Origin: an uncultured Bacteroidota bacterium
GTDB lineage: Bacteria; Bacteroidota; Bacteroidia; Flavobacteriales; Flavobacteriaceae
NCBI GenBank assembly: GCA_902622575.1
Contig: CACNQJ010000004.1
Coordinates: 1-64,000, forward strand
Direction of reading: 5' to 3'
DNA: 64,000 nt
Each line of letters starts with the position of its first letter. The stretch's first letter is position 1. The translations under genes and the position numbers were made by a program. Shown in pieces: positions 1 through 64,000 of the stretch. The notes beneath the pieces are model-generated. The model saw nothing but the letters and a program-made list of their open reading frames with translations. It made no database searches and had not been told where the DNA came from.

Positions 1-671
1 TGCTCCCATTGTACTCTTGAAAAATTAGCTCGCCACATATCTCCAGCTTTTACATTATCAAAATTATTCCCATTAATTTTAAGTATTTCTTTCAATGGAA
101 TTGATATTTCACATGACCAATAATCATCTTCATCTGAATAATCATTTATTGTCCCCGATATGTAAACAGCCGAATTAAGGTTTTCAATATTCCAATTGGT
201 ATTGGCTTTTCCGCCTAATCTATAAGGTTTATCAAGAAGTAGATCCCATACTGTTCCCAAAGCATTTATTTCGATTTCTCCATAATAATTATGATTTTGA
301 GATGGTTTTAGGAAAATTTCAAAATCATTATTTTTAAAAATAACAGCGTCTCTTTGTGTTATATCCCCCCAAATATGTTTTTCATAAAGTTTTGCATATA
401 TGTAAAGGTTTTCCTCATCCCAAAGCATTTTCATGAATGTCTTTTGTAAGGGTTTTTGATTATTTGCAATATCAATAAAAAAACTTGTCTTGTGTGCTTT
501 TTGCCAATCAGCTTCTTCATCTTTACCATCTATGTATAGTTTATTTTTTGAGTAATTAATTGAGTATTTTTTTGGAATTATTAGAGAATTTGATAAATCA
601 ACTTCAACTCTATTAGATGTGTTACATCCTATTGTTATTGTACATAATAAAAAACAAAGTACACTTCTCAT
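1..671 (-). CDS. CBM9-like domain lipoprotein (3' end cut by window edge)
   Basis: Reading leftwards from ATG at 671, an open frame of 223 complete codons runs off the window without a stop. It opens with a short hydrophobic signal ending in a lipobox (TIGC, Cys at about residue 16), so it should be an acylated envelope protein. The rest resembles the family 9-like carbohydrate-binding domain of Bacteroidota: a DGK..E.DW..A opening, a kmlWDeenLYiya strand, then DFEiFlkP, NYYGEIEINALGT and LDKPYR. Such domains bind or act on glycans, either alone or fused to further domains. The substrate and any C-terminal domain cannot be seen. It is divergent from the exbB operon. Confidence 0.85.
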   Translation of the reverse strand, partial: MRSVLCFLLCTITIGCNTSNRVEVDLSNSLIIPKKYSINYSKNKLYIDGKDEEADWQKAHKTSFFIDIANNQKPLQKTFMKMLWDEENLYIYAKLYEKHIWGDITQRDAVIFKNNDFEIFLKPSQNHNYYGEIEINALGTVWDLLLDKPYRLGGKANTNWNIENLNSAVYISGTINDYSDEDDYWSCEISIPLKEILKINGNNFDNVKAGDMWRANFSRVQWE

Positions 672-746
672 TTTATCATATTAATATACAAATCAAAATG
701 TTAAATTTTGGATTAATTCAAAATTTAAATCCATTTTAATAATTCA

Positions 747-777
747 TTTGAGATTTTAACTTTTTTGTATATATTTA
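747..777 (+). promoter_or_regulatory. Bacteroidota-type promoter of the exbB operon
   Basis: TTTG at 747-750 and TATATTTA at 770-777 are separated by 19 bases, close to the Bacteroidota primary sigma factor pattern TTTG-N19-TAnnTTTG. The last base is A instead of G. It lies about 30 bases before the exbB start. Confidence 0.55.
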
Positions 778-805
778 GCATTCCTAAAACTATAATAATA
801 AAACC

Positions 806-1588
806 ATGAAAAAAATATTAACATTATCAGTGCTTTGTTCCTTTTTCTTACTTATAGGACAAGTAAGTTTTGCTTCGTTTGTCCAGGACCAAGAAACTGT
901 TGAGGCAACTGAATCAATGCAAGAAATGGAACAAACTGTCGCGGAAGAGCCTCAATCTGTGGGCTTTACGCAAGAGTTAAAAAATAGATTTATTGAGGGA
1001 GGCCCAGGATTCATGGGTATCGTACTGGCGTGCCTTATCTTAGGATTAGCCATAGCTATCGAAAGAATTATCTATTTAAATTTCGCTACAACAAACACTG
1101 ATAAATTAACAAGTGATGTAGAAGAAGCATTAAAATCAGGCGGTGTGAATGCAGCCAAAGAAGTCTGCAAAAATACCCCAGGTCCTGTTGCATCCATTTT
1201 CTTTCAAGGACTTGATAGAGCGGGTGAGGGTGTAGAAAGTGCAGAAAAAGCTGTCGTAGCATATGGTGGAGTTCAAATGGGACAATTAGAAAAGAATGTT
1301 TCATGGATTTCATTATTTATTGCTCTTGCTCCGATGCTTGGGTTCATGGGTACTGTAATTGGTATGATTCAAGCTTTTGATAAAATTCAGGCAGCTGGTG
1401 ATATGCAACCATCACTCGTAGCTGGTGGTATCAAAGTTGCACTATTGACAACGGTATTTGGTCTTATTGTGGCAATTATTTTACAAATATTTTACAACTA
1501 TATAGTTTCAAAGATTGACAGTATAGTAAATGATATGGAAGATGCTTCAATCACTTTGATAGATATTTTGGTTTCACACAAGAAATAA
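806..1588 (+). CDS. exbB: MotA/TolQ/ExbB proton channel family protein
   Basis: The 260-residue product is the proton-conducting subunit that energises TonB-linked outer-membrane transport, acting in the inner membrane with ExbD. It has a signal-peptide-like start (residues 1-24), an acidic Glu/Gln-rich stretch (about 25-50), a transmembrane helix at about 68-87 and the typical pair of helices at about 165-190 and 207-232. The segment WISLFIALAPMLGFMGTVIGMIQAF is the ExbB/TolQ signature. The N-terminal extension is common in Bacteroidota ExbB. It heads an operon with a membrane protein, two ExbD genes and an outer-membrane barrel. A TolQ or T9SS-type motor role is possible, but the two ExbD neighbours favour ExbB. 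Confidence 0.9.
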   Translation: MKKILTLSVLCSFFLLIGQVSFASFVQDQETVEATESMQEMEQTVAEEPQSVGFTQELKNRFIEGGPGFMGIVLACLILGLAIAIERIIYLNFATTNTDKLTSDVEEALKSGGVNAAKEVCKNTPGPVASIFFQGLDRAGEGVESAEKAVVAYGGVQMGQLEKNVSWISLFIALAPMLGFMGTVIGMIQAFDKIQAAGDMQPSLVAGGIKVALLTTVFGLIVAIILQIFYNYIVSKIDSIVNDMEDASITLIDILVSHKK

Positions 1589-1596
1589 CATAAACT

Positions 1597-2046
1597 ATGA
1601 ATCTCCAAAAAATCACTAAACTTTCTGTTGTTTTGCTGGCATTAACCGCCTTTGTAGTACTTGGTGTGATAATAGGGCAAGGCGATGAATATATTGAAAT
1701 GTCTGCTATGCAGGGTAATTTTGGTGCAGTTGCTGTTATGATCAATTTAGCCTTAACAGTGCTTTTAATTACAATTGTTATGACTTTAGTTTTCTCGTTG
1801 AAGAACTTAGTTTCCGAAAAATCTAAAATGAAAAAAGCTGGAATATCTATTGGGTCCTTCTTACTTGTTTTTGTTATTGCATTCTTCATGTCATCAGGTG
1901 TAGAGACTCCAATGCAAGATGGTCAAACTCTTTCTGCAATGCAGTCAAAACTTGTAGAGTCTGGTATTAGGACATTTTACTTATTAACCTTAATCGCTGG
2001 TGGAATTATGTTATATTTTTCAGTGAGTAAATATTTCAAAAAATAA
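1597..2046 (+). CDS. Small four-helix inner-membrane protein of the exbBD operon
   Basis: This 149-residue protein has four predicted membrane helices (about 8-28, 44-70, 85-103 and 128-144) and short polar loops. I recognise no catalytic motif. It sits 8 bases after exbB and 4 bases before exbD, so it is almost certainly co-translated with them. Proteins of this size occur between exbB and exbD in many flavobacteria. Its position suggests an accessory subunit of the channel complex, but that is inferred from context only. Confidence 0.8.
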   Translation: MNLQKITKLSVVLLALTAFVVLGVIIGQGDEYIEMSAMQGNFGAVAVMINLALTVLLITIVMTLVFSLKNLVSEKSKMKKAGISIGSFLLVFVIAFFMSSGVETPMQDGQTLSAMQSKLVESGIRTFYLLTLIAGGIMLYFSVSKYFKK

Positions 2047-2050
2047 TTAT

Positions 2051-2674
2051 ATGGGAAGAAGATCTGCACCCGAGGTTAACGCAGGGTCAATGGCTGATAT
2101 AGCATTTTTGCTGTTGATTTTTTTCTTGGTAACTACTACAATAGAGACTGACTCAGGTATCAATAGAAAGTTGCCTCCGATGGAGGAAATAATTGATCCT
2201 CCAATCATTAAAGAAAGAAATATTTTTACGGTGGTAGTAAACAAAAACAACCAAATTTTGGTTGAGGAAAAGCTAATGGATTTAAGAAACTTGAGGAGCG
2301 AGGCTGTTGCATTTTTAGATAACGGTGGAGGTCTAGCGGATGAAGCATGTGATTATTGTCAAGGATCAAGAGACAGAAGTTCATCTGATAATCCAGACAA
2401 AGCCATCATTTCCCTGAAAAATGATAGAGAAACTGATTATAAGGTATATATATCAGTTCAAAATGAGTTAGTGGCGGCATACAATGAACTAAGAAATCGA
2501 GAATTCATAAGATTATATCCTCAAGAAAATATGGATTATGTTCAAGCTGATAGAAAATATACCGACCCAAGAACAGATAAAAAAGTTAAAGCAAAACTTA
2601 AGGAAAAGTTAGGTGTAATTAAACTCATGTTTCCAATGAAGTTGTCTGAAGCTGAACCAAACAAAACCAGTTAA
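2051..2674 (+). CDS. exbD: ExbD/TolR family biopolymer transport protein (first copy)
   Basis: The 207-residue protein has a short cytoplasmic N-terminus, one membrane helix (about residues 16-32) with the family pattern SMADIAFLLLIFFLVTTTIETD, and a periplasmic domain. The Asp at the start of the helix matches the proton-relaying Asp of ExbD/TolR. It is longer than typical ExbD (about 140-160) because of an insertion around residues 95-125. That insertion contains CDYC and a Ser/Asp-rich stretch before the second half of the periplasmic domain. It overlaps nothing and is followed after one base by a second exbD. The CxxC insertion is discussed as a finding. Confidence 0.9.
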   Translation: MGRRSAPEVNAGSMADIAFLLLIFFLVTTTIETDSGINRKLPPMEEIIDPPIIKERNIFTVVVNKNNQILVEEKLMDLRNLRSEAVAFLDNGGGLADEACDYCQGSRDRSSSDNPDKAIISLKNDRETDYKVYISVQNELVAAYNELRNREFIRLYPQENMDYVQADRKYTDPRTDKKVKAKLKEKLGVIKLMFPMKLSEAEPNKTS

Positions 2675-2675
2675 T

Positions 2676-3155
2676 ATGTCAAAGTTCAAAAAAAAAGGTA
2701 GCGGAGAATTACCAAAAATATCAACAGCATCACTTCCCGACATTGTATTTATGTTATTATTTTTCTTCATGGTTGCTACTGTTTTAAGAGATAATACCTT
2801 AATGATTCAAAACACATTACCAGCTGCTGATCAAGTGCAAAAATTAGATAAAAAAGATAGAGTTATTTACATATATGCAGGTAAACCCAGTGCTAGATAT
2901 CAAGATAAGTATGGAAATCAACCAAGAATTCAGTTAAACGACAAATTTGCAACAGTTTCTGATGTTGGTGCTTATGTACTTGCTGAAAGAGCATCCAAAA
3001 GAGAGGAATTACAAAACGTGTTAACTACAGCACTAAAAGTTGATGGTGAAACAAAAATGGGGTTGATTTCTGATATTAAACAAGAATTAAGAAAAGTAAA
3101 TGCCCTAAAAATCAACTACACCACAAGAATCGGAGATTACACTCAAAACAATTAA
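2676..3155 (+). CDS. exbD: ExbD/TolR family biopolymer transport protein (second copy)
   Basis: This 159-residue ExbD paralogue has a basic cytoplasmic start (KFKKKGSGELPK), a single membrane helix at about residues 20-38 with the conserved Asp (SLPDIVFMLLFFFMVATVLR), and a periplasmic domain without cysteines. Two unequal ExbD proteins behind one ExbB is a recurring Bacteroidota arrangement. Known ExbB-ExbD complexes contain an ExbD dimer, so a heterodimer is plausible but not shown. No tonB gene lies in the operon. Confidence 0.9.
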   Translation: MSKFKKKGSGELPKISTASLPDIVFMLLFFFMVATVLRDNTLMIQNTLPAADQVQKLDKKDRVIYIYAGKPSARYQDKYGNQPRIQLNDKFATVSDVGAYVLAERASKREELQNVLTTALKVDGETKMGLISDIKQELRKVNALKINYTTRIGDYTQNN

Positions 3156-3195
3156 TCATCCTCCTTTTTATTTATCTTAGTTGTAAAAAAATATT

Positions 3196-3858
3196 GTGCG
3201 CAACTTAGTATTGATTTTTATATATCTAATGACAATCAACCTGGGTTTTTCCCAAAAGGATTTTCAGAAATACAGAGAAGATCAAATTTATTTTAGTCTT
3301 TATTACAATTCATTGGGTGGTAAATTTGATAATTTTAAAGAAAACAAGTTTTCAAGCAGTTTTAATATTGGATTTATAAGGGATGTTCCATTATCTCGCT
3401 CTGGAAAATTTGCATTAGGATTTGGAGCGGGTATAGGATTTAATTCCTTTAATAATAATATTAAATTATCCTCATCTAATATTTTATCATTTGAACTGCT
3501 TTCTAGCAGAGATATTCCAAAAAAAAACACGTTTAATTTCAGTGAAATTCAAATCCCCCTTGAAATAAGGTGGAGAAATTCATCTATATCTAATTATAAA
3601 TTTTGGAGAATTTACGCTGGTTTAAAGTACTCGAGAATTTTACAATCATCTTACACGTTTGAATCTTATGATGAAAATTACAATCACAAGAATCTGCCAA
3701 TAAATCTTGATCAATTAGGTTTTACATTAAATGTAGGTTACAACACTTGGAATATTGGTTTGTACAAATCTTTACGACCATTTTTTAATAAAAATTTAGA
3801 TTCATTTCCTCAGGAATTAGAACAATTCAAATTGGGTCTAATTTTTTACATATTATAA
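3196..3858 (+). CDS. PorT-like outer-membrane beta-barrel protein
   Basis: The GTG start at 3196 gives a clear Sec signal peptide (MRNLVLIFIYLMTINLGFSQ, residues 1-20), the reason for choosing it. The remaining 200 residues are alternating polar/aromatic strands typical of a small 8-stranded barrel: FSSSFNIGFIRDVPLS, GKFALGFGAGIGFN, EIQIPLEIRWR, YKFWRIYAGLKYS. It ends with a hydrophobic strand and an aliphatic terminus (LGLIFYIL). It resembles the porin/PorT-like proteins that follow exbD in Bacteroidota. It begins 40 bases after exbD and is probably the last gene of that operon. It need not be the T9SS PorT itself. Confidence 0.8.
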   Translation: MRNLVLIFIYLMTINLGFSQKDFQKYREDQIYFSLYYNSLGGKFDNFKENKFSSSFNIGFIRDVPLSRSGKFALGFGAGIGFNSFNNNIKLSSSNILSFELLSSRDIPKKNTFNFSEIQIPLEIRWRNSSISNYKFWRIYAGLKYSRILQSSYTFESYDENYNHKNLPINLDQLGFTLNVGYNTWNIGLYKSLRPFFNKNLDSFPQELEQFKLGLIFYIL

Positions 3859-3909
3859 ATTAGATTTGTATTTTTTGCGAAATTCACCAGAATAGGGGTA
3901 AAAAAATAA

Positions 3910-3936
3910 TTGTTTTATAAAAATCCCTTATATTTA
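3910..3936 (+). promoter_or_regulatory. Probable Bacteroidota promoter of the TonB receptor at 3977
   Basis: TTG at 3910-3912 and TATATTTA at 3929-3936 with a 16-base spacer, 40 bases before the start codon. The last base differs from TAnnTTTG and the spacer is short, so the call is moderate. Confidence 0.4.
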
Positions 3937-3976
3937 CCGATTATATAAACAACTTAAAAAAACTAAATTTTTTATC

Positions 3977-6880
3977 ATGAAAAGAATTTTGTCCCTGATG
4001 GCTGTATTACTAAGTACATTCATCTTCGCACAAACTAATGTTTCAGGAACTGTAGTCGATGAAGACAACAACCCTATACCTGGAGCTAATATTGTTTTTG
4101 ATTCCACAACCGGAGCAGTAGCTAACTTCGATGGTGAGTTTTCTTTAACAGTAAAACAAAATCCACCTTTTAATGTTACTGTTTCAAGCGTTGGTTTTGA
4201 AACCACAACTTTACAAGTAGGTTCAAATAATATGGTTATGACAGTAGTCATGAATGAGTCTCAAAATTTATTGGACGATGTAGTCATTTCTGCATCCAAA
4301 GTTCCTCAAAGACTCTTTGAATCACCTGTAACAATTGAGAGGTTTGATTACAAAGATATTGCGCAATCAACCGGAGCTGATTTCTACTCAAGTCTTGAAG
4401 GACTGAAGGGAGTTCAAATCAATAGTGGTGGATTGTTATTACAGACTGTTAGCACTAGAGGTTTCTCTACAGTATATAACGAAGGTTTTGTTCAACTTGT
4501 TGATGGTATGGATAATGAGGCCCCTGGCCTGAGTTTTTCAGCTGGTAACCTCGTGGGTATGAATCAACTTGATATTTTTGGAGTTGAACTACTTCCAGGT
4601 GCAGCATCAGCGTTGTATGGTGCTAATGCATTTAAGGGTATTTTGCTTATGACAAGTAAAAATCCATTTGATTTTCAAGGAACAAGTGCATATTTTACCA
4701 ATGGTGTTACTTCGCAAGATGTTTCAGGAGATAATCACTATTATGATTTAGGTGTTCGTTTTGCTAAGGCTTTCTCCGATAAGCTTGCTGTAAAAGCAAC
4801 TGTTAGTTACGTTGAAGGATTGGATTGGGGTGCAGATGATAAAAGTGATATAAATAAGCCTCAAGGCACATTCATCCCAGGAACAAGTGAGGAAGTAGAC
4901 CCATCTACTTTTCCTGACTACGTAGGAGTTAATGTTTATGGAAGTCAAGGAGTTAATTTAAATATGACTAGCACATTCTTAGGTTCAGTTGTGCCAGCAT
5001 TAGTTCAGGCAGGTCAAGTAAGTGCCGCAGGTGCTGCTCAAATTAATGCTATTGTTGGTAATTTTGCTCCAAATTATTTTGGATCGCAATTGCTCCAAAC
5101 AACTGGGTACTCTGAATTGGATTTAACAGACGGAATTGCCTCAAGTTTTAAGATTGATGTTGCAGCTCATTATAGATTCAATGGAAATTCTGAACTGATA
5201 TATAATTCAAAAATTGGTACAGGAAATACAATTCTTCATGCAACCAATAGGAATATGTTAAAAAACTTTATGTTACAGCAACATAAAATTGAATACAAAA
5301 CTCGAAATTTAAACCTAAGAGCTTACACTAGTATAGAAGATGCTGGAAATACACATGATCTTTCAGCGTTAGGTGGACGAATTGCAAATGCTCAACCCGG
5401 CGGAATTATTAGTGGATGGGCGCCAGCATATCTGCAGGGTTATTTTTTAAACTTATTTGGTCAAATTAATCCAAATCCAGTAGCTGCTCTTAACACAGTT
5501 TTAGGAGGTATTTTATTTGGTGGTGATACCAGTATGTTTGACAGATATGTAACTCCAAAAATGAATTATCTGGCTCATGCTTTTGCTAGAGGAGAAGCTG
5601 ATAAAAATATGTTATTGCCTGGCTCAGATGCTTTTAAACAAGCATACTTTAATGCTACAACCACTCCAATAGCTGAAGGAGGTGCTGCAATTAAGGATAA
5701 TTCAATGAGTAATAATTTTGAGGTTAGCTACAATGCATCTGATCTCGTAAATGGATTTGATCTTCAGCTTGGAGCTCAAGCACGTCAATATGTTCTAAGG
5801 TCTGGAGGATCATTATTTACTGATTATGACGATCCAATCAAGTTTAGCCAACTGGGTGTATACACTCAAGTACAAAAAGATTTATTTGATGGTATTGTTA
5901 AATTAACAGGTTCTATGAGATATGATAAGAGTCAATATTTTGATGGTCAATTTACACCAAGAATTGGTGCATTAGTTTTCTTGTCACCAAATCAAAACTT
6001 TAGATTTTCTTATCAAACAGGCTTCCAAAACCCATCATCACAAGACCAGTATATAGGATTGGATGTTGGTAGAGCAGTTTTAATGGGATCATCACCTGAC
6101 AGTATCGATCGATTCAAAATGTCATTTGTTGGTTCTAACTTCAACCAATATACAATTACCGGAAATATGGTTTTTGCTAACTCTTTACTGGCTAATGAGT
6201 TTTTAGCGGGTGAGTTTGTTGCTGCTAACTTAGATCCAGTAGAACCTCAGCATGTTATGTCTAGGGAATTTGGATATCGATTAAACGGTAAAAAGGTGTC
6301 CGTTGATGTTAGTGCATACTGGAGTGATTTTTCTAATTTTATCGCTGCAAAAAATGTTATTGTTCCTATGTATGGAAGTTTAGCTAATGGATCAGCATTA
6401 GCAGCATTAGCTGCTGGTGATTTCAAAGTATTTAGTGTTGATAACAACACTAATGAAAAGGTCTCAACTATGGGTGTGACTGTGGGAGTTGAAACCAAAA
6501 TTATTGATAAGTTCGATTTCGGAGTTACGGGAAGTTATAACCAAATGGATAGATCCAACATAGACCCAAATTTCGATACTGGATTTAATACACCTAAGGT
6601 CAGAGCTAAATTTAGTTTAGGTTCAACTCAATTAGCTGATAATTTTGCTTTCAATCTTTCTGCTAGATATCATAATGCATACCTGTGGGAGTCAACATTT
6701 TTAAATGGTGAAATTCCTGCAATGTGGACATTTGATGCAGCTATGAATTTCGATGTTCCTGAACTGAATAGTAAAATAAAAGTAGGTGCAGTAAACCTTA
6801 CTGGACAGGATTATAAAATGATGCCTGGTTCTGGGATGATTGGTAGTCAGTACTATGTCACATTTACTTTAAATCCGTAG
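3977..6880 (+). CDS. TonB-dependent receptor with N-terminal carboxypeptidase-regulatory-like domain
   Basis: The 967-residue outer-membrane receptor starts with a signal peptide (residues 1-18, ending IFAQ). A carboxypeptidase D regulatory-like domain follows (about 20-95: SGTVVDEDNNPIPGANIVF). A TonB-box/plug region comes next (about 100-230: DDVVISASKVPQ, SLEGLKGVQINSGG, GVELLPGAASALYGANAFKGIL), then a beta-barrel ending in YYVTFTLNP. The architecture is SusC-like, but no susD-type lipoprotein follows: a terminator and atpD come next. The substrate cannot be deduced. It has its own promoter and terminator and is monocistronic. Confidence 0.93.
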   Translation: MKRILSLMAVLLSTFIFAQTNVSGTVVDEDNNPIPGANIVFDSTTGAVANFDGEFSLTVKQNPPFNVTVSSVGFETTTLQVGSNNMVMTVVMNESQNLLDDVVISASKVPQRLFESPVTIERFDYKDIAQSTGADFYSSLEGLKGVQINSGGLLLQTVSTRGFSTVYNEGFVQLVDGMDNEAPGLSFSAGNLVGMNQLDIFGVELLPGAASALYGANAFKGILLMTSKNPFDFQGTSAYFTNGVTSQDVSGDNHYYDLGVRFAKAFSDKLAVKATVSYVEGLDWGADDKSDINKPQGTFIPGTSEEVDPSTFPDYVGVNVYGSQGVNLNMTSTFLGSVVPALVQAGQVSAAGAAQINAIVGNFAPNYFGSQLLQTTGYSELDLTDGIASSFKIDVAAHYRFNGNSELIYNSKIGTGNTILHATNRNMLKNFMLQQHKIEYKTRNLNLRAYTSIEDAGNTHDLSALGGRIANAQPGGIISGWAPAYLQGYFLNLFGQINPNPVAALNTVLGGILFGGDTSMFDRYVTPKMNYLAHAFARGEADKNMLLPGSDAFKQAYFNATTTPIAEGGAAIKDNSMSNNFEVSYNASDLVNGFDLQLGAQARQYVLRSGGSLFTDYDDPIKFSQLGVYTQVQKDLFDGIVKLTGSMRYDKSQYFDGQFTPRIGALVFLSPNQNFRFSYQTGFQNPSSQDQYIGLDVGRAVLMGSSPDSIDRFKMSFVGSNFNQYTITGNMVFANSLLANEFLAGEFVAANLDPVEPQHVMSREFGYRLNGKKVSVDVSAYWSDFSNFIAAKNVIVPMYGSLANGSALAALAAGDFKVFSVDNNTNEKVSTMGVTVGVETKIIDKFDFGVTGSYNQMDRSNIDPNFDTGFNTPKVRAKFSLGSTQLADNFAFNLSARYHNAYLWESTFLNGEIPAMWTFDAAMNFDVPELNSKIKVGAVNLTGQDYKMMPGSGMIGSQYYVTFTLNP

Positions 6881-6908
6881 TAATTACATATCAACAATTT
6901 TTGTTAAT

Positions 6909-6936
6909 AAAGGCGCTGTTTGAGCGCCTTTTTTTT
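6909..6936 (+). terminator. Rho-independent terminator after the TonB receptor
   Basis: A 9-bp stem AAAGGCGCT / AGCGCCTTT with a 5-base loop (GTTTG), running into a T tract to 6936. It separates the receptor gene from atpD. Confidence 0.9.
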
Positions 6937-6970
6937 ATCTTATTTTAAAAAAAAATATCATAGTTTAAAC

Positions 6971-6978
6971 TATATTTG
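6971..6978 (+). promoter_or_regulatory. -7 element of the atpD promoter
   Basis: TATATTTG at 6971-6978 is a perfect match to the Bacteroidota TAnnTTTG element, 38 bases before the atpD start. No clear TTG -33 element lies at the expected distance. Confidence 0.5.
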
Positions 6979-6997
6979 CACATCTAACATTACTTAA

Positions 6998-8530
<1,533 letters not shown>

Positions 8531-8537
8531 TATTTTT

Positions 8538-8807
8538 ATGTTTTTAGAAATAGTTAGTCCTGAAAAAACACTATTCACAGGTGATGTAACATCCGTTCAT
8601 GTTCCTGGGTCAGAGGGGTCTTTTCAAATCTTAAATAATCATGCACCCATAGTTTCAACACTTAAAAAAGGTTCCATTATATTAAAAGGTAGCTTTGTTG
8701 AAAATCAAGAAAATCTTAACATTCACAGTAATAACGAAGCTTCTCTGGATATTCAATCAGGTGTAATTGAAATGAAAAAAAATAAACTTATTATATTAGT
8801 TGACTAA
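8538..8807 (+). CDS. atpC: F1F0 ATP synthase subunit epsilon (short form)
   Basis: This is the epsilon subunit of F1, which links the beta subunits to the rotor. The ATG at 8538, seven bases after the atpD stop, fits the family start (MFLEIVSPEKTLFTGDV); the longer frame from 8514 lies inside atpD and is not used. At 89 residues it contains only the N-terminal beta-sandwich (SVHVPGSEGSFQILNNHAPIVSTLKKG). It lacks the C-terminal two-helix domain that inhibits ATP hydrolysis in longer epsilons, and short forms are usual in Bacteroidota. Confidence 0.95.
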   Translation: MFLEIVSPEKTLFTGDVTSVHVPGSEGSFQILNNHAPIVSTLKKGSIILKGSFVENQENLNIHSNNEASLDIQSGVIEMKKNKLIILVD

Positions 8808-8822
8808 TAAAAAATACTTTTT

Positions 8823-10637
8823 TTGAAGTATACTTGGTTCTTAATACTGATTTTTTCCACATCTATTTTTTCTCAAAAAAATCAACTTTTAGATGAGGTT
8901 ATTGTTACTGAGACTAAAATCAATATGCCTTTTTCCAAAAAGTATAGATCTATTGAAATTATAAATGAATCTGAAATTAAAGAGAGTGGAGTTCGAAATT
9001 TAATAGATTTATTACAACAATACACTGGTCTAGACATTAGACGAAGAGGTGCGGGTGGTGTTCAGGCTGACTTGTATATTAGGGGTGGTGGTTTTGATCA
9101 AACTCTTTTGTTGGTTGATGGCATGAAGATGGATGATTCTCAAACAGGACATCATACTCTCAATATGTTACTGCCCATCGAACTCATTGAAAGAATTGAA
9201 ATTATTAAAGGACCTGCTGCAAGAATTTTTGGTCAGAATGCTTTCAATGGTGCTATAAATATTATTACTAAGTCACCAAAAACAACATTGAATAGTCAGT
9301 TAAATATTACCTTAACCAACATCTCTGGTGGATCTTTTGATAATTTGAGTTCATCTGTAACTGCCGCCGTATCAAATAATGAGTATGCCGCAATGTTTAA
9401 CTACAATCAGGAAAAGTCCGATGGATACAGGTATAATACAGATTTCAAAGCAGACAATTTATTTATTAAATCAAACTTATCGAAAAACAATCCTTACACA
9501 ACAATAGTTGCAAGTTTGTCAAATAGAAAGTTTGGAGCAAATGGTTTTTATGCTTCACCTGAAGCAATCGATCAGTATGAAGAAACTCAAACCAGTATGC
9601 TAGGGTTTTACTCAACCTATAGAAAGGGTAATTTGGTTTTTAAACCTAAAATATATTGGAGAAGAAACCAAGATGAGTACATATACATCAGAGACAATCC
9701 ATCTGTTTATAGAAATCTTCATAAAACAAATAAAATTGCATTTGAAACCAATTTTAATTACTATTCTAAAATAGGAAAAACAAGTTTTGGATTTGATCTA
9801 TCTAATGTATCCATTTCAAGTAATAATTTAGGTGATCACAGTAGGTTTACAACAAGTGTATATGTAGACCATACAATTAGATTTTTAAAAGATAAGCTGG
9901 TATTATCTCCTGGATTATCTGTTAGTTATTTTTCAGATCTTTCATTTCACTCATTCCCAGGACTTGATTTTGGTTTTGATTTAAATGAGTCTTTTAGTAT
10001 TTATGGAAATTTTGGCAAAACTTACAGAATACCTACTTATACGGATTTATACTATAAAGATCGAACAACTACAGGAAACTCTGAGCTTGAACCCGAAAGC
10101 GCTACAAATTCAGAATTTGGTTTTAAATTTAATTCTAATAAAATAGTTTTTAAAACAGCTATTTTTAGTAGAAAATCAAAAAATATCATCGATTACGTAA
10201 GGCAAAATGAGTATGAATTATGGCAAGCAACAAATATTGGATTACTTAAAACAAATGGTTTAGAGTCTGATATAATTATTAAACTAAAAAGTAATGTCAA
10301 TTTTAAAATGGGCTATGCATTAATTAACGATGATAATTATATTAGTAATATAAAATTCTCCAGGTATTCTCTAAATTCTTTAAAACATAATTTTATATCA
10401 AAAATATCATTTAGATACTCGAAAAAATTATCTCAAAATATAGTTTTTAGATATGCTGAGCGCTCAGATTTAAGCAACTATAGAATTGTAGATACAAATT
10501 TTTCTTACAAGCTTTTCTCTGAAAATACCGAATTATACCTAAATCTTAATAATATTTTTGATGAGTACTATTGGGAGACAAATCTTGTTCCAATGCCGGG
10601 AAAAAATTTTATAATTGGTTACAGAGCATTGTTTTGA
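8823..10637 (+). CDS. TonB-dependent receptor (BtuB/FepA-like architecture)
   Basis: The TTG start at 8823 yields a proper signal peptide (MKYTWFLILIFSTSIFSQ), and no ATG is available before the mature sequence. At 604 residues it lacks the regulatory-like N-terminal domain. It begins with a TonB box (LLDEVIVTETK), then the plug (NLIDLLQQYTGLDIRRRGAGGVQADLYIRGG, in part; LLVDGMKMDD; IEIIKGPAARIFGQNAFNGAINI) and a 22-strand type barrel ending GYRALF. The size suits a small-ligand receptor (vitamin or siderophore). Its last 19 bases overlap the convergent amidohydrolase gene. The substrate is unknown. Confidence 0.92.
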   Translation: MKYTWFLILIFSTSIFSQKNQLLDEVIVTETKINMPFSKKYRSIEIINESEIKESGVRNLIDLLQQYTGLDIRRRGAGGVQADLYIRGGGFDQTLLLVDGMKMDDSQTGHHTLNMLLPIELIERIEIIKGPAARIFGQNAFNGAINIITKSPKTTLNSQLNITLTNISGGSFDNLSSSVTAAVSNNEYAAMFNYNQEKSDGYRYNTDFKADNLFIKSNLSKNNPYTTIVASLSNRKFGANGFYASPEAIDQYEETQTSMLGFYSTYRKGNLVFKPKIYWRRNQDEYIYIRDNPSVYRNLHKTNKIAFETNFNYYSKIGKTSFGFDLSNVSISSNNLGDHSRFTTSVYVDHTIRFLKDKLVLSPGLSVSYFSDLSFHSFPGLDFGFDLNESFSIYGNFGKTYRIPTYTDLYYKDRTTTGNSELEPESATNSEFGFKFNSNKIVFKTAIFSRKSKNIIDYVRQNEYELWQATNIGLLKTNGLESDIIIKLKSNVNFKMGYALINDDNYISNIKFSRYSLNSLKHNFISKISFRYSKKLSQNIVFRYAERSDLSNYRIVDTNFSYKLFSENTELYLNLNNIFDEYYWETNLVPMPGKNFIIGYRALF

Positions 10638-12253
10638 TATACGAGCTCACCATTAACATAGGTTTTTAAAACTTTTGTGTGTGGTATTTTGTCAGGATTA
10701 ATTTCCATAATGTTTTGATCTATCAAAACAAAATCTGCATACTTTCCCTTTTCAATACTACCCTTTTCTTTTTCTTCAAAATTAAAATATGCCCCCCAAA
10801 TAGTCATGCCTTTTAGTGTTTCCTCTCTGGTTAAAGCATTCTCAATTTGAAAACCATTTTTTGGATACCCATTTAAGTCTTTTCTTTCGATAGAACTGTA
10901 AAATGTATGAAATGGATTTACTTTTTCAACTGGAAAATCTGTTCCTAAAGCAATTCTTTTAGATGATGAGAGTAAATCTTTGAATGCATATGCACCTTCA
11001 ATTCTTTTTCCTAGCCTATCATATGCCCAGTACATATCACTTGTTGCATGAGTTGGTTGAACAGACGGTAAAATTTTATCATTGTAAAGATCAAATTCAT
11101 CAAGGTCAACAACCTGGGAATGTTCAATTCTCCATCTCGGATCTTTGATGTCATTTAAGACTTTTTGATATTCTTTGAGTAATACTGAGACTGTAGAATC
11201 ACCAATAGCATGAGTATTCATTTGAAAGCCCATTGCGGCAATTTCGTTGGCATAATATTTTAAATCACTTAAATCAGTTCTCAAGAATCCGTAATTATGA
11301 GGATCATCACAATAAGGTTTTTTTAAGGCTGCTCCCCTTGATCCTAAGGCACCATCACCATATACCTTAAATGATCTAACATTCAATCGTGGTGTTTTAA
11401 TTTTTCCAGATTTTTTAAATTCTTGAATATTATTTTTTGAAACACTAACCATTGCATAAATTTTAATCTTCAATTCATCTATTTTATGAAGGCTATCAAT
11501 AATATTTATTATTCCACTATTTAATCCTGCATCATCAACTGTTGTAAGGCCATAACTAAAAGATATTTCTTCAGCTTTTTTTAGTGCTCTAACCTTTTCA
11601 TTAATTGTTTTATCTGGTAAAATCTGATCAACCATTGACATGGGAGCATCAATTAGAACACCAGTTGGTTTATTGTCTTTTAGTAAAACAAGCCCACCCT
11701 TAACTAGTGTATTTTCATCAATTCCAGCAAGATTTAAAGCATTATCATTAACAATATATGCATGACCATCAATACGTTCTAAAACAACTAATTTGTTTCT
11801 AAAATTTTTATTCAATAAAGTGTTTATTGGAAATTTTTTTATTTCCCAGTCATTTTGATCCCAACCTCTACCTAAAATTACTTCAGAATCATTTTTTAAA
11901 TCATGTATTTTTAGCTTGTCTATAATCTCTTCAAAAGAATTAGTTCCTCTCAAATCAACAACTTGCTGATCAAGACCAAGGTTATAAAAGTGACAATGGG
12001 AATCAATTAAACCGGGTAAAATAGCTTTATCTTTTGCATCAAGAATTTCGTTTGTTTGATATATATCATTTAGATTTTTATCACTTACCTCTAAAATTTT
12101 ACCCTTGTTTATTGCAATAGATTTTGCTATAAAGTTATTGTCATCTGCAGTGTATATTTTTGCATTAATAACAACTAAATCCGCATTTTTCTTTGTACAA
12201 CCTAGATTGTTCATTAGTATGGCTAACAATATGTAAAATATATTTTTTCTCAC
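10619..12253 (-). CDS. YtcJ-like amidohydrolase lipoprotein (amidohydrolase family 3)
   Basis: This 544-residue metal-dependent hydrolase begins with GTG at 12253, which overlaps the recX stop as GTGA. A signal peptide with lipobox NLGC (Cys 19) indicates an acylated, exported enzyme. Amidohydrolase features in order are DLVVINAKIYTADDN, the metal-binding GLIDSHCHF (about 95-103), GRGWDQNDWE, LTTVDDAGL, NTHAIGD, WRIEHSQVVD and ALGTDFPVEKVNPF. Relatives of YtcJ hydrolyse unknown or N-acyl/amide substrates, so the substrate is not assignable. It is translationally coupled to recX, probably by genome compaction only. Confidence 0.9.
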   Translation of the reverse strand: MRKNIFYILLAILMNNLGCTKKNADLVVINAKIYTADDNNFIAKSIAINKGKILEVSDKNLNDIYQTNEILDAKDKAILPGLIDSHCHFYNLGLDQQVVDLRGTNSFEEIIDKLKIHDLKNDSEVILGRGWDQNDWEIKKFPINTLLNKNFRNKLVVLERIDGHAYIVNDNALNLAGIDENTLVKGGLVLLKDNKPTGVLIDAPMSMVDQILPDKTINEKVRALKKAEEISFSYGLTTVDDAGLNSGIINIIDSLHKIDELKIKIYAMVSVSKNNIQEFKKSGKIKTPRLNVRSFKVYGDGALGSRGAALKKPYCDDPHNYGFLRTDLSDLKYYANEIAAMGFQMNTHAIGDSTVSVLLKEYQKVLNDIKDPRWRIEHSQVVDLDEFDLYNDKILPSVQPTHATSDMYWAYDRLGKRIEGAYAFKDLLSSSKRIALGTDFPVEKVNPFHTFYSSIERKDLNGYPKNGFQIENALTREETLKGMTIWGAYFNFEEKEKGSIEKGKYADFVLIDQNIMEINPDKIPHTKVLKTYVNGELVYQNNAL

Positions 12254-12717
12254 TTTATGTTATTTATTTTTTTAAATATTAAATCCCTCTCCCAACCTCT
12301 GTAAGTAAGGTAATCAAAAATTTTTTTCTTTGTATAGATATCATTTTTTTGTTTGTATTTATTCAGTTGTAATTCGAATAAATCACTTAATTTTTTTTCA
12401 TAGCTTAAATTATTCAATTGATCTAAACCAATCTGAATGTTTTTCTGTGAAATCTTTCTTTTTTTTAGTTCTCGGTTAATTCTTATTCTTCCCCAATTTT
12501 TATGATTAAACTTTCCTATTGTAAATTCTTTTGAGAACCTAGTTTCATTTAAATAACCATCATCTATTAGTTTAGATATTACTTGATTTATCTCCTCATT
12601 ATCTGATGTAAAGTTTTTTAATTTGGTATAGACTTCAAGGTGACACCTTTCTTGATATGAACAATAATATTCAAGTTTTTTTTGTATTTCATTAACTGAA
12701 AAAAAGTGTTTTTTCAT
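12250..12717 (-). CDS. recX: Regulatory protein RecX
   Basis: RecX-family proteins modulate RecA filaments by capping or inhibiting them. The start is taken at ATG 12717 (MKKHFFSVNEIQKKLEYYCSY). The longer frame from 12816 would read through the rng terminator and gives no sensible N-terminus. The 155-residue protein shows three-helix RecX repeats: YCSYQERCHLEVYTKL, LIDDGYLNETRFSKEFTIGKF, WGRIRINRELKKRKIS, and KIFDYLTYRGWERDLIFKKI. No recA is in the window. It lies downstream of rng behind a terminator, so it needs its own promoter or read-through. Confidence 0.88.
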   Translation of the reverse strand: MKKHFFSVNEIQKKLEYYCSYQERCHLEVYTKLKNFTSDNEEINQVISKLIDDGYLNETRFSKEFTIGKFNHKNWGRIRINRELKKRKISQKNIQIGLDQLNNLSYEKKLSDLFELQLNKYKQKNDIYTKKKIFDYLTYRGWERDLIFKKINNIK

Positions 12718-12728
12718 AAAAAAAAGGT

Positions 12729-12756
12729 AAAAAAAAAGCGGCAAAAAGCCGCTTTT
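12729..12756 (-). terminator. Rho-independent terminator after rng
   Basis: On the minus strand a 9-bp stem AAAAGCGGC / GCCGCTTTT with a five-T loop, continuing into a T tract, overlaps the last codon of rng. It separates rng from recX. Confidence 0.88.
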
Positions 12757-14305
12757 AATAATTATTAATTTTCCCTTTAGCATTAAAAAATCTGTAGTGT
12801 AAATATGTGTATGCATCTCGTGGAATTATCTTAACCCACTTTTTGTATTTCATTAGCCATTTTACACGTGAAGAAAACAACCCTTTCGTTAGATAAGCAG
12901 CAATAAATGGATGAACATGTAATTTCAGATTTTGCTTTGTAACATAAGTGTTGTTTATAATTTTTTCTAAAGAGTTATTTATTTTATCTATAACCACTAT
13001 TGGAGCTTCAACCTTACCTGTCCCGTTGGGATTGTCTTCTTTAGTAACAATATTCATTTCAGGTCGTACTCTTTGTCTGGTCATTTGAATTAAACCTATT
13101 TTACTAGGTGGAAGAATTTTGTGTTTAGCTCTGTCAGATTCCATTTCTGATTTGAAATGGTTAAATAATTTTCTTCTATTTTCATGTCTTAACATATCAA
13201 TGAAGTCAACTACAATTATACCACCCATATCTCTCAACCTAAGTTGTCGAGCTATTTCAGATGCAGCTATTAAATTAACTTCTAATGCAGTTTCTTCTTG
13301 ATTTTCACTTTTATTTGATCGATTTCCACTATTAACATCGATAACATGAAGAGCCTCAGTGTGTTCAATAATTAAATAAGCTCCTTTACTCATTGAAACA
13401 GTTCTTCCAAAAGCAGACTTAATTTGCCTTTCAATTTTGAAATGCTCAAATATTGGTTTATCAGATTTATAGAATTTTACAACAGATTTCTTCTTTGGAG
13501 CAATTTGCTGAATGTAATCTTTCAGCTCATAACAAAGGTTTTTATCATTGCAATATACACCCTTAAACTGGTCATCAAATAAATCTCTCAATATTGAGGA
13601 GGATCTATTTAATTCACTTAATATCTTAGAGGGTGTTTTAGCTCCATTAATTTTACTACAAAGTGTTAACCATTGGTTATACATACCTTGTAAATCTTTT
13701 TCTAATTCAGCAATTTTTTTCCCTTGAGCAACTGTTCTAATAATTACTCCAAAGCCTTTTGGCCTAAATTCTTCAATGAGTTTTTTTAATCTATCTCTTT
13801 CCTTTTTACTTTTTATTTTTTGGGAAACAGAGATACGATTTGAGAAAGGGATTAGAACTAAAAACCTTCCAGCGAAGGAAAGCTCAGAACTAATTCTAGG
13901 GCCCTTAGTTGAAATAGGCTCTTTAATAATTTGGGTAAGAATAGTTTGATTTGGAGATAGAACATCATCAATTTTGCCTTGTTTGTCAATTTCTTTTTCA
14001 AAGTTTATTTTTTCAAGAGAATAATTTGTGATTTTACCTTCACTAACTAGTTTAGTAAACTTAATTAGAGTTTTAACTTTAGGACCTAAATCATGATAGT
14101 GTAAAAAAGCATCTTTTTCATATCCAACATTTACAAATGCCGCATTTAAGCCAGTAATTGTCTTTTTTACCTTGGCGATAAAAATATCTCCAACATTAAA
14201 TTTATTGTTGTCTTTTTCTTTCTGTAACTCAATAAGTTTTCCATCATGAAGGACCGCAAAATCAACTGCTGAATTAATTGATCGAATAACAATTTCTTTA
14301 TTCAC
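12755..14305 (-). CDS. rng: Ribonuclease G/E family endoribonuclease
   Basis: This is a single-strand-specific endonuclease for rRNA maturation and mRNA decay. The 516-residue protein starts with GTG at 14305 (MNKEIVIRSINSAVDFAVLHDG). It has an embedded S1 RNA-binding domain (about 35-125, VGDIFIAKVKKTITGLNAAFVNVGYEKDAFL, in part) and the catalytic DNase-I-like region. Metal-binding acidic residues lie in HVIDVNSG and GGIIVVDFIDM, followed by IGLIQMTRQRVRP. It lacks the RNase E scaffold tail. The CxxC Zn-link is not evident. Gene order rng-basic peptide-HU is common in flavobacteria. Confidence 0.95.
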   Translation of the reverse strand: MNKEIVIRSINSAVDFAVLHDGKLIELQKEKDNNKFNVGDIFIAKVKKTITGLNAAFVNVGYEKDAFLHYHDLGPKVKTLIKFTKLVSEGKITNYSLEKINFEKEIDKQGKIDDVLSPNQTILTQIIKEPISTKGPRISSELSFAGRFLVLIPFSNRISVSQKIKSKKERDRLKKLIEEFRPKGFGVIIRTVAQGKKIAELEKDLQGMYNQWLTLCSKINGAKTPSKILSELNRSSSILRDLFDDQFKGVYCNDKNLCYELKDYIQQIAPKKKSVVKFYKSDKPIFEHFKIERQIKSAFGRTVSMSKGAYLIIEHTEALHVIDVNSGNRSNKSENQEETALEVNLIAASEIARQLRLRDMGGIIVVDFIDMLRHENRRKLFNHFKSEMESDRAKHKILPPSKIGLIQMTRQRVRPEMNIVTKEDNPNGTGKVEAPIVVIDKINNSLEKIINNTYVTKQNLKLHVHPFIAAYLTKGLFSSRVKWLMKYKKWVKIIPRDAYTYLHYRFFNAKGKINNY

Positions 14306-14401
14306 AATTAATTTGTTTTTAATTAAACTTAATTTATTTCGTTCGAAGAAATATTATAATATATCTTCTTATGTCAATGAACTTACTTAAATAATTTTAA
14401 A

Positions 14402-14491
14402 TTACTTTTTCTTGTGACGGTTAGCTCTGCTTCTTTTTTTCCTCTTGTGAGTAGCTACCTTATGTCTTTTTCTTTTCTTACCGCTTGGCAT
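14402..14491 (-). CDS. 29-residue highly basic ribosomal-type protein
   Basis: ATG at 14491 to TAA at 14402 encodes 29 residues, of which more than half are Lys or Arg plus several His (begins MPSGKKRKRHKVATHKRKK, ends NRHKKK). It is flanked by rng and HU in the same orientation, 10 bases after HU. Near-identical peptides occur at this locus in other flavobacteria and are usually unannotated or listed as a THX/bS-type small ribosomal protein. It may be the kind of small extra protein (for example bL38) reported in the Flavobacterium johnsoniae ribosome, but I cannot confirm which. Confidence 0.8.
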   Translation of the reverse strand: MPSGKKRKRHKVATHKRKKRSRANRHKKK

Positions 14492-14501
14492 ATATTTTTT
14501 T

Positions 14502-14783
14502 TTAATTGTTGTTTTTTACATCATCAACAAAAACTTTAGCAGGTTTGAAGGCCGGAATGGAATGTGCAGGTATTTTGATTGTTGTATTTTTTAAAATATT
14601 TCTACCTGTTTTCTCAGCTCTCTTTTTAACGATGAAACTCCCAAAACCTCTCAAATAAACATTTTCACCCTCACTAAGAGAGTTTTTCACCTCGTCCATA
14701 AAATTTTCTACAGTAGCTAAAACTTCATTTTTTTCTAACCCTAAATTTGAAGAAATTTTATTTACTATTTCTGCTTTAGTCAT
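14502..14783 (-). CDS. HU/IHF family DNA-binding protein
   Basis: The 93-residue histone-like protein bends and compacts DNA as a dimer. It shows the full family pattern: MTKAEIVNKISSNLGLEK helices at the start, SLSEGENVYLRGFGSFIVKKRAEKTGRN as the beta-saddle leading into the arm (in part), the arm with the proline turn (IKIPAHSIPAFKPAK), and a final helix. HU is favoured over IHF alpha or beta only by context. A TATATTTG promoter element lies upstream on the minus strand. It is followed closely by the basic 29-residue gene. Confidence 0.96.
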   Translation of the reverse strand: MTKAEIVNKISSNLGLEKNEVLATVENFMDEVKNSLSEGENVYLRGFGSFIVKKRAEKTGRNILKNTTIKIPAHSIPAFKPAKVFVDDVKNNN

Positions 14784-14808
14784 TTTTATAATTTTAATAT
14801 TAGGTTGC

Positions 14809-14816
14809 CAAATATA
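14809..14816 (-). promoter_or_regulatory. -7 element of the HU promoter
   Basis: On the minus strand TATATTTG, a perfect TAnnTTTG match, lies 26 bases before the HU start. No clear TTG is seen upstream. Confidence 0.5.
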
Positions 14817-14881
14817 TAAATTTATATCATAAAAAAACTATTGTAATATTTATTATTTTTATTTATATAATTGGATAAAAA

Positions 14882-15895
14882 TTGAATTTCTCAAATAAAT
14901 TAATTGATTGGTACAATTTAAATAAAAGAGACCTGCCATGGCGACTGACAAAGGATCCATACAGAATTTGGGTCTCTGAAATTATACTACAGCAGACAAG
15001 GATAGAGCATGGTGAAAAGTATTACCACAAGTTCTTAAAAAAATATCCTAATATTTCATATTTGGCTAGTACATCGAATGATGAACTTTTAAAAATTTGG
15101 GAGGGACTTGGCTATTATTCAAGAGCCTTAAATATGCACAAAACAGCGCTAATTGTTCAAGAAAAATTTGATGGTAAATTCCCATCCAAATATTCAGATT
15201 TGATTGAATTACCCGGGATAGGGGATTACACCGCCTCTGCTGTAAGCTCAATTTGTAGTGATGAAGTTCAGCCAGTTGTTGATGGCAATGTTTTAAGATT
15301 TCTATCAAGATTATATAAAATAGACTTACCAATTGATACTGCTAAAACAAAAACATATTTCAAAAATTTAGGTTTCAAGCTAATTAAAGGTGTTAAACCT
15401 GGTGATTTTAACCAGGCAATGATGGATTATGGTTCAATGGTTTGTAAACCTAGAAAATCGTGCTGTCAGGATTGTATGTTTTCATCTGAATGTGTAGCTT
15501 TTAATACCGATTCCGTTATGCAATATCCTTTCAAAAAGAAAAAAATAAAAATCAAGGATAGATACCTAAATTACGTTGTAATTCTGAGTGATGATAAAAA
15601 AACCAGAATCAAAAAAAGAAATAGCGAAGGTATTTGGAAAAATCTTTATGAATTTCCTTTAATTGAGACAAAAAAAGAATCCACCCATAATGACATTATA
15701 AAAAAACTTGATATAGATTTTTTAGAATTAAAAGATGTTAAAAGAATTAAGCATAAATTATCACATCAATTACTTCACATAAGTTTTTATATTTTTAGAG
15801 TTGGTGATATTTTTGATGATTTTATATCAATACAATCTCTAAATAAATATCCTTTTCCAAAGCCTTTAAATAAGTTCATATCTGAGTTGGTCTGA
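14882..15895 (+). CDS. mutY: A/G-specific adenine glycosylase MutY
   Basis: This enzyme removes adenine mispaired with 8-oxoguanine. The TTG start at 14882 gives the usual opening (MNFSNKLIDWYNLNKRDLPWR). Catalytic Glu 33 lies in SEIILQQTR. The helix-hairpin-helix is LPGIGDYTASAV, followed by the catalytic Asp in QPVVDGNVLRF. The [4Fe-4S] ligands follow C-x6-C-x2-C-x5-C in VCKPRKSCCQDCMFSSEC. The C-terminal NUDIX-like domain (about 225-337) recognises 8-oxoG. The 337-residue length is normal. It sits ahead of ssb and gldD, a conserved flavobacterial order. Confidence 0.96.
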   Translation: MNFSNKLIDWYNLNKRDLPWRLTKDPYRIWVSEIILQQTRIEHGEKYYHKFLKKYPNISYLASTSNDELLKIWEGLGYYSRALNMHKTALIVQEKFDGKFPSKYSDLIELPGIGDYTASAVSSICSDEVQPVVDGNVLRFLSRLYKIDLPIDTAKTKTYFKNLGFKLIKGVKPGDFNQAMMDYGSMVCKPRKSCCQDCMFSSECVAFNTDSVMQYPFKKKKIKIKDRYLNYVVILSDDKKTRIKKRNSEGIWKNLYEFPLIETKKESTHNDIIKKLDIDFLELKDVKRIKHKLSHQLLHISFYIFRVGDIFDDFISIQSLNKYPFPKPLNKFISELV

Positions 15896-15921
15896 CTTTT
15901 TTTTTAGTTATATTTGAAAGT

Positions 15922-16359
15922 ATGAGTGGATCATTAAACAAAGTAATGTTAATTGGAAATCTAGGCGACGATGTTAAAATGCATCAATTTGAGGATGGAG
16001 GGTGTATTGGTAGATTTCCAATTGCAACAAATGAAAGTTATACTAATAAACAAACTGGAGAAAAAGTTGATAATACTGAGTGGCATAATATTATAGTTAA
16101 AAATAAGGCAGCAGAAATCTGTAGTAAATATTTAAAAAAAGGAGATAAGGTTTATGTTGAAGGAAAACTAAAAACTAGGAAATGGCAAGGTGAGGATGGT
16201 ATACAGAGATATTCTACAGAAGTTCACGTAAGTGATTTTAATTTCCTAAATAATAAGACTGATTCCAGTACAGCTGTAAACCCACCAAATCAAGAGACTC
16301 CTGATCAAAACAACCCTGTTAGTGATAATCAGAGTCAAGTCGACGATCTTCCATTTTAA
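15922..16359 (+). CDS. ssb: Single-stranded DNA-binding protein
   Basis: The 145-residue SSB has an OB-fold (about 5-110: NKVMLIGNLGDDVKMHQFEDGG, in part; WHNIIVKNKAAEICSKYLKKGDKVYVEGKLKTRKW, in part). A low-complexity Asn/Gln/Pro linker follows, then the acidic tip DDLPF (141-145) that recruits partner proteins. It lies between mutY and gldD. In other flavobacteria gldE normally follows, but here the gap to gldD is only 11 bases. A second protein in this window (DUF3127, 29926-30297) ends in the same DDLPF tip. Confidence 0.97.
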   Translation: MSGSLNKVMLIGNLGDDVKMHQFEDGGCIGRFPIATNESYTNKQTGEKVDNTEWHNIIVKNKAAEICSKYLKKGDKVYVEGKLKTRKWQGEDGIQRYSTEVHVSDFNFLNNKTDSSTAVNPPNQETPDQNNPVSDNQSQVDDLPF

Positions 16360-16370
16360 TTACCAAATAA

Positions 16371-16916
16371 TTGAGGGTATTACTTGTTATAGTTTTTTCA
16401 CTATTATTTTCCTGTGACAATCAATCTTTACCTAAACAAAAGGGTTATTTTGCTCCTGAATTTAGTTATCCCAAATATGGAAATCAATCCATATGTAATT
16501 TTAAATTTTTCAGGAATATAGAGACTAGCATGATCAAAGTTGATGAGTGTAATTTAGAAATAGATTATAAAAAATTAGATGCTAAAATTTATTTTAATAA
16601 AATCAATTTGAACAATAATTTTGGAGAGTTATCATCAAAATTTGAAGAAAGAATATTTAATAATTCTGAATACGCTGATCAGATTTTGACAAGTGAATAC
16701 TCAGACATAGACAGAGATATTTATTCTAAGATTTATTTTTTTGTAGGGGATACACCATCAAATATCCAATTTTATATAACAGATTCTCTGACAAACTACA
16801 TATCCGCAAGCCTATACTTTAATTCAAAACCCAATTATGATTCATTATTGCCATACATACATTATATTCGCAGCGATATAAAAAAAATCATAGAAAGTTT
16901 TGTTTGGATCAATTAG
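16371..16916 (+). CDS. gldD: Gliding motility lipoprotein GldD
   Basis: GldD is an envelope lipoprotein needed for gliding and T9SS function in flavobacteria; its biochemical role is unresolved. The TTG start at 16371 produces a lipoprotein signal (MRVLLVIVFSLLFSC, Cys 15). Family hallmarks follow: LPKQKGYFAPEFSYPKY, CNFKF, CNLEIDYKKLDAKIYF, SKIYFFVGDTPSNIQFYITDSL, LYFNSKPNYDSLLPYIHYIRSDIKKIIESFVW (in part). The 181-residue length is usual. It lies directly after ssb with no gldE between. Its last 17 bases overlap the EamA transporter gene. Confidence 0.93.
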   Translation: MRVLLVIVFSLLFSCDNQSLPKQKGYFAPEFSYPKYGNQSICNFKFFRNIETSMIKVDECNLEIDYKKLDAKIYFNKINLNNNFGELSSKFEERIFNNSEYADQILTSEYSDIDRDIYSKIYFFVGDTPSNIQFYITDSLTNYISASLYFNSKPNYDSLLPYIHYIRSDIKKIIESFVWIN

Positions 16917-17793
16917 TGACAATAGTAAGAAATGGTTGTACTTAGCCATTTTATCTGTAATATGGGGAAGCTCATTTATTTTAATTAAAAAAGGTTTAAT
17001 CGGTCTTTCATCCTATCAGGTAGCGAGTTTAAGAATTATTTTTGCTGCATCTGCTATATTTGTGTACTCTTATAATTCACTAAAAAAAATTCCAAAAAAA
17101 AGTTGGAAATGGATATTGTTAACTGCATATGCAGGTACTTTTTTCCCAGTTTATTTAATAAGTTATGGTCAAACCGAAATTGAAAGTGGCCTTGCCTCCA
17201 TAATCACAACCATCACTCCAATTAATACACTTATTGTTGGAATAATATTTTTTGGTCTAACATTTACAAAAAAACAATTATTAGGCTTATTAATTGGTTT
17301 AGGAGGTGCAATTCTACTTATCTATGAGGCAAGTGAAGCAGATTTTAATTTAAATATTTATTATTCATTCTTCATATATATGACGACTGTAGGCTATGCT
17401 GCATCTGTCAATTTAATTAAGAATTATTTGACAGAAATATCACCTGAGGCAGTAACTGCAGGTATATTTATCTCAATATCACCTCCAGCTTTAATTGTCC
17501 TTTTGCTCTCAGATTTCTCATCATTGAACTTTCAAGATCCGTCTATTTTAAACTCCATAATCTTTGTTTTTGTTCTAGGTGTTTTTAGTAGTGCAATTGC
17601 TCAAACTTTGTTCAACAAGTTTGTTAAAATAGCATCACCCTTGTTTGCATCTGCAGTTACTTATACAATGCCTATAGTTGCAATATTTTGGGCAATCATT
17701 GATGGTGAAACGTTAACCCTAATGCAGTTTTTTGCAACAGCAATTATACTTGTTGGTGTATATATGGTCAACAAGAAAAAGAAATCTAATTAA
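16900..17793 (+). CDS. EamA/DMT-family transporter
   Basis: The 297-residue inner-membrane permease of the drug/metabolite transporter superfamily has ten predicted helices arranged as two EamA repeats (about 10-142 and 152-290). Signatures are VIWGSSFILIKKGL in the first repeat and an SSAIAQTLFNKFVKIASPLFASAVTY stretch (in part) in the second. A Lys-rich C-terminus is cytoplasmic. TTG at 16900 is the only start that leaves the first helix intact, and it overlaps gldD by 17 bases. The substrate, probably a metabolite or amino acid exported or imported, is unknown. It ends in an 8-base convergent overlap with the M16 gene. Confidence 0.88.
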   Translation: MFGSISDNSKKWLYLAILSVIWGSSFILIKKGLIGLSSYQVASLRIIFAASAIFVYSYNSLKKIPKKSWKWILLTAYAGTFFPVYLISYGQTEIESGLASIITTITPINTLIVGIIFFGLTFTKKQLLGLLIGLGGAILLIYEASEADFNLNIYYSFFIYMTTVGYAASVNLIKNYLTEISPEAVTAGIFISISPPALIVLLLSDFSSLNFQDPSILNSIIFVFVLGVFSSAIAQTLFNKFVKIASPLFASAVTYTMPIVAIFWAIIDGETLTLMQFFATAIILVGVYMVNKKKKSN

Positions 17794-19858
17794 AAAATTC
17801 GTCAGGAATTTCCTCATTTAATATAACTTGGTCTGCCTCAATAACAATAGTTTGAGGACCAGTTATAATTTCTCTTTTAAATGCAAACTTAACTCCGTCA
17901 ACTTCTCTATAATCTGAAAACTTAGTAATCGTTTTTATTTCATTTCCCATAGCCTTAGTTGTTTCCTCTGTCATAATTAGTAAACCAGAATCTGCATCAT
18001 AAAATCTAAATGATTTTTCTTTTACTTTAATTTTAAACACATCTTTTCCATCAATTGGTGATAAACTTATAATTTCACTACCTACAGTTTCCATGTATAC
18101 CTCTTCAAAAAGCCCCTTTTTATCCTTTCCTTCTTTTTTTTGATCATCTTCGTAAGGAATTTTTTGACCCATCTGTTCAGTATAACCATCTTCGCCATTA
18201 AATTTTTGTATCATCAAAGTACCCATATTCGGAACCGACATTTCCATTGAGGTTTTATTTGGCGATTTTTCTTTCATTATAGCATTTGGCTTAAATGGTG
18301 CGCCAGGTATTGTTACCGCCGCAGTCGTAGAAATTGATGTTATAGAATTTAGCTTATCCAAACCTCCAATCGCATCAATATATTTATTAAAAATTGACTT
18401 TACGGTTACATCATCATTAATTTCTTTTTTGAATACAGGTTTTTCGATTGCGTTACCATATTTATCATAGTAAAATACCTCTAATTTTTTTCCATCAAAT
18501 ACAATATTTTCAAGTTTTTCAGCAATAGCAGAACCTTTTCCTGCAACTATAATTTGACCATTTTCTAAATCAAAGTATTTATTTGCTGTATTTTTAACTT
18601 GGTCAACTGAAACAGAGTTAATATTAGATAAATAATTTTTATAAAAATCCTTATCTAAGCTTTCTGTCTTTATTTCAACTGCATAGTTTGCTATAGTTGA
18701 TGGTCTTTCCGACGCTAGTACAAAGTTTCCAAAATATTTTGCTTTTACGTCCTCTAATTCTTTTATTTCAACATCGAATTCTCTAATTTTTTTTATTTCA
18801 TTGAGCATTACTACAATAGCACTGTCAGTTACCTCTTCTCGAGTGTTAGTAAAAGCACTGAATCTACTGTCTAAATACTTATTATTTCCAAAACTAGATC
18901 TTGCAACGTAGGTGTAGCCTTTATTTTCTCTAATTTCTTGTTCTAATCTATTTTCAGGTCCTCCACCCAATATCTTATTTGTAATAAGTAATGAAAAATA
19001 GTCAGAATCCTTTTTTTTGATATTTATGAGATTTTGAAAAGATATTTCAGACTGTATAGCATTGGGCATATCAACAAAATGAATAGCTGTTTGAGTTGCT
19101 GGGTTTGATAAAAATTTAGACTTATTAACTTTTCCTTTTTTCCATTTTTTAAATAGACTTTCAATTTGTTTGATAGTAGCGTCAATTTCAAAATCACCAA
19201 TAACAACCATGTAGGAGTTGTTGGGCTTAAAGTTCGATTTAAAAAACTTTTCAATGTCATTAAATTCTATGTTATTTATGGTTTTTTCAGTAGGATATTC
19301 ACTTCTTGGATGGCTTTTACCATAAGCAAGTATATTAGCTACCCTTCGAGCTGCAGCAGGTACACTGTTCTCATCAGATTTTATCCCCTCAATCAACCTT
19401 TCCTTTGATTTTGTGAATTCTTCATTATCGAAAATAGGATTGAACAATCCATCTGCTGCCATATCTAGCAACTTTGGAAAAAACTTTGATAGTGAAGATC
19501 CGAAAGCTCCATTCGCGCTCAGGCTCAAACTTGCACCCATGAAGTCAATCTCATCCAAAAATTCATCTTTTGATATGTTTTTTGTACCCTTACCAAGCAA
19601 GGATGATGTTATAGATGATATACCAGCGTTATCTCCCTCAAAAATAGGTTGGCTATCAATAAAAAGATTAAAGAAAACTCTTGGCAACTTGTCGTTTTGT
19701 ACAAGTATTATTTTTAAACCATTTTTAAGTTCATACTCCGTAGGTTCTCCCAAATTAATTTCTGGTGACGGACCAGATTCTGGGATTTTGGATCTGTCTA
19801 ATTGTGCGTTTGAAAATAGACATATAAAAAAACTTATTGTGTATATAATATTTTTCAT
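17786..19858 (-). CDS. M16 peptidase, non-catalytic subunit with fused C-terminal domain
   Basis: The start is ATG 19858 (signal peptide MKNIIYTISFFICLFSNAQ). The extended frame from 19891 overlaps the upstream gene and hides the signal. The 690-residue protein has two M16 halves (about 30-440) but no HxxEH zinc motif in the first, so it should be the inactive partner that completes the clamshell with the adjacent active subunit. A C-terminal region (about 475-690: IDAIGGLDKLNSI, MEMSVPNMGTLMIQKFNGEDGY, FYDADSGLLIMTEE) looks like the LolA/outer-membrane-lipoprotein-sorting fold. It is one base after the active subunit gene. Confidence 0.9.
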   Translation of the reverse strand: MKNIIYTISFFICLFSNAQLDRSKIPESGPSPEINLGEPTEYELKNGLKIILVQNDKLPRVFFNLFIDSQPIFEGDNAGISSITSSLLGKGTKNISKDEFLDEIDFMGASLSLSANGAFGSSLSKFFPKLLDMAADGLFNPIFDNEEFTKSKERLIEGIKSDENSVPAAARRVANILAYGKSHPRSEYPTEKTINNIEFNDIEKFFKSNFKPNNSYMVVIGDFEIDATIKQIESLFKKWKKGKVNKSKFLSNPATQTAIHFVDMPNAIQSEISFQNLINIKKKDSDYFSLLITNKILGGGPENRLEQEIRENKGYTYVARSSFGNNKYLDSRFSAFTNTREEVTDSAIVVMLNEIKKIREFDVEIKELEDVKAKYFGNFVLASERPSTIANYAVEIKTESLDKDFYKNYLSNINSVSVDQVKNTANKYFDLENGQIIVAGKGSAIAEKLENIVFDGKKLEVFYYDKYGNAIEKPVFKKEINDDVTVKSIFNKYIDAIGGLDKLNSITSISTTAAVTIPGAPFKPNAIMKEKSPNKTSMEMSVPNMGTLMIQKFNGEDGYTEQMGQKIPYEDDQKKEGKDKKGLFEEVYMETVGSEIISLSPIDGKDVFKIKVKEKSFRFYDADSGLLIMTEETTKAMGNEIKTITKFSDYREVDGVKFAFKREIITGPQTIVIEADQVILNEEIPDEFFN

Positions 19859-19859
19859 T

Positions 19860-21170
19860 TTATTTTTCTTCAGGTAGGTATTCAACTTCAATTCTTTGAT
19901 TTGGATTCAAATATTTATTTGCAACTTCTCGCATTTCTTCTCTTGTTATTGACATATATATATCTATTTGGTCATTTATCAAATTAACATCATCGTATAA
20001 CATATGATATGTTGCTAATGAGCTAGCAATTCCTTCAAAAGATGCATTAGAGCTTACAAACTGGCTCTCAATCTTATTTCTGATTTTTTCAAAGTCTCGT
20101 TCACTAATTAATTCATTCTGGATTTTATAAATCTCCTGATCTATTTCTTTATTCATTTCATCAAATGTTTTTTCGCCCATTGGCAAACTGAAAACAATAT
20201 AAATGCCATAATCTTCCTGTGATAAATTAATTGCTTGAACTGCCAAAGCCATCTTCTTCTCATCTACAATTTTTTTGTAAAGCTTTGAGCTTTCTCCATC
20301 ACTTAAATACGTTGATATCATATTTAATACCCATGAATCTCTATCATTTTGTGGTGGTGTCCTGTAAGCAAGTACATACGCTGGTATTTGAATATTTTTA
20401 TCATAAGATTTTACTCTTTTGCTCACTGTTATAGGTTTTTCTTTAGGGAAGTTTCTTTCTACTTCCTTTCCTCTGGGAATTTCACCAAAATATTTTTTTA
20501 CTAATTCTAATGTCTTGTCGGTTTCAATATCACCAGCAACAACCAAAACTGCATTATTAGGTATATGAAATTTTTTATTAAACTTTTTATAGTCTTCTTC
20601 AGTTGCAGCATCTAAGTGCTCTATTTTACCAATAACAGTTCCCTTATAGGGATGCACTTCAAAAAGGTTTTCAGATACAACCTCAATTAACTTTCCATAT
20701 GGTTGGTTTTCACCTTGTCTTTTTTCTTCTTTTACAACCTCGTTTTGAGTATCTATTCCTTTTTGGCTAACAACAGGGTGCAGCATTCTTTCTGACTCAA
20801 GCCAGAGACCAATCTCTAATTTATTAGATGGAAATATTTCATAATAGTAAGTTCTATCTGCTGTTGTATTAGCATTAAATGTTCCTCCATTAGAATTTAT
20901 AATCTGATTCCAGCCACCATATCCACCATCAATATTTTTTGTTCCCTCAAAAAGTAAATGCTCAAAAAAATGGGCAAAACCAGTTTTATCTTCGTCCTCA
21001 TCCTTTGCACCAACATGATACATAATTGAGGTAACAACAACTGGGGCGCTGTTATCCTGATGTAAAATTACATCAAGACCATTTTCAAGTGTATGCTTTT
21101 CAAAATCAACGGATTGCGCATATGTAGCAACGGTCATCAGTACTGTAAAAATATTTGTAAAATTTTTCAT
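19860..21170 (-). CDS. M16 zinc peptidase, catalytic subunit
   Basis: The 436-residue exported protease starts at ATG 21170 with a signal peptide (to about residue 19). The inverted zinc motif HFFEH has ligands H67 and H71 with the base E70. The third ligand is probably a Glu in the NEVVKEEKRQ helix at about 145-150. The second half shows the usual PAYVLAYRTPPQNDRDSW and SDGESSKLYKKIV blocks. With the inactive partner 1 base downstream it should form a heterodimeric periplasmic M16B peptidase, like mitochondrial processing peptidase. The substrate is unknown. Confidence 0.95.
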   Translation of the reverse strand: MKNFTNIFTVLMTVATYAQSVDFEKHTLENGLDVILHQDNSAPVVVTSIMYHVGAKDEDEDKTGFAHFFEHLLFEGTKNIDGGYGGWNQIINSNGGTFNANTTADRTYYYEIFPSNKLEIGLWLESERMLHPVVSQKGIDTQNEVVKEEKRQGENQPYGKLIEVVSENLFEVHPYKGTVIGKIEHLDAATEEDYKKFNKKFHIPNNAVLVVAGDIETDKTLELVKKYFGEIPRGKEVERNFPKEKPITVSKRVKSYDKNIQIPAYVLAYRTPPQNDRDSWVLNMISTYLSDGESSKLYKKIVDEKKMALAVQAINLSQEDYGIYIVFSLPMGEKTFDEMNKEIDQEIYKIQNELISERDFEKIRNKIESQFVSSNASFEGIASSLATYHMLYDDVNLINDQIDIYMSITREEMREVANKYLNPNQRIEVEYLPEEK

Positions 21171-21267
21171 AGGCCTGAAAGTAATAAAATTTTATAAAAC
21201 ATTAGGGTCGAATTATAACGCAAAAAATCCATGATTCAAGTTCAGTAGAGACATAAATAAAATTTAA

Positions 21268-21297
21268 TTTGTAAATCAGTATAAATCTGTATATTTG
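21268..21297 (+). promoter_or_regulatory. Bacteroidota promoter of rplU-rpmA
   Basis: TTTG at 21268-21271 and TATATTTG at 21290-21297 with an 18-base spacer. It is the best promoter match in the window and lies 14 bases before the rplU start, implying a very short leader. Confidence 0.7.
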
Positions 21298-21310
21298 CCC
21301 CGCAATAATT

Positions 21311-21712
21311 ATGAATGCTGTAGTAAAAATTTCTGGAAAGCAATTCAAGGTCAGTAAAGACACGAAGCTTTATGTTCATCGTCTTGATGTTAAAGAGGGC
21401 TCTAAAGTGTCATTTGATAATGTGTTACTTCTAGATAATGGGAAAAAGGTATTGGTTGGTAATCCAAATGTTAAAGGGGCGTCAGTTGAAGCAAAAGTTA
21501 TTAAGCATTTAAAAGATGATAAAGTCATTGTGTTCAAGAAAAAGAGAAGAAAAGGATACAGAGTTAAGAATGGGCATCGTCAAGCTCTATCTGAGATAAT
21601 TATTGAAAAAGTTTCAGAAAAAACAGCAAAAGCAAAAACAGTAAAAAAAGAAGCTGATAAACAGTCTGAAAAACCCAAAAAATCTGCCTCTAAGGCAAAA
21701 ACTAAAAAGTAA
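21311..21712 (+). CDS. rplU: 50S ribosomal protein L21
   Basis: L21 binds 23S rRNA in the large subunit. Residues 1-100 match the family (MNAVVKISGKQFKVSKDTKLYVHRLDVKEG, in part; KVIVFKKKRRKGYRVKNGHRQ). A Lys/Ala/Ser-rich tail of about 30 residues (EKTAKAKTVKKEADKQSEK) is an addition seen in many Bacteroidota L21 proteins. rpmA follows after 3 bases, as in most bacteria. Confidence 0.98.
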   Translation: MNAVVKISGKQFKVSKDTKLYVHRLDVKEGSKVSFDNVLLLDNGKKVLVGNPNVKGASVEAKVIKHLKDDKVIVFKKKRRKGYRVKNGHRQALSEIIIEKVSEKTAKAKTVKKEADKQSEKPKKSASKAKTKK

Positions 21713-21715
21713 AAA

Positions 21716-21973
21716 ATGGCACATAAAAAAGGAGTAGGTAGTTCAAAGAACGGTCGAGAGTCAGAATCTAAGAGACTTGGAGTTAAAATCTTTGGTGGTC
21801 AAAAAGCTGTTGCCGGCAATATTATTGTAAGACAAAGAGGAACTAAGCACAAGCCTGGTGACAACGTTTACCTTGGAAAAGACCATACATTACACGCTAA
21901 AGTTGACGGCGTAGTAAAATTTACAAAGAAAAAAGATGATAAATCTTTTGTTTCAATAATCCCTGAAGCATAA
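21716..21973 (+). CDS. rpmA: 50S ribosomal protein L27
   Basis: L27 lies near the peptidyl-transferase centre. The 85-residue sequence shows the flexible N-terminus reaching the active site ([19 protein letters not shown]) and the conserved [28 protein letters not shown] (in part). There is no N-terminal propeptide of the Firmicutes type. It is co-transcribed with rplU. Confidence 0.98.
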
Positions 21974-22003
21974 ATCAATATATTTTTATATTTAGTACTT
22001 GTA

Positions 22004-22630
22004 ATGTCCCTACAAGTCAATAAATTATTTTTTAACAATATTAATGTGTCTATTTGGCACATAGATGAGACCGAGGATTTTTTAATTTCCAATCTAGATT
22101 TGTCAATTAACTGTAAAAAAAGATTAAAGTCTATTCAATCACCATCTCAACGTAAACAATTTCTTTCGGTAAGAACTTTAATGAAGTATAATGATATTGA
22201 TTTAAATGATCTTTTTTATGATTCAAATGGAGCACCTTTTCTAAAAAACAATTTAAATATTTCAATCAGTCACACTAATAATTACAGTGCAATAGCCCTA
22301 TCAAAGAATCCAGTCGGTATCGATATACAGGATTATAGAGAAAAAATTTTGTCTGTCAGGGATAAATTTGTAAATGAATTTGAAATTGAGCTGATTGATA
22401 CTCATTCTGTGAACGATTTAACAATTCTATGGTCAATCAAAGAATCTATTTATAAAATTTATAAAAAAAAAGGGCTGAATTTTAAAAAAAATATAATTGT
22501 TCAGAAAATAACTAAAGATTTTAAAGATAGCTTGTCTATAGTTAATGACATGGACAAAAAAACCTTTTTTAAATCAAAAAATATTATTCATTCAAACTAC
22601 ATTTGTTCTATAGTAAAAGTAAATGATTGA
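22004..22630 (+). CDS. 4'-phosphopantetheinyl transferase superfamily protein
   Basis: The 208-residue Sfp-type enzyme transfers phosphopantetheine from CoA to a Ser of a carrier protein. Magnesium/CoA motifs are GIDIQ (105-109) and WSIKESIYK (143-151), with the acidic and Lys residues expected for the family; SISHTNNYSAIALSK precedes them. It could serve acyl carrier protein in the absence of AcpS or a dedicated carrier; no carrier gene is nearby. Its stop overlaps pnuC by 8 bases, so translation is likely coupled. Confidence 0.9.
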   Translation: MSLQVNKLFFNNINVSIWHIDETEDFLISNLDLSINCKKRLKSIQSPSQRKQFLSVRTLMKYNDIDLNDLFYDSNGAPFLKNNLNISISHTNNYSAIALSKNPVGIDIQDYREKILSVRDKFVNEFEIELIDTHSVNDLTILWSIKESIYKIYKKKGLNFKKNIIVQKITKDFKDSLSIVNDMDKKTFFKSKNIIHSNYICSIVKVND

Positions 22631-23255
22631 AACTTTAAATTATTTATTTGAACAGTATAGTGGATACGCACAGATTGATATTGGACTAGAAATATTTGCA
22701 GTAATCTTTGGTTTTTTATCTGTTTGGTTCTCAAAAAATAACAATGTATTTGTCTTTCCAACTGGCTTGATCAACACATCGATATTTGTTTACTTACTTT
22801 TTAAATGGGAGTTACTTGGTGACATGGTTATCAATGCCTATTATTTTATCGTTAGTATTTACGGGTGGTATTACTGGACTCGAAAAGGTTATGATAATAA
22901 TTATACCCCGATTACAAAGGCTAATTATTATGATAAAAAAATCATTTTGATAATATCACTTTCATCTGCAATTTTTGTTTCACTGATGTATACTTACTTT
23001 AATAAGTGGGCTGGATTGGTTTCCTACATTGATGTTTTGACCACATCAATATTTTTTGCTGGAATGTGGTTAATGGCAAGAAGAAAAATCGAAAGTTGGA
23101 TTTTTTGGATTGTTGGTGATATTATATCTGTGCCATTATATATTTATAAGGGTTTAGCATTTACAAGTTTACAATACTTTATATTTACCTTTATTGCCAT
23201 AGCTGGATATTACAAATGGAAAAGTATCTACAACAGGAAAAGTCAGATTGTATAA
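22623..23255 (+). CDS. pnuC: PnuC-family vitamin transporter
   Basis: The 210-residue inner-membrane protein has about seven helices and PnuC features: FAVIFGFLSVWFSKNNNVFVFPTGLINT (in part), YYFIVSIYGWYYWTRKG, TTSIFFAGMWLMARRKIESWIFWIVGD (in part). PnuC proteins carry nicotinamide riboside by facilitated diffusion, with trapping by phosphorylation; the homologue PnuT carries thiamine. Its gene overlaps that of a NadR-like kinase by 40 bases, a strong sign of coupled function. A thiamine-regulated receptor lies 3 kb downstream, so either substrate is possible. Confidence 0.92.
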   Translation: MIETLNYLFEQYSGYAQIDIGLEIFAVIFGFLSVWFSKNNNVFVFPTGLINTSIFVYLLFKWELLGDMVINAYYFIVSIYGWYYWTRKGYDNNYTPITKANYYDKKIILIISLSSAIFVSLMYTYFNKWAGLVSYIDVLTTSIFFAGMWLMARRKIESWIFWIVGDIISVPLYIYKGLAFTSLQYFIFTFIAIAGYYKWKSIYNRKSQIV

Positions 23256-23791
23256 AAATTGTTTTATTTGGTCCTGAGTCTACTGGAAAATCTTCTCTTT
23301 GTAAGATTTTAGCGTCTCATTATAAAACATGTTATGTTGAAGAATTTGCTAGAGAATATCTCCAATCCAAGTTTGATAATTATAACAAGATTTGTCAAAT
23401 TGAAGATTTAATTCCAATTGCTAGAGGACAAATACGCAATGAGAATATGATGTCAAGAAAAGCAAATAAAATCCTCTTTTGTGATACAGATTTGTTAACT
23501 ACTGCAACGTATTCCAAATTGTATTTTGATGGATATTGTGATCCAGTTCTGGAAAAATATTCAAAATATAATCATTATGATTTATATTTATTAATGGACA
23601 TTGATATTGCATGGATTAAAGATGATTTAAGAGATCGACCAGATGATAGGTTGATATTTTTTAATGCATTTAAAAAGTCACTAGAGGTTAACAATAAAAA
23701 CTATATAACGATTTCTGGTAATTATGAAAAAAGAAAAAAAACATCTATTGAGTTTATTGATAATTTTTTAAATTTGAACAATTCTAATTAG
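23216..23791 (+). CDS. NadR-like P-loop kinase (ribosylnicotinamide kinase type)
   Basis: The 191-residue ATPase carries Walker A GPESTGKSS (19-27), EEFAREYLQSKF (about 46-57), FCDTDLLTTATYSKLYF and DDLRDRPDDR. This matches the C-terminal kinase domain of NadR, without the adenylyltransferase and helix-turn-helix domains. With PnuC it would phosphorylate the incoming vitamin and trap it: nicotinamide riboside to NMN, or possibly thiamine. The 40-base overlap with pnuC supports joint action. Confidence 0.88.
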   Translation: MEKYLQQEKSDCIKIVLFGPESTGKSSLCKILASHYKTCYVEEFAREYLQSKFDNYNKICQIEDLIPIARGQIRNENMMSRKANKILFCDTDLLTTATYSKLYFDGYCDPVLEKYSKYNHYDLYLLMDIDIAWIKDDLRDRPDDRLIFFNAFKKSLEVNNKNYITISGNYEKRKKTSIEFIDNFLNLNNSN

Positions 23792-23797
23792 ATTGTA

Positions 23798-24100
23798 TTG
23801 AAGAATTTCTTCTCTAGCTTTTTCATATTTCTACTTTTCTTACCACATATCCTCAGTTGGGGACATGTTATTGATCATGATCATGAAGTTTATGACAATC
23901 AATATGCTAATGTGCATGAAGAAGAGAATAAATGCATAGTTTGCCTAATTACTAGAAATTCTTTAGACTTATCTTTAAGCTTTTCTCTAACATTCATTTT
24001 ATTAATTTTTTCAAGAGTAGCAAGAGATTTCAGTTATAACAACTATTTAGATAACACCCCTTTTTATGTTAATAATTTGCGTGGTCCACCCACATTTTGA
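23798..24100 (+). CDS. Small His/Cys membrane protein, DUF2946-like
   Basis: TTG at 23798 gives a signal/anchor (MKNFFSSFFIFLLFLPHILSW), a His/Glu-rich segment (GHVIDHDHEVYDNQYANVHEEENK), a CIVC pair (Cys 47 and 50), a membrane helix (about 57-72) and a C-terminal RGPP motif. This combination is typical of small DUF2946-like proteins of 100-130 residues found beside metal transport genes. It stands 48 bases before the His/Asp-rich TonB receptor, so an accessory role in zinc or copper handling is inferred. No enzymatic motif is seen. Confidence 0.7.
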   Translation: MKNFFSSFFIFLLFLPHILSWGHVIDHDHEVYDNQYANVHEEENKCIVCLITRNSLDLSLSFSLTFILLIFSRVARDFSYNNYLDNTPFYVNNLRGPPTF

Positions 24101-24148
24101 TTTAAACTAAATATTTAAACAAAAAAAAATTAACATAAATAAAATATA

Positions 24149-26233
24149 ATGAAAAACATATACAGTATAATTTTAGGATTAGTCCTAATATTAAATATAA
24201 ATAACATAAATTCACAAGAGGCTACAAATGATACCATTGTGCCTGTATCATTACAGGAAGTTGTTGTATCAACACCATTTAATGAGTCTCTTCAAAATAA
24301 CGTAATAAGCGTAGAAAAGGTTAATTTGGGAGACCTTGGTTTTTTAAAAAGTCAGTCAATTCCTAAAGCTCTTTACAATGTTCCAGGAATATCTTTTATA
24401 ACTACTGGCCCAGGCATACAAAAGCCAATAATAAGAGGATTAAGTGGTAATAGAGTTGTAACTGTTTATCAGGGAATTAGATTTGAAAATATGCAGTGGG
24501 GTGATGAACATGGACTAGAGATTCATTCATCTGGAATTTCATCCATTGAAGTTATAAAAGGTCCTATGTCAGTACTCTATGGAAGTGATGCAATCGGAGG
24601 TGTTCTATATATAACACCTGAAAAGTATCTCTCAGATAATGATTTAAATGTAGATATTGAAAGTTTATATAACTCTAATTATTCTGGTTTGAATACATCT
24701 GTTGGGTTAAATACAAAAATTAATAAATTTAGTTTGCTTGCTAGAGCTAGTATAATTGACAACGGAGATTATGAAAATGCTGATGGCGTGGTTGAAAACA
24801 CTTGGGCTGAAATGTCAGACTTTAAATTTGGTTTAGGTTTTGAATCAAAAGGCTTTGAATCAGACTTAAGATTTAATTATACCACAACAAAATTGGGAAT
24901 ACCACATGAGGAAGAACATGATGATCACGATGGTGACCATGATGATGATCATGATGATGATCATGATGATGAGCATGAGGAAGAAGAGGAAAGTTATCAG
25001 GAATTAGAAAACACCATTATTAGTTGGAAAAACTCTTTAAAGTTTAATAATAAATCTGAACTACAAGTTACTTTAGGTCTATCTGATAACTTAAGAAAAG
25101 AGTTTGGACATCATGAAGAGCATGGTGATCACGATGACGATCACGATGACGATCACGATGACGACCATGATGATGATCATGATGATCACGATGATCATGA
25201 GGGGGAAGCTCATATCGACATGCAACTTCAAACCACATCATTAGATTTTAAATACCTATTTCCAAAAAGCGATAAGTTTGAGTTTATTTTAGGTGGAAGT
25301 ATTTTAAATCAAGAGAATAGTAATTTTGGTGAAGAGGAATTGATTCCTAACGCTGAGAAGCAAGATATAGGTTTTTACGGTATATCACATGTACACTTAA
25401 ATAATTTAGACTTAATGGTTGGATTTAGAGGTGATCAGAGAGATATTCAAACACATGATTTTTCTAAATCCTACTCAAGCTTTACTTCATCTATCGGTTT
25501 AAAGAAAAATATTGGAGACTCTTCAAATTTTAGACTTAATTATGCTACTGGATACAGAGCTCCAAATTTATCTGAACTTTTTGCTGATGGAATACACCAT
25601 GGGGTAGCAAGATATGACAAGGGAAATGACATGCTTTCAGTAGAAAAAAGCAAACAAATAGATTTTGCATTTAATACTTTTAACGACAAGACAAATTTTG
25701 GAGTAGATTTTTTCTTTAATTCACTTGATAATTACATATACATCAAACCTTCAGGTCAAGAAATGAAGGGTATGCCACTATATAATTATACTCAGGAGGA
25801 TGCTAACCTTTTAGGATTAGAATTTACAATCTCAGGAAAAACAAATGTAGATTGGCTTACATACAACGCATCTATCGAGTACTTACAAGGGAAGGTTAAA
25901 GATGGAGGTGGGTTTTTACCATTTATTTCTCCATTAACATTGAAATTAGATTTTGATTTAGACTTTAAAAAAGCTGGAATGTATGAATTAGGCTTCTTAT
26001 CTAAAGCAACTCAAAATGACGTTGCAGATTTTGAGACTATAACTGAATCTTATAGCCTTGTTGAAATATCGGGTTCTTACATGTTAAATATGGCAAATAA
26101 TAATTTAAATTTATTTTGGGCAGTTTCAAACTTATTTGATAAAGAATATGTTGATCACTTATCCCGACTAAAAAATTTAAATCTTCATGATGTTGGAAGA
26201 AATATTTCGGTTGGTTTAAAATATTCATTTTAA
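24149..26233 (+). CDS. TonB-dependent receptor with His/Asp-rich loops, probable zinc receptor (ZnuD-like)
   Basis: The 694-residue outer-membrane receptor has a signal peptide (to about 22), a TonB box (SLQEVVVSTPF), a plug (KALYNVPGISFITTGPGIQKPIIRGLSGNRVVTVYQG, in part; IEVIKGPMSVLYGSDAIGGVLYI) and a barrel ending LKYSF. Two loops, residues about 252-280 and 320-352, are almost pure His, Asp and Glu (repeats of HDDD and HDDHD). ZnuD-type zinc receptors carry His-rich loops, so zinc (or copper) uptake is the best guess. The His/Cys protein upstream supports this. A terminator follows. Confidence 0.92.
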   Translation: MKNIYSIILGLVLILNINNINSQEATNDTIVPVSLQEVVVSTPFNESLQNNVISVEKVNLGDLGFLKSQSIPKALYNVPGISFITTGPGIQKPIIRGLSGNRVVTVYQGIRFENMQWGDEHGLEIHSSGISSIEVIKGPMSVLYGSDAIGGVLYITPEKYLSDNDLNVDIESLYNSNYSGLNTSVGLNTKINKFSLLARASIIDNGDYENADGVVENTWAEMSDFKFGLGFESKGFESDLRFNYTTTKLGIPHEEEHDDHDGDHDDDHDDDHDDEHEEEEESYQELENTIISWKNSLKFNNKSELQVTLGLSDNLRKEFGHHEEHGDHDDDHDDDHDDDHDDDHDDHDDHEGEAHIDMQLQTTSLDFKYLFPKSDKFEFILGGSILNQENSNFGEEELIPNAEKQDIGFYGISHVHLNNLDLMVGFRGDQRDIQTHDFSKSYSSFTSSIGLKKNIGDSSNFRLNYATGYRAPNLSELFADGIHHGVARYDKGNDMLSVEKSKQIDFAFNTFNDKTNFGVDFFFNSLDNYIYIKPSGQEMKGMPLYNYTQEDANLLGLEFTISGKTNVDWLTYNASIEYLQGKVKDGGGFLPFISPLTLKLDFDLDFKKAGMYELGFLSKATQNDVADFETITESYSLVEISGSYMLNMANNNLNLFWAVSNLFDKEYVDHLSRLKNLNLHDVGRNISVGLKYSF
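24917..24979 (+). repeat. Coding tandem repeat, His/Asp loop 1
   Basis: A degenerate 12-base unit GATGATGATCAT inside the receptor gene encodes DDDH repeats (residues about 257-277). It is imperfect at the edges. Confidence 0.8.
25121..25200 (+). repeat. Coding tandem repeat, His/Asp loop 2
   Basis: A 12-base unit GATCACGATGAC, changing to GATGATCATGAT/GATCAC variants, encodes HDDD and HDDHD repeats (residues about 325-351) in the same receptor. Codon use differs from loop 1, so the two repeats expanded separately. Confidence 0.8.
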
Positions 26234-26254
26234 ATAATTGAAATTTTAAAAAAG

Positions 26255-26281
26255 AAAAGGGCCAATTGGCCCTTTTTTTTT
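26255..26281 (+). terminator. Rho-independent terminator after the zinc-type receptor
   Basis: The stem AAAGGGCC / GGCCCTTT with an AATT loop is followed by eight T. It insulates the riboswitch transcript that starts just downstream. Confidence 0.92.
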
Positions 26282-26288
26282 AGCTTTG

Positions 26289-26364
26289 TTTTGAATTTGG
26301 GGTGCTTAGGCTGAGATTATACCCATTGAACCTGACAAAGTAATTTTTGTAAGGAAAATGAAAC
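26289..26364 (+). promoter_or_regulatory. TPP (THI-box) riboswitch
   Basis: The aptamer is recognisable from GGGGTGC (26299-26305), CTGAGA (26311-26316), ATACCC (26319-26324), GAACCTGA (26328-26335) and the distal arm ACAAA...TTTGT with AAGGAAAA. P1 pairs GTTTT near 26289 with GAAAC near 26360. P3 is very short (GC-TTAG-GC). Thiamine pyrophosphate binding should repress the TonB receptor at 26398. No terminator hairpin with a T tract precedes the start. An ACCCC at 26378-26382 could compete with the aptamer's ACCC for GGGGT, but this switch mechanism is inferred. Confidence 0.92.
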
Positions 26365-26397
26365 TCACTTAATTCTTACCCCGTTAATATTATAATT

Positions 26398-28557
26398 ATG
26401 AAAAAAATTGTATTAGCGGTGTTTTTTCTTTCGAACATTATTAGCTCACAGGAAAAAATCATTGATACTTTACAGGGAACAAAACAAAATTTAGATGAAG
26501 TAATTGTTAAAGGAATCAGAGCTAAATTCTCATCACCTATCAGTTATTCTAATGTTTATAAAAAAGAATTAGGTGAAAAAAATCTTGGACAAGATTTACC
26601 TATTTTACTTAATTTTTTACCATCAGTTGTAACAACATCTGATGCTGGAGCAGGAATAGGATATACAGGAATAAGAATTAGAGGGGTTAGCCCTCAGTCA
26701 ACCAATATTACAATTAATGGGATACCCTTTAATGACGCTGAGTCAATGGGAACTTTTTGGGTGAATCTACCTGATTTTACCTCATCAATTCAAAACTTAC
26801 AGGTACAACGTGGAGTAGGAACATCCACAAATGGATCAGGCGCTTTTGGAGCAAGTATAAATATCTTAACTGATGGTATCTCAGAAAATCCTTATGCTGA
26901 AATATCAAGTAGTTTTGGAAGTTTTAACACACGAAAAAATACCGTAAAGTTCAGCACAGGAAAAATCAATAATTATTTTGAGCTGTCTGGGAGACTATCC
27001 AAAATTGACTCAGACGGTTATGTTGATAGAGCCTACTCTGATTTAAAATCTTATTTTATACAGGGTACATATTCGAAAGGTTCAACATTAATAAAGGCAC
27101 TGTCTTTCGGGGGACATGAAAAAACATATCAATCATGGTATGGACTCACTTTGGACCAAATAAATGAAAATAGACGTCAAAATCCTTACACATATGAAAA
27201 TGAAATTGACAATTATAAACAAGATCATTTTCAAATACATTGGAATGAAAAATTAAATACTTTTTGGTCATTAAACCTAGGATTAAATTATACTGATGGT
27301 CGAGGTTATTTCGAACAGTACAGGGAGGGTGATGATATTGAAACCTATGGGGGTATCGTCGCATCGGACACAAACTCTAATGGAGATAAGGTAGGAACAA
27401 CAGATTTAATCCGTAGGCGTTGGCTAGATAATGACTTTTACGTTTTTAATACTTCATTAAACTATGTTAAAAACAAAATTGATCTAACTTTTAGTAGCTC
27501 TTACAGCTCATACACTGGAGATCATTATGGTGAAGTTATATGGGCTAGAACTTTGAGTAATAACGGGAAAATTAGGGACAGATATTATGAGGGTATTGGA
27601 GAAAAAAAAGATTTAAGCTTCTTTACTAAAGTATTGTACTCCTTAAATGAAAAAATTGAATTGTATGGAGATTTACAATTCAGAAATGTAAAGTACAATA
27701 CATCTGGATTAACATCAGACTTAGTCAACATGGTCATTGATCAGTCACATGGCTTTTTCAATCCAAAGCTTGGATTTTCATACAAATTAAAACCAAATTC
27801 ATTGATTTATTTATCCTATGCAAGAGCTAACAGAGAACCTAACAGAACAGATTATGAAAGCAATCCTGATATTCAACCTGAAAGATTAAATGATATTGAG
27901 TTTGGTTGGAGATATAGAGGTCAAAACCTGTCTCTAAATCTAAATTCATATTTTATGTTGTATGATGAACAACTGATTTTAACAGGTGAAATTGACGATG
28001 TGGGAAATCCAAAAAGAACTAACAGTGGCTCTAGTTACAGGATTGGATTAGAAATAGAAAATCTTTTGAAAATAACTGATTTATTTTCTTTGGAGACCAA
28101 TATGACATTGAGCTCTAATAAGAATAAAAACATATTCTCAATGGTGGACGGATCACTTTTTAACTATGGTAAGACTAATATATCTTTTTCACCATCATTT
28201 ATAGGTTCAAATGCAATCATTTACAATCCCTCAGAGAAATTAAAACTTTCATTTTTGTCAAAATTCGTAGGTAAGCAATATATGGGCAATACAGACCAGC
28301 CGAATTCAATATTAGAAAGTTATTTTGTAAATGATTTAAATATGACTTATTTATTAAAACCCAAAAGAGTATTTCAATCCATAGCCGTCAATATTTTGAT
28401 TAATAATATTTTAAATAAGGAATATATTTCTAACGGATATTATTATACATATGATGACACATGGAGCATACCTGGTCAAACAAAAACATTGGATGGAGCG
28501 GGATACTATCCCCAAGCTACCAGAAATTTTTTGGCAGGATTGGTTTTTAGATTTTAA
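26398..28557 (+). CDS. TonB-dependent receptor under TPP riboswitch control, probable thiamine receptor
   Basis: The 719-residue receptor has a signal peptide (to about 17, NIISSQ), TonB box (NLDEVIVKGIRAK), plug (ILLNFLPSVVTTSDAGAGIGYTGIRIRG, in part; INGIPFNDAESMGTFWVNLPDF; LQVQRGVGTSTNGSGAFGASINI) and a barrel ending LAGLVFRF. The TPP riboswitch 34 bases upstream indicates a role in thiamine or thiamine-precursor uptake, as proposed for the THI-regulated outer-membrane receptors of Bacteroidota. It ends in a 4-base convergent overlap with the Rieske-like gene. Confidence 0.93.
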   Translation: MKKIVLAVFFLSNIISSQEKIIDTLQGTKQNLDEVIVKGIRAKFSSPISYSNVYKKELGEKNLGQDLPILLNFLPSVVTTSDAGAGIGYTGIRIRGVSPQSTNITINGIPFNDAESMGTFWVNLPDFTSSIQNLQVQRGVGTSTNGSGAFGASINILTDGISENPYAEISSSFGSFNTRKNTVKFSTGKINNYFELSGRLSKIDSDGYVDRAYSDLKSYFIQGTYSKGSTLIKALSFGGHEKTYQSWYGLTLDQINENRRQNPYTYENEIDNYKQDHFQIHWNEKLNTFWSLNLGLNYTDGRGYFEQYREGDDIETYGGIVASDTNSNGDKVGTTDLIRRRWLDNDFYVFNTSLNYVKNKIDLTFSSSYSSYTGDHYGEVIWARTLSNNGKIRDRYYEGIGEKKDLSFFTKVLYSLNEKIELYGDLQFRNVKYNTSGLTSDLVNMVIDQSHGFFNPKLGFSYKLKPNSLIYLSYARANREPNRTDYESNPDIQPERLNDIEFGWRYRGQNLSLNLNSYFMLYDEQLILTGEIDDVGNPKRTNSGSSYRIGLEIENLLKITDLFSLETNMTLSSNKNKNIFSMVDGSLFNYGKTNISFSPSFIGSNAIIYNPSEKLKLSFLSKFVGKQYMGNTDQPNSILESYFVNDLNMTYLLKPKRVFQSIAVNILINNILNKEYISNGYYYTYDDTWSIPGQTKTLDGAGYYPQATRNFLAGLVFRF

Positions 28558-28973
28558 TTGTAGACCCTCAGGTTATTTCCAATAAGCTCGGTTTTATATC
28601 TAATCAATGGATAATTTGATGTCATATTACTATTGAGTAATTGTCCAGTAGCTAGACTGTATATATTACCTACACAATCACAGTTTGCTTGGACACCATC
28701 AATAGTGAGGCCTGGACAGTCATCTCTTTTTATGTGATTTGGATCACATGCTTCCCATGCTAAGATATCATCACTAAAATTAAAAAGTATAACACCACAT
28801 ACTCCAAGCCCATCAATCTTAACTGATCCTCCTGTAAAGTTTAAATTATCATAACTGGGTAGACTTAGATTTATAATTCTATCAAAACTAATATCTGGAA
28901 GATAGGGGTTATAATTAGTTTGTTCATTTTCACAACTAATTATTAGTAAAAATATAAACAGGTACTTTTTCAT
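28554..28973 (-). CDS. Rieske-fold-like lipoprotein with altered cluster ligands
   Basis: This 139-residue lipoprotein (lipobox IISC, Cys 14) resembles the small Rieske-type proteins of Bacteroidota. An N-terminal strand region (YDNLNFTGGSVKIDGLGVCGVILFNF, in part) leads to EACDPNH (76-80), a Cys-rich insert DDCPGLTIDGVQANCDC (84-100) and the GNIYSLATG loop (102-110). The normal ligand pairs CxH and CxxH are changed: the first reads CDPNH and the second CDCV, with Val where the second His should be. A normal [2Fe-2S] cluster is therefore unlikely, and the function is unknown. Confidence 0.7.
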   Translation of the reverse strand: MKKYLFIFLLIISCENEQTNYNPYLPDISFDRIINLSLPSYDNLNFTGGSVKIDGLGVCGVILFNFSDDILAWEACDPNHIKRDDCPGLTIDGVQANCDCVGNIYSLATGQLLNSNMTSNYPLIRYKTELIGNNLRVYN

Positions 28974-29016
28974 AATTGCGATTATAAATTTAACTAAATA
29001 ACACTTAATAAATTTG

Positions 29017-29024
29017 TATATTTG
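29017..29024 (+). promoter_or_regulatory. -7 element of the greA promoter
   Basis: TATATTTG at 29017-29024, a perfect TAnnTTTG match, lies 33 bases before the greA start. Transcription should begin near 29030, at a small hairpin followed by a T tract (see findings). Confidence 0.55.
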
Positions 29025-29057
29025 TTTAACCTCTTCATAAGAGGATTTTTTTTTAGT

Positions 29058-29528
29058 ATGGGAATAAGCTATTATACAAAAGAAGGTCTGGATAAACTAA
29101 GATCCGAGCTTAATCATCTTAAAGATGTTGAAAGGCCGAATGCTTCAAAAGCAATAGCAGATGCGCGAGATAAGGGAGATTTGAGTGAAAATGCTGAGTA
29201 TGATGCTGCAAAAGAGGCTCAAGGTTTACTTGAACTCAAAATTTCAAAACTCGAGGAAATACTTTCAAATGCTCGATTGATTGATGAATCACAGTTGGAT
29301 ACATCAAAAATTTTAGTTCTTTCGAAAGTAAAGATCAAAAATAAGACTAATGGTGCAACTATGGAATATCAACTCGTTGCTGAAAGTGAGGCAGATTTAA
29401 AAAGTGGTAAAATTTCTGTAAACTCACCTATTGGAAAAGGTCTTCTAGGTAAATCTGTTGGTGATACAGCTGAAATAAGTGTACCCAATGGGACACTAAA
29501 ATTTGAAATCATTTCAATTAATAGATAA
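29058..29528 (+). CDS. greA: Transcription elongation factor GreA
   Basis: GreA rescues backtracked RNA polymerase by stimulating transcript cleavage. The start is ATG 29058 (MGISYYTKEGLDKLRSELNHL); the frame from 29022 would translate the promoter and leader. The 156-residue protein shows the N-terminal coiled coil with the acidic tip (ARDKGDLSENAEYDAAKEAQG, in part) and the FKBP-like C-terminal domain (ISVNSPIGKGLLGKSVGDTAEI). The HIT gene follows after 2 bases. Confidence 0.97.
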   Translation: MGISYYTKEGLDKLRSELNHLKDVERPNASKAIADARDKGDLSENAEYDAAKEAQGLLELKISKLEEILSNARLIDESQLDTSKILVLSKVKIKNKTNGATMEYQLVAESEADLKSGKISVNSPIGKGLLGKSVGDTAEISVPNGTLKFEIISINR

Positions 29529-29530
29529 AA

Positions 29531-29923
29531 TTGTCGTCAATATTTTCTAAAATAGTTAATGGTGAAATACCTTGTTATAAAATAGATGAGGATGATAAAT
29601 GCCTAGCTTTTTTAGATATTAATCCAAATTCACAAGGTCATACTTTATGTATATTAAAGAGAGAGGAGGATTATATTTTTGATTTAAAGGACGATGAGTA
29701 TGTTTCTCTTATGAATTTTTCAAAAAAAATAGCAAAAGCCATAAAGAAGTCGGTAAATTGTAAAAGAGTTTCGATGACAGTTGTTGGACTGGAGGTTCCT
29801 CATGTTCATGTTCATTTAATTCCAATTAATAAAATGGAAGACTTAAATTTCTCAAATAATTTGGATTTAGATAAAAATAGTTTCAAAGAGGTTTGTAATA
29901 AAATAAAAAGTAATTTAGATTAA
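29531..29923 (+). CDS. HIT family nucleotide-binding protein
   Basis: The 130-residue histidine-triad protein begins with TTG at 29531, giving the standard opening (MSSIFSKIVNGEIPCYKI). The triad is HVHVH at residues 91-95. Related HINT enzymes hydrolyse AMP-lysine or AMP-lipoate phosphoramidates. It is 2 bases behind greA and 2 bases ahead of the DUF3127 gene, in one operon. Confidence 0.95.
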   Translation: MSSIFSKIVNGEIPCYKIDEDDKCLAFLDINPNSQGHTLCILKREEDYIFDLKDDEYVSLMNFSKKIAKAIKKSVNCKRVSMTVVGLEVPHVHVHLIPINKMEDLNFSNNLDLDKNSFKEVCNKIKSNLD

Positions 29924-29925
29924 TT

Positions 29926-30297
29926 ATGAATATATCAGGAAAAATTAAGTTAATTGGAGAAACCAAAGAATATGGTGCTAACGGTTTTAGAAAAAGAGAG
30001 CTGGTAGTCACTACTCAGGAACAGTATCCACAGAACATATTGGTTGAATTTGTTCAAGATAGATGTGAAATTTTAAATTCTTTTCAAGCAGGAGAATTAG
30101 TTAAAATTGACATTAATATAAGAGGAAGAGAATGGACTAATAAAGATAATGAGGTTAAATATTTCAATTCTATTCAAGGTTGGAGAATTGAAAAAATTGA
30201 AGAAAGTTTTGACACACAACTACCTCCGATGCCAACAAAAGAAGAACTAAATTCCGATCAGGAATCCAATAAGGAACCTGATGATCTTCCATTTTAA
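29926..30297 (+). CDS. DUF3127 OB-fold-like protein with SSB-type acidic tip
   Basis: The 123-residue protein matches DUF3127 (MNISGKIKLIGETKEYGANGFRKRELVV, in part; ILVEFVQDRCEILN; GELVKIDINIRGREWTNKDNEVKYFNSIQGWRIEK, in part). The strand pattern resembles a single OB-fold like SSB. A short acidic linker rich in Glu/Pro/Asn leads to the terminal DDLPF (119-123), identical to the tip of the SSB at 15922. It probably binds nucleic acid and recruits the same partners as SSB; this is inferred. It lies in the greA-HIT-aat operon. Confidence 0.88.
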   Translation: MNISGKIKLIGETKEYGANGFRKRELVVTTQEQYPQNILVEFVQDRCEILNSFQAGELVKIDINIRGREWTNKDNEVKYFNSIQGWRIEKIEESFDTQLPPMPTKEELNSDQESNKEPDDLPF

Positions 30298-30302
30298 TAG
30301 TC

Positions 30303-30935
30303 ATGGTGCGATTGGGTGATGATTATGTTTTTCCCTCACCAAGAAGTGCGAATCAGCTTGGAGTTGTTGCTTATGGTGGAGATCTTCATCCAGATAGAAT
30401 ACTTGAAGCCTATAAAAATGGAATTTTTCCATGGTTTGAATCTGATGATAATTTAATGTGGTGGAGTCCTGATCCTAGAATGATTTTATACCCTGAGAAT
30501 ATTAAAATTTCAAAAAGCTTAAGCTCATTTATTAAAAAAACCCCTTTAAAAGTTACTTTTAATAAAGATTTTGAAGAGGTAATTGAATCATGTTCAAACA
30601 TAAAAAGATTTGGTCAAAATGGTACATGGATAACCAATGGGTTGAAAGATTCGTTTATTAAACTTCATGAAAAAGGTTTGGCATTTTCTGTTGAGGTGTG
30701 GGAAAAATCACAAATTGTGGGTGGTTTGTATGGATTAGACTTAGGTGATATTTTTTGTGGAGAAAGTATGTTTTCAAAATCAACAAATTCCAGTAAAATT
30801 GCATTAGTATACCTAGCAGAGGAATTAAAAAAAAATAATTACCGGTTCATAGATTGTCAAATTCCTACTGAACACCTGAAAAGTATGGGTGGTGAGGAAA
30901 TTTCAAGGGATGAATTTTTAAAATTAATTATTTAA
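30303..30935 (+). CDS. aat: Leucyl/phenylalanyl-tRNA--protein transferase
   Basis: Aat adds Leu or Phe to N-terminal Lys or Arg to create degradation signals read by ClpS/ClpAP. The 210-residue protein has AYKNGIFPWFESDDNLMWWSPDPRMIL (in part), NGTWI, EVWEKSQIVGGLYGLDLGDIFCGESMFS (in part), SKIALVYLAEEL and DCQIPTEHLKSMGG, all family hallmarks. It ends in a 12-base convergent overlap with truB. Confidence 0.97.
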   Translation: MVRLGDDYVFPSPRSANQLGVVAYGGDLHPDRILEAYKNGIFPWFESDDNLMWWSPDPRMILYPENIKISKSLSSFIKKTPLKVTFNKDFEEVIESCSNIKRFGQNGTWITNGLKDSFIKLHEKGLAFSVEVWEKSQIVGGLYGLDLGDIFCGESMFSKSTNSSKIALVYLAEELKKNNYRFIDCQIPTEHLKSMGGEEISRDEFLKLII

Positions 30936-31622
30936 CAACGCTTTTGATATCGACTCAATTGTATACGAATCCTTTAATGTATATTTTCCAATTGAGTATC
31001 TTTCCAAATACTTTAAATAGGCCCCACTTTTTATTTTTTTACCAAAATCATTTGCTAGTGATCTAATATATGTTCCTTTGGAACATTTTATTTTAAAATC
31101 AAATTCAGGAAAATTATTATTTAGCATTTTAAATTCATGGATTGTTACATTTCTAAAATCAATATCAATATTTTCTCCTTTTCTTGCAATTTCATACATG
31201 CGAGTGCCTTTAAACTTGAGTGCTGAATAAATAGGAGGTTTCTGTTGTATATTTCCCGTAAAGTATTTCAAATTCTCAATAATTAAATTTTCACTAATAT
31301 GATGAATAGGAAAACTTTTATCAAAATCTGTTTCCATATCGAAAGAAGGAGTTGTTTTGCCAAAATAAAATGTTGCTAAATAAGTTTTTTCAAGATTTTG
31401 TAATTTTTCAATAATTTTTGTGCTTTTTCCTGTGCAAACTAGTAGTAATCCAGTCGCCAAAGGATCCAAGGTCCCTGCATGTCCAACTTTAATTTTTTTA
31501 AGTTTAAAAGCCTTTTTGAAATCATTTCTGAGTTTTTTTACAACATCAAATGAAGTCCAATTTAATGGTTTGAAAACGGGAATTATTAAACCATCAATAA
31601 CTGAATTCTTATCAAAAATCAT
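30924..31622 (-). CDS. truB: tRNA pseudouridine(55) synthase
   Basis: TruB makes pseudouridine 55 in the T-loop of tRNAs. The 232-residue protein begins IPVFKPLNWTSFDVVKKL and carries the catalytic Asp 53 in KVGHAGTLDPLATGLL. TYLATFYFGKTTPSFD and KCSKGTYIRSLANDFG follow. It lacks a PUA extension, as in other Bacteroidota. ATG overlaps the uppP stop by 4 bases. It is the last gene of the ftsX-DUF3098-uppP-truB operon. Confidence 0.97.
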   Translation of the reverse strand: MIFDKNSVIDGLIIPVFKPLNWTSFDVVKKLRNDFKKAFKLKKIKVGHAGTLDPLATGLLLVCTGKSTKIIEKLQNLEKTYLATFYFGKTTPSFDMETDFDKSFPIHHISENLIIENLKYFTGNIQQKPPIYSALKFKGTRMYEIARKGENIDIDFRNVTIHEFKMLNNNFPEFDFKIKCSKGTYIRSLANDFGKKIKSGAYLKYLERYSIGKYTLKDSYTIESISKALLNN

Positions 31623-32413
31623 TGTACTAATGAATATGAAATTGAAATTAACCCAACGATAAGACAGTAAATTGAAAAGTAAAAAAGCTTACTTTTTCTT
31701 ACTAGTAATATCATCCATTTACATGCATAATAACCAGAAATCAATGCAGATAAGAAACCAACAATGTAGTTTATTACAATCACTTCTTCAAATACCAAAT
31801 TATCATAAATAATCATTTTCAAAGATGAACCAACTATTATTGGTATGACCATTAAAAAAGAAAATTTTGCAGCCAAATCTCGATTAATGCCTAAAAATAA
31901 TGAGGTTGCGATTGTTGATCCGCTTCTTGATATACCTGGTAATATTGCTAAAGCTTGAGCAATTCCAATCACAAATGCATTCAATACTGTGAGTTCTTTT
32001 TTCAAATTATTTATCTTATCTGAAACAAATAATAATATTGATGTTATAATTAGCATTGATCCAACCAAAAGTAAGTTGCCATTAAATAACTGATTTATTT
32101 TATTTTCAAAGAAAAAGCCAACTAATCCTGCTGGTATCATAGATACAATTATCATTAGAGAAAAGTTAAAATTCTCATCTTTTTTTAGTTTAAATAAACT
32201 GTAAATAATTTTTTTTACATCAACCCAAAAATAAATTAGTGTACTCATAGCGGTAGCTAGATGTAGTATAAGAGTGAAGAATAACCCATTTTCTGAATCA
32301 TAAGAAAAATTCAAGATTTCTTTAAAAATTTCTATATGTCCGCTCGAGGATACCGGTAAAAATTCTGTTAACCCTTGGACTATACCAAGTATGAAAGATT
32401 TAATAATTTCCAA
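31619..32413 (-). CDS. uppP: Undecaprenyl-diphosphatase UppP (BacA)
   Basis: This enzyme dephosphorylates undecaprenyl pyrophosphate, recycling the lipid carrier for peptidoglycan and glycan synthesis. It starts with TTG at 32413, one base after the DUF3098 stop, because the family always begins just before GIVQGLTEFLPVSSSGH. That catalytic segment and GISRSGSTI (about 158-166) are both present. The 264-residue protein has about eight helices. Coupling to truB is by a 4-base overlap. Confidence 0.97.
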   Translation of the reverse strand: MEIIKSFILGIVQGLTEFLPVSSSGHIEIFKEILNFSYDSENGLFFTLILHLATAMSTLIYFWVDVKKIIYSLFKLKKDENFNFSLMIIVSMIPAGLVGFFFENKINQLFNGNLLLVGSMLIITSILLFVSDKINNLKKELTVLNAFVIGIAQALAILPGISRSGSTIATSLFLGINRDLAAKFSFLMVIPIIVGSSLKMIIYDNLVFEEVIVINYIVGFLSALISGYYACKWMILLVRKSKLFYFSIYCLIVGLISISYSLVQ

Positions 32414-32414
32414 A

Positions 32415-32639
32415 TTATTCAGATTTTGTTAAAATAGCATAAACCTCAATTATAAAGCCTAAGATTACCAGTATTGGAGCAAGTCTAATTCTTCTAAAAC
32501 TATATATTTCCTCATTAAAAACATTTGGGTCCTCACTACCTCCTCCTGACATTAAAATAAAACCAAGCGCTATAAAGGACAACCCTATTAACATGAATTT
32601 ATAATTTCTTTTACCAAATAGTAATTTCTTTTTTTTCAT
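32415..32639 (-). CDS. DUF3098 family two-helix membrane protein
   Basis: The 74-residue protein has a basic start (MKKKKLLFGKRN), a helix at about 13-29, a short loop containing SGGGSEDPNVFNEEIYSFRRI and a second helix at about 51-68. It matches DUF3098, which is regularly found between ftsX and uppP in Bacteroidota. The function is unknown. Its ATG shares one base with the ftsX stop (TAATG). Confidence 0.9.
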   Translation of the reverse strand: MKKKKLLFGKRNYKFMLIGLSFIALGFILMSGGGSEDPNVFNEEIYSFRRIRLAPILVILGFIIEVYAILTKSE

Positions 32640-33502
32640 TAGTATAATTTATCAATTTTTGAATTAAGAAACTTTGTTGTAATAAGGTTGGTAGATAGGT
32701 ATGAAATTAGAAAACTAATTAAGAAGGATACAGAAACAGAAATTATAATTGAGTTTTGTATAACTGAAAGATTAATATTGAAATAATTTAAGTTTAAATA
32801 AATTATGATTGATACAAATAAAGCTGATGATATGACAGCGCTCAAAAATCCAATCTTTATTTGAGTTAAAATGAATGGTTTTTTTATAAAAAATTTTGTA
32901 GCACCAACTAGCTGCATTGTTTTGATGGTCATTCTATTTGAGTAAATTGAAAGTCTAATTGTATTGTTTATCAGTAGTATTGATAAAAAAATGAAAATTA
33001 TAGCTAAAACCAATACCCAATCTTTAATTTTTTTAAAGTTGTCATTAATTAAAAAAATTAGTGGAGCATCATAAGAAACCTCATAAACAAAATCTTCTTT
33101 TTCAAAGGCTTTGACCACGTCATTTATGTATGATGTTTCAACTTTATTTGCAAAAAAATAAATATCAATTGAGTTAAGCAACGGATTATAACCCAAATAT
33201 TCTACAAAATTTTCACCAATTTCAGAGCTGAATTTTACAGCTGCATCATCTTTTGAGGTATATATAAATTCCCTTATTCCGTCATCAATGCTCAATTTTT
33301 TTTCAAACTGAGAAAGTTCAATTTTACTAGCTTCGTCCTTAAAAAAAACAACGACTGGTATTTTTTCTTTAAAATCATCAACAATTTTATTGCTATTAAG
33401 AACAAAAAAAACGAATGATGCTAAAAAAAATAGAACTGTTGAAATACTAACAGCTACCAAAAAATAGTTAGAAAAAATTTTGTTTGTGTTTGTGGATGAC
33501 AA
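32639..33502 (-). CDS. ftsX: Cell division protein FtsX
   Basis: FtsX is the membrane partner of the FtsE ATPase and controls cell-wall hydrolases at division. TTG at 33502 begins the 287-residue protein: cytoplasmic start, helix 1 (about 13-35), a large extracytoplasmic domain (about 36-165, KIPVVVFFKDEASKIEL), then three helices (about 168-188, 215-240, 250-275). The NRMTIKTMQLVGATKFFIKKPF coupling segment (in part) is typical. No ftsE is in the window. It is divergent from leuS. Confidence 0.93.
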   Translation of the reverse strand: MSSTNTNKIFSNYFLVAVSISTVLFFLASFVFFVLNSNKIVDDFKEKIPVVVFFKDEASKIELSQFEKKLSIDDGIREFIYTSKDDAAVKFSSEIGENFVEYLGYNPLLNSIDIYFFANKVETSYINDVVKAFEKEDFVYEVSYDAPLIFLINDNFKKIKDWVLVLAIIFIFLSILLINNTIRLSIYSNRMTIKTMQLVGATKFFIKKPFILTQIKIGFLSAVISSALFVSIIIYLNLNYFNINLSVIQNSIIISVSVSFLISFLISYLSTNLITTKFLNSKIDKLY

Positions 33503-33559
33503 TAGATAATATTTAATATTGTAAAAATAATAAAGCTATTTAATTTATATGAACTTTTA

Positions 33560-33587
33560 TTGTTTTAGCTTTAAAACATTATTTTTG
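33560..33587 (+). promoter_or_regulatory. Bacteroidota promoter of leuS
   Basis: TTG at 33560-33562 and TATTTTTG at 33580-33587 with a 17-base spacer, 14 bases before the leuS start. It is a good match to TTG-N17-19-TAnnTTTG. Confidence 0.6.
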
Positions 33588-33601
33588 TTTTTTAGTCCAA
33601 A

Positions 33602-34567
33602 ATGTCTTACAATTTTATTGAAATAGAGGAAAAATGGCAAAAGTATTGGCTTGAGAATAAAACATTCATGGCTGATAATAATTCCAACAAACCTAAGTAC
33701 TATGTATTAGACATGTTTCCTTATCCGTCTGGCTCTGGTCTTCATGTCGGGCATCCACTTGGATATATAGCATCTGATATAGTTTCAAGGTTTAAAAGAA
33801 GTAAAGGCTTCAATGTTCTTCATCCCATGGGTTTTGATTCATTCGGTTTGCCAGCTGAGCAGTATGCAGTCAAAACTGGACAGCACCCAAAAAAAACCAC
33901 CGAAAAAAATATTATAAGATTTAAAAATCAATTGGATAAATTAGGTTTATCATTTGACTGGGACCGGGAGATTAAAACAAGCGATAGTACTTACTACAAA
34001 TGGACTCAGTGGATTTTTTTAAAATTATTCAATAGTTATTATGACGTTAAGGTTAACAAGGCTCAGCCAATAGAAAAATTGAAAATTCCTAAAAACCTCG
34101 ATGGAGAAGAAAAAGAGTCTTTTATAGACTCTAAAAGGCTAGCTTATGTTGATACCATAGATGTCAATTGGTGTGAGGAATTAGGAACTGTACTTGCAAA
34201 TGAAGAAGTTATCGGTGGTTTAAGCGAAAGGGGAGGATTTCCTGTTGTAAAAAGACCAATGAAACAATGGGTTATGAGGATTACGGATTATGCCGAAAGA
34301 TTATTAAATGATTTAAATCTACTGGATTGGCCTGAATCTATTAAATTGTCTCAAAGAAATTGGATTGGTAAATCTGAGGGAGCTCAGATAAAATTTTCAA
34401 TAGGCAATAATGAGTGTATTGAGGTTTTTACAACTAGGCCGGATACAATTTTTGGTGCAACATATTTAGTATTAGCACCTGAACATCCCTATGTAAATAT
34501 TATTACAACTCAGGAGTTTAGAAAATCAATAAATCAATATGTAGAAGAAGCCTCAAAAAAAAAGTGA
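33602..34567 (+). CDS. leuS: Leucyl-tRNA synthetase, N-terminal part (frameshifted)
   Basis: LeuRS charges tRNA-Leu with leucine. This frame holds the start, the HIGH-type motif HVGH (residues 48-51, in [18 protein letters not shown]), the Rossmann fold and the first half of the CP1 editing domain ([20 protein letters not shown]). It stops at 34567 just after a run of nine A (34555-34563), where the coding continues in the next frame. Dropping one A restores a single frame of 896 codons to 36293. Only both parts together make a working enzyme. Confidence 0.96.
34555..34563 (+). other. A9 run with +1 frame offset inside leuS
   Basis: Nine consecutive A after GCCTC. With eight A the leuS frame would be continuous (…Ser-Lys-Lys-Ser-Asp-Leu-Glu…); with nine, a TGA follows directly. 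Confidence 0.9.
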
Positions 34568-36293
34568 TCTTGAGAGACAAGAAAATGAAAAAAATAAAAC
34601 AGGTGTTTTTACTGGAGCTTACGCAATAAACCCTATTTCCAAAGAAAAAATCCCTATATGGATATCTGATTATGTTCTTTTTTCATATGGTACAGGTGCT
34701 ATAATGGCAGTTCCAGCCCATGATGAAAGAGATAATGAGTTTGCTAAAAAATTTAATCTTAAAATTATCAAAGTAATTAATGGAGGGAAAAAAGATGAGT
34801 GTTTCACTGGTAACGGTTCAATAGTTAATTGTGGAGAATATGATGGTGTAGATAATATAAAATTTAAATCCATTGTTATTGATTTGCTTGAAAAAGAAAA
34901 AAAAGGCACAAGAACAACCAATTATAAGTTAAGGGATTGGATTTTTACCCGTCAAAGATATTGGGGGGAACCAATTCCAATAATTTATGATGGAAATAAA
35001 AAGAGAGCTTTAGAAAATAGTGACCTTCCTTTAGAATTACCAGAAGTTGAAAGTTATTTACCAACAAACGATGGGTTGTCGCCTTTAGCCAGGAATAAAG
35101 ACTGGGTCAATATTACAGTTAATGGCAAAAATTATTTGAGAGAAACGAATACAATGCCACAATGGGCTGGATCATGTTGGTACTTTTTGAGATTTATCGA
35201 TCCTAACAATGCGAATGAGTTTGCGAATAAAGATCTAATAAAATATTGGATGCCAGTTGACCTGTATATTGGTGGTGCAGAGCATGCTGTACTACATCTT
35301 TTGTATGCAAGATTTTGGCATAAAGTTCTTTATGATTTAGGTTATGTTAGCACTTCTGAACCTTTTAAAAAACTTGTTAATCAGGGGATGATTTTAGGAA
35401 ATAGTGCTTTTGCTCACAGAATAAAGAATACAAATGATTTTATTTCGTTTGACAAGATTAAGGACGAAAGGACACAAAAAATTCACATTGATATTTCTTT
35501 CGTAGATGAAAAAAATAGATTAAATATTGATTTGTTGAAGCAAAATAATCCAGAATTTAAAGATGTAAATTTTATAAAAGATGATTCATTCTATGTGTCA
35601 AGAGATGTTGAAAAAATGTCTAAGTCTAGGTATAATGTTATAAGCCCAGATGATATTTGTAAAAGATATGGTGCCGATACTCTAAGGATGTATGAGATGT
35701 TTCTTGGTCCTATAGATCAGTCGAAACCATGGAATACTGCTGGAATATCCGGCGTATTTTCATTTTTGAATAAGTTTTGGAATTTATTTCATCCAAAAGG
35801 GAAGTTTTATGTTAGCGATGAACAACCAAGCGAAAAAGTTTTAAAAATTTATCACAAAACTGTTAAAAGAGTGGTAAATGATATTGAAAAATTTTCATTC
35901 AATACATCAGTTAGTGCCTTTATGATTTGTATTAATGAGCTCTCGTCAAATAATTGTGATTCAAGATATATCTTATCTAATTTATGTATTTTGCTCTCTC
36001 CATTTGCCCCTCATGTATGCGAAGAAATATGGTCATTATTGGGTAATAGTAAATCAATATCCTACGAAAAATATCCAGAATTTGATGAAAAGTTTTTGGA
36101 GGAGTCTTTTATTGAGTATCCTGTTTCTTTTAACGGAAAGCTTCGTTTTAAAATTATCTTACCCAATGATGTTGAAAAAAGTGAAGTTGATAAGTTAATT
36201 AATGATCATGAGTTAACAAATAAATATTTAGATACGAAATCAATAAAAAAAATAATTTTTGTACCAAAAAAAATTATAAATATTGTTTGTTAA
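34563..36293 (+). CDS. leuS: Leucyl-tRNA synthetase, C-terminal part (frameshifted)
   Basis: From 34563 the frame continues the LeuRS sequence without loss: [20 protein letters not shown], then the editing-site motif [65 protein letters not shown], and the KMSKS loop (residues 671-675 of the repaired protein). The anticodon-binding and C-terminal domains follow. The first ATG in this frame is 34704, inside the editing domain, so independent initiation would give a useless fragment. It ends in a 4-base overlap with convergent lpxB. Confidence 0.95.
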
Positions 36294-37381
36294 TTTTTGT
36301 TAATGTGATCAATAATTTTATTCTCGATATTTTTACCCTTTAAAAGTTTTCTGATTGTTTTGTAGTCTTTTTTCATTTTCGTTTCCTTATAGGAAAGAAT
36401 TTGAGTTAGTTCAGTTTTAATATTTTTTGAATTAACATCTGATTGGACTAATTCTGTTACTGTTTCTTTATTTAAAATTAGGTTCACAAGGGATATAAAA
36501 TTTACTCTAACAAACAACCTAGCAATAAATATATTGAATGAATTGGTAGCGTAACAAACGAGTTGCGGTGTTCCAATAAGAGCGGTTTCTAAAGTCGCAG
36601 TTCCACTTGTAACTATGGCTGCCTGTGAATTATTTAATAGCTGATAGGTTTGATTAAAAACAACTTTTACATTTAAGTTTTTCTTTTTTATAGCCTTGAA
36701 GTAAGTTTCTTTTTTAATGTGGCTTAGACCAGCTATTACAAATTCATAATCATCAAAATCATTAACAACATCTAATATCTTATCTAATATCAAATTGATT
36801 TCCTGTTTTCTGCTTCCTGGAAGAATGGCAATTGTTGGGGGGAGATTATTTTTTCTATTTAATGATTTAAGTGATTCATCAATAATATTTACTAAGGGAT
36901 GCCCAAAGTATTGAACATTGTATTTGTGCTTCTTTTCATATAATTCCTTTTCAAATGGTAGTATAACATACATCTGATCAATATATCTCTTAATTGAATT
37001 TACACGATTTTCTTTCCATGCCCAAATTTGAGGACTAATGTAAAAATATGTGCTAAAACCTTTCTTTTTGGCCCATTTAGCAATTCTAAGGTTGAAGCCA
37101 GGATAGTCAATAAAAATCAATTTGTCTGGTTTGAAATCTAAAAGATCTTTTTTACAAAAACGTATATTTTTTAAAATTTTAAGAATATTTTTTAATACTT
37201 CAAAAAAACCCATAAATGCTAAATCTTTGTAATGCATAGCTAATTCACCTCCTGAATCTTTCATCAGATCCCCTCCCCAACATCTTATTTTTGCCTTTGG
37301 ATTTTGCCTTAAAATTTCTTTTATGAGTCTTGATCCATATATATCACCTGAGGGCTCCCCAGCAATAATATAATACTTCAT
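36290..37381 (-). CDS. lpxB: Lipid-A-disaccharide synthase
   Basis: LpxB joins UDP-diacylglucosamine and lipid X in lipid A synthesis at the inner membrane. The start is ATG 37381 (MKYYIIAGEPSGDIYGSRL); the longer frame from 37411 lies inside surE. The 363-residue GT19 enzyme shows CWGGDLMKDSGG, LAFMGFFEVLKNI, FIDYPGFNLRIAKWAKKKG, YFYISPQIWAWKENRV, LPFEKELY, YFGHPLVN, ILPGSRKQEI and TSGTATLETALIGTPQLVCYA (in part). It is 1 base behind surE. Confidence 0.96.
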   Translation of the reverse strand: MKYYIIAGEPSGDIYGSRLIKEILRQNPKAKIRCWGGDLMKDSGGELAMHYKDLAFMGFFEVLKNILKILKNIRFCKKDLLDFKPDKLIFIDYPGFNLRIAKWAKKKGFSTYFYISPQIWAWKENRVNSIKRYIDQMYVILPFEKELYEKKHKYNVQYFGHPLVNIIDESLKSLNRKNNLPPTIAILPGSRKQEINLILDKILDVVNDFDDYEFVIAGLSHIKKETYFKAIKKKNLNVKVVFNQTYQLLNNSQAAIVTSGTATLETALIGTPQLVCYATNSFNIFIARLFVRVNFISLVNLILNKETVTELVQSDVNSKNIKTELTQILSYKETKMKKDYKTIRKLLKGKNIENKIIDHINKN

Positions 37382-37382
37382 A

Positions 37383-38153
37383 TTAAAGGTTCCAGGATTT
37401 AATTTTGTCAATCTCCTTGTAGTTAGTTAAATCAAACTTAACAGGTACAACAGAAACATATCCATTTTTGAGGGCCCATTCATCACTTTCAGTTGACTTA
37501 TCTTCATTTATAAATTCACCAGTAAGCCAATAATACTCTCTGCCCTGAGGATTGGTTCTTTTATCAAATTTTTCAATCCAATATGCATTAGCTTGATTAC
37601 AAACTTTTATTCCTTTAATTTCCTCATGACTTAGATTTGGAAAATTTACATTAAGTGCCGTTCCTTTAGGAATTCCTTCAGACAATGCTTTGGTTGTTAT
37701 TTTCTTAACTATTCTTTTTGTGTTTTCGAAATTTGCTTTCCATCTGTAGTCAAGTAGCGAGAATCCGATAGCAGGGACTCCCTCAATACTCGCTTCAATA
37801 GCTGCACTCATGGTTCCAGAGTAGATTACATTTATGGATGCATTTGAACCATGATTAATTCCTGAAACACATAGATCAGGTTTTTTATCAAGAATTTCAT
37901 TTATACCTAATTTAACACAGTCTGCTGGAGTTCCAGAACATGAGTACTCAGTTTGTGGACCTTGATCAATTTTAATTTTATGGCACTGTAGCGTGGAGTT
38001 TATTGTAATAGCGTGACCCATTGCTGATTGTGGGCTGTCAGGTGCAACTACAACCACATCACCTAGTTCATTCATAACAGAGATTAAGGCTCTTATGCCT
38101 GGTGCTGTAATACCATCATCATTTGTAACTAGAATTAAGGGTTTGTCATCCAT
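37383..38153 (-). CDS. surE: 5'/3'-nucleotidase SurE
   Basis: SurE is a metal-dependent phosphatase acting on nucleoside monophosphates. The 256-residue protein has the metal-binding NDDG (11-14), DSPQSAMGHAIT, YSCSGTPADCVKLGIN and CVSGINHGSNASINVIYSGTM (in part). A possible -7 element TACTTTTG lies on the minus strand at 38173-38180. surE-lpxB form one operon, divergent from the tail-specific protease. Confidence 0.96.
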   Translation of the reverse strand: MDDKPLILVTNDDGITAPGIRALISVMNELGDVVVVAPDSPQSAMGHAITINSTLQCHKIKIDQGPQTEYSCSGTPADCVKLGINEILDKKPDLCVSGINHGSNASINVIYSGTMSAAIEASIEGVPAIGFSLLDYRWKANFENTKRIVKKITTKALSEGIPKGTALNVNFPNLSHEEIKGIKVCNQANAYWIEKFDKRTNPQGREYYWLTGEFINEDKSTESDEWALKNGYVSVVPVKFDLTNYKEIDKIKSWNL

Positions 38154-38232
38154 ACTTGGTACAGTTATTGGACAAAAGTAATTAATTCAATATACTTTTA
38201 TATAAAACAATAATTCTAAATTTAATTTTATT

Positions 38233-38240
38233 TATTTTTG
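38233..38240 (+). promoter_or_regulatory. -7 element upstream of the tail-specific protease
   Basis: TATTTTTG matches TAnnTTTG, 11 bases before the start codon. No clear -33 TTG is seen, so support is moderate. Confidence 0.4.
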
Positions 38241-38250
38241 TAGGTTCTTG

Positions 38251-40353
38251 ATGAAATTCAATTTTTTACATATAGTAGTAGTAATTGCAATAATCCTTTT
38301 CGGTTTTTCATTTTCTAGCAAAAAGTTTGCTGATCCTAATAAAGAAAAGTTATTAATTGAAGTGGTTAAATATGTTGTTGAAAAAGGTCATTACAGCTCC
38401 ATCGATATAAATGATGAAATATCTGAAAAAATATACAATACATACATTGACCAGCTTGATGCACAAAAAAGATTTTTTTTGCAATCTGATATTAGGCAAT
38501 TTGAAAAATATAAATATAAGCTAGATGACCAACTAAAAGATCAGGATTTAACCTTTTTCAATTTAGTTTATGAAACATCTAGAACAAGAATTAACGAAGT
38601 TAAAAGCTACTACCTAGAAATAATGAAAAATGACTTTGACTTTTCATCTAATGAAGACATAAATTTAGATTATGAAAATAAATCTTTTGCTAGAAATAAG
38701 AACGAAATTAAGAATAGATGGAGGAAACAACTTAAATACTCAACATTAGATATAATTAGTCTTAAACTAGGTGATTCTGTTAAATTTATTGATAAAAAAA
38801 CCAGGGACGAATCTATGGTTTTAATCAAAAAAAATACAGATGATTTTTTTGATTATGTAAATGAAATGGATAGAGATGATTGGTTTGCAAATTATATCAA
38901 TGCATTTTTAAATCAACTTGACCCTCACACCGTATATTTTAATCCAGAGGATAAAGACAGATTTGATACAAATATCTCTGGAAAATTTAACGGTATAGGT
39001 GCAAGGTTGCAAAAGACTGAAGGTACTGTAAAAATCGTTGACATCATAGTAGGGGGGCCTATTTGGAAGGATAAATTGTTAGATATAGGTGACCTAATCT
39101 TAAAAGTTGCTCAGGAAAATCAACAGCCTGTTGATATAATAGGGATGAAACTTGATGATGCAATAAAGTTAATTAAAGGCCCGGCTGATTCATATGTAAC
39201 TCTTACTGTTAAGAAAATCTCTGGAGAAATAAAAGATGTGGTAATTAAGAGAGGAATTGTAGAGCTAGAGGAATTATATGCCAAATCTACATTAATAAAC
39301 AAGGGTGATAAAAATTATGGATATATAAGTCTGCCTAAATTTTACATAGACTTTAATGACAGAAAAAGTAGAAACTCAGCAAATGATGTGAAAAATGAAA
39401 TAATCAAACTAAAAAATAATGGTATTGTTGGCCTAATACTTGATTTAAGAAATAATGGTGGGGGAGCATTGCAAACTGTAGTGGACATGACTGGTTTATT
39501 TATTGAAAGAGGACCGATAGTTCAGGTTAAATCAACAGGAAATAGAAAGCAAATTTTGTATGATAAGGATCCGCAAGTAGTTTGGGATGGTCCATTGGTT
39601 GTTTTAATGAATAAAATGTCTGCATCTGCATCAGAGATTTTAGCTGGAGCATTACAGGATTACAATAGGGCAGTAATAATTGGTAATGAGAAATCTTTTG
39701 GAAAAGGCACGGTTCAAAATGTAGTAGATCTAAACAGGTTTATTTCAAATTCATCTTATGATTTGGGTGCATTAAAAATTACTACAGACAAGTTTTACCG
39801 AATTAATGGTGAATCTGTGCAGTTAGAGGGTGTCAAAAGTGATATAGTTATTCCTGACTCTTATAAATATATTTTTAATGGCGAGAAAGATGAAAAAAAT
39901 CCTTTAGAATGGGATAAAATCGGACCCGCAAGTTTTGAGAAATGGACAGAAAGAGATTATCTAAATAAAATCTTCGTCGAAACCCAAAGTAGAATAGATT
40001 CTGATGATTATTACTCTTTAATCAATGATAGAGCCCGCTGGTTAAAGGACCAGCAATCAAATAAAACAATTTCCCTGAATTTTAATTCATATAACAGTTT
40101 TCTTAATGTTCAACGAGAAAAAAATAAAAGATTTGAAACCTTAAGTAAATATGAAAATACTTTAAACTTTAAACTTCTCAAGACCGAAAAGGAGTATATT
40201 ATGTCTAATAAGGAATTAATGAGTAGTAGAAATAGATGGCATAGGAACTTGACAAAAGATTTGTATATTGAAGAGGGTGTTAAAGCTCTTGATATGCTTT
40301 CCTCGCTAGATAAAAATATAATCTTGGTTAACAATGATAAACAGATAAAGTGA
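38251..40353 (+). CDS. prc: Carboxy-terminal processing protease (Tsp/Prc, S41A)
   Basis: This is a periplasmic serine-lysine protease that degrades or trims proteins from the C-terminus. The ATG at 38251 is preferred over the adjacent TTG. The 700-residue protein has a signal anchor (about 5-24), the N-terminal helical domain with DPHTVYFNPED, a PDZ domain (about 235-330, IVDIIVGGPIWK) and the S41 core. The Ser in SASAS (457-461, by alignment probably 459) and Lys 485 in FGKGTVQ are the catalytic pair. A C-terminal DUF3340-type helical region follows. Its TGA overlaps the permease GTG. Confidence 0.95.
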   Translation: MKFNFLHIVVVIAIILFGFSFSSKKFADPNKEKLLIEVVKYVVEKGHYSSIDINDEISEKIYNTYIDQLDAQKRFFLQSDIRQFEKYKYKLDDQLKDQDLTFFNLVYETSRTRINEVKSYYLEIMKNDFDFSSNEDINLDYENKSFARNKNEIKNRWRKQLKYSTLDIISLKLGDSVKFIDKKTRDESMVLIKKNTDDFFDYVNEMDRDDWFANYINAFLNQLDPHTVYFNPEDKDRFDTNISGKFNGIGARLQKTEGTVKIVDIIVGGPIWKDKLLDIGDLILKVAQENQQPVDIIGMKLDDAIKLIKGPADSYVTLTVKKISGEIKDVVIKRGIVELEELYAKSTLINKGDKNYGYISLPKFYIDFNDRKSRNSANDVKNEIIKLKNNGIVGLILDLRNNGGGALQTVVDMTGLFIERGPIVQVKSTGNRKQILYDKDPQVVWDGPLVVLMNKMSASASEILAGALQDYNRAVIIGNEKSFGKGTVQNVVDLNRFISNSSYDLGALKITTDKFYRINGESVQLEGVKSDIVIPDSYKYIFNGEKDEKNPLEWDKIGPASFEKWTERDYLNKIFVETQSRIDSDDYYSLINDRARWLKDQQSNKTISLNFNSYNSFLNVQREKNKRFETLSKYENTLNFKLLKTEKEYIMSNKELMSSRNRWHRNLTKDLYIEEGVKALDMLSSLDKNIILVNNDKQIK

Positions 40354-41456
40354 TTCGCTCAAAAAAAGTGAAACTGGTTTCTATCAATAAATTACCATAT
40401 TATTTTTCAATACTTTTTATTTCCTTTTGTTTTTTAATATCAATCTTTTGTTATTTTATAATTCCAGACAAAACTGCTAATGCTAATACCATGAATCTTA
40501 GTATTCAATCAATGAAGCCTGGTTTTAGTGTAAGAATGTTGACTGTTCCAAATTTCGAAACAAAAACATTAAAATCATTTTTTTTTGGATTAAATAAACC
40601 AGTCGAACAATACCCAATAAATGATTATTGGTTTTCAAATGACTCTATCAACATCAAGCTCTTTAATAAATTTAACGAGCCCAATGAAATAAAGTCTTTT
40701 CCATTATCAGTATTTGATATATCAGTTGATAGTAATGTACTAAATAATGTACAAAATATTAGAGATAAAATATCTAACAAATATATAGCCCAACATAAAT
40801 TTAATTTTGGTACAGATTTGTATGGAAGAGATCTGTTCAGTCGCGTTTTATTAGGTACTAGAGTTTCTTTATCTATAGGAATAATGGCCGTCATCATTTC
40901 CACTCTTCTGGGCTTATTCTTTGGTTCACTTGGTGGATATTATGGTGGTATAGTCGATAAAATTGTTGTCTATATAATTAATGTTTTCTGGTCTATTCCA
41001 ACACTTCTTTTAGTTATTGCAATTTCCCTTTCCCTTGGGAAAGGATTTTGGCAGGTTTATATTGCAATTGGTTTCTCTGTTTGGGTTGAAGTAGCCAGAT
41101 TAGTACGTGGAAAAGTAATTTCAGAAAAAAATAAGGATTATATATCCGCCTCTAGAATATTAGGATTCAATAATTTACATATTATATTTTATCATATTTT
41201 GCCAAATATTTTAGGACCTCTTTTCATAATTGCAGCTGCTAATTTTGCCTCAAGTATTTTATTAGAAAGTGGCCTCAGTTTCTTAGGTATCGGTACTCAA
41301 CCACCCTTACCAAGTTGGGGATATATGATTAAAGAAAATTATCAATATATAATTTTAGGAAATGCTTATTTGGCACTTATTCCAGCGATTTTTTTAGTTT
41401 TTCTTGTTTCAAGCTTTATGTTTTTATCCAACTATTATTCTGATAAAAAAATTTAA
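40350..41456 (+). CDS. ABC transporter permease, OppC/DppC type, without partner genes
   Basis: The GTG start (GTGA overlap with prc) opens a 368-residue inner-membrane protein. Helix 1 lies at about 16-38, followed by a long extracytoplasmic segment (about 39-145) and then about five helices. The GTDLYGRDLFSRVLLGTRVSLSIG motif (in part), the EAA coupling loop (ISASRILGFNNLHIIFYHILPN, in part) and SGLSFLGIGTQPPLPSWGYMI (in part) are those of oligopeptide/dipeptide permease C. No ATPase, second permease or binding protein lies nearby, so its partners are elsewhere. Confidence 0.9.
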   Translation: MIRSKKVKLVSINKLPYYFSILFISFCFLISIFCYFIIPDKTANANTMNLSIQSMKPGFSVRMLTVPNFETKTLKSFFFGLNKPVEQYPINDYWFSNDSINIKLFNKFNEPNEIKSFPLSVFDISVDSNVLNNVQNIRDKISNKYIAQHKFNFGTDLYGRDLFSRVLLGTRVSLSIGIMAVIISTLLGLFFGSLGGYYGGIVDKIVVYIINVFWSIPTLLLVIAISLSLGKGFWQVYIAIGFSVWVEVARLVRGKVISEKNKDYISASRILGFNNLHIIFYHILPNILGPLFIIAAANFASSILLESGLSFLGIGTQPPLPSWGYMIKENYQYIILGNAYLALIPAIFLVFLVSSFMFLSNYYSDKKI

Positions 41457-42701
41457 TTACCATTTTTCTTTTTTGTTGGAGTCAATTTTTATGTATCCTG
41501 CAAATAAAATTGTGAAAGCTAACATGCTAGATCCACCATAGCTAATGAATGGTAAAGGAATTCCTACGCTAGGGAATATTCCTATAACCATAGAAATATT
41601 GATTCCGAAATGAAATAGAATTAATGTTATAACGCAGTATGAATATATTTTATGAAAAAGATTTCTTTGTATTGATGTCCTTTCAATTATTCTTAACAAT
41701 AGTATACAAAAAATAATGATAGTTGTTAGTGATCCAACGAAACCCCACTCTTCACCAATTGTTGCAAAAATATAATCACTGTGTTGTTCAGGTATAAAAT
41801 CGCCTTTCGTTTGAGATCCTTGTAAAAACCCTTCCCCAAAAATACCCCCCGACTTAAATGCTAACTGTGATTGATTTGTATTATAACCAATACCCTTTAA
41901 ATCTTCATCTAAACCAAGAACAACATTAAATCTATCTCTGTGTCTTTGCTCAAAAATATTATTAAATATAAAATCAACACATAAAATAAAAACAATAGAA
42001 CTTATTGCGTAATATATTAGTCTCGTTTTTTTTAAACTATTATACAGTCTGTATATAAACAATAAAACAAATAGTAAACCAGTTAGTAATAACATATTCG
42101 TTTTTCCAAAAAATATTGTGAGCAAAAAAATGATAATAATGGCTGTAAAAATATTCATATAAATTGATGGTAAACCAACAATGTGCAGTACCAGATAAAA
42201 ACCTAAAAAAACTAATGCAGTTCCTGGATCAGGTTGGATAACAATCAAAATAAGAGGAATCGATATTATTAAAAAACTATAAAACTGAATACTTAATTTC
42301 TTTATATCAGAGTGAATATTACTTAAAAATTTTGCTAAAGCTAAAGCTGTAACAGGCTTCATAAATTCAGATGGCTGAAAACTAAAACCAGCAATTGAAA
42401 ACCATGATCTTGATCCGTTTACTTCATTTCCAAAAAATAAAACTCCAATTAATAAAAAAATCATTAATAAGTATACAATGCTTCCATATTGAAAATATAT
42501 TTTAATGTCAGGGATCATACACAAAAAGAATGTTACTAAACAAATAAAAAAGTAAAAGACTTGTTTGCCAAAAAAATTATTTAATGAAAAAAAACTCATT
42601 CCTTCAACATATGTTGCTGAATAAATATTTACTAAGCCAATACACATTAATGATAGAACTAGTAAGCATGAAAAAATATCGAAGTTCTTAATGCTATTCA
42701 T
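41457..42701 (-). CDS. rodA: Rod shape-determining protein RodA (SEDS glycosyltransferase)
   Basis: RodA polymerises lipid II glycan strands in the elongasome with PBP2. The 414-residue SEDS protein has about ten helices and the typical segments FGNEVNGSRSWFSIAGFSFQPSEFMK (in part), IVIQPDPGTALVF, GIGYNTNQSQLAFKSGGIFGEGFLQGSQT (in part), FIPEQHSDYIFATIGEEWGF and IPLPFISYGGSS. It overlaps mrdA by 8 bases and ends flush against the convergent permease gene. Confidence 0.96.
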   Translation of the reverse strand: MNSIKNFDIFSCLLVLSLMCIGLVNIYSATYVEGMSFFSLNNFFGKQVFYFFICLVTFFLCMIPDIKIYFQYGSIVYLLMIFLLIGVLFFGNEVNGSRSWFSIAGFSFQPSEFMKPVTALALAKFLSNIHSDIKKLSIQFYSFLIISIPLILIVIQPDPGTALVFLGFYLVLHIVGLPSIYMNIFTAIIIIFLLTIFFGKTNMLLLTGLLFVLLFIYRLYNSLKKTRLIYYAISSIVFILCVDFIFNNIFEQRHRDRFNVVLGLDEDLKGIGYNTNQSQLAFKSGGIFGEGFLQGSQTKGDFIPEQHSDYIFATIGEEWGFVGSLTTIIIFCILLLRIIERTSIQRNLFHKIYSYCVITLILFHFGINISMVIGIFPSVGIPLPFISYGGSSMLAFTILFAGYIKIDSNKKEKW

Positions 42702-44553
42702 TTATTTTAAAATTATTTTCTGTGTATGGTTTTAAGTATTCAGAAATTAAGTTTCCCTCAATTATGTATTTTTCCAACCACTTTCTATCTACCTCCTTAT
42801 TAAGAAATTTTTCAATCATTAAACTTGAAATAGGTGCTGCCCAACGAGAACCCCAATATCCATTTTCAATGAAAACGCAGATTGCAATTTTTGGATTATC
42901 TGCTGGTGCAAAACCAATAAAGATTGAATGATCTGTGAGCTGTTTCTTTAAACCATTTATTTTAATAAAGTTTTCTGCAGTTCCGGTTTTACCGGCAATT
43001 TTAATATTATTTATTTTAGAATTTGTAGCTGTACCTCTTTCAACTACGTTAACCATACCATTTATTACTGGTTCAAAATATTTGGATTCAATGAGCGTTA
43101 GGTTTTTTTGTAGATAACTATTATTTATTGAATCGTTTTCAATTTCCTTTACAAAATGGGGGGTAACATACCATCCTCTATTTGCAATAGTTGCAGCAAA
43201 GTTAGCAAGTTGTATAGGAGTTGTTAATATTTCTCCTTGACCAATTGAATTAGATATCGTTGTTACTGCTCTCCACGAATTATTATACCATCTGTTATAA
43301 TAATTCGAGTTAGGAACAAAACCAGGCTTTCCTGTTGGATGATCATAACCTAGATAATTCCCAAATCCAAATGATCTAACATAATTGGTCCATCTATCCA
43401 AACCAATTGATGGTGTTTGATAATTTTCAATTATTTTTTTATACGTTTTTGCAAAATAGGTATTACATGAAGTATAAATAGCATTATCCAAATCACTGAA
43501 TGTAGTCTCATTAGTATGACATTTCATGAAAGAGTTTTTTGCGTAAAAATGACCACCATTACATTTAAAAACTGTTTTTTCCTCTATAATATTTTCTTGT
43601 AGACCAATTAGTGCATTAATAATTTTAAATGTTGATCCAGGCGGATACTGACCCTGAAGTCCTCTTTCAAATAATGGTTTTCCAATAGAATCATTATTTA
43701 ATTTTCTGTACTGAAAAGATCTTTCCCTACCAACCAAAAGACTTGGATCATAGCCCGGTGAATTTACCAGTGCTAATATTTCACCAGATTTTGGTTCAAT
43801 TGCAATAATGCTTCCATATTTGTTTTTCATAAGGGAATCACCATATGATTGTAAATCAATATCTATAGTTAATTTTAATTTTTTTGGTGGTTCTGGTAAT
43901 GTATCATAAATACCATTATTGTATTTACCGATAATTCTATTGAACTTGTCCTTCTGAAAATAATTTACACCCTTTTTTCCTCTGAGCTCTAATTCATACG
44001 TTTTTTCAAGACCTTGTCTCCCAATCATTTCACCAGCTTTGTAATATGAATTGCTATTAATTTCATAATCATTCACCTCACTTATATAACCAAGAAGATT
44101 TGATCCAGTCGAATAATTATATTTTCTTTTGGAATTTTTTTGAATAAAAAATCCGCTAAGTCTCCACATTTTCTCTTGTAATTGAGCATATTCTTCCTTA
44201 GTTATACTAGCTAGAAATACTGAGGCTTTGATTTTAGAAAATTTAAGAGCTTTTTCCAACCTCAATTTAAAATCTTTAGTACTTATATTAAAATCATTTG
44301 AAATTTGTATGCTGTCTGAGATATTTACATCATTAGGAACAATTAAAATATCATAATAAGGCTCGTTAGAAACAATTAATTTATCATTTCGATCATAAAT
44401 ATAACCTCTTTCGGGAAAATTATAGATTTTCTGAACTGAAGCCTTTCCAACTATATCAGATTCTTCTTTATTTATTACTTGAAGAGAAAATAATTGAATA
44501 ATTAATACAGTTGAAACAACAATAATAAGTATCTGAAGAAATTTATCTCGCAT
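42694..44553 (-). CDS. mrdA: Penicillin-binding protein 2 (elongasome transpeptidase)
   Basis: This transpeptidase cross-links peptidoglycan together with RodA. The 619-residue protein has a membrane anchor (about 7-25), the dimerisation/pedestal domain starting GYIYDRNDKLIVSNEPYYDI, and the transpeptidase domain. Active-site motifs are PPGSTFKI with Ser 307, SCN in the TSCNTYF segment, and KTGTAEN with Lys 522. It overlaps mreD by 11 bases and rodA by 8 bases within the mreB-mreC-mreD-mrdA-rodA order. Confidence 0.97.
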   Translation of the reverse strand: MRDKFLQILIIVVSTVLIIQLFSLQVINKEESDIVGKASVQKIYNFPERGYIYDRNDKLIVSNEPYYDILIVPNDVNISDSIQISNDFNISTKDFKLRLEKALKFSKIKASVFLASITKEEYAQLQEKMWRLSGFFIQKNSKRKYNYSTGSNLLGYISEVNDYEINSNSYYKAGEMIGRQGLEKTYELELRGKKGVNYFQKDKFNRIIGKYNNGIYDTLPEPPKKLKLTIDIDLQSYGDSLMKNKYGSIIAIEPKSGEILALVNSPGYDPSLLVGRERSFQYRKLNNDSIGKPLFERGLQGQYPPGSTFKIINALIGLQENIIEEKTVFKCNGGHFYAKNSFMKCHTNETTFSDLDNAIYTSCNTYFAKTYKKIIENYQTPSIGLDRWTNYVRSFGFGNYLGYDHPTGKPGFVPNSNYYNRWYNNSWRAVTTISNSIGQGEILTTPIQLANFAATIANRGWYVTPHFVKEIENDSINNSYLQKNLTLIESKYFEPVINGMVNVVERGTATNSKINNIKIAGKTGTAENFIKINGLKKQLTDHSIFIGFAPADNPKIAICVFIENGYWGSRWAAPISSLMIEKFLNKEVDRKWLEKYIIEGNLISEYLKPYTENNFKINE

Positions 44554-45061
44554 TTTTGTTAAAAAAAATAAGTATAAAAATGTATGATAAAATTATAGAA
44601 ATTATCGTACTTAACAGAGCTTTTTTAACTATCCAAGCAAATTTTTCAAAAGAAAAGGCTTCAACACTATACAGTATTAATTGGTGACTAAAAAACATAA
44701 GAATTAGAAAAGTTAATTTTTGATATAGGCTAGTTTCTCTTATGTAATCTGCCGTTTTTCTTACTTTACTAGCATCAAAGTGGCCAAAAGAAAATTTCAA
44801 AAAGTAAATTCTTAACAATGATGAAATCAGTAAAGAAAATGTAATAATTCCATATGTGTTTGAGAACAAATCGAGTGCTATTCCTGCAAGAAACATATAA
44901 AAATACATGATTGATTTATTATAGTTTAAGGGGAATATGATTAAGAAAATCAAATAAATATTTGGACTTACTCCAAAAATTAAAATGTTGTTAAATATCA
45001 AAATCTGACTTGAAATAATAAACATAAACCTTAAGAAAACCAATAAATTAATATTACTCAT
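44543..45061 (-). CDS. mreD: Rod shape-determining protein MreD
   Basis: The 172-residue hydrophobic protein has about five helices and no catalytic motif. It is identified by its place between mreC and mrdA and by LFLIIFPLNYNKS and GIALDLFSNTYGIITFSLL, which resemble MreD. It bridges MreC and the transpeptidase complex. It overlaps mreC by 8 bases and mrdA by 11 bases. Confidence 0.9.
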   Translation of the reverse strand: MSNINLLVFLRFMFIISSQILIFNNILIFGVSPNIYLIFLIIFPLNYNKSIMYFYMFLAGIALDLFSNTYGIITFSLLISSLLRIYFLKFSFGHFDASKVRKTADYIRETSLYQKLTFLILMFFSHQLILYSVEAFSFEKFAWIVKKALLSTIISIILSYIFILIFFNKNAR

Positions 45062-45854
45062 TATTCTTCTCTAATTCATTTATTTCGTTCCTGAATTTAT
45101 TTTTAACAACATAAACATTTTGAATTGAACCAATGTCTTCAAATAACCTAATACTTATTTCATAATAGTTACTGGCTGCAGGAAGGATGAAATTTTCAAT
45201 AATCCCCAGAGGAATATCTTTAGGAAATATTGATGACATGCCTCCAGTTTCAATTGTATCATTTATTTTTATTTTAGCATTTTTTGGAACATCATATAAA
45301 GTTAATAGCTGAGTGTCATTAGCATCCCAGTTAAGTGATCCGAAATGGTTAGTTCTTTTTATTTTTGCATTAATTATTAAATCTGTATTCAAAATTGATA
45401 TTAAAGTTGAAAATTTTTCAGATGTATTATTTACAATACCAATAACCCCTTTGTTTGAAACAACACCATCATCAATTTCAACACCATCCTCCTTTCCCTT
45501 ATTAATTGTAATAAAGTTTTTTGAGAATTTAATATTATTTGAAATAACTTTTGCAGATTCAAACAAATAATTATTTATCGGAACAAATGAATCAACCTCT
45601 ATATTTTCTGAGTATTTATTTCTGAGAAAGTTATTTTCACTTATTAAACTTTCATTAATTTTCTTTAACTCAAAATATTCATTAAATGATTGTTTACTTT
45701 GATTAATACTATTAACTAAGGAGTTTGAAAAAAAATTAAATTTACTGTTGTGATAATAATTTTTATTAATTATTTGAGTGATTGAAAATAAAATGAGAAT
45801 AATAAAAGTTAATGAGTGAACGTTTTTAATTAAAAAATCAATTATTTTTCGCAT
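45054..45854 (-). CDS. mreC: Rod shape-determining protein MreC
   Basis: The 266-residue bitopic protein has a short cytoplasmic start, a membrane helix (about 14-30), a coiled coil (about 55-85) and the periplasmic beta-domains with FITINKGKEDGVEIDDGVVSNKGVIGIV (in part) and ETGGMSSIFPKDIPLGII. It activates PBP2-RodA. It is six bases downstream of mreB. Confidence 0.95.
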   Translation of the reverse strand: MRKIIDFLIKNVHSLTFIILILFSITQIINKNYYHNSKFNFFSNSLVNSINQSKQSFNEYFELKKINESLISENNFLRNKYSENIEVDSFVPINNYLFESAKVISNNIKFSKNFITINKGKEDGVEIDDGVVSNKGVIGIVNNTSEKFSTLISILNTDLIINAKIKRTNHFGSLNWDANDTQLLTLYDVPKNAKIKINDTIETGGMSSIFPKDIPLGIIENFILPAASNYYEISIRLFEDIGSIQNVYVVKNKFRNEINELEKNNE

Positions 45855-45860
45855 TAAGAT

Positions 45861-46889
45861 TTATTTCACTAAAACGTTTCTATATCGATCGATATTTTTT
45901 AATGTAATTCCAGTTCCTCTAACAACTGCTCTTAGTGGATCTTCAGCGATGAAAACTGGCAAATCTGTCTTCTTTGAAATTCTTTTGTCTAAGCCCCTTA
46001 ACATTGATCCCCCACCCGCTAGGTAGATGCCGGTATTATATATATCGGCAGCAAGTTCTGGAGGAGTTTGTGACAACGTCTCCATTACTGACTCCTCAAT
46101 TCTTATTATAGATTTATCCAATGCTTTTGAAATTTCACGATATCCAATAGAAATTTCCTTAGGTTTACCTGAGAGTAAATCCCTTCCTTGAACAAGTAAG
46201 TTTTCAGGGGGATTTTCTAGTTCATCAAGAGCAGATCCTATACTAATTTTAATTTTTTCAGCAGTCCTATCCCCTATCGATAAATTGTGTTGAGTTCTCA
46301 TATAAAAAACTATATCCTCAGTAAATACATCACCTGCAATTTTCACAGATTTATCGCATACTATACCAGCTAATGCAATTACGGCAATCTCTGTTGTTCC
46401 ACCACCAATATCGATTATCATATTGCCTTTAGGTTGATTTATATCAACACCAATTCCTATCGCAGCAGCCATGGGTTCATGGATCAAGTATACTTCTTTT
46501 CCATTTACTCGTTCGGCAGATTCTCTAACAGCCCTCATTTCAACCTCAGTTATGCCAGATGGAATACAAATCACCATTTTTAGTGAGGGTGAATAAAATC
46601 TTTTGTTCAATGTTGGTATGCTTTTTATTAATTGACCTATCATTTGTTCTGAAGCATTAAAATCAGCAATAACCCCATCCTTTAAAGGCCTTATTGTTTT
46701 AATGTTTTCATGAGTTTTTCCATGCATTAGTTTAGCCTCTTTACCAACTGCTATGATTTTTCCAGATTTTTGGTCTATAGCAACAATTGACGGGCTATCA
46801 ACAACCACTTTATCATTGTGAATAATTAGGGTATTGGCAGTACCTAAATCAATCGCTATTGACTCAGTCCAAAAATCAAAAAAACTCAT
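45861..46889 (-). CDS. mreB: Rod shape-determining protein MreB
   Basis: This actin-like ATPase organises the elongasome. The 342-residue protein shows AIDLGTANTLI (phosphate 1), EPMAAAIGIG, IIDIGGGTTEIAVIAL (phosphate 2), GDRTAEKIKISIG and IYLAGGGSMLRGLDKRI (adenosine). It is followed by mreC, and purH lies 31 bases upstream, a conserved Bacteroidota arrangement. Confidence 0.98.
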   Translation of the reverse strand: MSFFDFWTESIAIDLGTANTLIIHNDKVVVDSPSIVAIDQKSGKIIAVGKEAKLMHGKTHENIKTIRPLKDGVIADFNASEQMIGQLIKSIPTLNKRFYSPSLKMVICIPSGITEVEMRAVRESAERVNGKEVYLIHEPMAAAIGIGVDINQPKGNMIIDIGGGTTEIAVIALAGIVCDKSVKIAGDVFTEDIVFYMRTQHNLSIGDRTAEKIKISIGSALDELENPPENLLVQGRDLLSGKPKEISIGYREISKALDKSIIRIEESVMETLSQTPPELAADIYNTGIYLAGGGSMLRGLDKRISKKTDLPVFIAEDPLRAVVRGTGITLKNIDRYRNVLVK

Positions 46890-46920
46890 ATTAATAAATC
46901 AAAAAGTTAAAGTTAATAAA

Positions 46921-48426
46921 TTAATGTTTAAAGTGCCTATTTCCAGTCATTACCATTGATATTGAATTTTTATTACAAAAATCTATGGACAATTTATCTT
47001 TAATAGATCCACCTGGCTGAATCACAGATTTAATTCCATTTTTTGATGCTATTTCAACACAGTCTGGAAATGGAAAAAATGCATCACTTGCCATCACTGC
47101 ACCATCAAGATTGAATTTAAATTTTTTTGCTTTATCAATTGCTTGATTTAATGCATCAACCCTTGAAGTTTGCCCTGTTCCAGAGGAGATTAACTGATTA
47201 TTTTTGGCTAATACAATCGTGTTTGATTTGGTATGCTTACATATTTTTGACGCAAATAGTAAATCATCAGTTTCAGATTTATTAGGTTTATGTTTTGTAA
47301 CTATCCTTAGATCCTCCATAGAATCTGTAACAAGATCCTTATCCTGATATAACTTTCCATTTAGACAACTTCTAACTGAGATTTTTGAAAAATCAATATT
47401 TTTCAGTTTAAGGATTATTCTATTTTTTTTTGACTTTAATATTTTTAAGGCATCTACATCAAAACTAGGAGCTAAGATTACCTCAAAAAATAAATCATTA
47501 ATCTCATTTGAAGTTTTTGAATCAATATTACTGTTAGATATTAGCACACCTCCAAAAGCAGAAATTGGATCACCCTCAAGTGCCGATTTATAAGCTTCAA
47601 AAATATTACTCCTCGTCGAGAGCCCACATGCATTATTATGCTTGAGAATAGCAAATGTTGGTTTATTGCTCCAAAATTCAGAAATTATACTAACAGCAGA
47701 ATCAATATCCAATAGATTATTATAGGATAACTCTTTTCCATTTAGTTTTTCAAATACATCATTCAGATCACCTTCAAAAAACCCCTCTTGGTGTGGATTT
47801 TCACCATATCTCAATATCTTTTTGACCATTAAATTTCCATTATTAAAATACTGTGAAATTAGGTTGTCGTAATTAGAAGAAAGTAAAAAAGCTTCAAGTG
47901 CATATTCCTTTTTCTTGGCTGATGAGAAAACACTTTGATTTTCCTCAAGATCATTAACAAACCTTTCGTATTGATCTCTTGATGATACACAAACAACATC
48001 ATTAAAATTTTTTGCGGAAGCTCTAATCAATGAAATTCCTCCAATATCAATTTTTTCAATTATTTCAGCGTGAGATTTTGAGTTATTGACAGTATCCTCA
48101 AAAGGATATAAATCAACAATTACAAAATCAATTTCAGGAATATTATACTTCTTTTTTTCTGTGTTATCATTTTTAGAATCTCGCCTTTGTAGGATACCTC
48201 CAAAAATTTTTGGGTGAAGGGTCTTGACCCTTCCTCCAAATATTGATGGATAATTAGTTAGCTTTTCTACTTTTTCAGTTTCGATTCCAATTTTGTTCAG
48301 ATACTTTTCAGTTCCCCCAGTAGAAATTATCTTAATATTAAAATCTAAAAGTTTTTTTGCAACCTTATCTATACCATCTTTGTTGTAAACAGAAATTAGA
48401 GCAAATCTTTGTGTTTTTTTGGCCAT
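46921..48426 (-). CDS. purH: Bifunctional AICAR transformylase/IMP cyclohydrolase
   Basis: PurH catalyses the last two steps of IMP synthesis. The 501-residue protein has the N-terminal cyclohydrolase (MGS-like) domain (ALISVYNKDGIDKVAKKL, IISTGGTEKYL, GGRVKTLHPKIFGGIL) and the C-terminal transformylase (LRYGENPHQEGFF, LKHNNACGLST, ASDAFFPFPDCVEIASKNGI, IQPGGSIKD). A TACATTTA -7-like element lies on the minus strand near 48441-48448. It probably leads the purH-mre operon. Confidence 0.97.
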   Translation of the reverse strand: MAKKTQRFALISVYNKDGIDKVAKKLLDFNIKIISTGGTEKYLNKIGIETEKVEKLTNYPSIFGGRVKTLHPKIFGGILQRRDSKNDNTEKKKYNIPEIDFVIVDLYPFEDTVNNSKSHAEIIEKIDIGGISLIRASAKNFNDVVCVSSRDQYERFVNDLEENQSVFSSAKKKEYALEAFLLSSNYDNLISQYFNNGNLMVKKILRYGENPHQEGFFEGDLNDVFEKLNGKELSYNNLLDIDSAVSIISEFWSNKPTFAILKHNNACGLSTRSNIFEAYKSALEGDPISAFGGVLISNSNIDSKTSNEINDLFFEVILAPSFDVDALKILKSKKNRIILKLKNIDFSKISVRSCLNGKLYQDKDLVTDSMEDLRIVTKHKPNKSETDDLLFASKICKHTKSNTIVLAKNNQLISSGTGQTSRVDALNQAIDKAKKFKFNLDGAVMASDAFFPFPDCVEIASKNGIKSVIQPGGSIKDKLSIDFCNKNSISMVMTGNRHFKH

Positions 48427-48457
48427 TTAATGTAAGTATATAAATGTAATATTTTAT

Positions 48458-48490
48458 AAAAAAAAAAGCTGCATAATAGCAGCTTTTTTT
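48458..48490 (-). terminator. Rho-independent terminator after groEL
   Basis: A symmetric stem AAAAAAAGCTGC / GCAGCTTTTTTT with loop ATAATA (TATTAT on the minus strand), 16 bases beyond the groEL stop and before purH. Read on the minus strand, it ends the groES-groEL transcript. Confidence 0.9.
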
Positions 48491-48505
48491 AGTTGTGATT
48501 TGATA

Positions 48506-50152
<1,647 letters not shown>

Positions 50153-50431
50153 TTAAACAATTGCGAGGATATCACTTTCCCTCATTATCAAATAATCTTT
50201 TCCTTCAAACTTAAGTTCTGTTCCCGAATATTTCCCGTACAAAACAGTTTCTCCAACTTTAACGGTTATTGGATTTTCTTTTGTGCCAGAACCTACAGAA
50301 ACAACAATTCCCTTTTGGGGTTTTTCTTTTGCTGTATCAGGTATTATAATACCTGATGCGGTTTTAGTTTCAGCTTCCAAAGGTTCAACTAAAACTCGGT
50401 CAGCTAACGGTTTTATATTTACTTTACTCAT
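50153..50431 (-). CDS. groS: Co-chaperonin GroES
   Basis: The 92-residue lid protein of GroEL shows [27 protein letters not shown] (in part, including the mobile loop) and [30 protein letters not shown] (in part). The 96-base gap upstream contains direct repeats of TTTGGCAT (minus strand) that may be regulatory (see findings). secG lies just upstream in the same direction. Confidence 0.98.
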
Positions 50432-50527
50432 ATTTAAATTTTAATTAACAATTTTCATCAATCATGCCAAAGATGGATTAATGCCAAAAAGTACTTTCAA
50501 CAAAACTGATACTGCCATGATGACACA

Positions 50528-50866
50528 TTAGTCTTCTGGATTTGTATCATTGGCACTTGGCTCAACATCATCCTCAAGTATTTCCTCAATGAGTACTTCA
50601 TTGGAATTATTTAAAAGTTCAGACTCTGTTGTATCATTTCCTGAATTCAGGGTTATATTTGAAAATAGAATTAATAAAAAGAGTAGAGAGGCTAAAATCC
50701 ATGTGGTTTTGTCTAAAAAGTCTGTTGTTTTTTTTACACCCCCTATTTGTTGCGAATCTCCGCCAAATGTAGAGGCTAATCCACCACCCTTAGGATTTTG
50801 TACCATAATTACCAACACAAGTAAAAACGAAAGAAATATTATGAGAATTAATATTATATTATACAT
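50528..50866 (-). CDS. secG: Preprotein translocase subunit SecG
   Basis: SecG is the accessory subunit of the SecYEG channel. The 112-residue protein has two helices (about 3-20 and 54-71) around the conserved MVQNPKGGGLASTFGG loop, then an acidic Asn/Glu/Asp-rich tail, usual in Bacteroidota. Its ATG shares one base with the TPR gene stop. Confidence 0.94.
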   Translation of the reverse strand: MYNIILILIIFLSFLLVLVIMVQNPKGGGLASTFGGDSQQIGGVKKTTDFLDKTTWILASLLFLLILFSNITLNSGNDTTESELLNNSNEVLIEEILEDDVEPSANDTNPED

Positions 50867-51474
50867 TAACTGTTTTTAATTTGTTTTTTTATAATCTTAA
50901 TTTGGTCTGCAAATAAACTGATTTTTTCTGGATATTTCAAACATAAAATTTTGTATGCCCTAATAGCATCCTTATATTTTCCTTGCTCAACATACAGTTT
51001 TGCAAGGGTTTCAGTCATATAATCTTTTTTTCTTATGATGATTTTATTATCATGTTTTTTTGCTTTTATGTCATTCAGGTTAAAATTATCAGCAGCTTTA
51101 ACTTTATTTGGATTTTTGAAGTTGTATGGCGTTGGTTTTGTTTGGGCAATCCATTCCAAAAAAGAAACTTCTTGATTCAAAGTTTCCTTACCTATCTCAT
51201 TGATTAGGGATTCCTTTTCCTCATAATTAAGAATACTATCATTCATAATATTATAAAGGTGTTTTCTATCTGATGTTAATACAGCTGTTGACTTAAGAAT
51301 TTTATTGTATTCAAAACTTTTAAATTTTTTGGACAATAATAATTGAAGGATTTTTGCTGGAGCAAAATATGGGTAATTTTCAATAATATTTGATAGTATT
51401 TTAAAATCATTTTTTTTTAAATCCTCAGGCTTGTTGAGGAGATTGAGAAATACATTTTTAGCATTTTCTACCAT
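50866..51474 (-). CDS. TPR-like protein between lptE and secG
   Basis: The 202-residue protein is predicted to be all-helical and soluble, with no signal peptide. Only the last 50 residues show a TPR-like pattern (TLAKLYVEQGKYKDAIRAYKILCLKYPEK, in part). It overlaps lptE by 7 bases and secG by 1, and this placement is conserved in flavobacteria. The role is unknown; an assembly or scaffold function at the envelope is only a guess. Confidence 0.8.
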   Translation of the reverse strand: MVENAKNVFLNLLNKPEDLKKNDFKILSNIIENYPYFAPAKILQLLLSKKFKSFEYNKILKSTAVLTSDRKHLYNIMNDSILNYEEKESLINEIGKETLNQEVSFLEWIAQTKPTPYNFKNPNKVKAADNFNLNDIKAKKHDNKIIIRKKDYMTETLAKLYVEQGKYKDAIRAYKILCLKYPEKISLFADQIKIIKKQIKNS

Positions 51475-51992
51475 TTTGCCAGTGATGCGTTAAAAATATC
51501 TTGTGTTATTCGCTCAAAAATAATTTCATGAGCCTCACTTTTGATAGATATAAGTTGTTGTTCTGCAGGGAAATCAAAGTAAAATGAAAATCTTCTTTCA
51601 AAACTGTCATCTTCTTTCATGAAATTTTGAAAGTTAACATTGATACTAATTGATAGCCTGTTTTGTGCAGCATTTAAATCTGATGTTGCAGTCATTGGAC
51701 TAACGCGATACTCCACTATTTCACCCTCATAAAGTAAATCACCGTTGCTTTGAACCATCTGTAGATTTGTTTGGTTTTCTAAGATATTTTGAAGAGCTAT
51801 GGTGAAGTCACGATCCAATCCTGGTTCAAAAATAGAGCCGGTGTTATTGCCAGAATTATTTTCAAAAAGATTTACCTGAAATGATTCTGTCCCCTCAGGA
51901 ATTGATGCGCCTGTAAATGAATAGTTGCCACAGCTACATATTAGGAAGGCTAGAGTAAGGTGAAGTATACATTTTCTAAAGTTCCAAATCAT
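51468..51992 (-). CDS. lptE: LPS assembly lipoprotein LptE
   Basis: LptE plugs the LptD outer-membrane channel that inserts lipopolysaccharide. The 174-residue lipoprotein has a signal with lipobox LICSC (Cys at about 20-21), then GNYSFTGASIPEGTESFQVNLFEN (in part), FTIALQNILENQTNL and GEIVEYRVSPMTATS, the pattern of Bacteroidota LptE. It overlaps the sigma54 activator by 17 bases. Confidence 0.9.
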   Translation of the reverse strand: MIWNFRKCILHLTLAFLICSCGNYSFTGASIPEGTESFQVNLFENNSGNNTGSIFEPGLDRDFTIALQNILENQTNLQMVQSNGDLLYEGEIVEYRVSPMTATSDLNAAQNRLSISINVNFQNFMKEDDSFERRFSFYFDFPAEQQLISIKSEAHEIIFERITQDIFNASLAKW

Positions 51993-53217
51993 ATTGTTTT
52001 ATTTTTCTGTAGAGAGTTCTTTCAGAGATTCCAAGTTCCTTAGCAGCAGCCTTTCTTCTGCCATTATTTCTTTCCAGCGCTTTAATTATTAATTCTAATT
52101 CCTTGTCTTGAATAGATAGTGTTTCTTCCTCAACAACTTCCTCGGCAAACGAGTATTTATCTGATCTTTCAATAGGTTGGTTATTTTCAATAACATCTGT
52201 TTCACTAATAGAGTTGTCCCGTAATTGGTTAAAATTCTGTGGTATAAAATTTTCAATATCACCTAAATTTTCGTTGGAACCAACACTCTCAGGTTTCAAA
52301 TTATTTGTAAGTTTCTTAAGTTCATTTAGATCCTTTTTCATATCAAATAATATTTTATATAAAATTTCTCTTTCGGATGAAAAATCACTATCGCTTTTAC
52401 TCTCTGAAACTAAAGCTGGTAAATTGTTTTTAGGGTCAGGTAAATATGATGATATCATAGTACCATTAATCGCTCTTTCTTGCTCTAAAACAGATAATTG
52501 TTCTGTTATATTTTTAAGTTGTCTAATATTACCATTCCATCTATAATTTTGTAATATTCTCTGGGCATCTTCATCAAGTCTAACTGTTGGCATTTTATAT
52601 TTTTTTGCAAAGTCTGAGGCAAATTTCCTGAATAACAATATTATATCATTTTTTCTTTGTCTGAGTGGCGGTATTTTTATTTCAACAGTACTCAGTCTGT
52701 AGAATAAATCCTCTCTAAATTTTCCTTTTGAAATTGCATTTTCCATGTTTAGATTTGTAGCCGCTACAATTCTCACATTCGTTTTTTGTACCTTAGACGA
52801 CCCGACTTTGATAAACTCTCCATTTTCCAAAACTCTGAGAAGCCTAACTTGTGTGGTCAATGGTAGTTCTCCGACTTCATCTAGAAATATAGTACCACCA
52901 TCAGCAACTTCAAAATAACCAGATCTGGTTGCAGTTGCGCCTGTAAAAGCACCTTTTTCATGCCCAAAAAGTTCAGAATCAATTGTACCCTCCGGTATGG
53001 CACCACAGTTTACTGCTATGAATTTATTATGTTTTCTGTGTGATAGCTGGTGAATTATTTTAGGAAAGGCCTCTTTCCCAACACCACTTTCACCTGTCAC
53101 TAGTACAGTGATATCTGTTGGAGATACTCTAACCGCTTTTTCAATAGCTCTATCTAAACCATCATTGGAGCCTACAATTTCAAATCTTTGCTTAATATTT
53201 TGAATTTCACTATTCAC
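51976..53217 (-). CDS. Sigma54-interaction AAA+ transcriptional activator without receiver domain
   Basis: The GTG-initiated 413-residue protein begins directly with the AAA+ domain. Walker A is TGESGVGKE (41-49), the sigma54-contacting loop GAFTGA (89-94) and Walker B GGTIFLDEVGEL (108-119); RVVAATN-like RIVAATNLNMENAI and FREDLFYRLSTVEIKIPPLRQR (in part) follow. A long acidic linker (about 270-370) leads to a Fis-type helix-turn-helix at the C-terminus (NNGRRKAAAKELGISERTLYRKIKQ, in part). Lacking a regulatory N-terminal domain, it may be controlled by level or by partners. Its targets are unknown. Confidence 0.94.
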   Translation of the reverse strand: MNSEIQNIKQRFEIVGSNDGLDRAIEKAVRVSPTDITVLVTGESGVGKEAFPKIIHQLSHRKHNKFIAVNCGAIPEGTIDSELFGHEKGAFTGATATRSGYFEVADGGTIFLDEVGELPLTTQVRLLRVLENGEFIKVGSSKVQKTNVRIVAATNLNMENAISKGKFREDLFYRLSTVEIKIPPLRQRKNDIILLFRKFASDFAKKYKMPTVRLDEDAQRILQNYRWNGNIRQLKNITEQLSVLEQERAINGTMISSYLPDPKNNLPALVSESKSDSDFSSEREILYKILFDMKKDLNELKKLTNNLKPESVGSNENLGDIENFIPQNFNQLRDNSISETDVIENNQPIERSDKYSFAEEVVEEETLSIQDKELELIIKALERNNGRRKAAAKELGISERTLYRKIKQYDLEL

Positions 53218-53226
53218 AATTTTATT

Positions 53227-54639
53227 TTAAATTATTTGGCCAATCAAAGTAGTTGATGTGTTATCTAAAATTGTAACATCAGCATATTGTCCAATTTTTA
53301 ATTTTCCCTTTGGAAAGACAACCATTATGTTTTGAGGATTTCTTCCACACCAATGTTCAGAGGATTTCTTTGATTCTTTTTCAATTAAAACTTTTACTTT
53401 TTTCCCTCTGTAATTGAATAAATTCTGATAACTATGTTTTAATTGAAGATTAATAATTTCACTCAATCTTCGCTGTTTAACACTCTCGGGGATATTATCT
53501 TCAAATTTCTTTGCAGCTAAAGTTCCCGGTCTTTCAGAATATTTAAACATAAATCCAAAGTCATATTTAACATAATCCATTAATTTTAATGTATTTAAGT
53601 GATCATCTTCAGTTTCATTTGGAAATCCAGTAATCATATCTTGAGAAATTCCACAGTCAGGAAGAATTTTCTTAATTTTTTTTACAAGTTCTCGATATTC
53701 TTCAACAGTGTGTTTTCTGTTCATCTTTTTCAATATTTCATCACTTCCAGACTGTACTGGTAAATGTATGTGGTTACAAATATTTTCATACTTCGCCATA
53801 GTTTCCAAAACTTCTTTATCAATATCTTGAGGGTTTGAGGTTGTGAACCTTATTCGAGTATTTTTAAAATTCTTAGCAACTATTTCTAATAACATTGCAA
53901 AATTTATTGATGTTTTTCTTTGTATTTCAGATGCTTTATTGAAATCTTTTTTCAAACCACCACCATACCATAAGTAACTATCAACATTTTGTCCCAGTAG
54001 AGTAACTTCCTTGTACCCATTTTTTACTAAATTATTTATCTCACTAAGTATTGTTTTTGGATCTCTACTTCTCTCCCTCCCTCTTGTAAATGGAACTATG
54101 CAGAATGTACACATATTGTCACAACCTCTTGTTATTGAAACAAAAGCGTTAATACCATTTGTGTTAAACCTGCTTGGATTGATATCAGCGTAAGTTTCTT
54201 CTTTTGACAACAGAACATTAACTGCATCGTTTCCGAACTCAATTTCCTTTAAAAGATTAGGAATATCTCTGTAGGCATCAGGACCAACAACTAAATCAAC
54301 AATTTTTTCCTCAATTAAGAATTTTTCTTTTAATCTCTCTGCCATGCAACCTAGAACACCTACTTTGAGGTTTTTCTTATTTTTTTTGATGGCATTGATA
54401 GTCTCCAGTTTTTTTCTAACGGTTATTTCTGCTTTTTCCCTGATTGAGCAAGTATTAAGTAAGATTAAATCTGATTCATTTAGATCGTTAGAGTAGGTAT
54501 ATCCAATACCCTCTAAGATAGAAGCAACAACTTCGCTGTCTGAAACATTCATTTGACATCCGTAAGAAATAATAGAGAATTTTCTAGTATTGGAAATTCT
54601 CTTTTTTTTCTTTGTTATTTCTAATGTTTTGGTAATCAT
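53227..54639 (-). CDS. miaB: tRNA-2-methylthio-N6-dimethylallyladenosine synthase
   Basis: MiaB adds the methylthio group to i6A37 of tRNAs. The 470-residue enzyme has the N-terminal UPF0004 domain with three cluster Cys (YGCQMNVSDSEV, LLNTCSIREKAE, GVLGCMAERLKE), the radical-SAM motif RGCDNMCTFCIVPF (CxxxCxxC) and a C-terminal TRAM domain (about 400-470). It lies 9 bases upstream of the sigma54 activator gene in the same direction. Confidence 0.97.
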   Translation of the reverse strand: MITKTLEITKKKKRISNTRKFSIISYGCQMNVSDSEVVASILEGIGYTYSNDLNESDLILLNTCSIREKAEITVRKKLETINAIKKNKKNLKVGVLGCMAERLKEKFLIEEKIVDLVVGPDAYRDIPNLLKEIEFGNDAVNVLLSKEETYADINPSRFNTNGINAFVSITRGCDNMCTFCIVPFTRGRERSRDPKTILSEINNLVKNGYKEVTLLGQNVDSYLWYGGGLKKDFNKASEIQRKTSINFAMLLEIVAKNFKNTRIRFTTSNPQDIDKEVLETMAKYENICNHIHLPVQSGSDEILKKMNRKHTVEEYRELVKKIKKILPDCGISQDMITGFPNETEDDHLNTLKLMDYVKYDFGFMFKYSERPGTLAAKKFEDNIPESVKQRRLSEIINLQLKHSYQNLFNYRGKKVKVLIEKESKKSSEHWCGRNPQNIMVVFPKGKLKIGQYADVTILDNTSTTLIGQII

Positions 54640-54779
54640 TCCTTCTTTGTATCAAGCAAATATATAAAAACATGTCAAAATGTCGTGTTTTAATTTTAAT
54701 TGTGGCTTTACTATTGATATTTGCTACTAAAATTTTAATGTATAAAGTATTGCGAAATTTTTTTTTTAAAAAAAACGTA

Positions 54780-54787
54780 TACATTTG
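54780..54787 (+). promoter_or_regulatory. -7 element of the topA promoter
   Basis: TACATTTG matches TAnnTTTG, 20 bases before the topA start. The rest of the 168-base gap between miaB and topA is AT-rich with no other recognisable element. Confidence 0.5.
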
Positions 54788-54807
54788 TCATCCAACTTTT
54801 TTAAAAT

Positions 54808-57255
54808 ATGTCTAAAAACCTTGTAATAGTAGAATCACCTGCAAAAGCAAAAACAATTGAGAAGTTTTTGGGAGGTGAATTTAAAGTGGTTTCAAGTAAT
54901 GGTCATATAGCAGATTTACCCTCCAACGAACTCGGTATTGATCTTGAGAATAATTACAATCCTAAATACAAGGTAACCAACGACAAAAAAGATTTAGTAA
55001 AAAAATTAAAAAAGGAATTAAAAGGTGTAGAAACTGTATGGCTAGCTAGTGATGAGGATAGAGAAGGTGAGGCAATAGCTTGGCATTTGGCTGAAAATTT
55101 GGATCTCGATGAATCAAATACCAAAAGGATTGTTTTCAGAGAAATTACCGAAGATGCTATCAAAAATGCCATAAAAAACCCAAGACAAATTAATAAGGCC
55201 CTGGTGGATGCTCAGCAAGCAAGAAGAGTTATAGATCGATTAGTAGGATATAAAATATCTCCTATACTTTGGAGAAAAGTCAAGGGCGGTCTATCTGCAG
55301 GGAGAGTTCAATCTGTTGTTTTAAGACTAATTTCAGAAAGAGAAAAAGAGATTTCAAATTTTAACCCAGAATCTTCATTTAAAATTTCTGCTAATTTCAT
55401 AAGTAATGATAAATCAAAGTTTAAGGCTAAATATTTAAATAACATAAAAGATGATGACAATTTTAAATCTTTTATTGAAGGTTTCAAATATGCAATATTT
55501 AGCGTTGATGGTGTGAAAAAAAGCCCATTAATAAAGAAACCATCTGCCCCCTTCACAACTTCAACAATGCAGCAAGAGGCATCCAGAAAATTAGGATTTA
55601 ATGTTTCAAGAACAATGCAAACTGCACAAAAGTTGTATGAGGCAGGGCACATAACATATATGAGAACTGATAGTGTAACTCTTTCAGAAACTGCTTTGAA
55701 TTCAATTCATAGTACAATAAATTCAAAATATGGTTCTGAATATTCGCAGATAAGAAGTTTTTCAAATAAGAGCAGAAATGCACAACAAGCACATGAGGCA
55801 GTAAGACCCACTAATTTTGATATCAATATTTCGAATTTGGATTCAGATCAATCCAGTTTATACGATTTGATTTGGAGAAGAACACTGGCAAGTCAAATGT
55901 CTGATGCTAAAGTTGATAAAACTACTGTGAAAATAGTTTCGAATAATCATGAAGGTTTTTTCCAGTCAGTTGGTGAGGTAATAAAATTCGACGGTTTTTT
56001 GAGACTATACAGGGAGTCTAAGGATAATCAAAAAAATGATGAGTCAGAAAATACTGTTCTTCCAAATATTTTTGAAGGGGATATTGTTGAAAAAGAAAAT
56101 GTATTGGTTACTCAATTTTTCACCAAACCTCCATTTAGATTTACGGAGGCTTCTTTAGTAAAAAAGCTTGAGGAGCTTGGTATTGGTAGACCATCCACAT
56201 ATGCTCCGACTATAACCACCGTAATGAATAGAAAATATGTCTTCAAAGGCTTAAATAATGCTCAAAGTAGAGATATTATTGAGTACACAATCGATACAGA
56301 AGTTAATAAAACAGTAAAGTCTGAAAAGTATGGATCAAATAAAGGCAAATTAGTTCCAAGTGAGGTTGGTTTATTAGTTAATGAGTTTTTGACAAATAAT
56401 TTTAAAAATATAATTGATTATAATTTTACAGCATCTGTAGAAAGTGAATTTGATTCAATTGCAAACGGGTCAAAGGATTGGAAATCAATTATTCATAAAT
56501 TTTATGACCCTTTTAGTTCTGTAGTTGAAGATGTACAAAAAAATGCAAAGAGAGAAACTGGTGAGAGAATATTGGGAGTTGATCCAAAATCAGGCAGGCA
56601 ACTAAGTGTCAAGCTAGGAAAGTATGGCCCAATAGCACAAATTGGCAAAGTTGATGAAAAGGAAAAACCAATTTTTGCAAGCTTGCTTCCAGATCAACAA
56701 ATAAGTAAAGTAACTTTTGATGAAGCACTAAAACTTTTTGAATTACCTGTATATGTGGGTGACTTTGAGGGTGAAAGTGTGGAGGCTAATATTGGGAGAT
56801 ATGGCCCATATGTTCGATTTCAAAAAGTTTTCATACCAATTCCTGAGGGATATAATCCTTTTACGATTACAATTGAAAAATCTATCGAGCTTATTACAGC
56901 AAAAAGAGAAGCCCAAAAACCAATACTAGTATACAAATCTCATGACGTAACAAAAGGAAGAGGAAGGTTTGGTCCATACCTTAAATGGAATAATACTTTC
57001 ATCAATGTAAATAAGAATTATGATTTTGATAATTTAACAGAAGATGATTGTAAGCAATTAATTGAAGATAAAATTAAGAAAGACAAAGAAAAAATAATCA
57101 CTAATTGGTCTCCTGAAGGTATATCAATTGAAAAAGGTAGGTGGAATAAAGTGTATGTTATTAAAGGCAAAAAGAGAATACCTATCCCAAAAAACATTGA
57201 CCCCTTAAAGATTAGTCTTGCTGATGCTAAGGACTACTTAAAAATCAAGAAATAA
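54808..57255 (+). CDS. topA: DNA topoisomerase I
   Basis: This type IA topoisomerase relaxes negative supercoils. The 815-residue protein has the TOPRIM domain (LVIVESPAKAKTIEKFLG; ASDEDREGEAIAWH), the central gate with catalytic Tyr 284 in ITYMRTDSV and LEELGIGRPSTYA. It lacks the Cys zinc fingers of E. coli TopA; instead the C-terminus holds repeats of the GRYGPYVRF/GRFGPYLKW type, as in other Bacteroidota. The pseudo-ureohydrolase gene follows after 7 bases. Confidence 0.97.
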   Translation: MSKNLVIVESPAKAKTIEKFLGGEFKVVSSNGHIADLPSNELGIDLENNYNPKYKVTNDKKDLVKKLKKELKGVETVWLASDEDREGEAIAWHLAENLDLDESNTKRIVFREITEDAIKNAIKNPRQINKALVDAQQARRVIDRLVGYKISPILWRKVKGGLSAGRVQSVVLRLISEREKEISNFNPESSFKISANFISNDKSKFKAKYLNNIKDDDNFKSFIEGFKYAIFSVDGVKKSPLIKKPSAPFTTSTMQQEASRKLGFNVSRTMQTAQKLYEAGHITYMRTDSVTLSETALNSIHSTINSKYGSEYSQIRSFSNKSRNAQQAHEAVRPTNFDINISNLDSDQSSLYDLIWRRTLASQMSDAKVDKTTVKIVSNNHEGFFQSVGEVIKFDGFLRLYRESKDNQKNDESENTVLPNIFEGDIVEKENVLVTQFFTKPPFRFTEASLVKKLEELGIGRPSTYAPTITTVMNRKYVFKGLNNAQSRDIIEYTIDTEVNKTVKSEKYGSNKGKLVPSEVGLLVNEFLTNNFKNIIDYNFTASVESEFDSIANGSKDWKSIIHKFYDPFSSVVEDVQKNAKRETGERILGVDPKSGRQLSVKLGKYGPIAQIGKVDEKEKPIFASLLPDQQISKVTFDEALKLFELPVYVGDFEGESVEANIGRYGPYVRFQKVFIPIPEGYNPFTITIEKSIELITAKREAQKPILVYKSHDVTKGRGRFGPYLKWNNTFINVNKNYDFDNLTEDDCKQLIEDKIKKDKEKIITNWSPEGISIEKGRWNKVYVIKGKKRIPIPKNIDPLKISLADAKDYLKIKK

Positions 57256-57262
57256 TAATATT

Positions 57263-58399
57263 TTGATTCTAGAATATTTTAACCCTGTAGAAAAAAATGT
57301 TTTGGATTTCACCAACAGGCTTAGCTCAACCAATTTTGGTAATAAAATTGGAATAAATGGCCGAGATGGTTTTGATGGTTTTGAGAAGACTGATATTGTA
57401 GTTTTCTCAATAAATGATTACAGAGACGATCAATCAGTTAAAAAATCATTTAACGCAGATAAAGATTTTAGAAAAAAACTTTATGGCTTACATTATGGTA
57501 ACTGGAAATTTAAATTATATGATTTAGGTAATCTAATCAGTGGAGATAGAGTTTCAGATACCAAATTTGCTATTGAAAAAATTATTGAGCATTGCAATAA
57601 TAATGAGGTCTTTGTTATTACTGTAGGGGGTACTCAGGTGATGACCTCAACCTGTTATAATTCACTCAAGAGGTACTTGAATAAAATTAATTTAGTAACT
57701 ATTAATAATAGATTTGATTTTATCAAAAATAATAATGTTGAGGAGTCATATTTATCGAAGATAATCATGGATGAGGACAATAAACTTAATCAATATTCTA
57801 ATATTGGATTTCAAAAACATCTAACATCCACAGATGAAATTGAATTGATTGATAAAATGAAGTTCGAAGCCTTGAGTTTAGGAAAAGTAAAATCAAATCT
57901 GATTGAAGCAGAACCAATTCTAAGAGATGCAAACATGGTTTCATTTAATATAATGTCCATAAAGTCAGGTGATATAAATAATGCTCATCAATATCCAAAT
58001 GGCTTAACCTCACATGAATTTTGCTCACTAGCTATGTATTCTGGATTGAGCTCAAATACAAAGGTTGTTTCTTTTTTTGAGAATTGGGATTTTAAGATAA
58101 TAAATTCTTTATTAGCTGAATCAGTATGGTACACTGTTGATGGTTTTAATTCAAGATTTGATGAAAATCCTCATGACAGCTCTGAAGATTTTATTACATA
58201 TTTCATTGATGTTGATAATTATAAATTCAAGTTCTTTAAAAGTTTAATCACTGGAAGATGGTGGGTTGAGTTTTTAAACGATGAATTAATTAATGTTGAA
58301 AAAGATATTATTTCTTGTATTTCTAACGATTATTACAACTGTAAGAATAATATCATTTCGGAGAGGATCATAACAAGATTAAAAAACAAAATAACATGA
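57263..58399 (+). CDS. Degenerate ureohydrolase (arginase/formimidoylglutamase fold) protein
   Basis: TTG at 57263 begins a 378-residue protein of the arginase-fold group that is often annotated formimidoylglutamase in flavobacteria. The metal sites of true members (GGDH or GGGH, DxHxD, SxDxD) are replaced by GGTQ (122-125), INNRFDF (147-153) and SFNIMSIKSGD (227-237). The fold is suggested by the order and spacing of these segments, but a dinuclear Mn site is not possible in the usual form. It is 7 bases behind topA and about 60 before gldK. A structural or regulatory role linked to T9SS is an inference. Confidence 0.8.
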   Translation: MILEYFNPVEKNVLDFTNRLSSTNFGNKIGINGRDGFDGFEKTDIVVFSINDYRDDQSVKKSFNADKDFRKKLYGLHYGNWKFKLYDLGNLISGDRVSDTKFAIEKIIEHCNNNEVFVITVGGTQVMTSTCYNSLKRYLNKINLVTINNRFDFIKNNNVEESYLSKIIMDEDNKLNQYSNIGFQKHLTSTDEIELIDKMKFEALSLGKVKSNLIEAEPILRDANMVSFNIMSIKSGDINNAHQYPNGLTSHEFCSLAMYSGLSSNTKVVSFFENWDFKIINSLLAESVWYTVDGFNSRFDENPHDSSEDFITYFIDVDNYKFKFFKSLITGRWWVEFLNDELINVEKDIISCISNDYYNCKNNIISERIITRLKNKIT

Positions 58400-58457
58400 A
58401 TTTAATGCAAAAGTGTTATTTTAGGGCACAACTTTTGATCCAACTTAGGTGACAACT

Positions 58458-59867
58458 ATGAGAAAAAGTTTAGTTATATTATTGATTTTCGCAATATTTA
58501 TCTCTTGTTCAAAAAATGATAGAGGAGAATTAATAGGTGTTAAGGCTAACAAATTTTTTTCCGATAAACCTCATGGCATGGTATTAATTCCATCTGGATC
58601 ATTTACTATGGGTCCATCAAATCCAAGTGTAGTATTAGACCAAAATCCTACTTTGAAGACAGTTTCTGTTAAAGCCTTCTATATGGACGAAACTGAAATA
58701 ACAAACAGCGAATATAGACAGTTTGTAAATTGGGTTAGAGACTCAGTTGTCAGAAATGAATTAGCCATTGCATCATATTACAAGATTGGCGAGGAGGTTA
58801 AAGAGGATGATCCTCTTTGGGATTTCATGCCAATTTACAATAGAGTAGGTGATGGAGAGGAAAAAACTGCATATCAGGAGTACCTTGAAGAAAATGGATT
58901 AGGAATTTTAGACATTGAGAATAAATCCACATATAGATTAAATTGGGATGCCAAGATACCATGGGAAAGATCAGATTATTTGGATGCTAATTATGCTGCA
59001 GTGCTTGAAGGTGGTATTGGACCTGACTTACTTGAGGATTATGAAGGTTTTTTTATTCCAGCTGACTCTACTCCAAATGCACTCAGAGCATTTAGAACAA
59101 AAAGAATCAAGTATAATTATCGTGAGTTTGATTCTGAAAATAACAAATGGAGCGATTACAAAGAATTAGAAGTATACCCTGATACGACAGTTTGGTACAA
59201 AGATTTTTCCTACAGCTACAACGAGCCAATGCACAATGACTATTTTTGGCATGATGCGTATGCTGAATACCCTGTTGTTGGTGTATCGTGGGAGCAGGCT
59301 AAAGCATTTGCACACTGGAGAACTTTTTACAAAAATCAACATCAGAGAAAGGCAAGAAAAAATATTCAGTTAGTTAGTGACTATAGGCTACCAACAGAAA
59401 CAGAATGGGAATATGCAGCTAGAGGAGGACTTGAAAGAGCTGAATATCCTTGGGGTGGACCTTACACATATGATGACAAAGGATGTTTCTTAGCAAATTT
59501 TAAACCTGAAAGAGGTGATTATATTGCAGATCAAATTTTGTATACAGCTGAAGCTGAGTCATATTGGCCAAATGATTATGGGCTTTACAATATGTCGGGA
59601 AATGTAGCTGAATGGACTGACTCAAACTTTGAAAAGGGGGCTAATGATTTTGTAGCAGCACTTAATCCTACCATTGAGGGATCTGAGAATAATAAATTTA
59701 AGGTTGTAAGAGGAGGATCATGGAAAGACGTTGCTCATTTCTTAAAAGTTTCTACTAGAGACTATGAAGAAAGAGGAAAAAAAAGATCATATATTGGCTT
59801 TAGAACGGTTCAAAGTTACCTTGGAGAGGATGTTGGTTTTCAAGAAAACCCAAATAAAATATTTTAA
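58458..59867 (+). CDS. gldK: T9SS/gliding lipoprotein GldK (PorK)
   Basis: GldK forms, with GldN, the large periplasmic ring of the type IX secretion system under the outer membrane. The start is taken at ATG 58458 (MRKSLVILLIFAIFISC, Cys 17), not the GTG nine bases earlier. The body is a formylglycine-generating-enzyme-like domain: HGMVLIPSGSFTMG, FYMDETEITNSEYRQFV, VGVSWEQAKAFAHWR, RLPTETEWEYAARGG, NMSGNVAEWTDSNF, VRGGSWKDVAHFLKVSTR. The active Cys residues of true FGE are not evident. It leads gldKLMN. Confidence 0.96.
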   Translation: MRKSLVILLIFAIFISCSKNDRGELIGVKANKFFSDKPHGMVLIPSGSFTMGPSNPSVVLDQNPTLKTVSVKAFYMDETEITNSEYRQFVNWVRDSVVRNELAIASYYKIGEEVKEDDPLWDFMPIYNRVGDGEEKTAYQEYLEENGLGILDIENKSTYRLNWDAKIPWERSDYLDANYAAVLEGGIGPDLLEDYEGFFIPADSTPNALRAFRTKRIKYNYREFDSENNKWSDYKELEVYPDTTVWYKDFSYSYNEPMHNDYFWHDAYAEYPVVGVSWEQAKAFAHWRTFYKNQHQRKARKNIQLVSDYRLPTETEWEYAARGGLERAEYPWGGPYTYDDKGCFLANFKPERGDYIADQILYTAEAESYWPNDYGLYNMSGNVAEWTDSNFEKGANDFVAALNPTIEGSENNKFKVVRGGSWKDVAHFLKVSTRDYEERGKKRSYIGFRTVQSYLGEDVGFQENPNKIF

Positions 59868-59897
59868 TAAAAATTATAAAACTAAAAATTAAGAATT

Positions 59898-60467
59898 ATG
59901 AAAAAACAATTATTACCAGATAACGTATTTGAGTTATTATTTGGTGTAGGTGCAGGAGTTGTTATTATTGGCGCATTACTAAAAATTATAAATGGTTCAT
60001 TAATATTTTCAGCTAATACATGGCTTATCGTAGGTCTTTCAGTTGAAGCTGGAATCTTTGTTTTATCAGGTATCCAAGGTTTTTTACTTAGCAAAAAGGA
60101 TGAAGAGGATGATGTCGTTAGTACAATTGCAGTTGAGACAGCAGAATTACAAAAAGCTGTTGATGGTACTGTAAAAGGACTTTCAGAACTAAATTCCAAC
60201 ATATCCAACGCTTCAGTGGCAACTGCTTCAATCAAAGTACCCACTGATATGGGAAGAAATACTGAAGATTTTAATAAAGGCTTAGCATCTGCCTCATCTA
60301 ACATTCAAGAAGTCGCTAAAGTTCTCAATAATTTAAAGGAAACAGTTGAAGCATTTGAGAATGTAAACATGCCTGAAGGTCTTGGAGATGAGATGCAAAA
60401 AATGAAAAATACTGTTAAAGAATTAAATGCTAAGTATGAAGCTATGCTTGGTGCAATGAACAAGTAA
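59898..60467 (+). CDS. gldL: T9SS motor protein GldL (PorL)
   Basis: GldL is the inner-membrane stator-like subunit that, with GldM, converts proton flow into motion for secretion and gliding. The 189-residue protein has two helices (about 12-31 and 41-64). Helix 2 carries Glu 50 in GLSVEAGIF, matching the proton-path Glu 49 of F. johnsoniae GldL. A cytoplasmic coiled-coil tail follows. It is somewhat shorter than the 215-residue F. johnsoniae protein. Confidence 0.96.
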   Translation: MKKQLLPDNVFELLFGVGAGVVIIGALLKIINGSLIFSANTWLIVGLSVEAGIFVLSGIQGFLLSKKDEEDDVVSTIAVETAELQKAVDGTVKGLSELNSNISNASVATASIKVPTDMGRNTEDFNKGLASASSNIQEVAKVLNNLKETVEAFENVNMPEGLGDEMQKMKNTVKELNAKYEAMLGAMNK

Positions 60468-60470
60468 GAC

Positions 60471-62177
60471 ATGGCTGGATCCTCAGGAAAACAAACAAGA
60501 AGCCAAAAACTTCGACAGAACATGATAAACATGATGTACCTCGTGTTTATTGCAATGCTTGCACTTCAAATAAGTAAAGAAGTTTTAGCTACACTAGGTG
60601 TTCAGAGCGAAGATATGGAAAAATCAACTGCAGAGCTGAAAGCTTCGATTGATAGTGCATACAATATTATTGACCAAAACAGTAATCAGGATTATTATAA
60701 AATCCCATCTGAAGAGCTGCCAAAATTGAAAGAAATTACTGATGATTATTTCAATTTTATTCAAAATATGAAAGATTCACTAATTGGAATAGATGATAAT
60801 AATTATATGATAGACGTTGAATATGTTGATGAGGATGGAAATGAAAAAGTTAGTCAAAGAAGAGATTACCAAGTAATGGATAAAAGTAATTATTTGGATG
60901 AAGTTTTTTTTATTAATGATGGTGTTACTCCAAAGGGTCAAAAATTTATTGATTATTTTAAAGGTTTTTCTGGTAAAGTAGAATCTGTACTTGACTCAAT
61001 CAAAGAGAGAGATTCAAGAACAGTACAATCTAATTATGGATTCTCCAGTGCATTATCAAATCTTTCTCTAAGATTTGATTACCCTAACGATGATAAAGTT
61101 GTTAATAGAGACGGAATTAAAGAGGATTGGATTTATTATAACTATGAAAAATTCCCTTTAGTTGCTTCTTTAGCAAAATTTACTAAGATTCAGTCTGACA
61201 TTAGAACTGTTGAATATGAAATTTTAAATTCTCTTGTTAGCAAAACAAAGGATCGTCAGTTGAGTTTTGATTCAAAAAGTACTTTACTTGAAACAGATAA
61301 ACAAGCTTATTACACAAACAGCACTGTTGATGCCAAAGTAGTTGTAGGAAATACTGATTCAAGTTTTAAACCTGATAGAGTAGACTTAAAGGTTGATAAT
61401 ATTAAATTAAAGGATTCAGAATTTGAAGTTGTTGATGGTAAGATCAAGCTTAATAAAAGATTCTCATCTCCAGGAATAAAAAAACTTTATGGTTTTTTGT
61501 TTTTTGATAATAATGGAAATACTGATAGTCTTTTAGTGGATACTGAATTTTATGTTATACCTAAACCCAATGAAGCTATTGTATCACCTGTTAATATGCA
61601 GGTTTTTTATATAGGTCTTAGAAATGAAATTGCTGTGGCCTTCCCTGGAATTGCTGATTTAACATCAATAAGAGTAGCTGGTAAAAATGGTACAATTTTA
61701 AAAACTGGATCAAGATATTTTGCTGCACCTAATGCTGGGGTAGAAAGTATGGATGTCGTTGTTTCAGGAAAAGCAAATGATGAGGTCATCACAAGTTTAG
61801 TTAATTTTAGAGTTGAAGATGCTCCACCAGGAAGAGGATCTGTTTTTGAGAGAGTTGGTGGTCAGGATTATAATTTTATCAATAGTGATAAAATATCCAA
61901 AGAGTCTCTCCTTTATGGATTAATCAGAGGTGAAAAGCCACCTGGATTTTTGTATGATTATGATATTAATGTTGAGTCATTTCAAATTACGGTCGGTAAC
62001 TTACCAACAAGAACTGTACAAGGAAATAAGATTCAAAATAGTAATGAGGCAGTTAGGGATATTAATGGAGCAAACAGAGGATCTAGTGTCACTGTCACAG
62101 TCTTAAAAGCAGTTAAAATCGATGGAGATTTAAAATCTCCAACCAATGTCGAACCATTTGTAGTTACAATTAAATAG
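60471..62177 (+). CDS. gldM: T9SS motor protein GldM (PorM)
   Basis: GldM spans the periplasm from the GldL motor to the GldKN ring. The 568-residue protein has a cytoplasmic basic start (SSGKQTRSQKLRQNM), one helix (about 18-36, INMMYLVFIAMLALQIS) and a four-domain periplasmic part ending with the D4 region (about 480-568, GQDYNFINSDKISKESLL). It is three bases after gldL and one before gldN. Confidence 0.97.
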   Translation: MAGSSGKQTRSQKLRQNMINMMYLVFIAMLALQISKEVLATLGVQSEDMEKSTAELKASIDSAYNIIDQNSNQDYYKIPSEELPKLKEITDDYFNFIQNMKDSLIGIDDNNYMIDVEYVDEDGNEKVSQRRDYQVMDKSNYLDEVFFINDGVTPKGQKFIDYFKGFSGKVESVLDSIKERDSRTVQSNYGFSSALSNLSLRFDYPNDDKVVNRDGIKEDWIYYNYEKFPLVASLAKFTKIQSDIRTVEYEILNSLVSKTKDRQLSFDSKSTLLETDKQAYYTNSTVDAKVVVGNTDSSFKPDRVDLKVDNIKLKDSEFEVVDGKIKLNKRFSSPGIKKLYGFLFFDNNGNTDSLLVDTEFYVIPKPNEAIVSPVNMQVFYIGLRNEIAVAFPGIADLTSIRVAGKNGTILKTGSRYFAAPNAGVESMDVVVSGKANDEVITSLVNFRVEDAPPGRGSVFERVGGQDYNFINSDKISKESLLYGLIRGEKPPGFLYDYDINVESFQITVGNLPTRTVQGNKIQNSNEAVRDINGANRGSSVTVTVLKAVKIDGDLKSPTNVEPFVVTIK

Positions 62178-62178
62178 T

Positions 62179-63036
62179 ATGAACAGATTAGCCCTTTTAA
62201 TAGTTTCGTTTTTTGTTTTTGTAAGTTCTTACAGCCAGTCTAACCTACTAAATGCAAAAAAGCCATCACAGATTGGTAATGAAATTATTAAATCTGAAAA
62301 CAAATCTATTGAATATCCTGAAATTGATGATACAGACGTTTTGTGGTCCAAAGTCGTATATGAATTTATTGATTTAAATGAAAAGCTCAACTTCCAACTT
62401 CTTTTCCCTGTAAATGATGAACAGTACAGTTCCACAAGAAAATCCCTTTGGAAAATTATTAGAGAAAATGTTGAAAACGGAAATATTGATGAAGTATTTG
62501 ATGTTAGAAATGATAATTTTTTAAGCTCTAACAAAATTACTGGTATCGATAAAATAAAGGACTTTTATGGTAGTAAGTTTACACCTGGTGACTCCAGACC
62601 GCAAACGTACGCAACTTCATCTGACATAACTGGCTATAAAATTAAAGGAGTTTGGTTTTTTGATAAAAGACACTCAGAAATGAAATATAGACTACTTGGA
62701 ATACAACCAGTAGGTAGAAATTTAAAAGAGGCAGGAAAAGAACAAGGATATTTTTGGATCTGGTATCCATCTATAAGAGATATTTTGAATAATCACATGG
62801 TCTTCAATGACAAAAACAACAACAACCGTATCTCATTTGATGACCTTCTTGTAAATAGACGATTCAGCTCTTACATCTATAAATATGATAATGTTTATGG
62901 AGATAGAACCATCAGAGATTACATTAGACAAAGAAACGGTGAGTCAAACAGACAATACCAACTTAGACTCATAATGGAGTCAGAAAGAATTAAAAAAGAA
63001 ATTCTTGACTTTGATGTTGATATGTGGGGTTATTAG
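62179..63036 (+). CDS. gldN: T9SS/gliding protein GldN (PorN)
   Basis: GldN is the periplasmic partner of GldK in the T9SS ring. The 285-residue protein has a signal peptide (to about 20, FVSSYSQ) and the family segments DDTDVLWSKVVYEFIDLNEKLN (in part), ITGYKIKGVWFFDKRHSEMKYRLLGIQPV (in part), FWIWYPSIRDIL and FDDLLVNRRFSSYIYK. It is the last gene of gldKLMN. Confidence 0.97.
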   Translation: MNRLALLIVSFFVFVSSYSQSNLLNAKKPSQIGNEIIKSENKSIEYPEIDDTDVLWSKVVYEFIDLNEKLNFQLLFPVNDEQYSSTRKSLWKIIRENVENGNIDEVFDVRNDNFLSSNKITGIDKIKDFYGSKFTPGDSRPQTYATSSDITGYKIKGVWFFDKRHSEMKYRLLGIQPVGRNLKEAGKEQGYFWIWYPSIRDILNNHMVFNDKNNNNRISFDDLLVNRRFSSYIYKYDNVYGDRTIRDYIRQRNGESNRQYQLRLIMESERIKKEILDFDVDMWGY

Positions 63037-63112
63037 TAGTACTCACTAAAATTCAATATCATCTTTATTGTCTCACACATTTTTATTAAATTCATAAATT
63101 AACTTTTTAAAA

Positions 63113-63688
63113 ATGAAAAATATATTATTTCTATGTGGTCTATTTCTAATAGTATCATGTGCAGACGTTAATAATTCTAGTGCAGTTTCAGCTGAAAATC
63201 AGGCAAAATTTGAGCAGCATGTAGAATCTTTTAGAACCTTTGCAAAAGGTTTTAATGCAGAGGATATGGATATGACTTTGAGTGTTGTGTCAGAATCTGT
63301 TCAGTGGAGCCCACCTCACTACAATGGTGGTGAGCTTATCGGTTATGATGGATTCAAATCCGCAGTACAAGGTTATTTCGATGACTTCGACGATATTGTA
63401 TTCATGGAAGGTGAGGGCCCAAACATGAATCCTGATGCTAATCCAAATGAAAATTCAGCTTACTGGTCTGGATCTTTATACTCAAGTGCAACTCCAACCG
63501 ACAGCCCTAATGGACTTAGAGTTTATGGTCTTTGGAAGTGGAAACATACTGAAACTGGGGCTGAAGGTGGCAACAAGTGGTATGCCTTAATAAATTTTGG
63601 TGATGATGGAAAAATCACAGGCTTCAGTGACTGGATGGATGTAAATGGAATGGCGGTGCAGATTCAGAACTTTGTAAATAATAACTAA
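63113..63688 (+). CDS. NTF2-like lipoprotein
   Basis: The 191-residue lipoprotein (lipobox IVSC, Cys 16) has an NTF2/SnoaL-like pattern: a helical start (FEQHVESFRTFAKGFNAEDM), LSVVSESVQWSPPHYNGG, IGYDGFKSAVQGYFDDF, then beta strands with LRVYGLWKWKH and WYALINFGDDGKITGFSDWMD. Such folds bind small ligands or act as dimer modules; no catalytic set is recognisable. A related gene follows at 63701. Confidence 0.75.
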   Translation: MKNILFLCGLFLIVSCADVNNSSAVSAENQAKFEQHVESFRTFAKGFNAEDMDMTLSVVSESVQWSPPHYNGGELIGYDGFKSAVQGYFDDFDDIVFMEGEGPNMNPDANPNENSAYWSGSLYSSATPTDSPNGLRVYGLWKWKHTETGAEGGNKWYALINFGDDGKITGFSDWMDVNGMAVQIQNFVNNN

Positions 63689-63700
63689 AAAAAAAATTAT

Positions 63701-64000
63701 ATGAAAAAATTAATACTAATATTTCTAACAACCTTATTTATCGGTTGTAATACTGCGCCTGCTGGTGTTCAAGTTACATTTGATGATGAAAAATCAAATA
63801 CCTTAAAAGAGGCTTATGTCAAATATTTAGATCAAACTTTTGATGGAGATATATGGTCTGAAGATTTACAATTTTATGGAAATTCAACTGAGCCAATTGG
63901 TTATGATGAAGCTATGTCTTTAATTGGTACTCATCACGAATTTTATGATAACATTTCTATGAGTTGGGGAGATGGTGAGGAAGTGAACGAAATTGCATTT
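63701..64000 (+). CDS. NTF2-like lipoprotein (3' end cut by window edge)
   Basis: ATG at 63701 opens 100 codons without a stop. A lipoprotein signal (MKKLILIFLTTLFIGC, Cys 16) is followed by a helical start (LKEAYVKYLDQTFDGDIWSE) and EPIGYDEAMSLIGTHHEFYDN. The IGYD segment and spacing match the preceding gene, so the two are probably tandem paralogues. Confidence 0.75.
   Translation, partial: MKKLILIFLTTLFIGCNTAPAGVQVTFDDEKSNTLKEAYVKYLDQTFDGDIWSEDLQFYGNSTEPIGYDEAMSLIGTHHEFYDNISMSWGDGEEVNEIAF

Follow-up and report, generated by a model that had tools for sequence, protein, structure and literature searches.

The window (the whole 64,000-nucleotide stretch of DNA that was analysed) carries on its forward strand an intact open reading frame (29926..30297) that starts with ATG and encodes a protein of 123 aa with the C-terminus ...QESNKEPDDLPF. 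Its original assignment to the DUF3127 family holds (residues 3-89 match PF11325 at 98.7 bits, the cut-off being 27), and the full-length protein (residues 1-123) also aligns with positions 1-117 of the profile phrog_4932 (2.9e-41), which is named "single strand DNA binding protein". The same profile is matched by the DUF3127 proteins of Blattabacterium (L135) and of two genomes that we take to be Walczuchella (G334, locus L121) and Uzinura (G338, locus L104). The window protein, which we propose to be a short divergent SSB, is predicted to comprise a single OB-fold domain (residues 1-90, 29926..30195; AlphaFold2 model and Foldseek) and a disordered acidic linker of low pLDDT (residues 91-118, 30196..30279), followed in the translation by the tip DDLPF (residues 119-123, 30280..30294). 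The Trp70 codon (30133..30135) aligns with the tryptophan of the RKW motif of an SSB of solved structure (hmmsearch alignment to 7f25). The canonical SSB of the same genome (15922..16359, forward strand; 145 aa; PF00436, 3.4e-32) ends in ...SQVDDLPF, and both translations thus finish, as had been noticed in the preliminary description, with the same five residues. The DUF3127 gene belongs to a conserved forward-strand run that begins with greA (29058..29528; PF03449, PF01272), with a gene for a HIT-domain protein (29531..29923; PF01230) directly upstream of it and aat, encoding leucyl/phenylalanyl-tRNA protein transferase (30303..30935; PF03588), directly downstream; Pfam matches agree with the names first given to these three neighbours. 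Elsewhere in the window (24149-26233), a TonB-dependent receptor (PF00593, PF07715) contains long His/Asp-rich stretches in its barrel region, suggestive of metal capture.

The common five-residue ending is not a matter of chance here, because such endings are so rare among the ORFs of the window and of related loci. Just two of the 67 window ORFs of at least 80 aa end in PF, namely the DUF3127 protein and the SSB, and across 160 related loci (1890 ORFs of at least 80 aa) an ending of the form [DE][DE][LIVMF]PF occurs in exactly one ORF in 141 loci and in two ORFs in none. Conservation of the tip within the family, on which the preliminary description had made its case depend, is evident across the phylum and also in phages. 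In a phylum sample retrieved with a family model that stops short of the tip, 78 of the 80 DUF3127 proteins have a terminal PF preceded by acidic residues; these loci were hand-picked for spread among the matches listed, with two second copies included, and the two exceptions are the second DUF3127 copies in G321 and G329. These tipless second copies (L402, L403) might be phage-derived or specialised. Among 100 distinct chromosomal DUF3127 proteins (a set obtained after dropping a masked protein, L114, a canonical SSB, L088, picked up at 6e-6, and duplicate sequences) the PF end is found in 97, all three exceptions coming from genus g162, and it recurs in 79 of 84 viral proteins, ranked by a tip-containing query. 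The residue preceding PF is variable (L, V, M, C, A, I, F and R among those listed). All 80 named genome loci end in DDLPF, and this set, ranked by a tip-containing query and hence biased, is not counted as evidence of conservation. In genus g162, symbionts with genomes of ∼0.2 Mb, the tip is lost in three of the six readable copies; the DUF3127 linker of this genus is enlarged into long Asp-rich and Lys-rich tracts. The copy in G350 (L106, reverse complement about 3351-3390) contains a run of 39 A in frame and still keeps the DDLPF end. Some Flavobacteriales genomes carry extra PF00436 SSBs (L091, L092, L093) that have no tip at all.

The body of the protein was assessed using an AlphaFold2 model built on an alignment of 70 relatives. 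Mean pLDDT is 93-97 per block of ten over residues 1-90, where strands 2-10, 14-16, 21-30 and 37-43, a helix (44-52) and strands 58-71 and 77-90 follow one another in OB order, and it is 49-61 per block of ten over residues 91-120, as expected of a disordered tail. The single OB-fold body suggested earlier is therefore supported by the predicted structure. The comparison of this fold with SSB that had been proposed along with it points the same way: at E ≤ 0.001, 68 chains of the PDB were returned by Foldseek, of which the best 50 are all SSBs. The TM-scores are modest (0.37-0.51 by query length), and the disordered tail probably accounts for part of this. In structural re-alignment (VIA-align), the SSBs (Z of about 9.0) tie with PriB (1woc, Z 9.2, rmsd 3.0, 74 residues aligned; 1txy, Z 9.2). 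A distant sequence relation to SSB exists beyond the tip: hhalign comparison of the OB-region profiles of DUF3127 and SSB, with both tips trimmed, yielded probabilities of 89.6% and 93.0% (E 1.9e-6 and 3.4e-7) as against 0.1% and 0.2% for the reversed-sequence controls. PF00436 did not match the window protein even at E up to 1, a single DUF3127 sequence found no match among the solved structures, and the three best matches of a DUF3127 profile among solved sequences, all of them SSBs, were weak (E 0.023-0.29). The column that corresponds to the RKW tryptophan, which we take to be the W88 of E. coli SSB that stacks on ssDNA, is occupied by W, Y or F in all 100 chromosomal proteins and in 78 of the 80 proteins of the phylum sample. 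Overall, the tip-trimmed sequence kinship, an OB fold with the topology of SSB, the disordered linker and the acidic xPF tip fit DUF3127 into the SSB superfamily in the wide sense.

The order greA-HIT-DUF3127-aat is conserved in Flavobacteriaceae (greA in 67, HIT upstream in 71 and aat downstream in 70 of the 80 named loci), which could speak for an OB protein that binds RNA in transcription or translation, is linked to these genes and owes its retention in symbionts to this link. Such a role would agree with weak matches to IF3, all below threshold (E 0.11, and E 0.86 against solved sequences). We nevertheless consider it improbable, as none of the three genes is found near DUF3127 in any of 27 symbiont loci, the phage copies lie among recombination and replication genes (see below), the tip is the peptide by which SSB docks its partners, and SSBs supply the nearest profiles and folds. 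In the phylum sample, HIT (14), aat (18) and greA (12) accompany DUF3127 in a minority of the 57 loci assessed; the other 23 of the 80, which had no tblastn match to the window DUF3127, were left out of the neighbour counts. The functional tie to these three neighbours that the gene order had initially suggested is thus not supported, and a role linked to these genes was dropped since symbionts retain DUF3127 without them. The symbiont neighbourhood differs from that of free-living relatives: DUF3127 is located behind a FeS_assembly_P (DUF59) gene in L135 (region 2734-4020; by Pfam) and behind similar ORFs, recognised by eye, in L138 (region 3642-3959) and L121 (region 3321-3671).

Among 296 genomes of the phylum, DUF3127 is present in 171 and SSB in 293; the three in which SSB is missing are draft assemblies, two of them with DUF3127 (G024, G220) and one with neither (G136). 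Within the window's class, among the matches listed and with G000 included, DUF3127 was found in 72 of 73 genomes and SSB in 73 of 73. The only one of 14 control genomes to contain DUF3127 is Bacteroides ihuae. A markedly different pattern emerged in insect symbionts of the Flavobacteriales family f64 (37 genomes, G332-G368), which was searched for both protein families: DUF3127 is present in 33 of the 37 genomes and SSB, over the cut-off, in just one (G335). The latter is the 1.3 Mb genome of a Geopemphigus symbiont, its locus being 100% identical to the named locus L137. The 36 reduced genomes of the family (0.2-0.6 Mb) contain no SSB, while 32 of them have DUF3127; the remaining four (G336, G342, G352, G358) have neither, even with a symbiont DUF3127 profile included in the search. 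A profile of 12 Flavobacteriales SSBs, run at E up to 10 against 45 genomes, detected a true SSB only in G000 and in the Geopemphigus symbiont (G335, of which G378 is a duplicate), and the 19 further genomes that it matched were hit solely at the DUF3127 gene. Named records exist for strains of Blattabacterium cuenoti (L135, L136) and for Bostrichicola ureolyticus (L138); genus g163 was taken as Blattabacterium, as 12 of 12 checked loci align over ∼6 kb with L135 at 78-81%, and G333 shows full identity with the Bostrichicola locus across 6.3 kb. In 23 other genomes of the same order, SSB was found in 20 and DUF3127 in 22. Three of these, of 1.7-1.9 Mb (G325, G373, G328; 97-99% complete), have DUF3127 and PriA and no SSB over the cut-off, and may represent further cases of SSB replacement outside the symbiont family.

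The same genomes bear on the tie with PriB seen in the structural re-alignment. PriB is itself related to SSB and is of about the right length, and DUF3127 might accordingly be a PriB-like primosomal protein, an SSB-derived OB-fold dimer whose task would be to assist PriA in helicase reloading and not to coat DNA in bulk. PriA (PF17764), present in G000, the Geopemphigus symbiont (G335), G325, G373 and G328, was however over the cut-off in none of the 39 reduced symbiont genomes (the 36 above plus three named records), most of which retain DUF3127. Moreover, DUF3127 keeps the acidic tip, unlike PriB, which to our knowledge has none. Given the lack of PriA in genomes that retain DUF3127, a PriB-like role was no longer preferred and appears to us unlikely. 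DnaG was detected in 30 of 40 genomes, and its candidacy as the single essential partner of the tip was likewise abandoned, DUF3127 being kept in several genomes with no detected DnaG.

The loss of SSB alone does not prove its replacement, since four of the 36 reduced genomes have neither protein, and Carsonella and one branch of Portiera lost ssb unreplaced, along with other replication genes (according to PMC2175510 and PMC5322561, respectively). This precedent for unreplaced loss, together with the tipless half of the readable g162 copies, lends some support to the view of DUF3127 as an SSB-derived accessory that mimics only the tip, e.g. to compete for the partners of SSB, its retention in genomes devoid of SSB being incidental to genome decay. 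Such a competitor would have no purpose once SSB is gone, yet fold and tip persist in Blattabacterium: the DDLPF end is found in 20 of 20 copies, and the OB region has a median dN/dS of 0.12, indicative of purifying selection (19 sequences give 171 pairs, of which the 158 with dS from 0.05 to 1 were used; L136 was left out of the pairs and counted for the tip). A bystander or a competitor of SSB is disfavoured because DUF3127 is kept, tip included, under purifying selection after the loss of SSB, and we assign this view the lowest likelihood of the alternatives, i.e. very unlikely. The symbiont pattern is the strongest argument for an SSB role.

In the open-licence literature on Blattabacterium, Sulcia and DUF3127, we found no paper that reports the loss of SSB or tests DUF3127. 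PMC3971599 gives the replication genes of Walczuchella as Pol III subunits and gyrase, PMC2768785 describes dnaA as missing in Blattabacterium Bge, whose replication is thus unusual, and the word ssb is absent from both; beetle symbionts are said to retain replication genes in PMC10284843, where the word ssb is absent from the main text.

DUF3127 also occurs in mobile elements: tblastn located it in 122 phage records, mostly of Flavobacteriaceae phages, and in four plasmid records. Its neighbours in phages include genes of recombination and replication, e.g. those for an Erf annealing protein, a YqaJ exonuclease and a primase in P12024L, RecT in phi19:3, RusA and a DNA polymerase in Fpv5, a primase/helicase and NinG in lillamy9-1, and NinG in Gundel_1. 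No SSB over the cut-off was found on the 32 viral contigs with DUF3127 that belong to records of at least 26 kb (out of 85 viral loci), records that may be fragments, and the four weak SSB matches on these contigs all fall on the DUF3127 gene. Other Flavobacterium phages carry a canonical SSB. The reading of DUF3127 as an SSB is partly anticipated by phage annotation, phrog_4932 and the RefSeq name of the phage copies both being "single strand DNA binding protein"; this label is an annotation, and no experiment on any DUF3127 protein was found in the open-licence literature. PMC8004638 describes an SSB of a Pantoea phage in which a DUF3127 superfamily match lies beside a regular SSB domain. 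Outside the reach of the phage annotation are the proposed chromosomal role and the likely status of sole SSB in symbionts, the latter an unexpected consequence.

Based on the predicted fold, the tip-free distant sequence relation to SSB, the conservation of the tip, the presence/absence patterns and the purifying selection, all of which are shown here, we put a probability of roughly three in four on the reading of DUF3127 as a short divergent SSB that is a second copy in most Bacteroidia and the sole SSB-like protein left in Blattabacterium-related symbionts, among them those of cockroaches and scale insects, where it would coat ssDNA. A stronger version sees in DUF3127 an ancient second SSB of Bacteroidia, sufficient alone for chromosome replication; the family of Blattabacterium, Walczuchella, Uzinura and Bostrichicola would then have discarded SSB and would replicate on DUF3127 only. 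This version seems to us somewhat favoured, albeit with less confidence. Mechanistically, each subunit of a probable dimer or tetramer would coat single-stranded DNA with its one OB fold, the flexible linker would display the same acidic DDLPF tip as that of SSB, and partner enzymes could dock alike on DNA coated by SSB or by DUF3127. In symbionts, DUF3127 would most likely coat the single strands formed in chromosome replication, with a presumed role at the fork, and in Bacteroidota phages it would take the usual place of the phage SSB. The lead taken from the window is real and well supported. Its central proposal of a second, specialised SSB-like hub is supported with regard to the single OB fold, the acidic linker predicted to be disordered and the conserved SSB docking tip; "specialised" is doubtful for a protein that is the only SSB-like one detected in symbionts.

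SSB is counted among the proteins indispensable to every bacterium, and if a protein of "unknown function" has indeed cleanly taken its place in nature, this would explain how these symbionts replicate. It would also imply that two SSBs sharing one docking tip are at work in most Bacteroidia, and would allow the truly indispensable parts of an SSB to be tested directly. In addition, a likely role is hereby assigned to a gene found in 72 of the 73 sampled genomes of the window's class.

A precedent is ORF6 of phage Enc34 (DUF2815), a DUF protein with an OB fold and an unstructured C-terminal segment that was shown to be an SSB (PMC5686142); its OB fold is of the T7 gp2.5 type, and it is likened to DUF3127 as a precedent and not as a relative. 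The phage proteins of phrog_4932, labelled as SSBs, belong to the same family as DUF3127, as judged by the full-length match. PriB shares with DUF3127 an SSB-derived OB fold and an equal structural score, but its partner PriA is absent where DUF3127 persists. The canonical SSB (PF00436, TIGR00621) has in common with it the single OB fold, the disordered linker, the acidic xPF tip, the Trp of the RKW motif and a distant sequence relation beyond the tip, whereas the OB region of DUF3127 is roughly 15-20 residues shorter and beyond the reach of PF00436. Finally, second SSB paralogues within one genome are known, such as SsbB of Bacillus, and these are members of PF00436; compared to them, DUF3127 is far more divergent, and it outlives the main SSB in reduced genomes.
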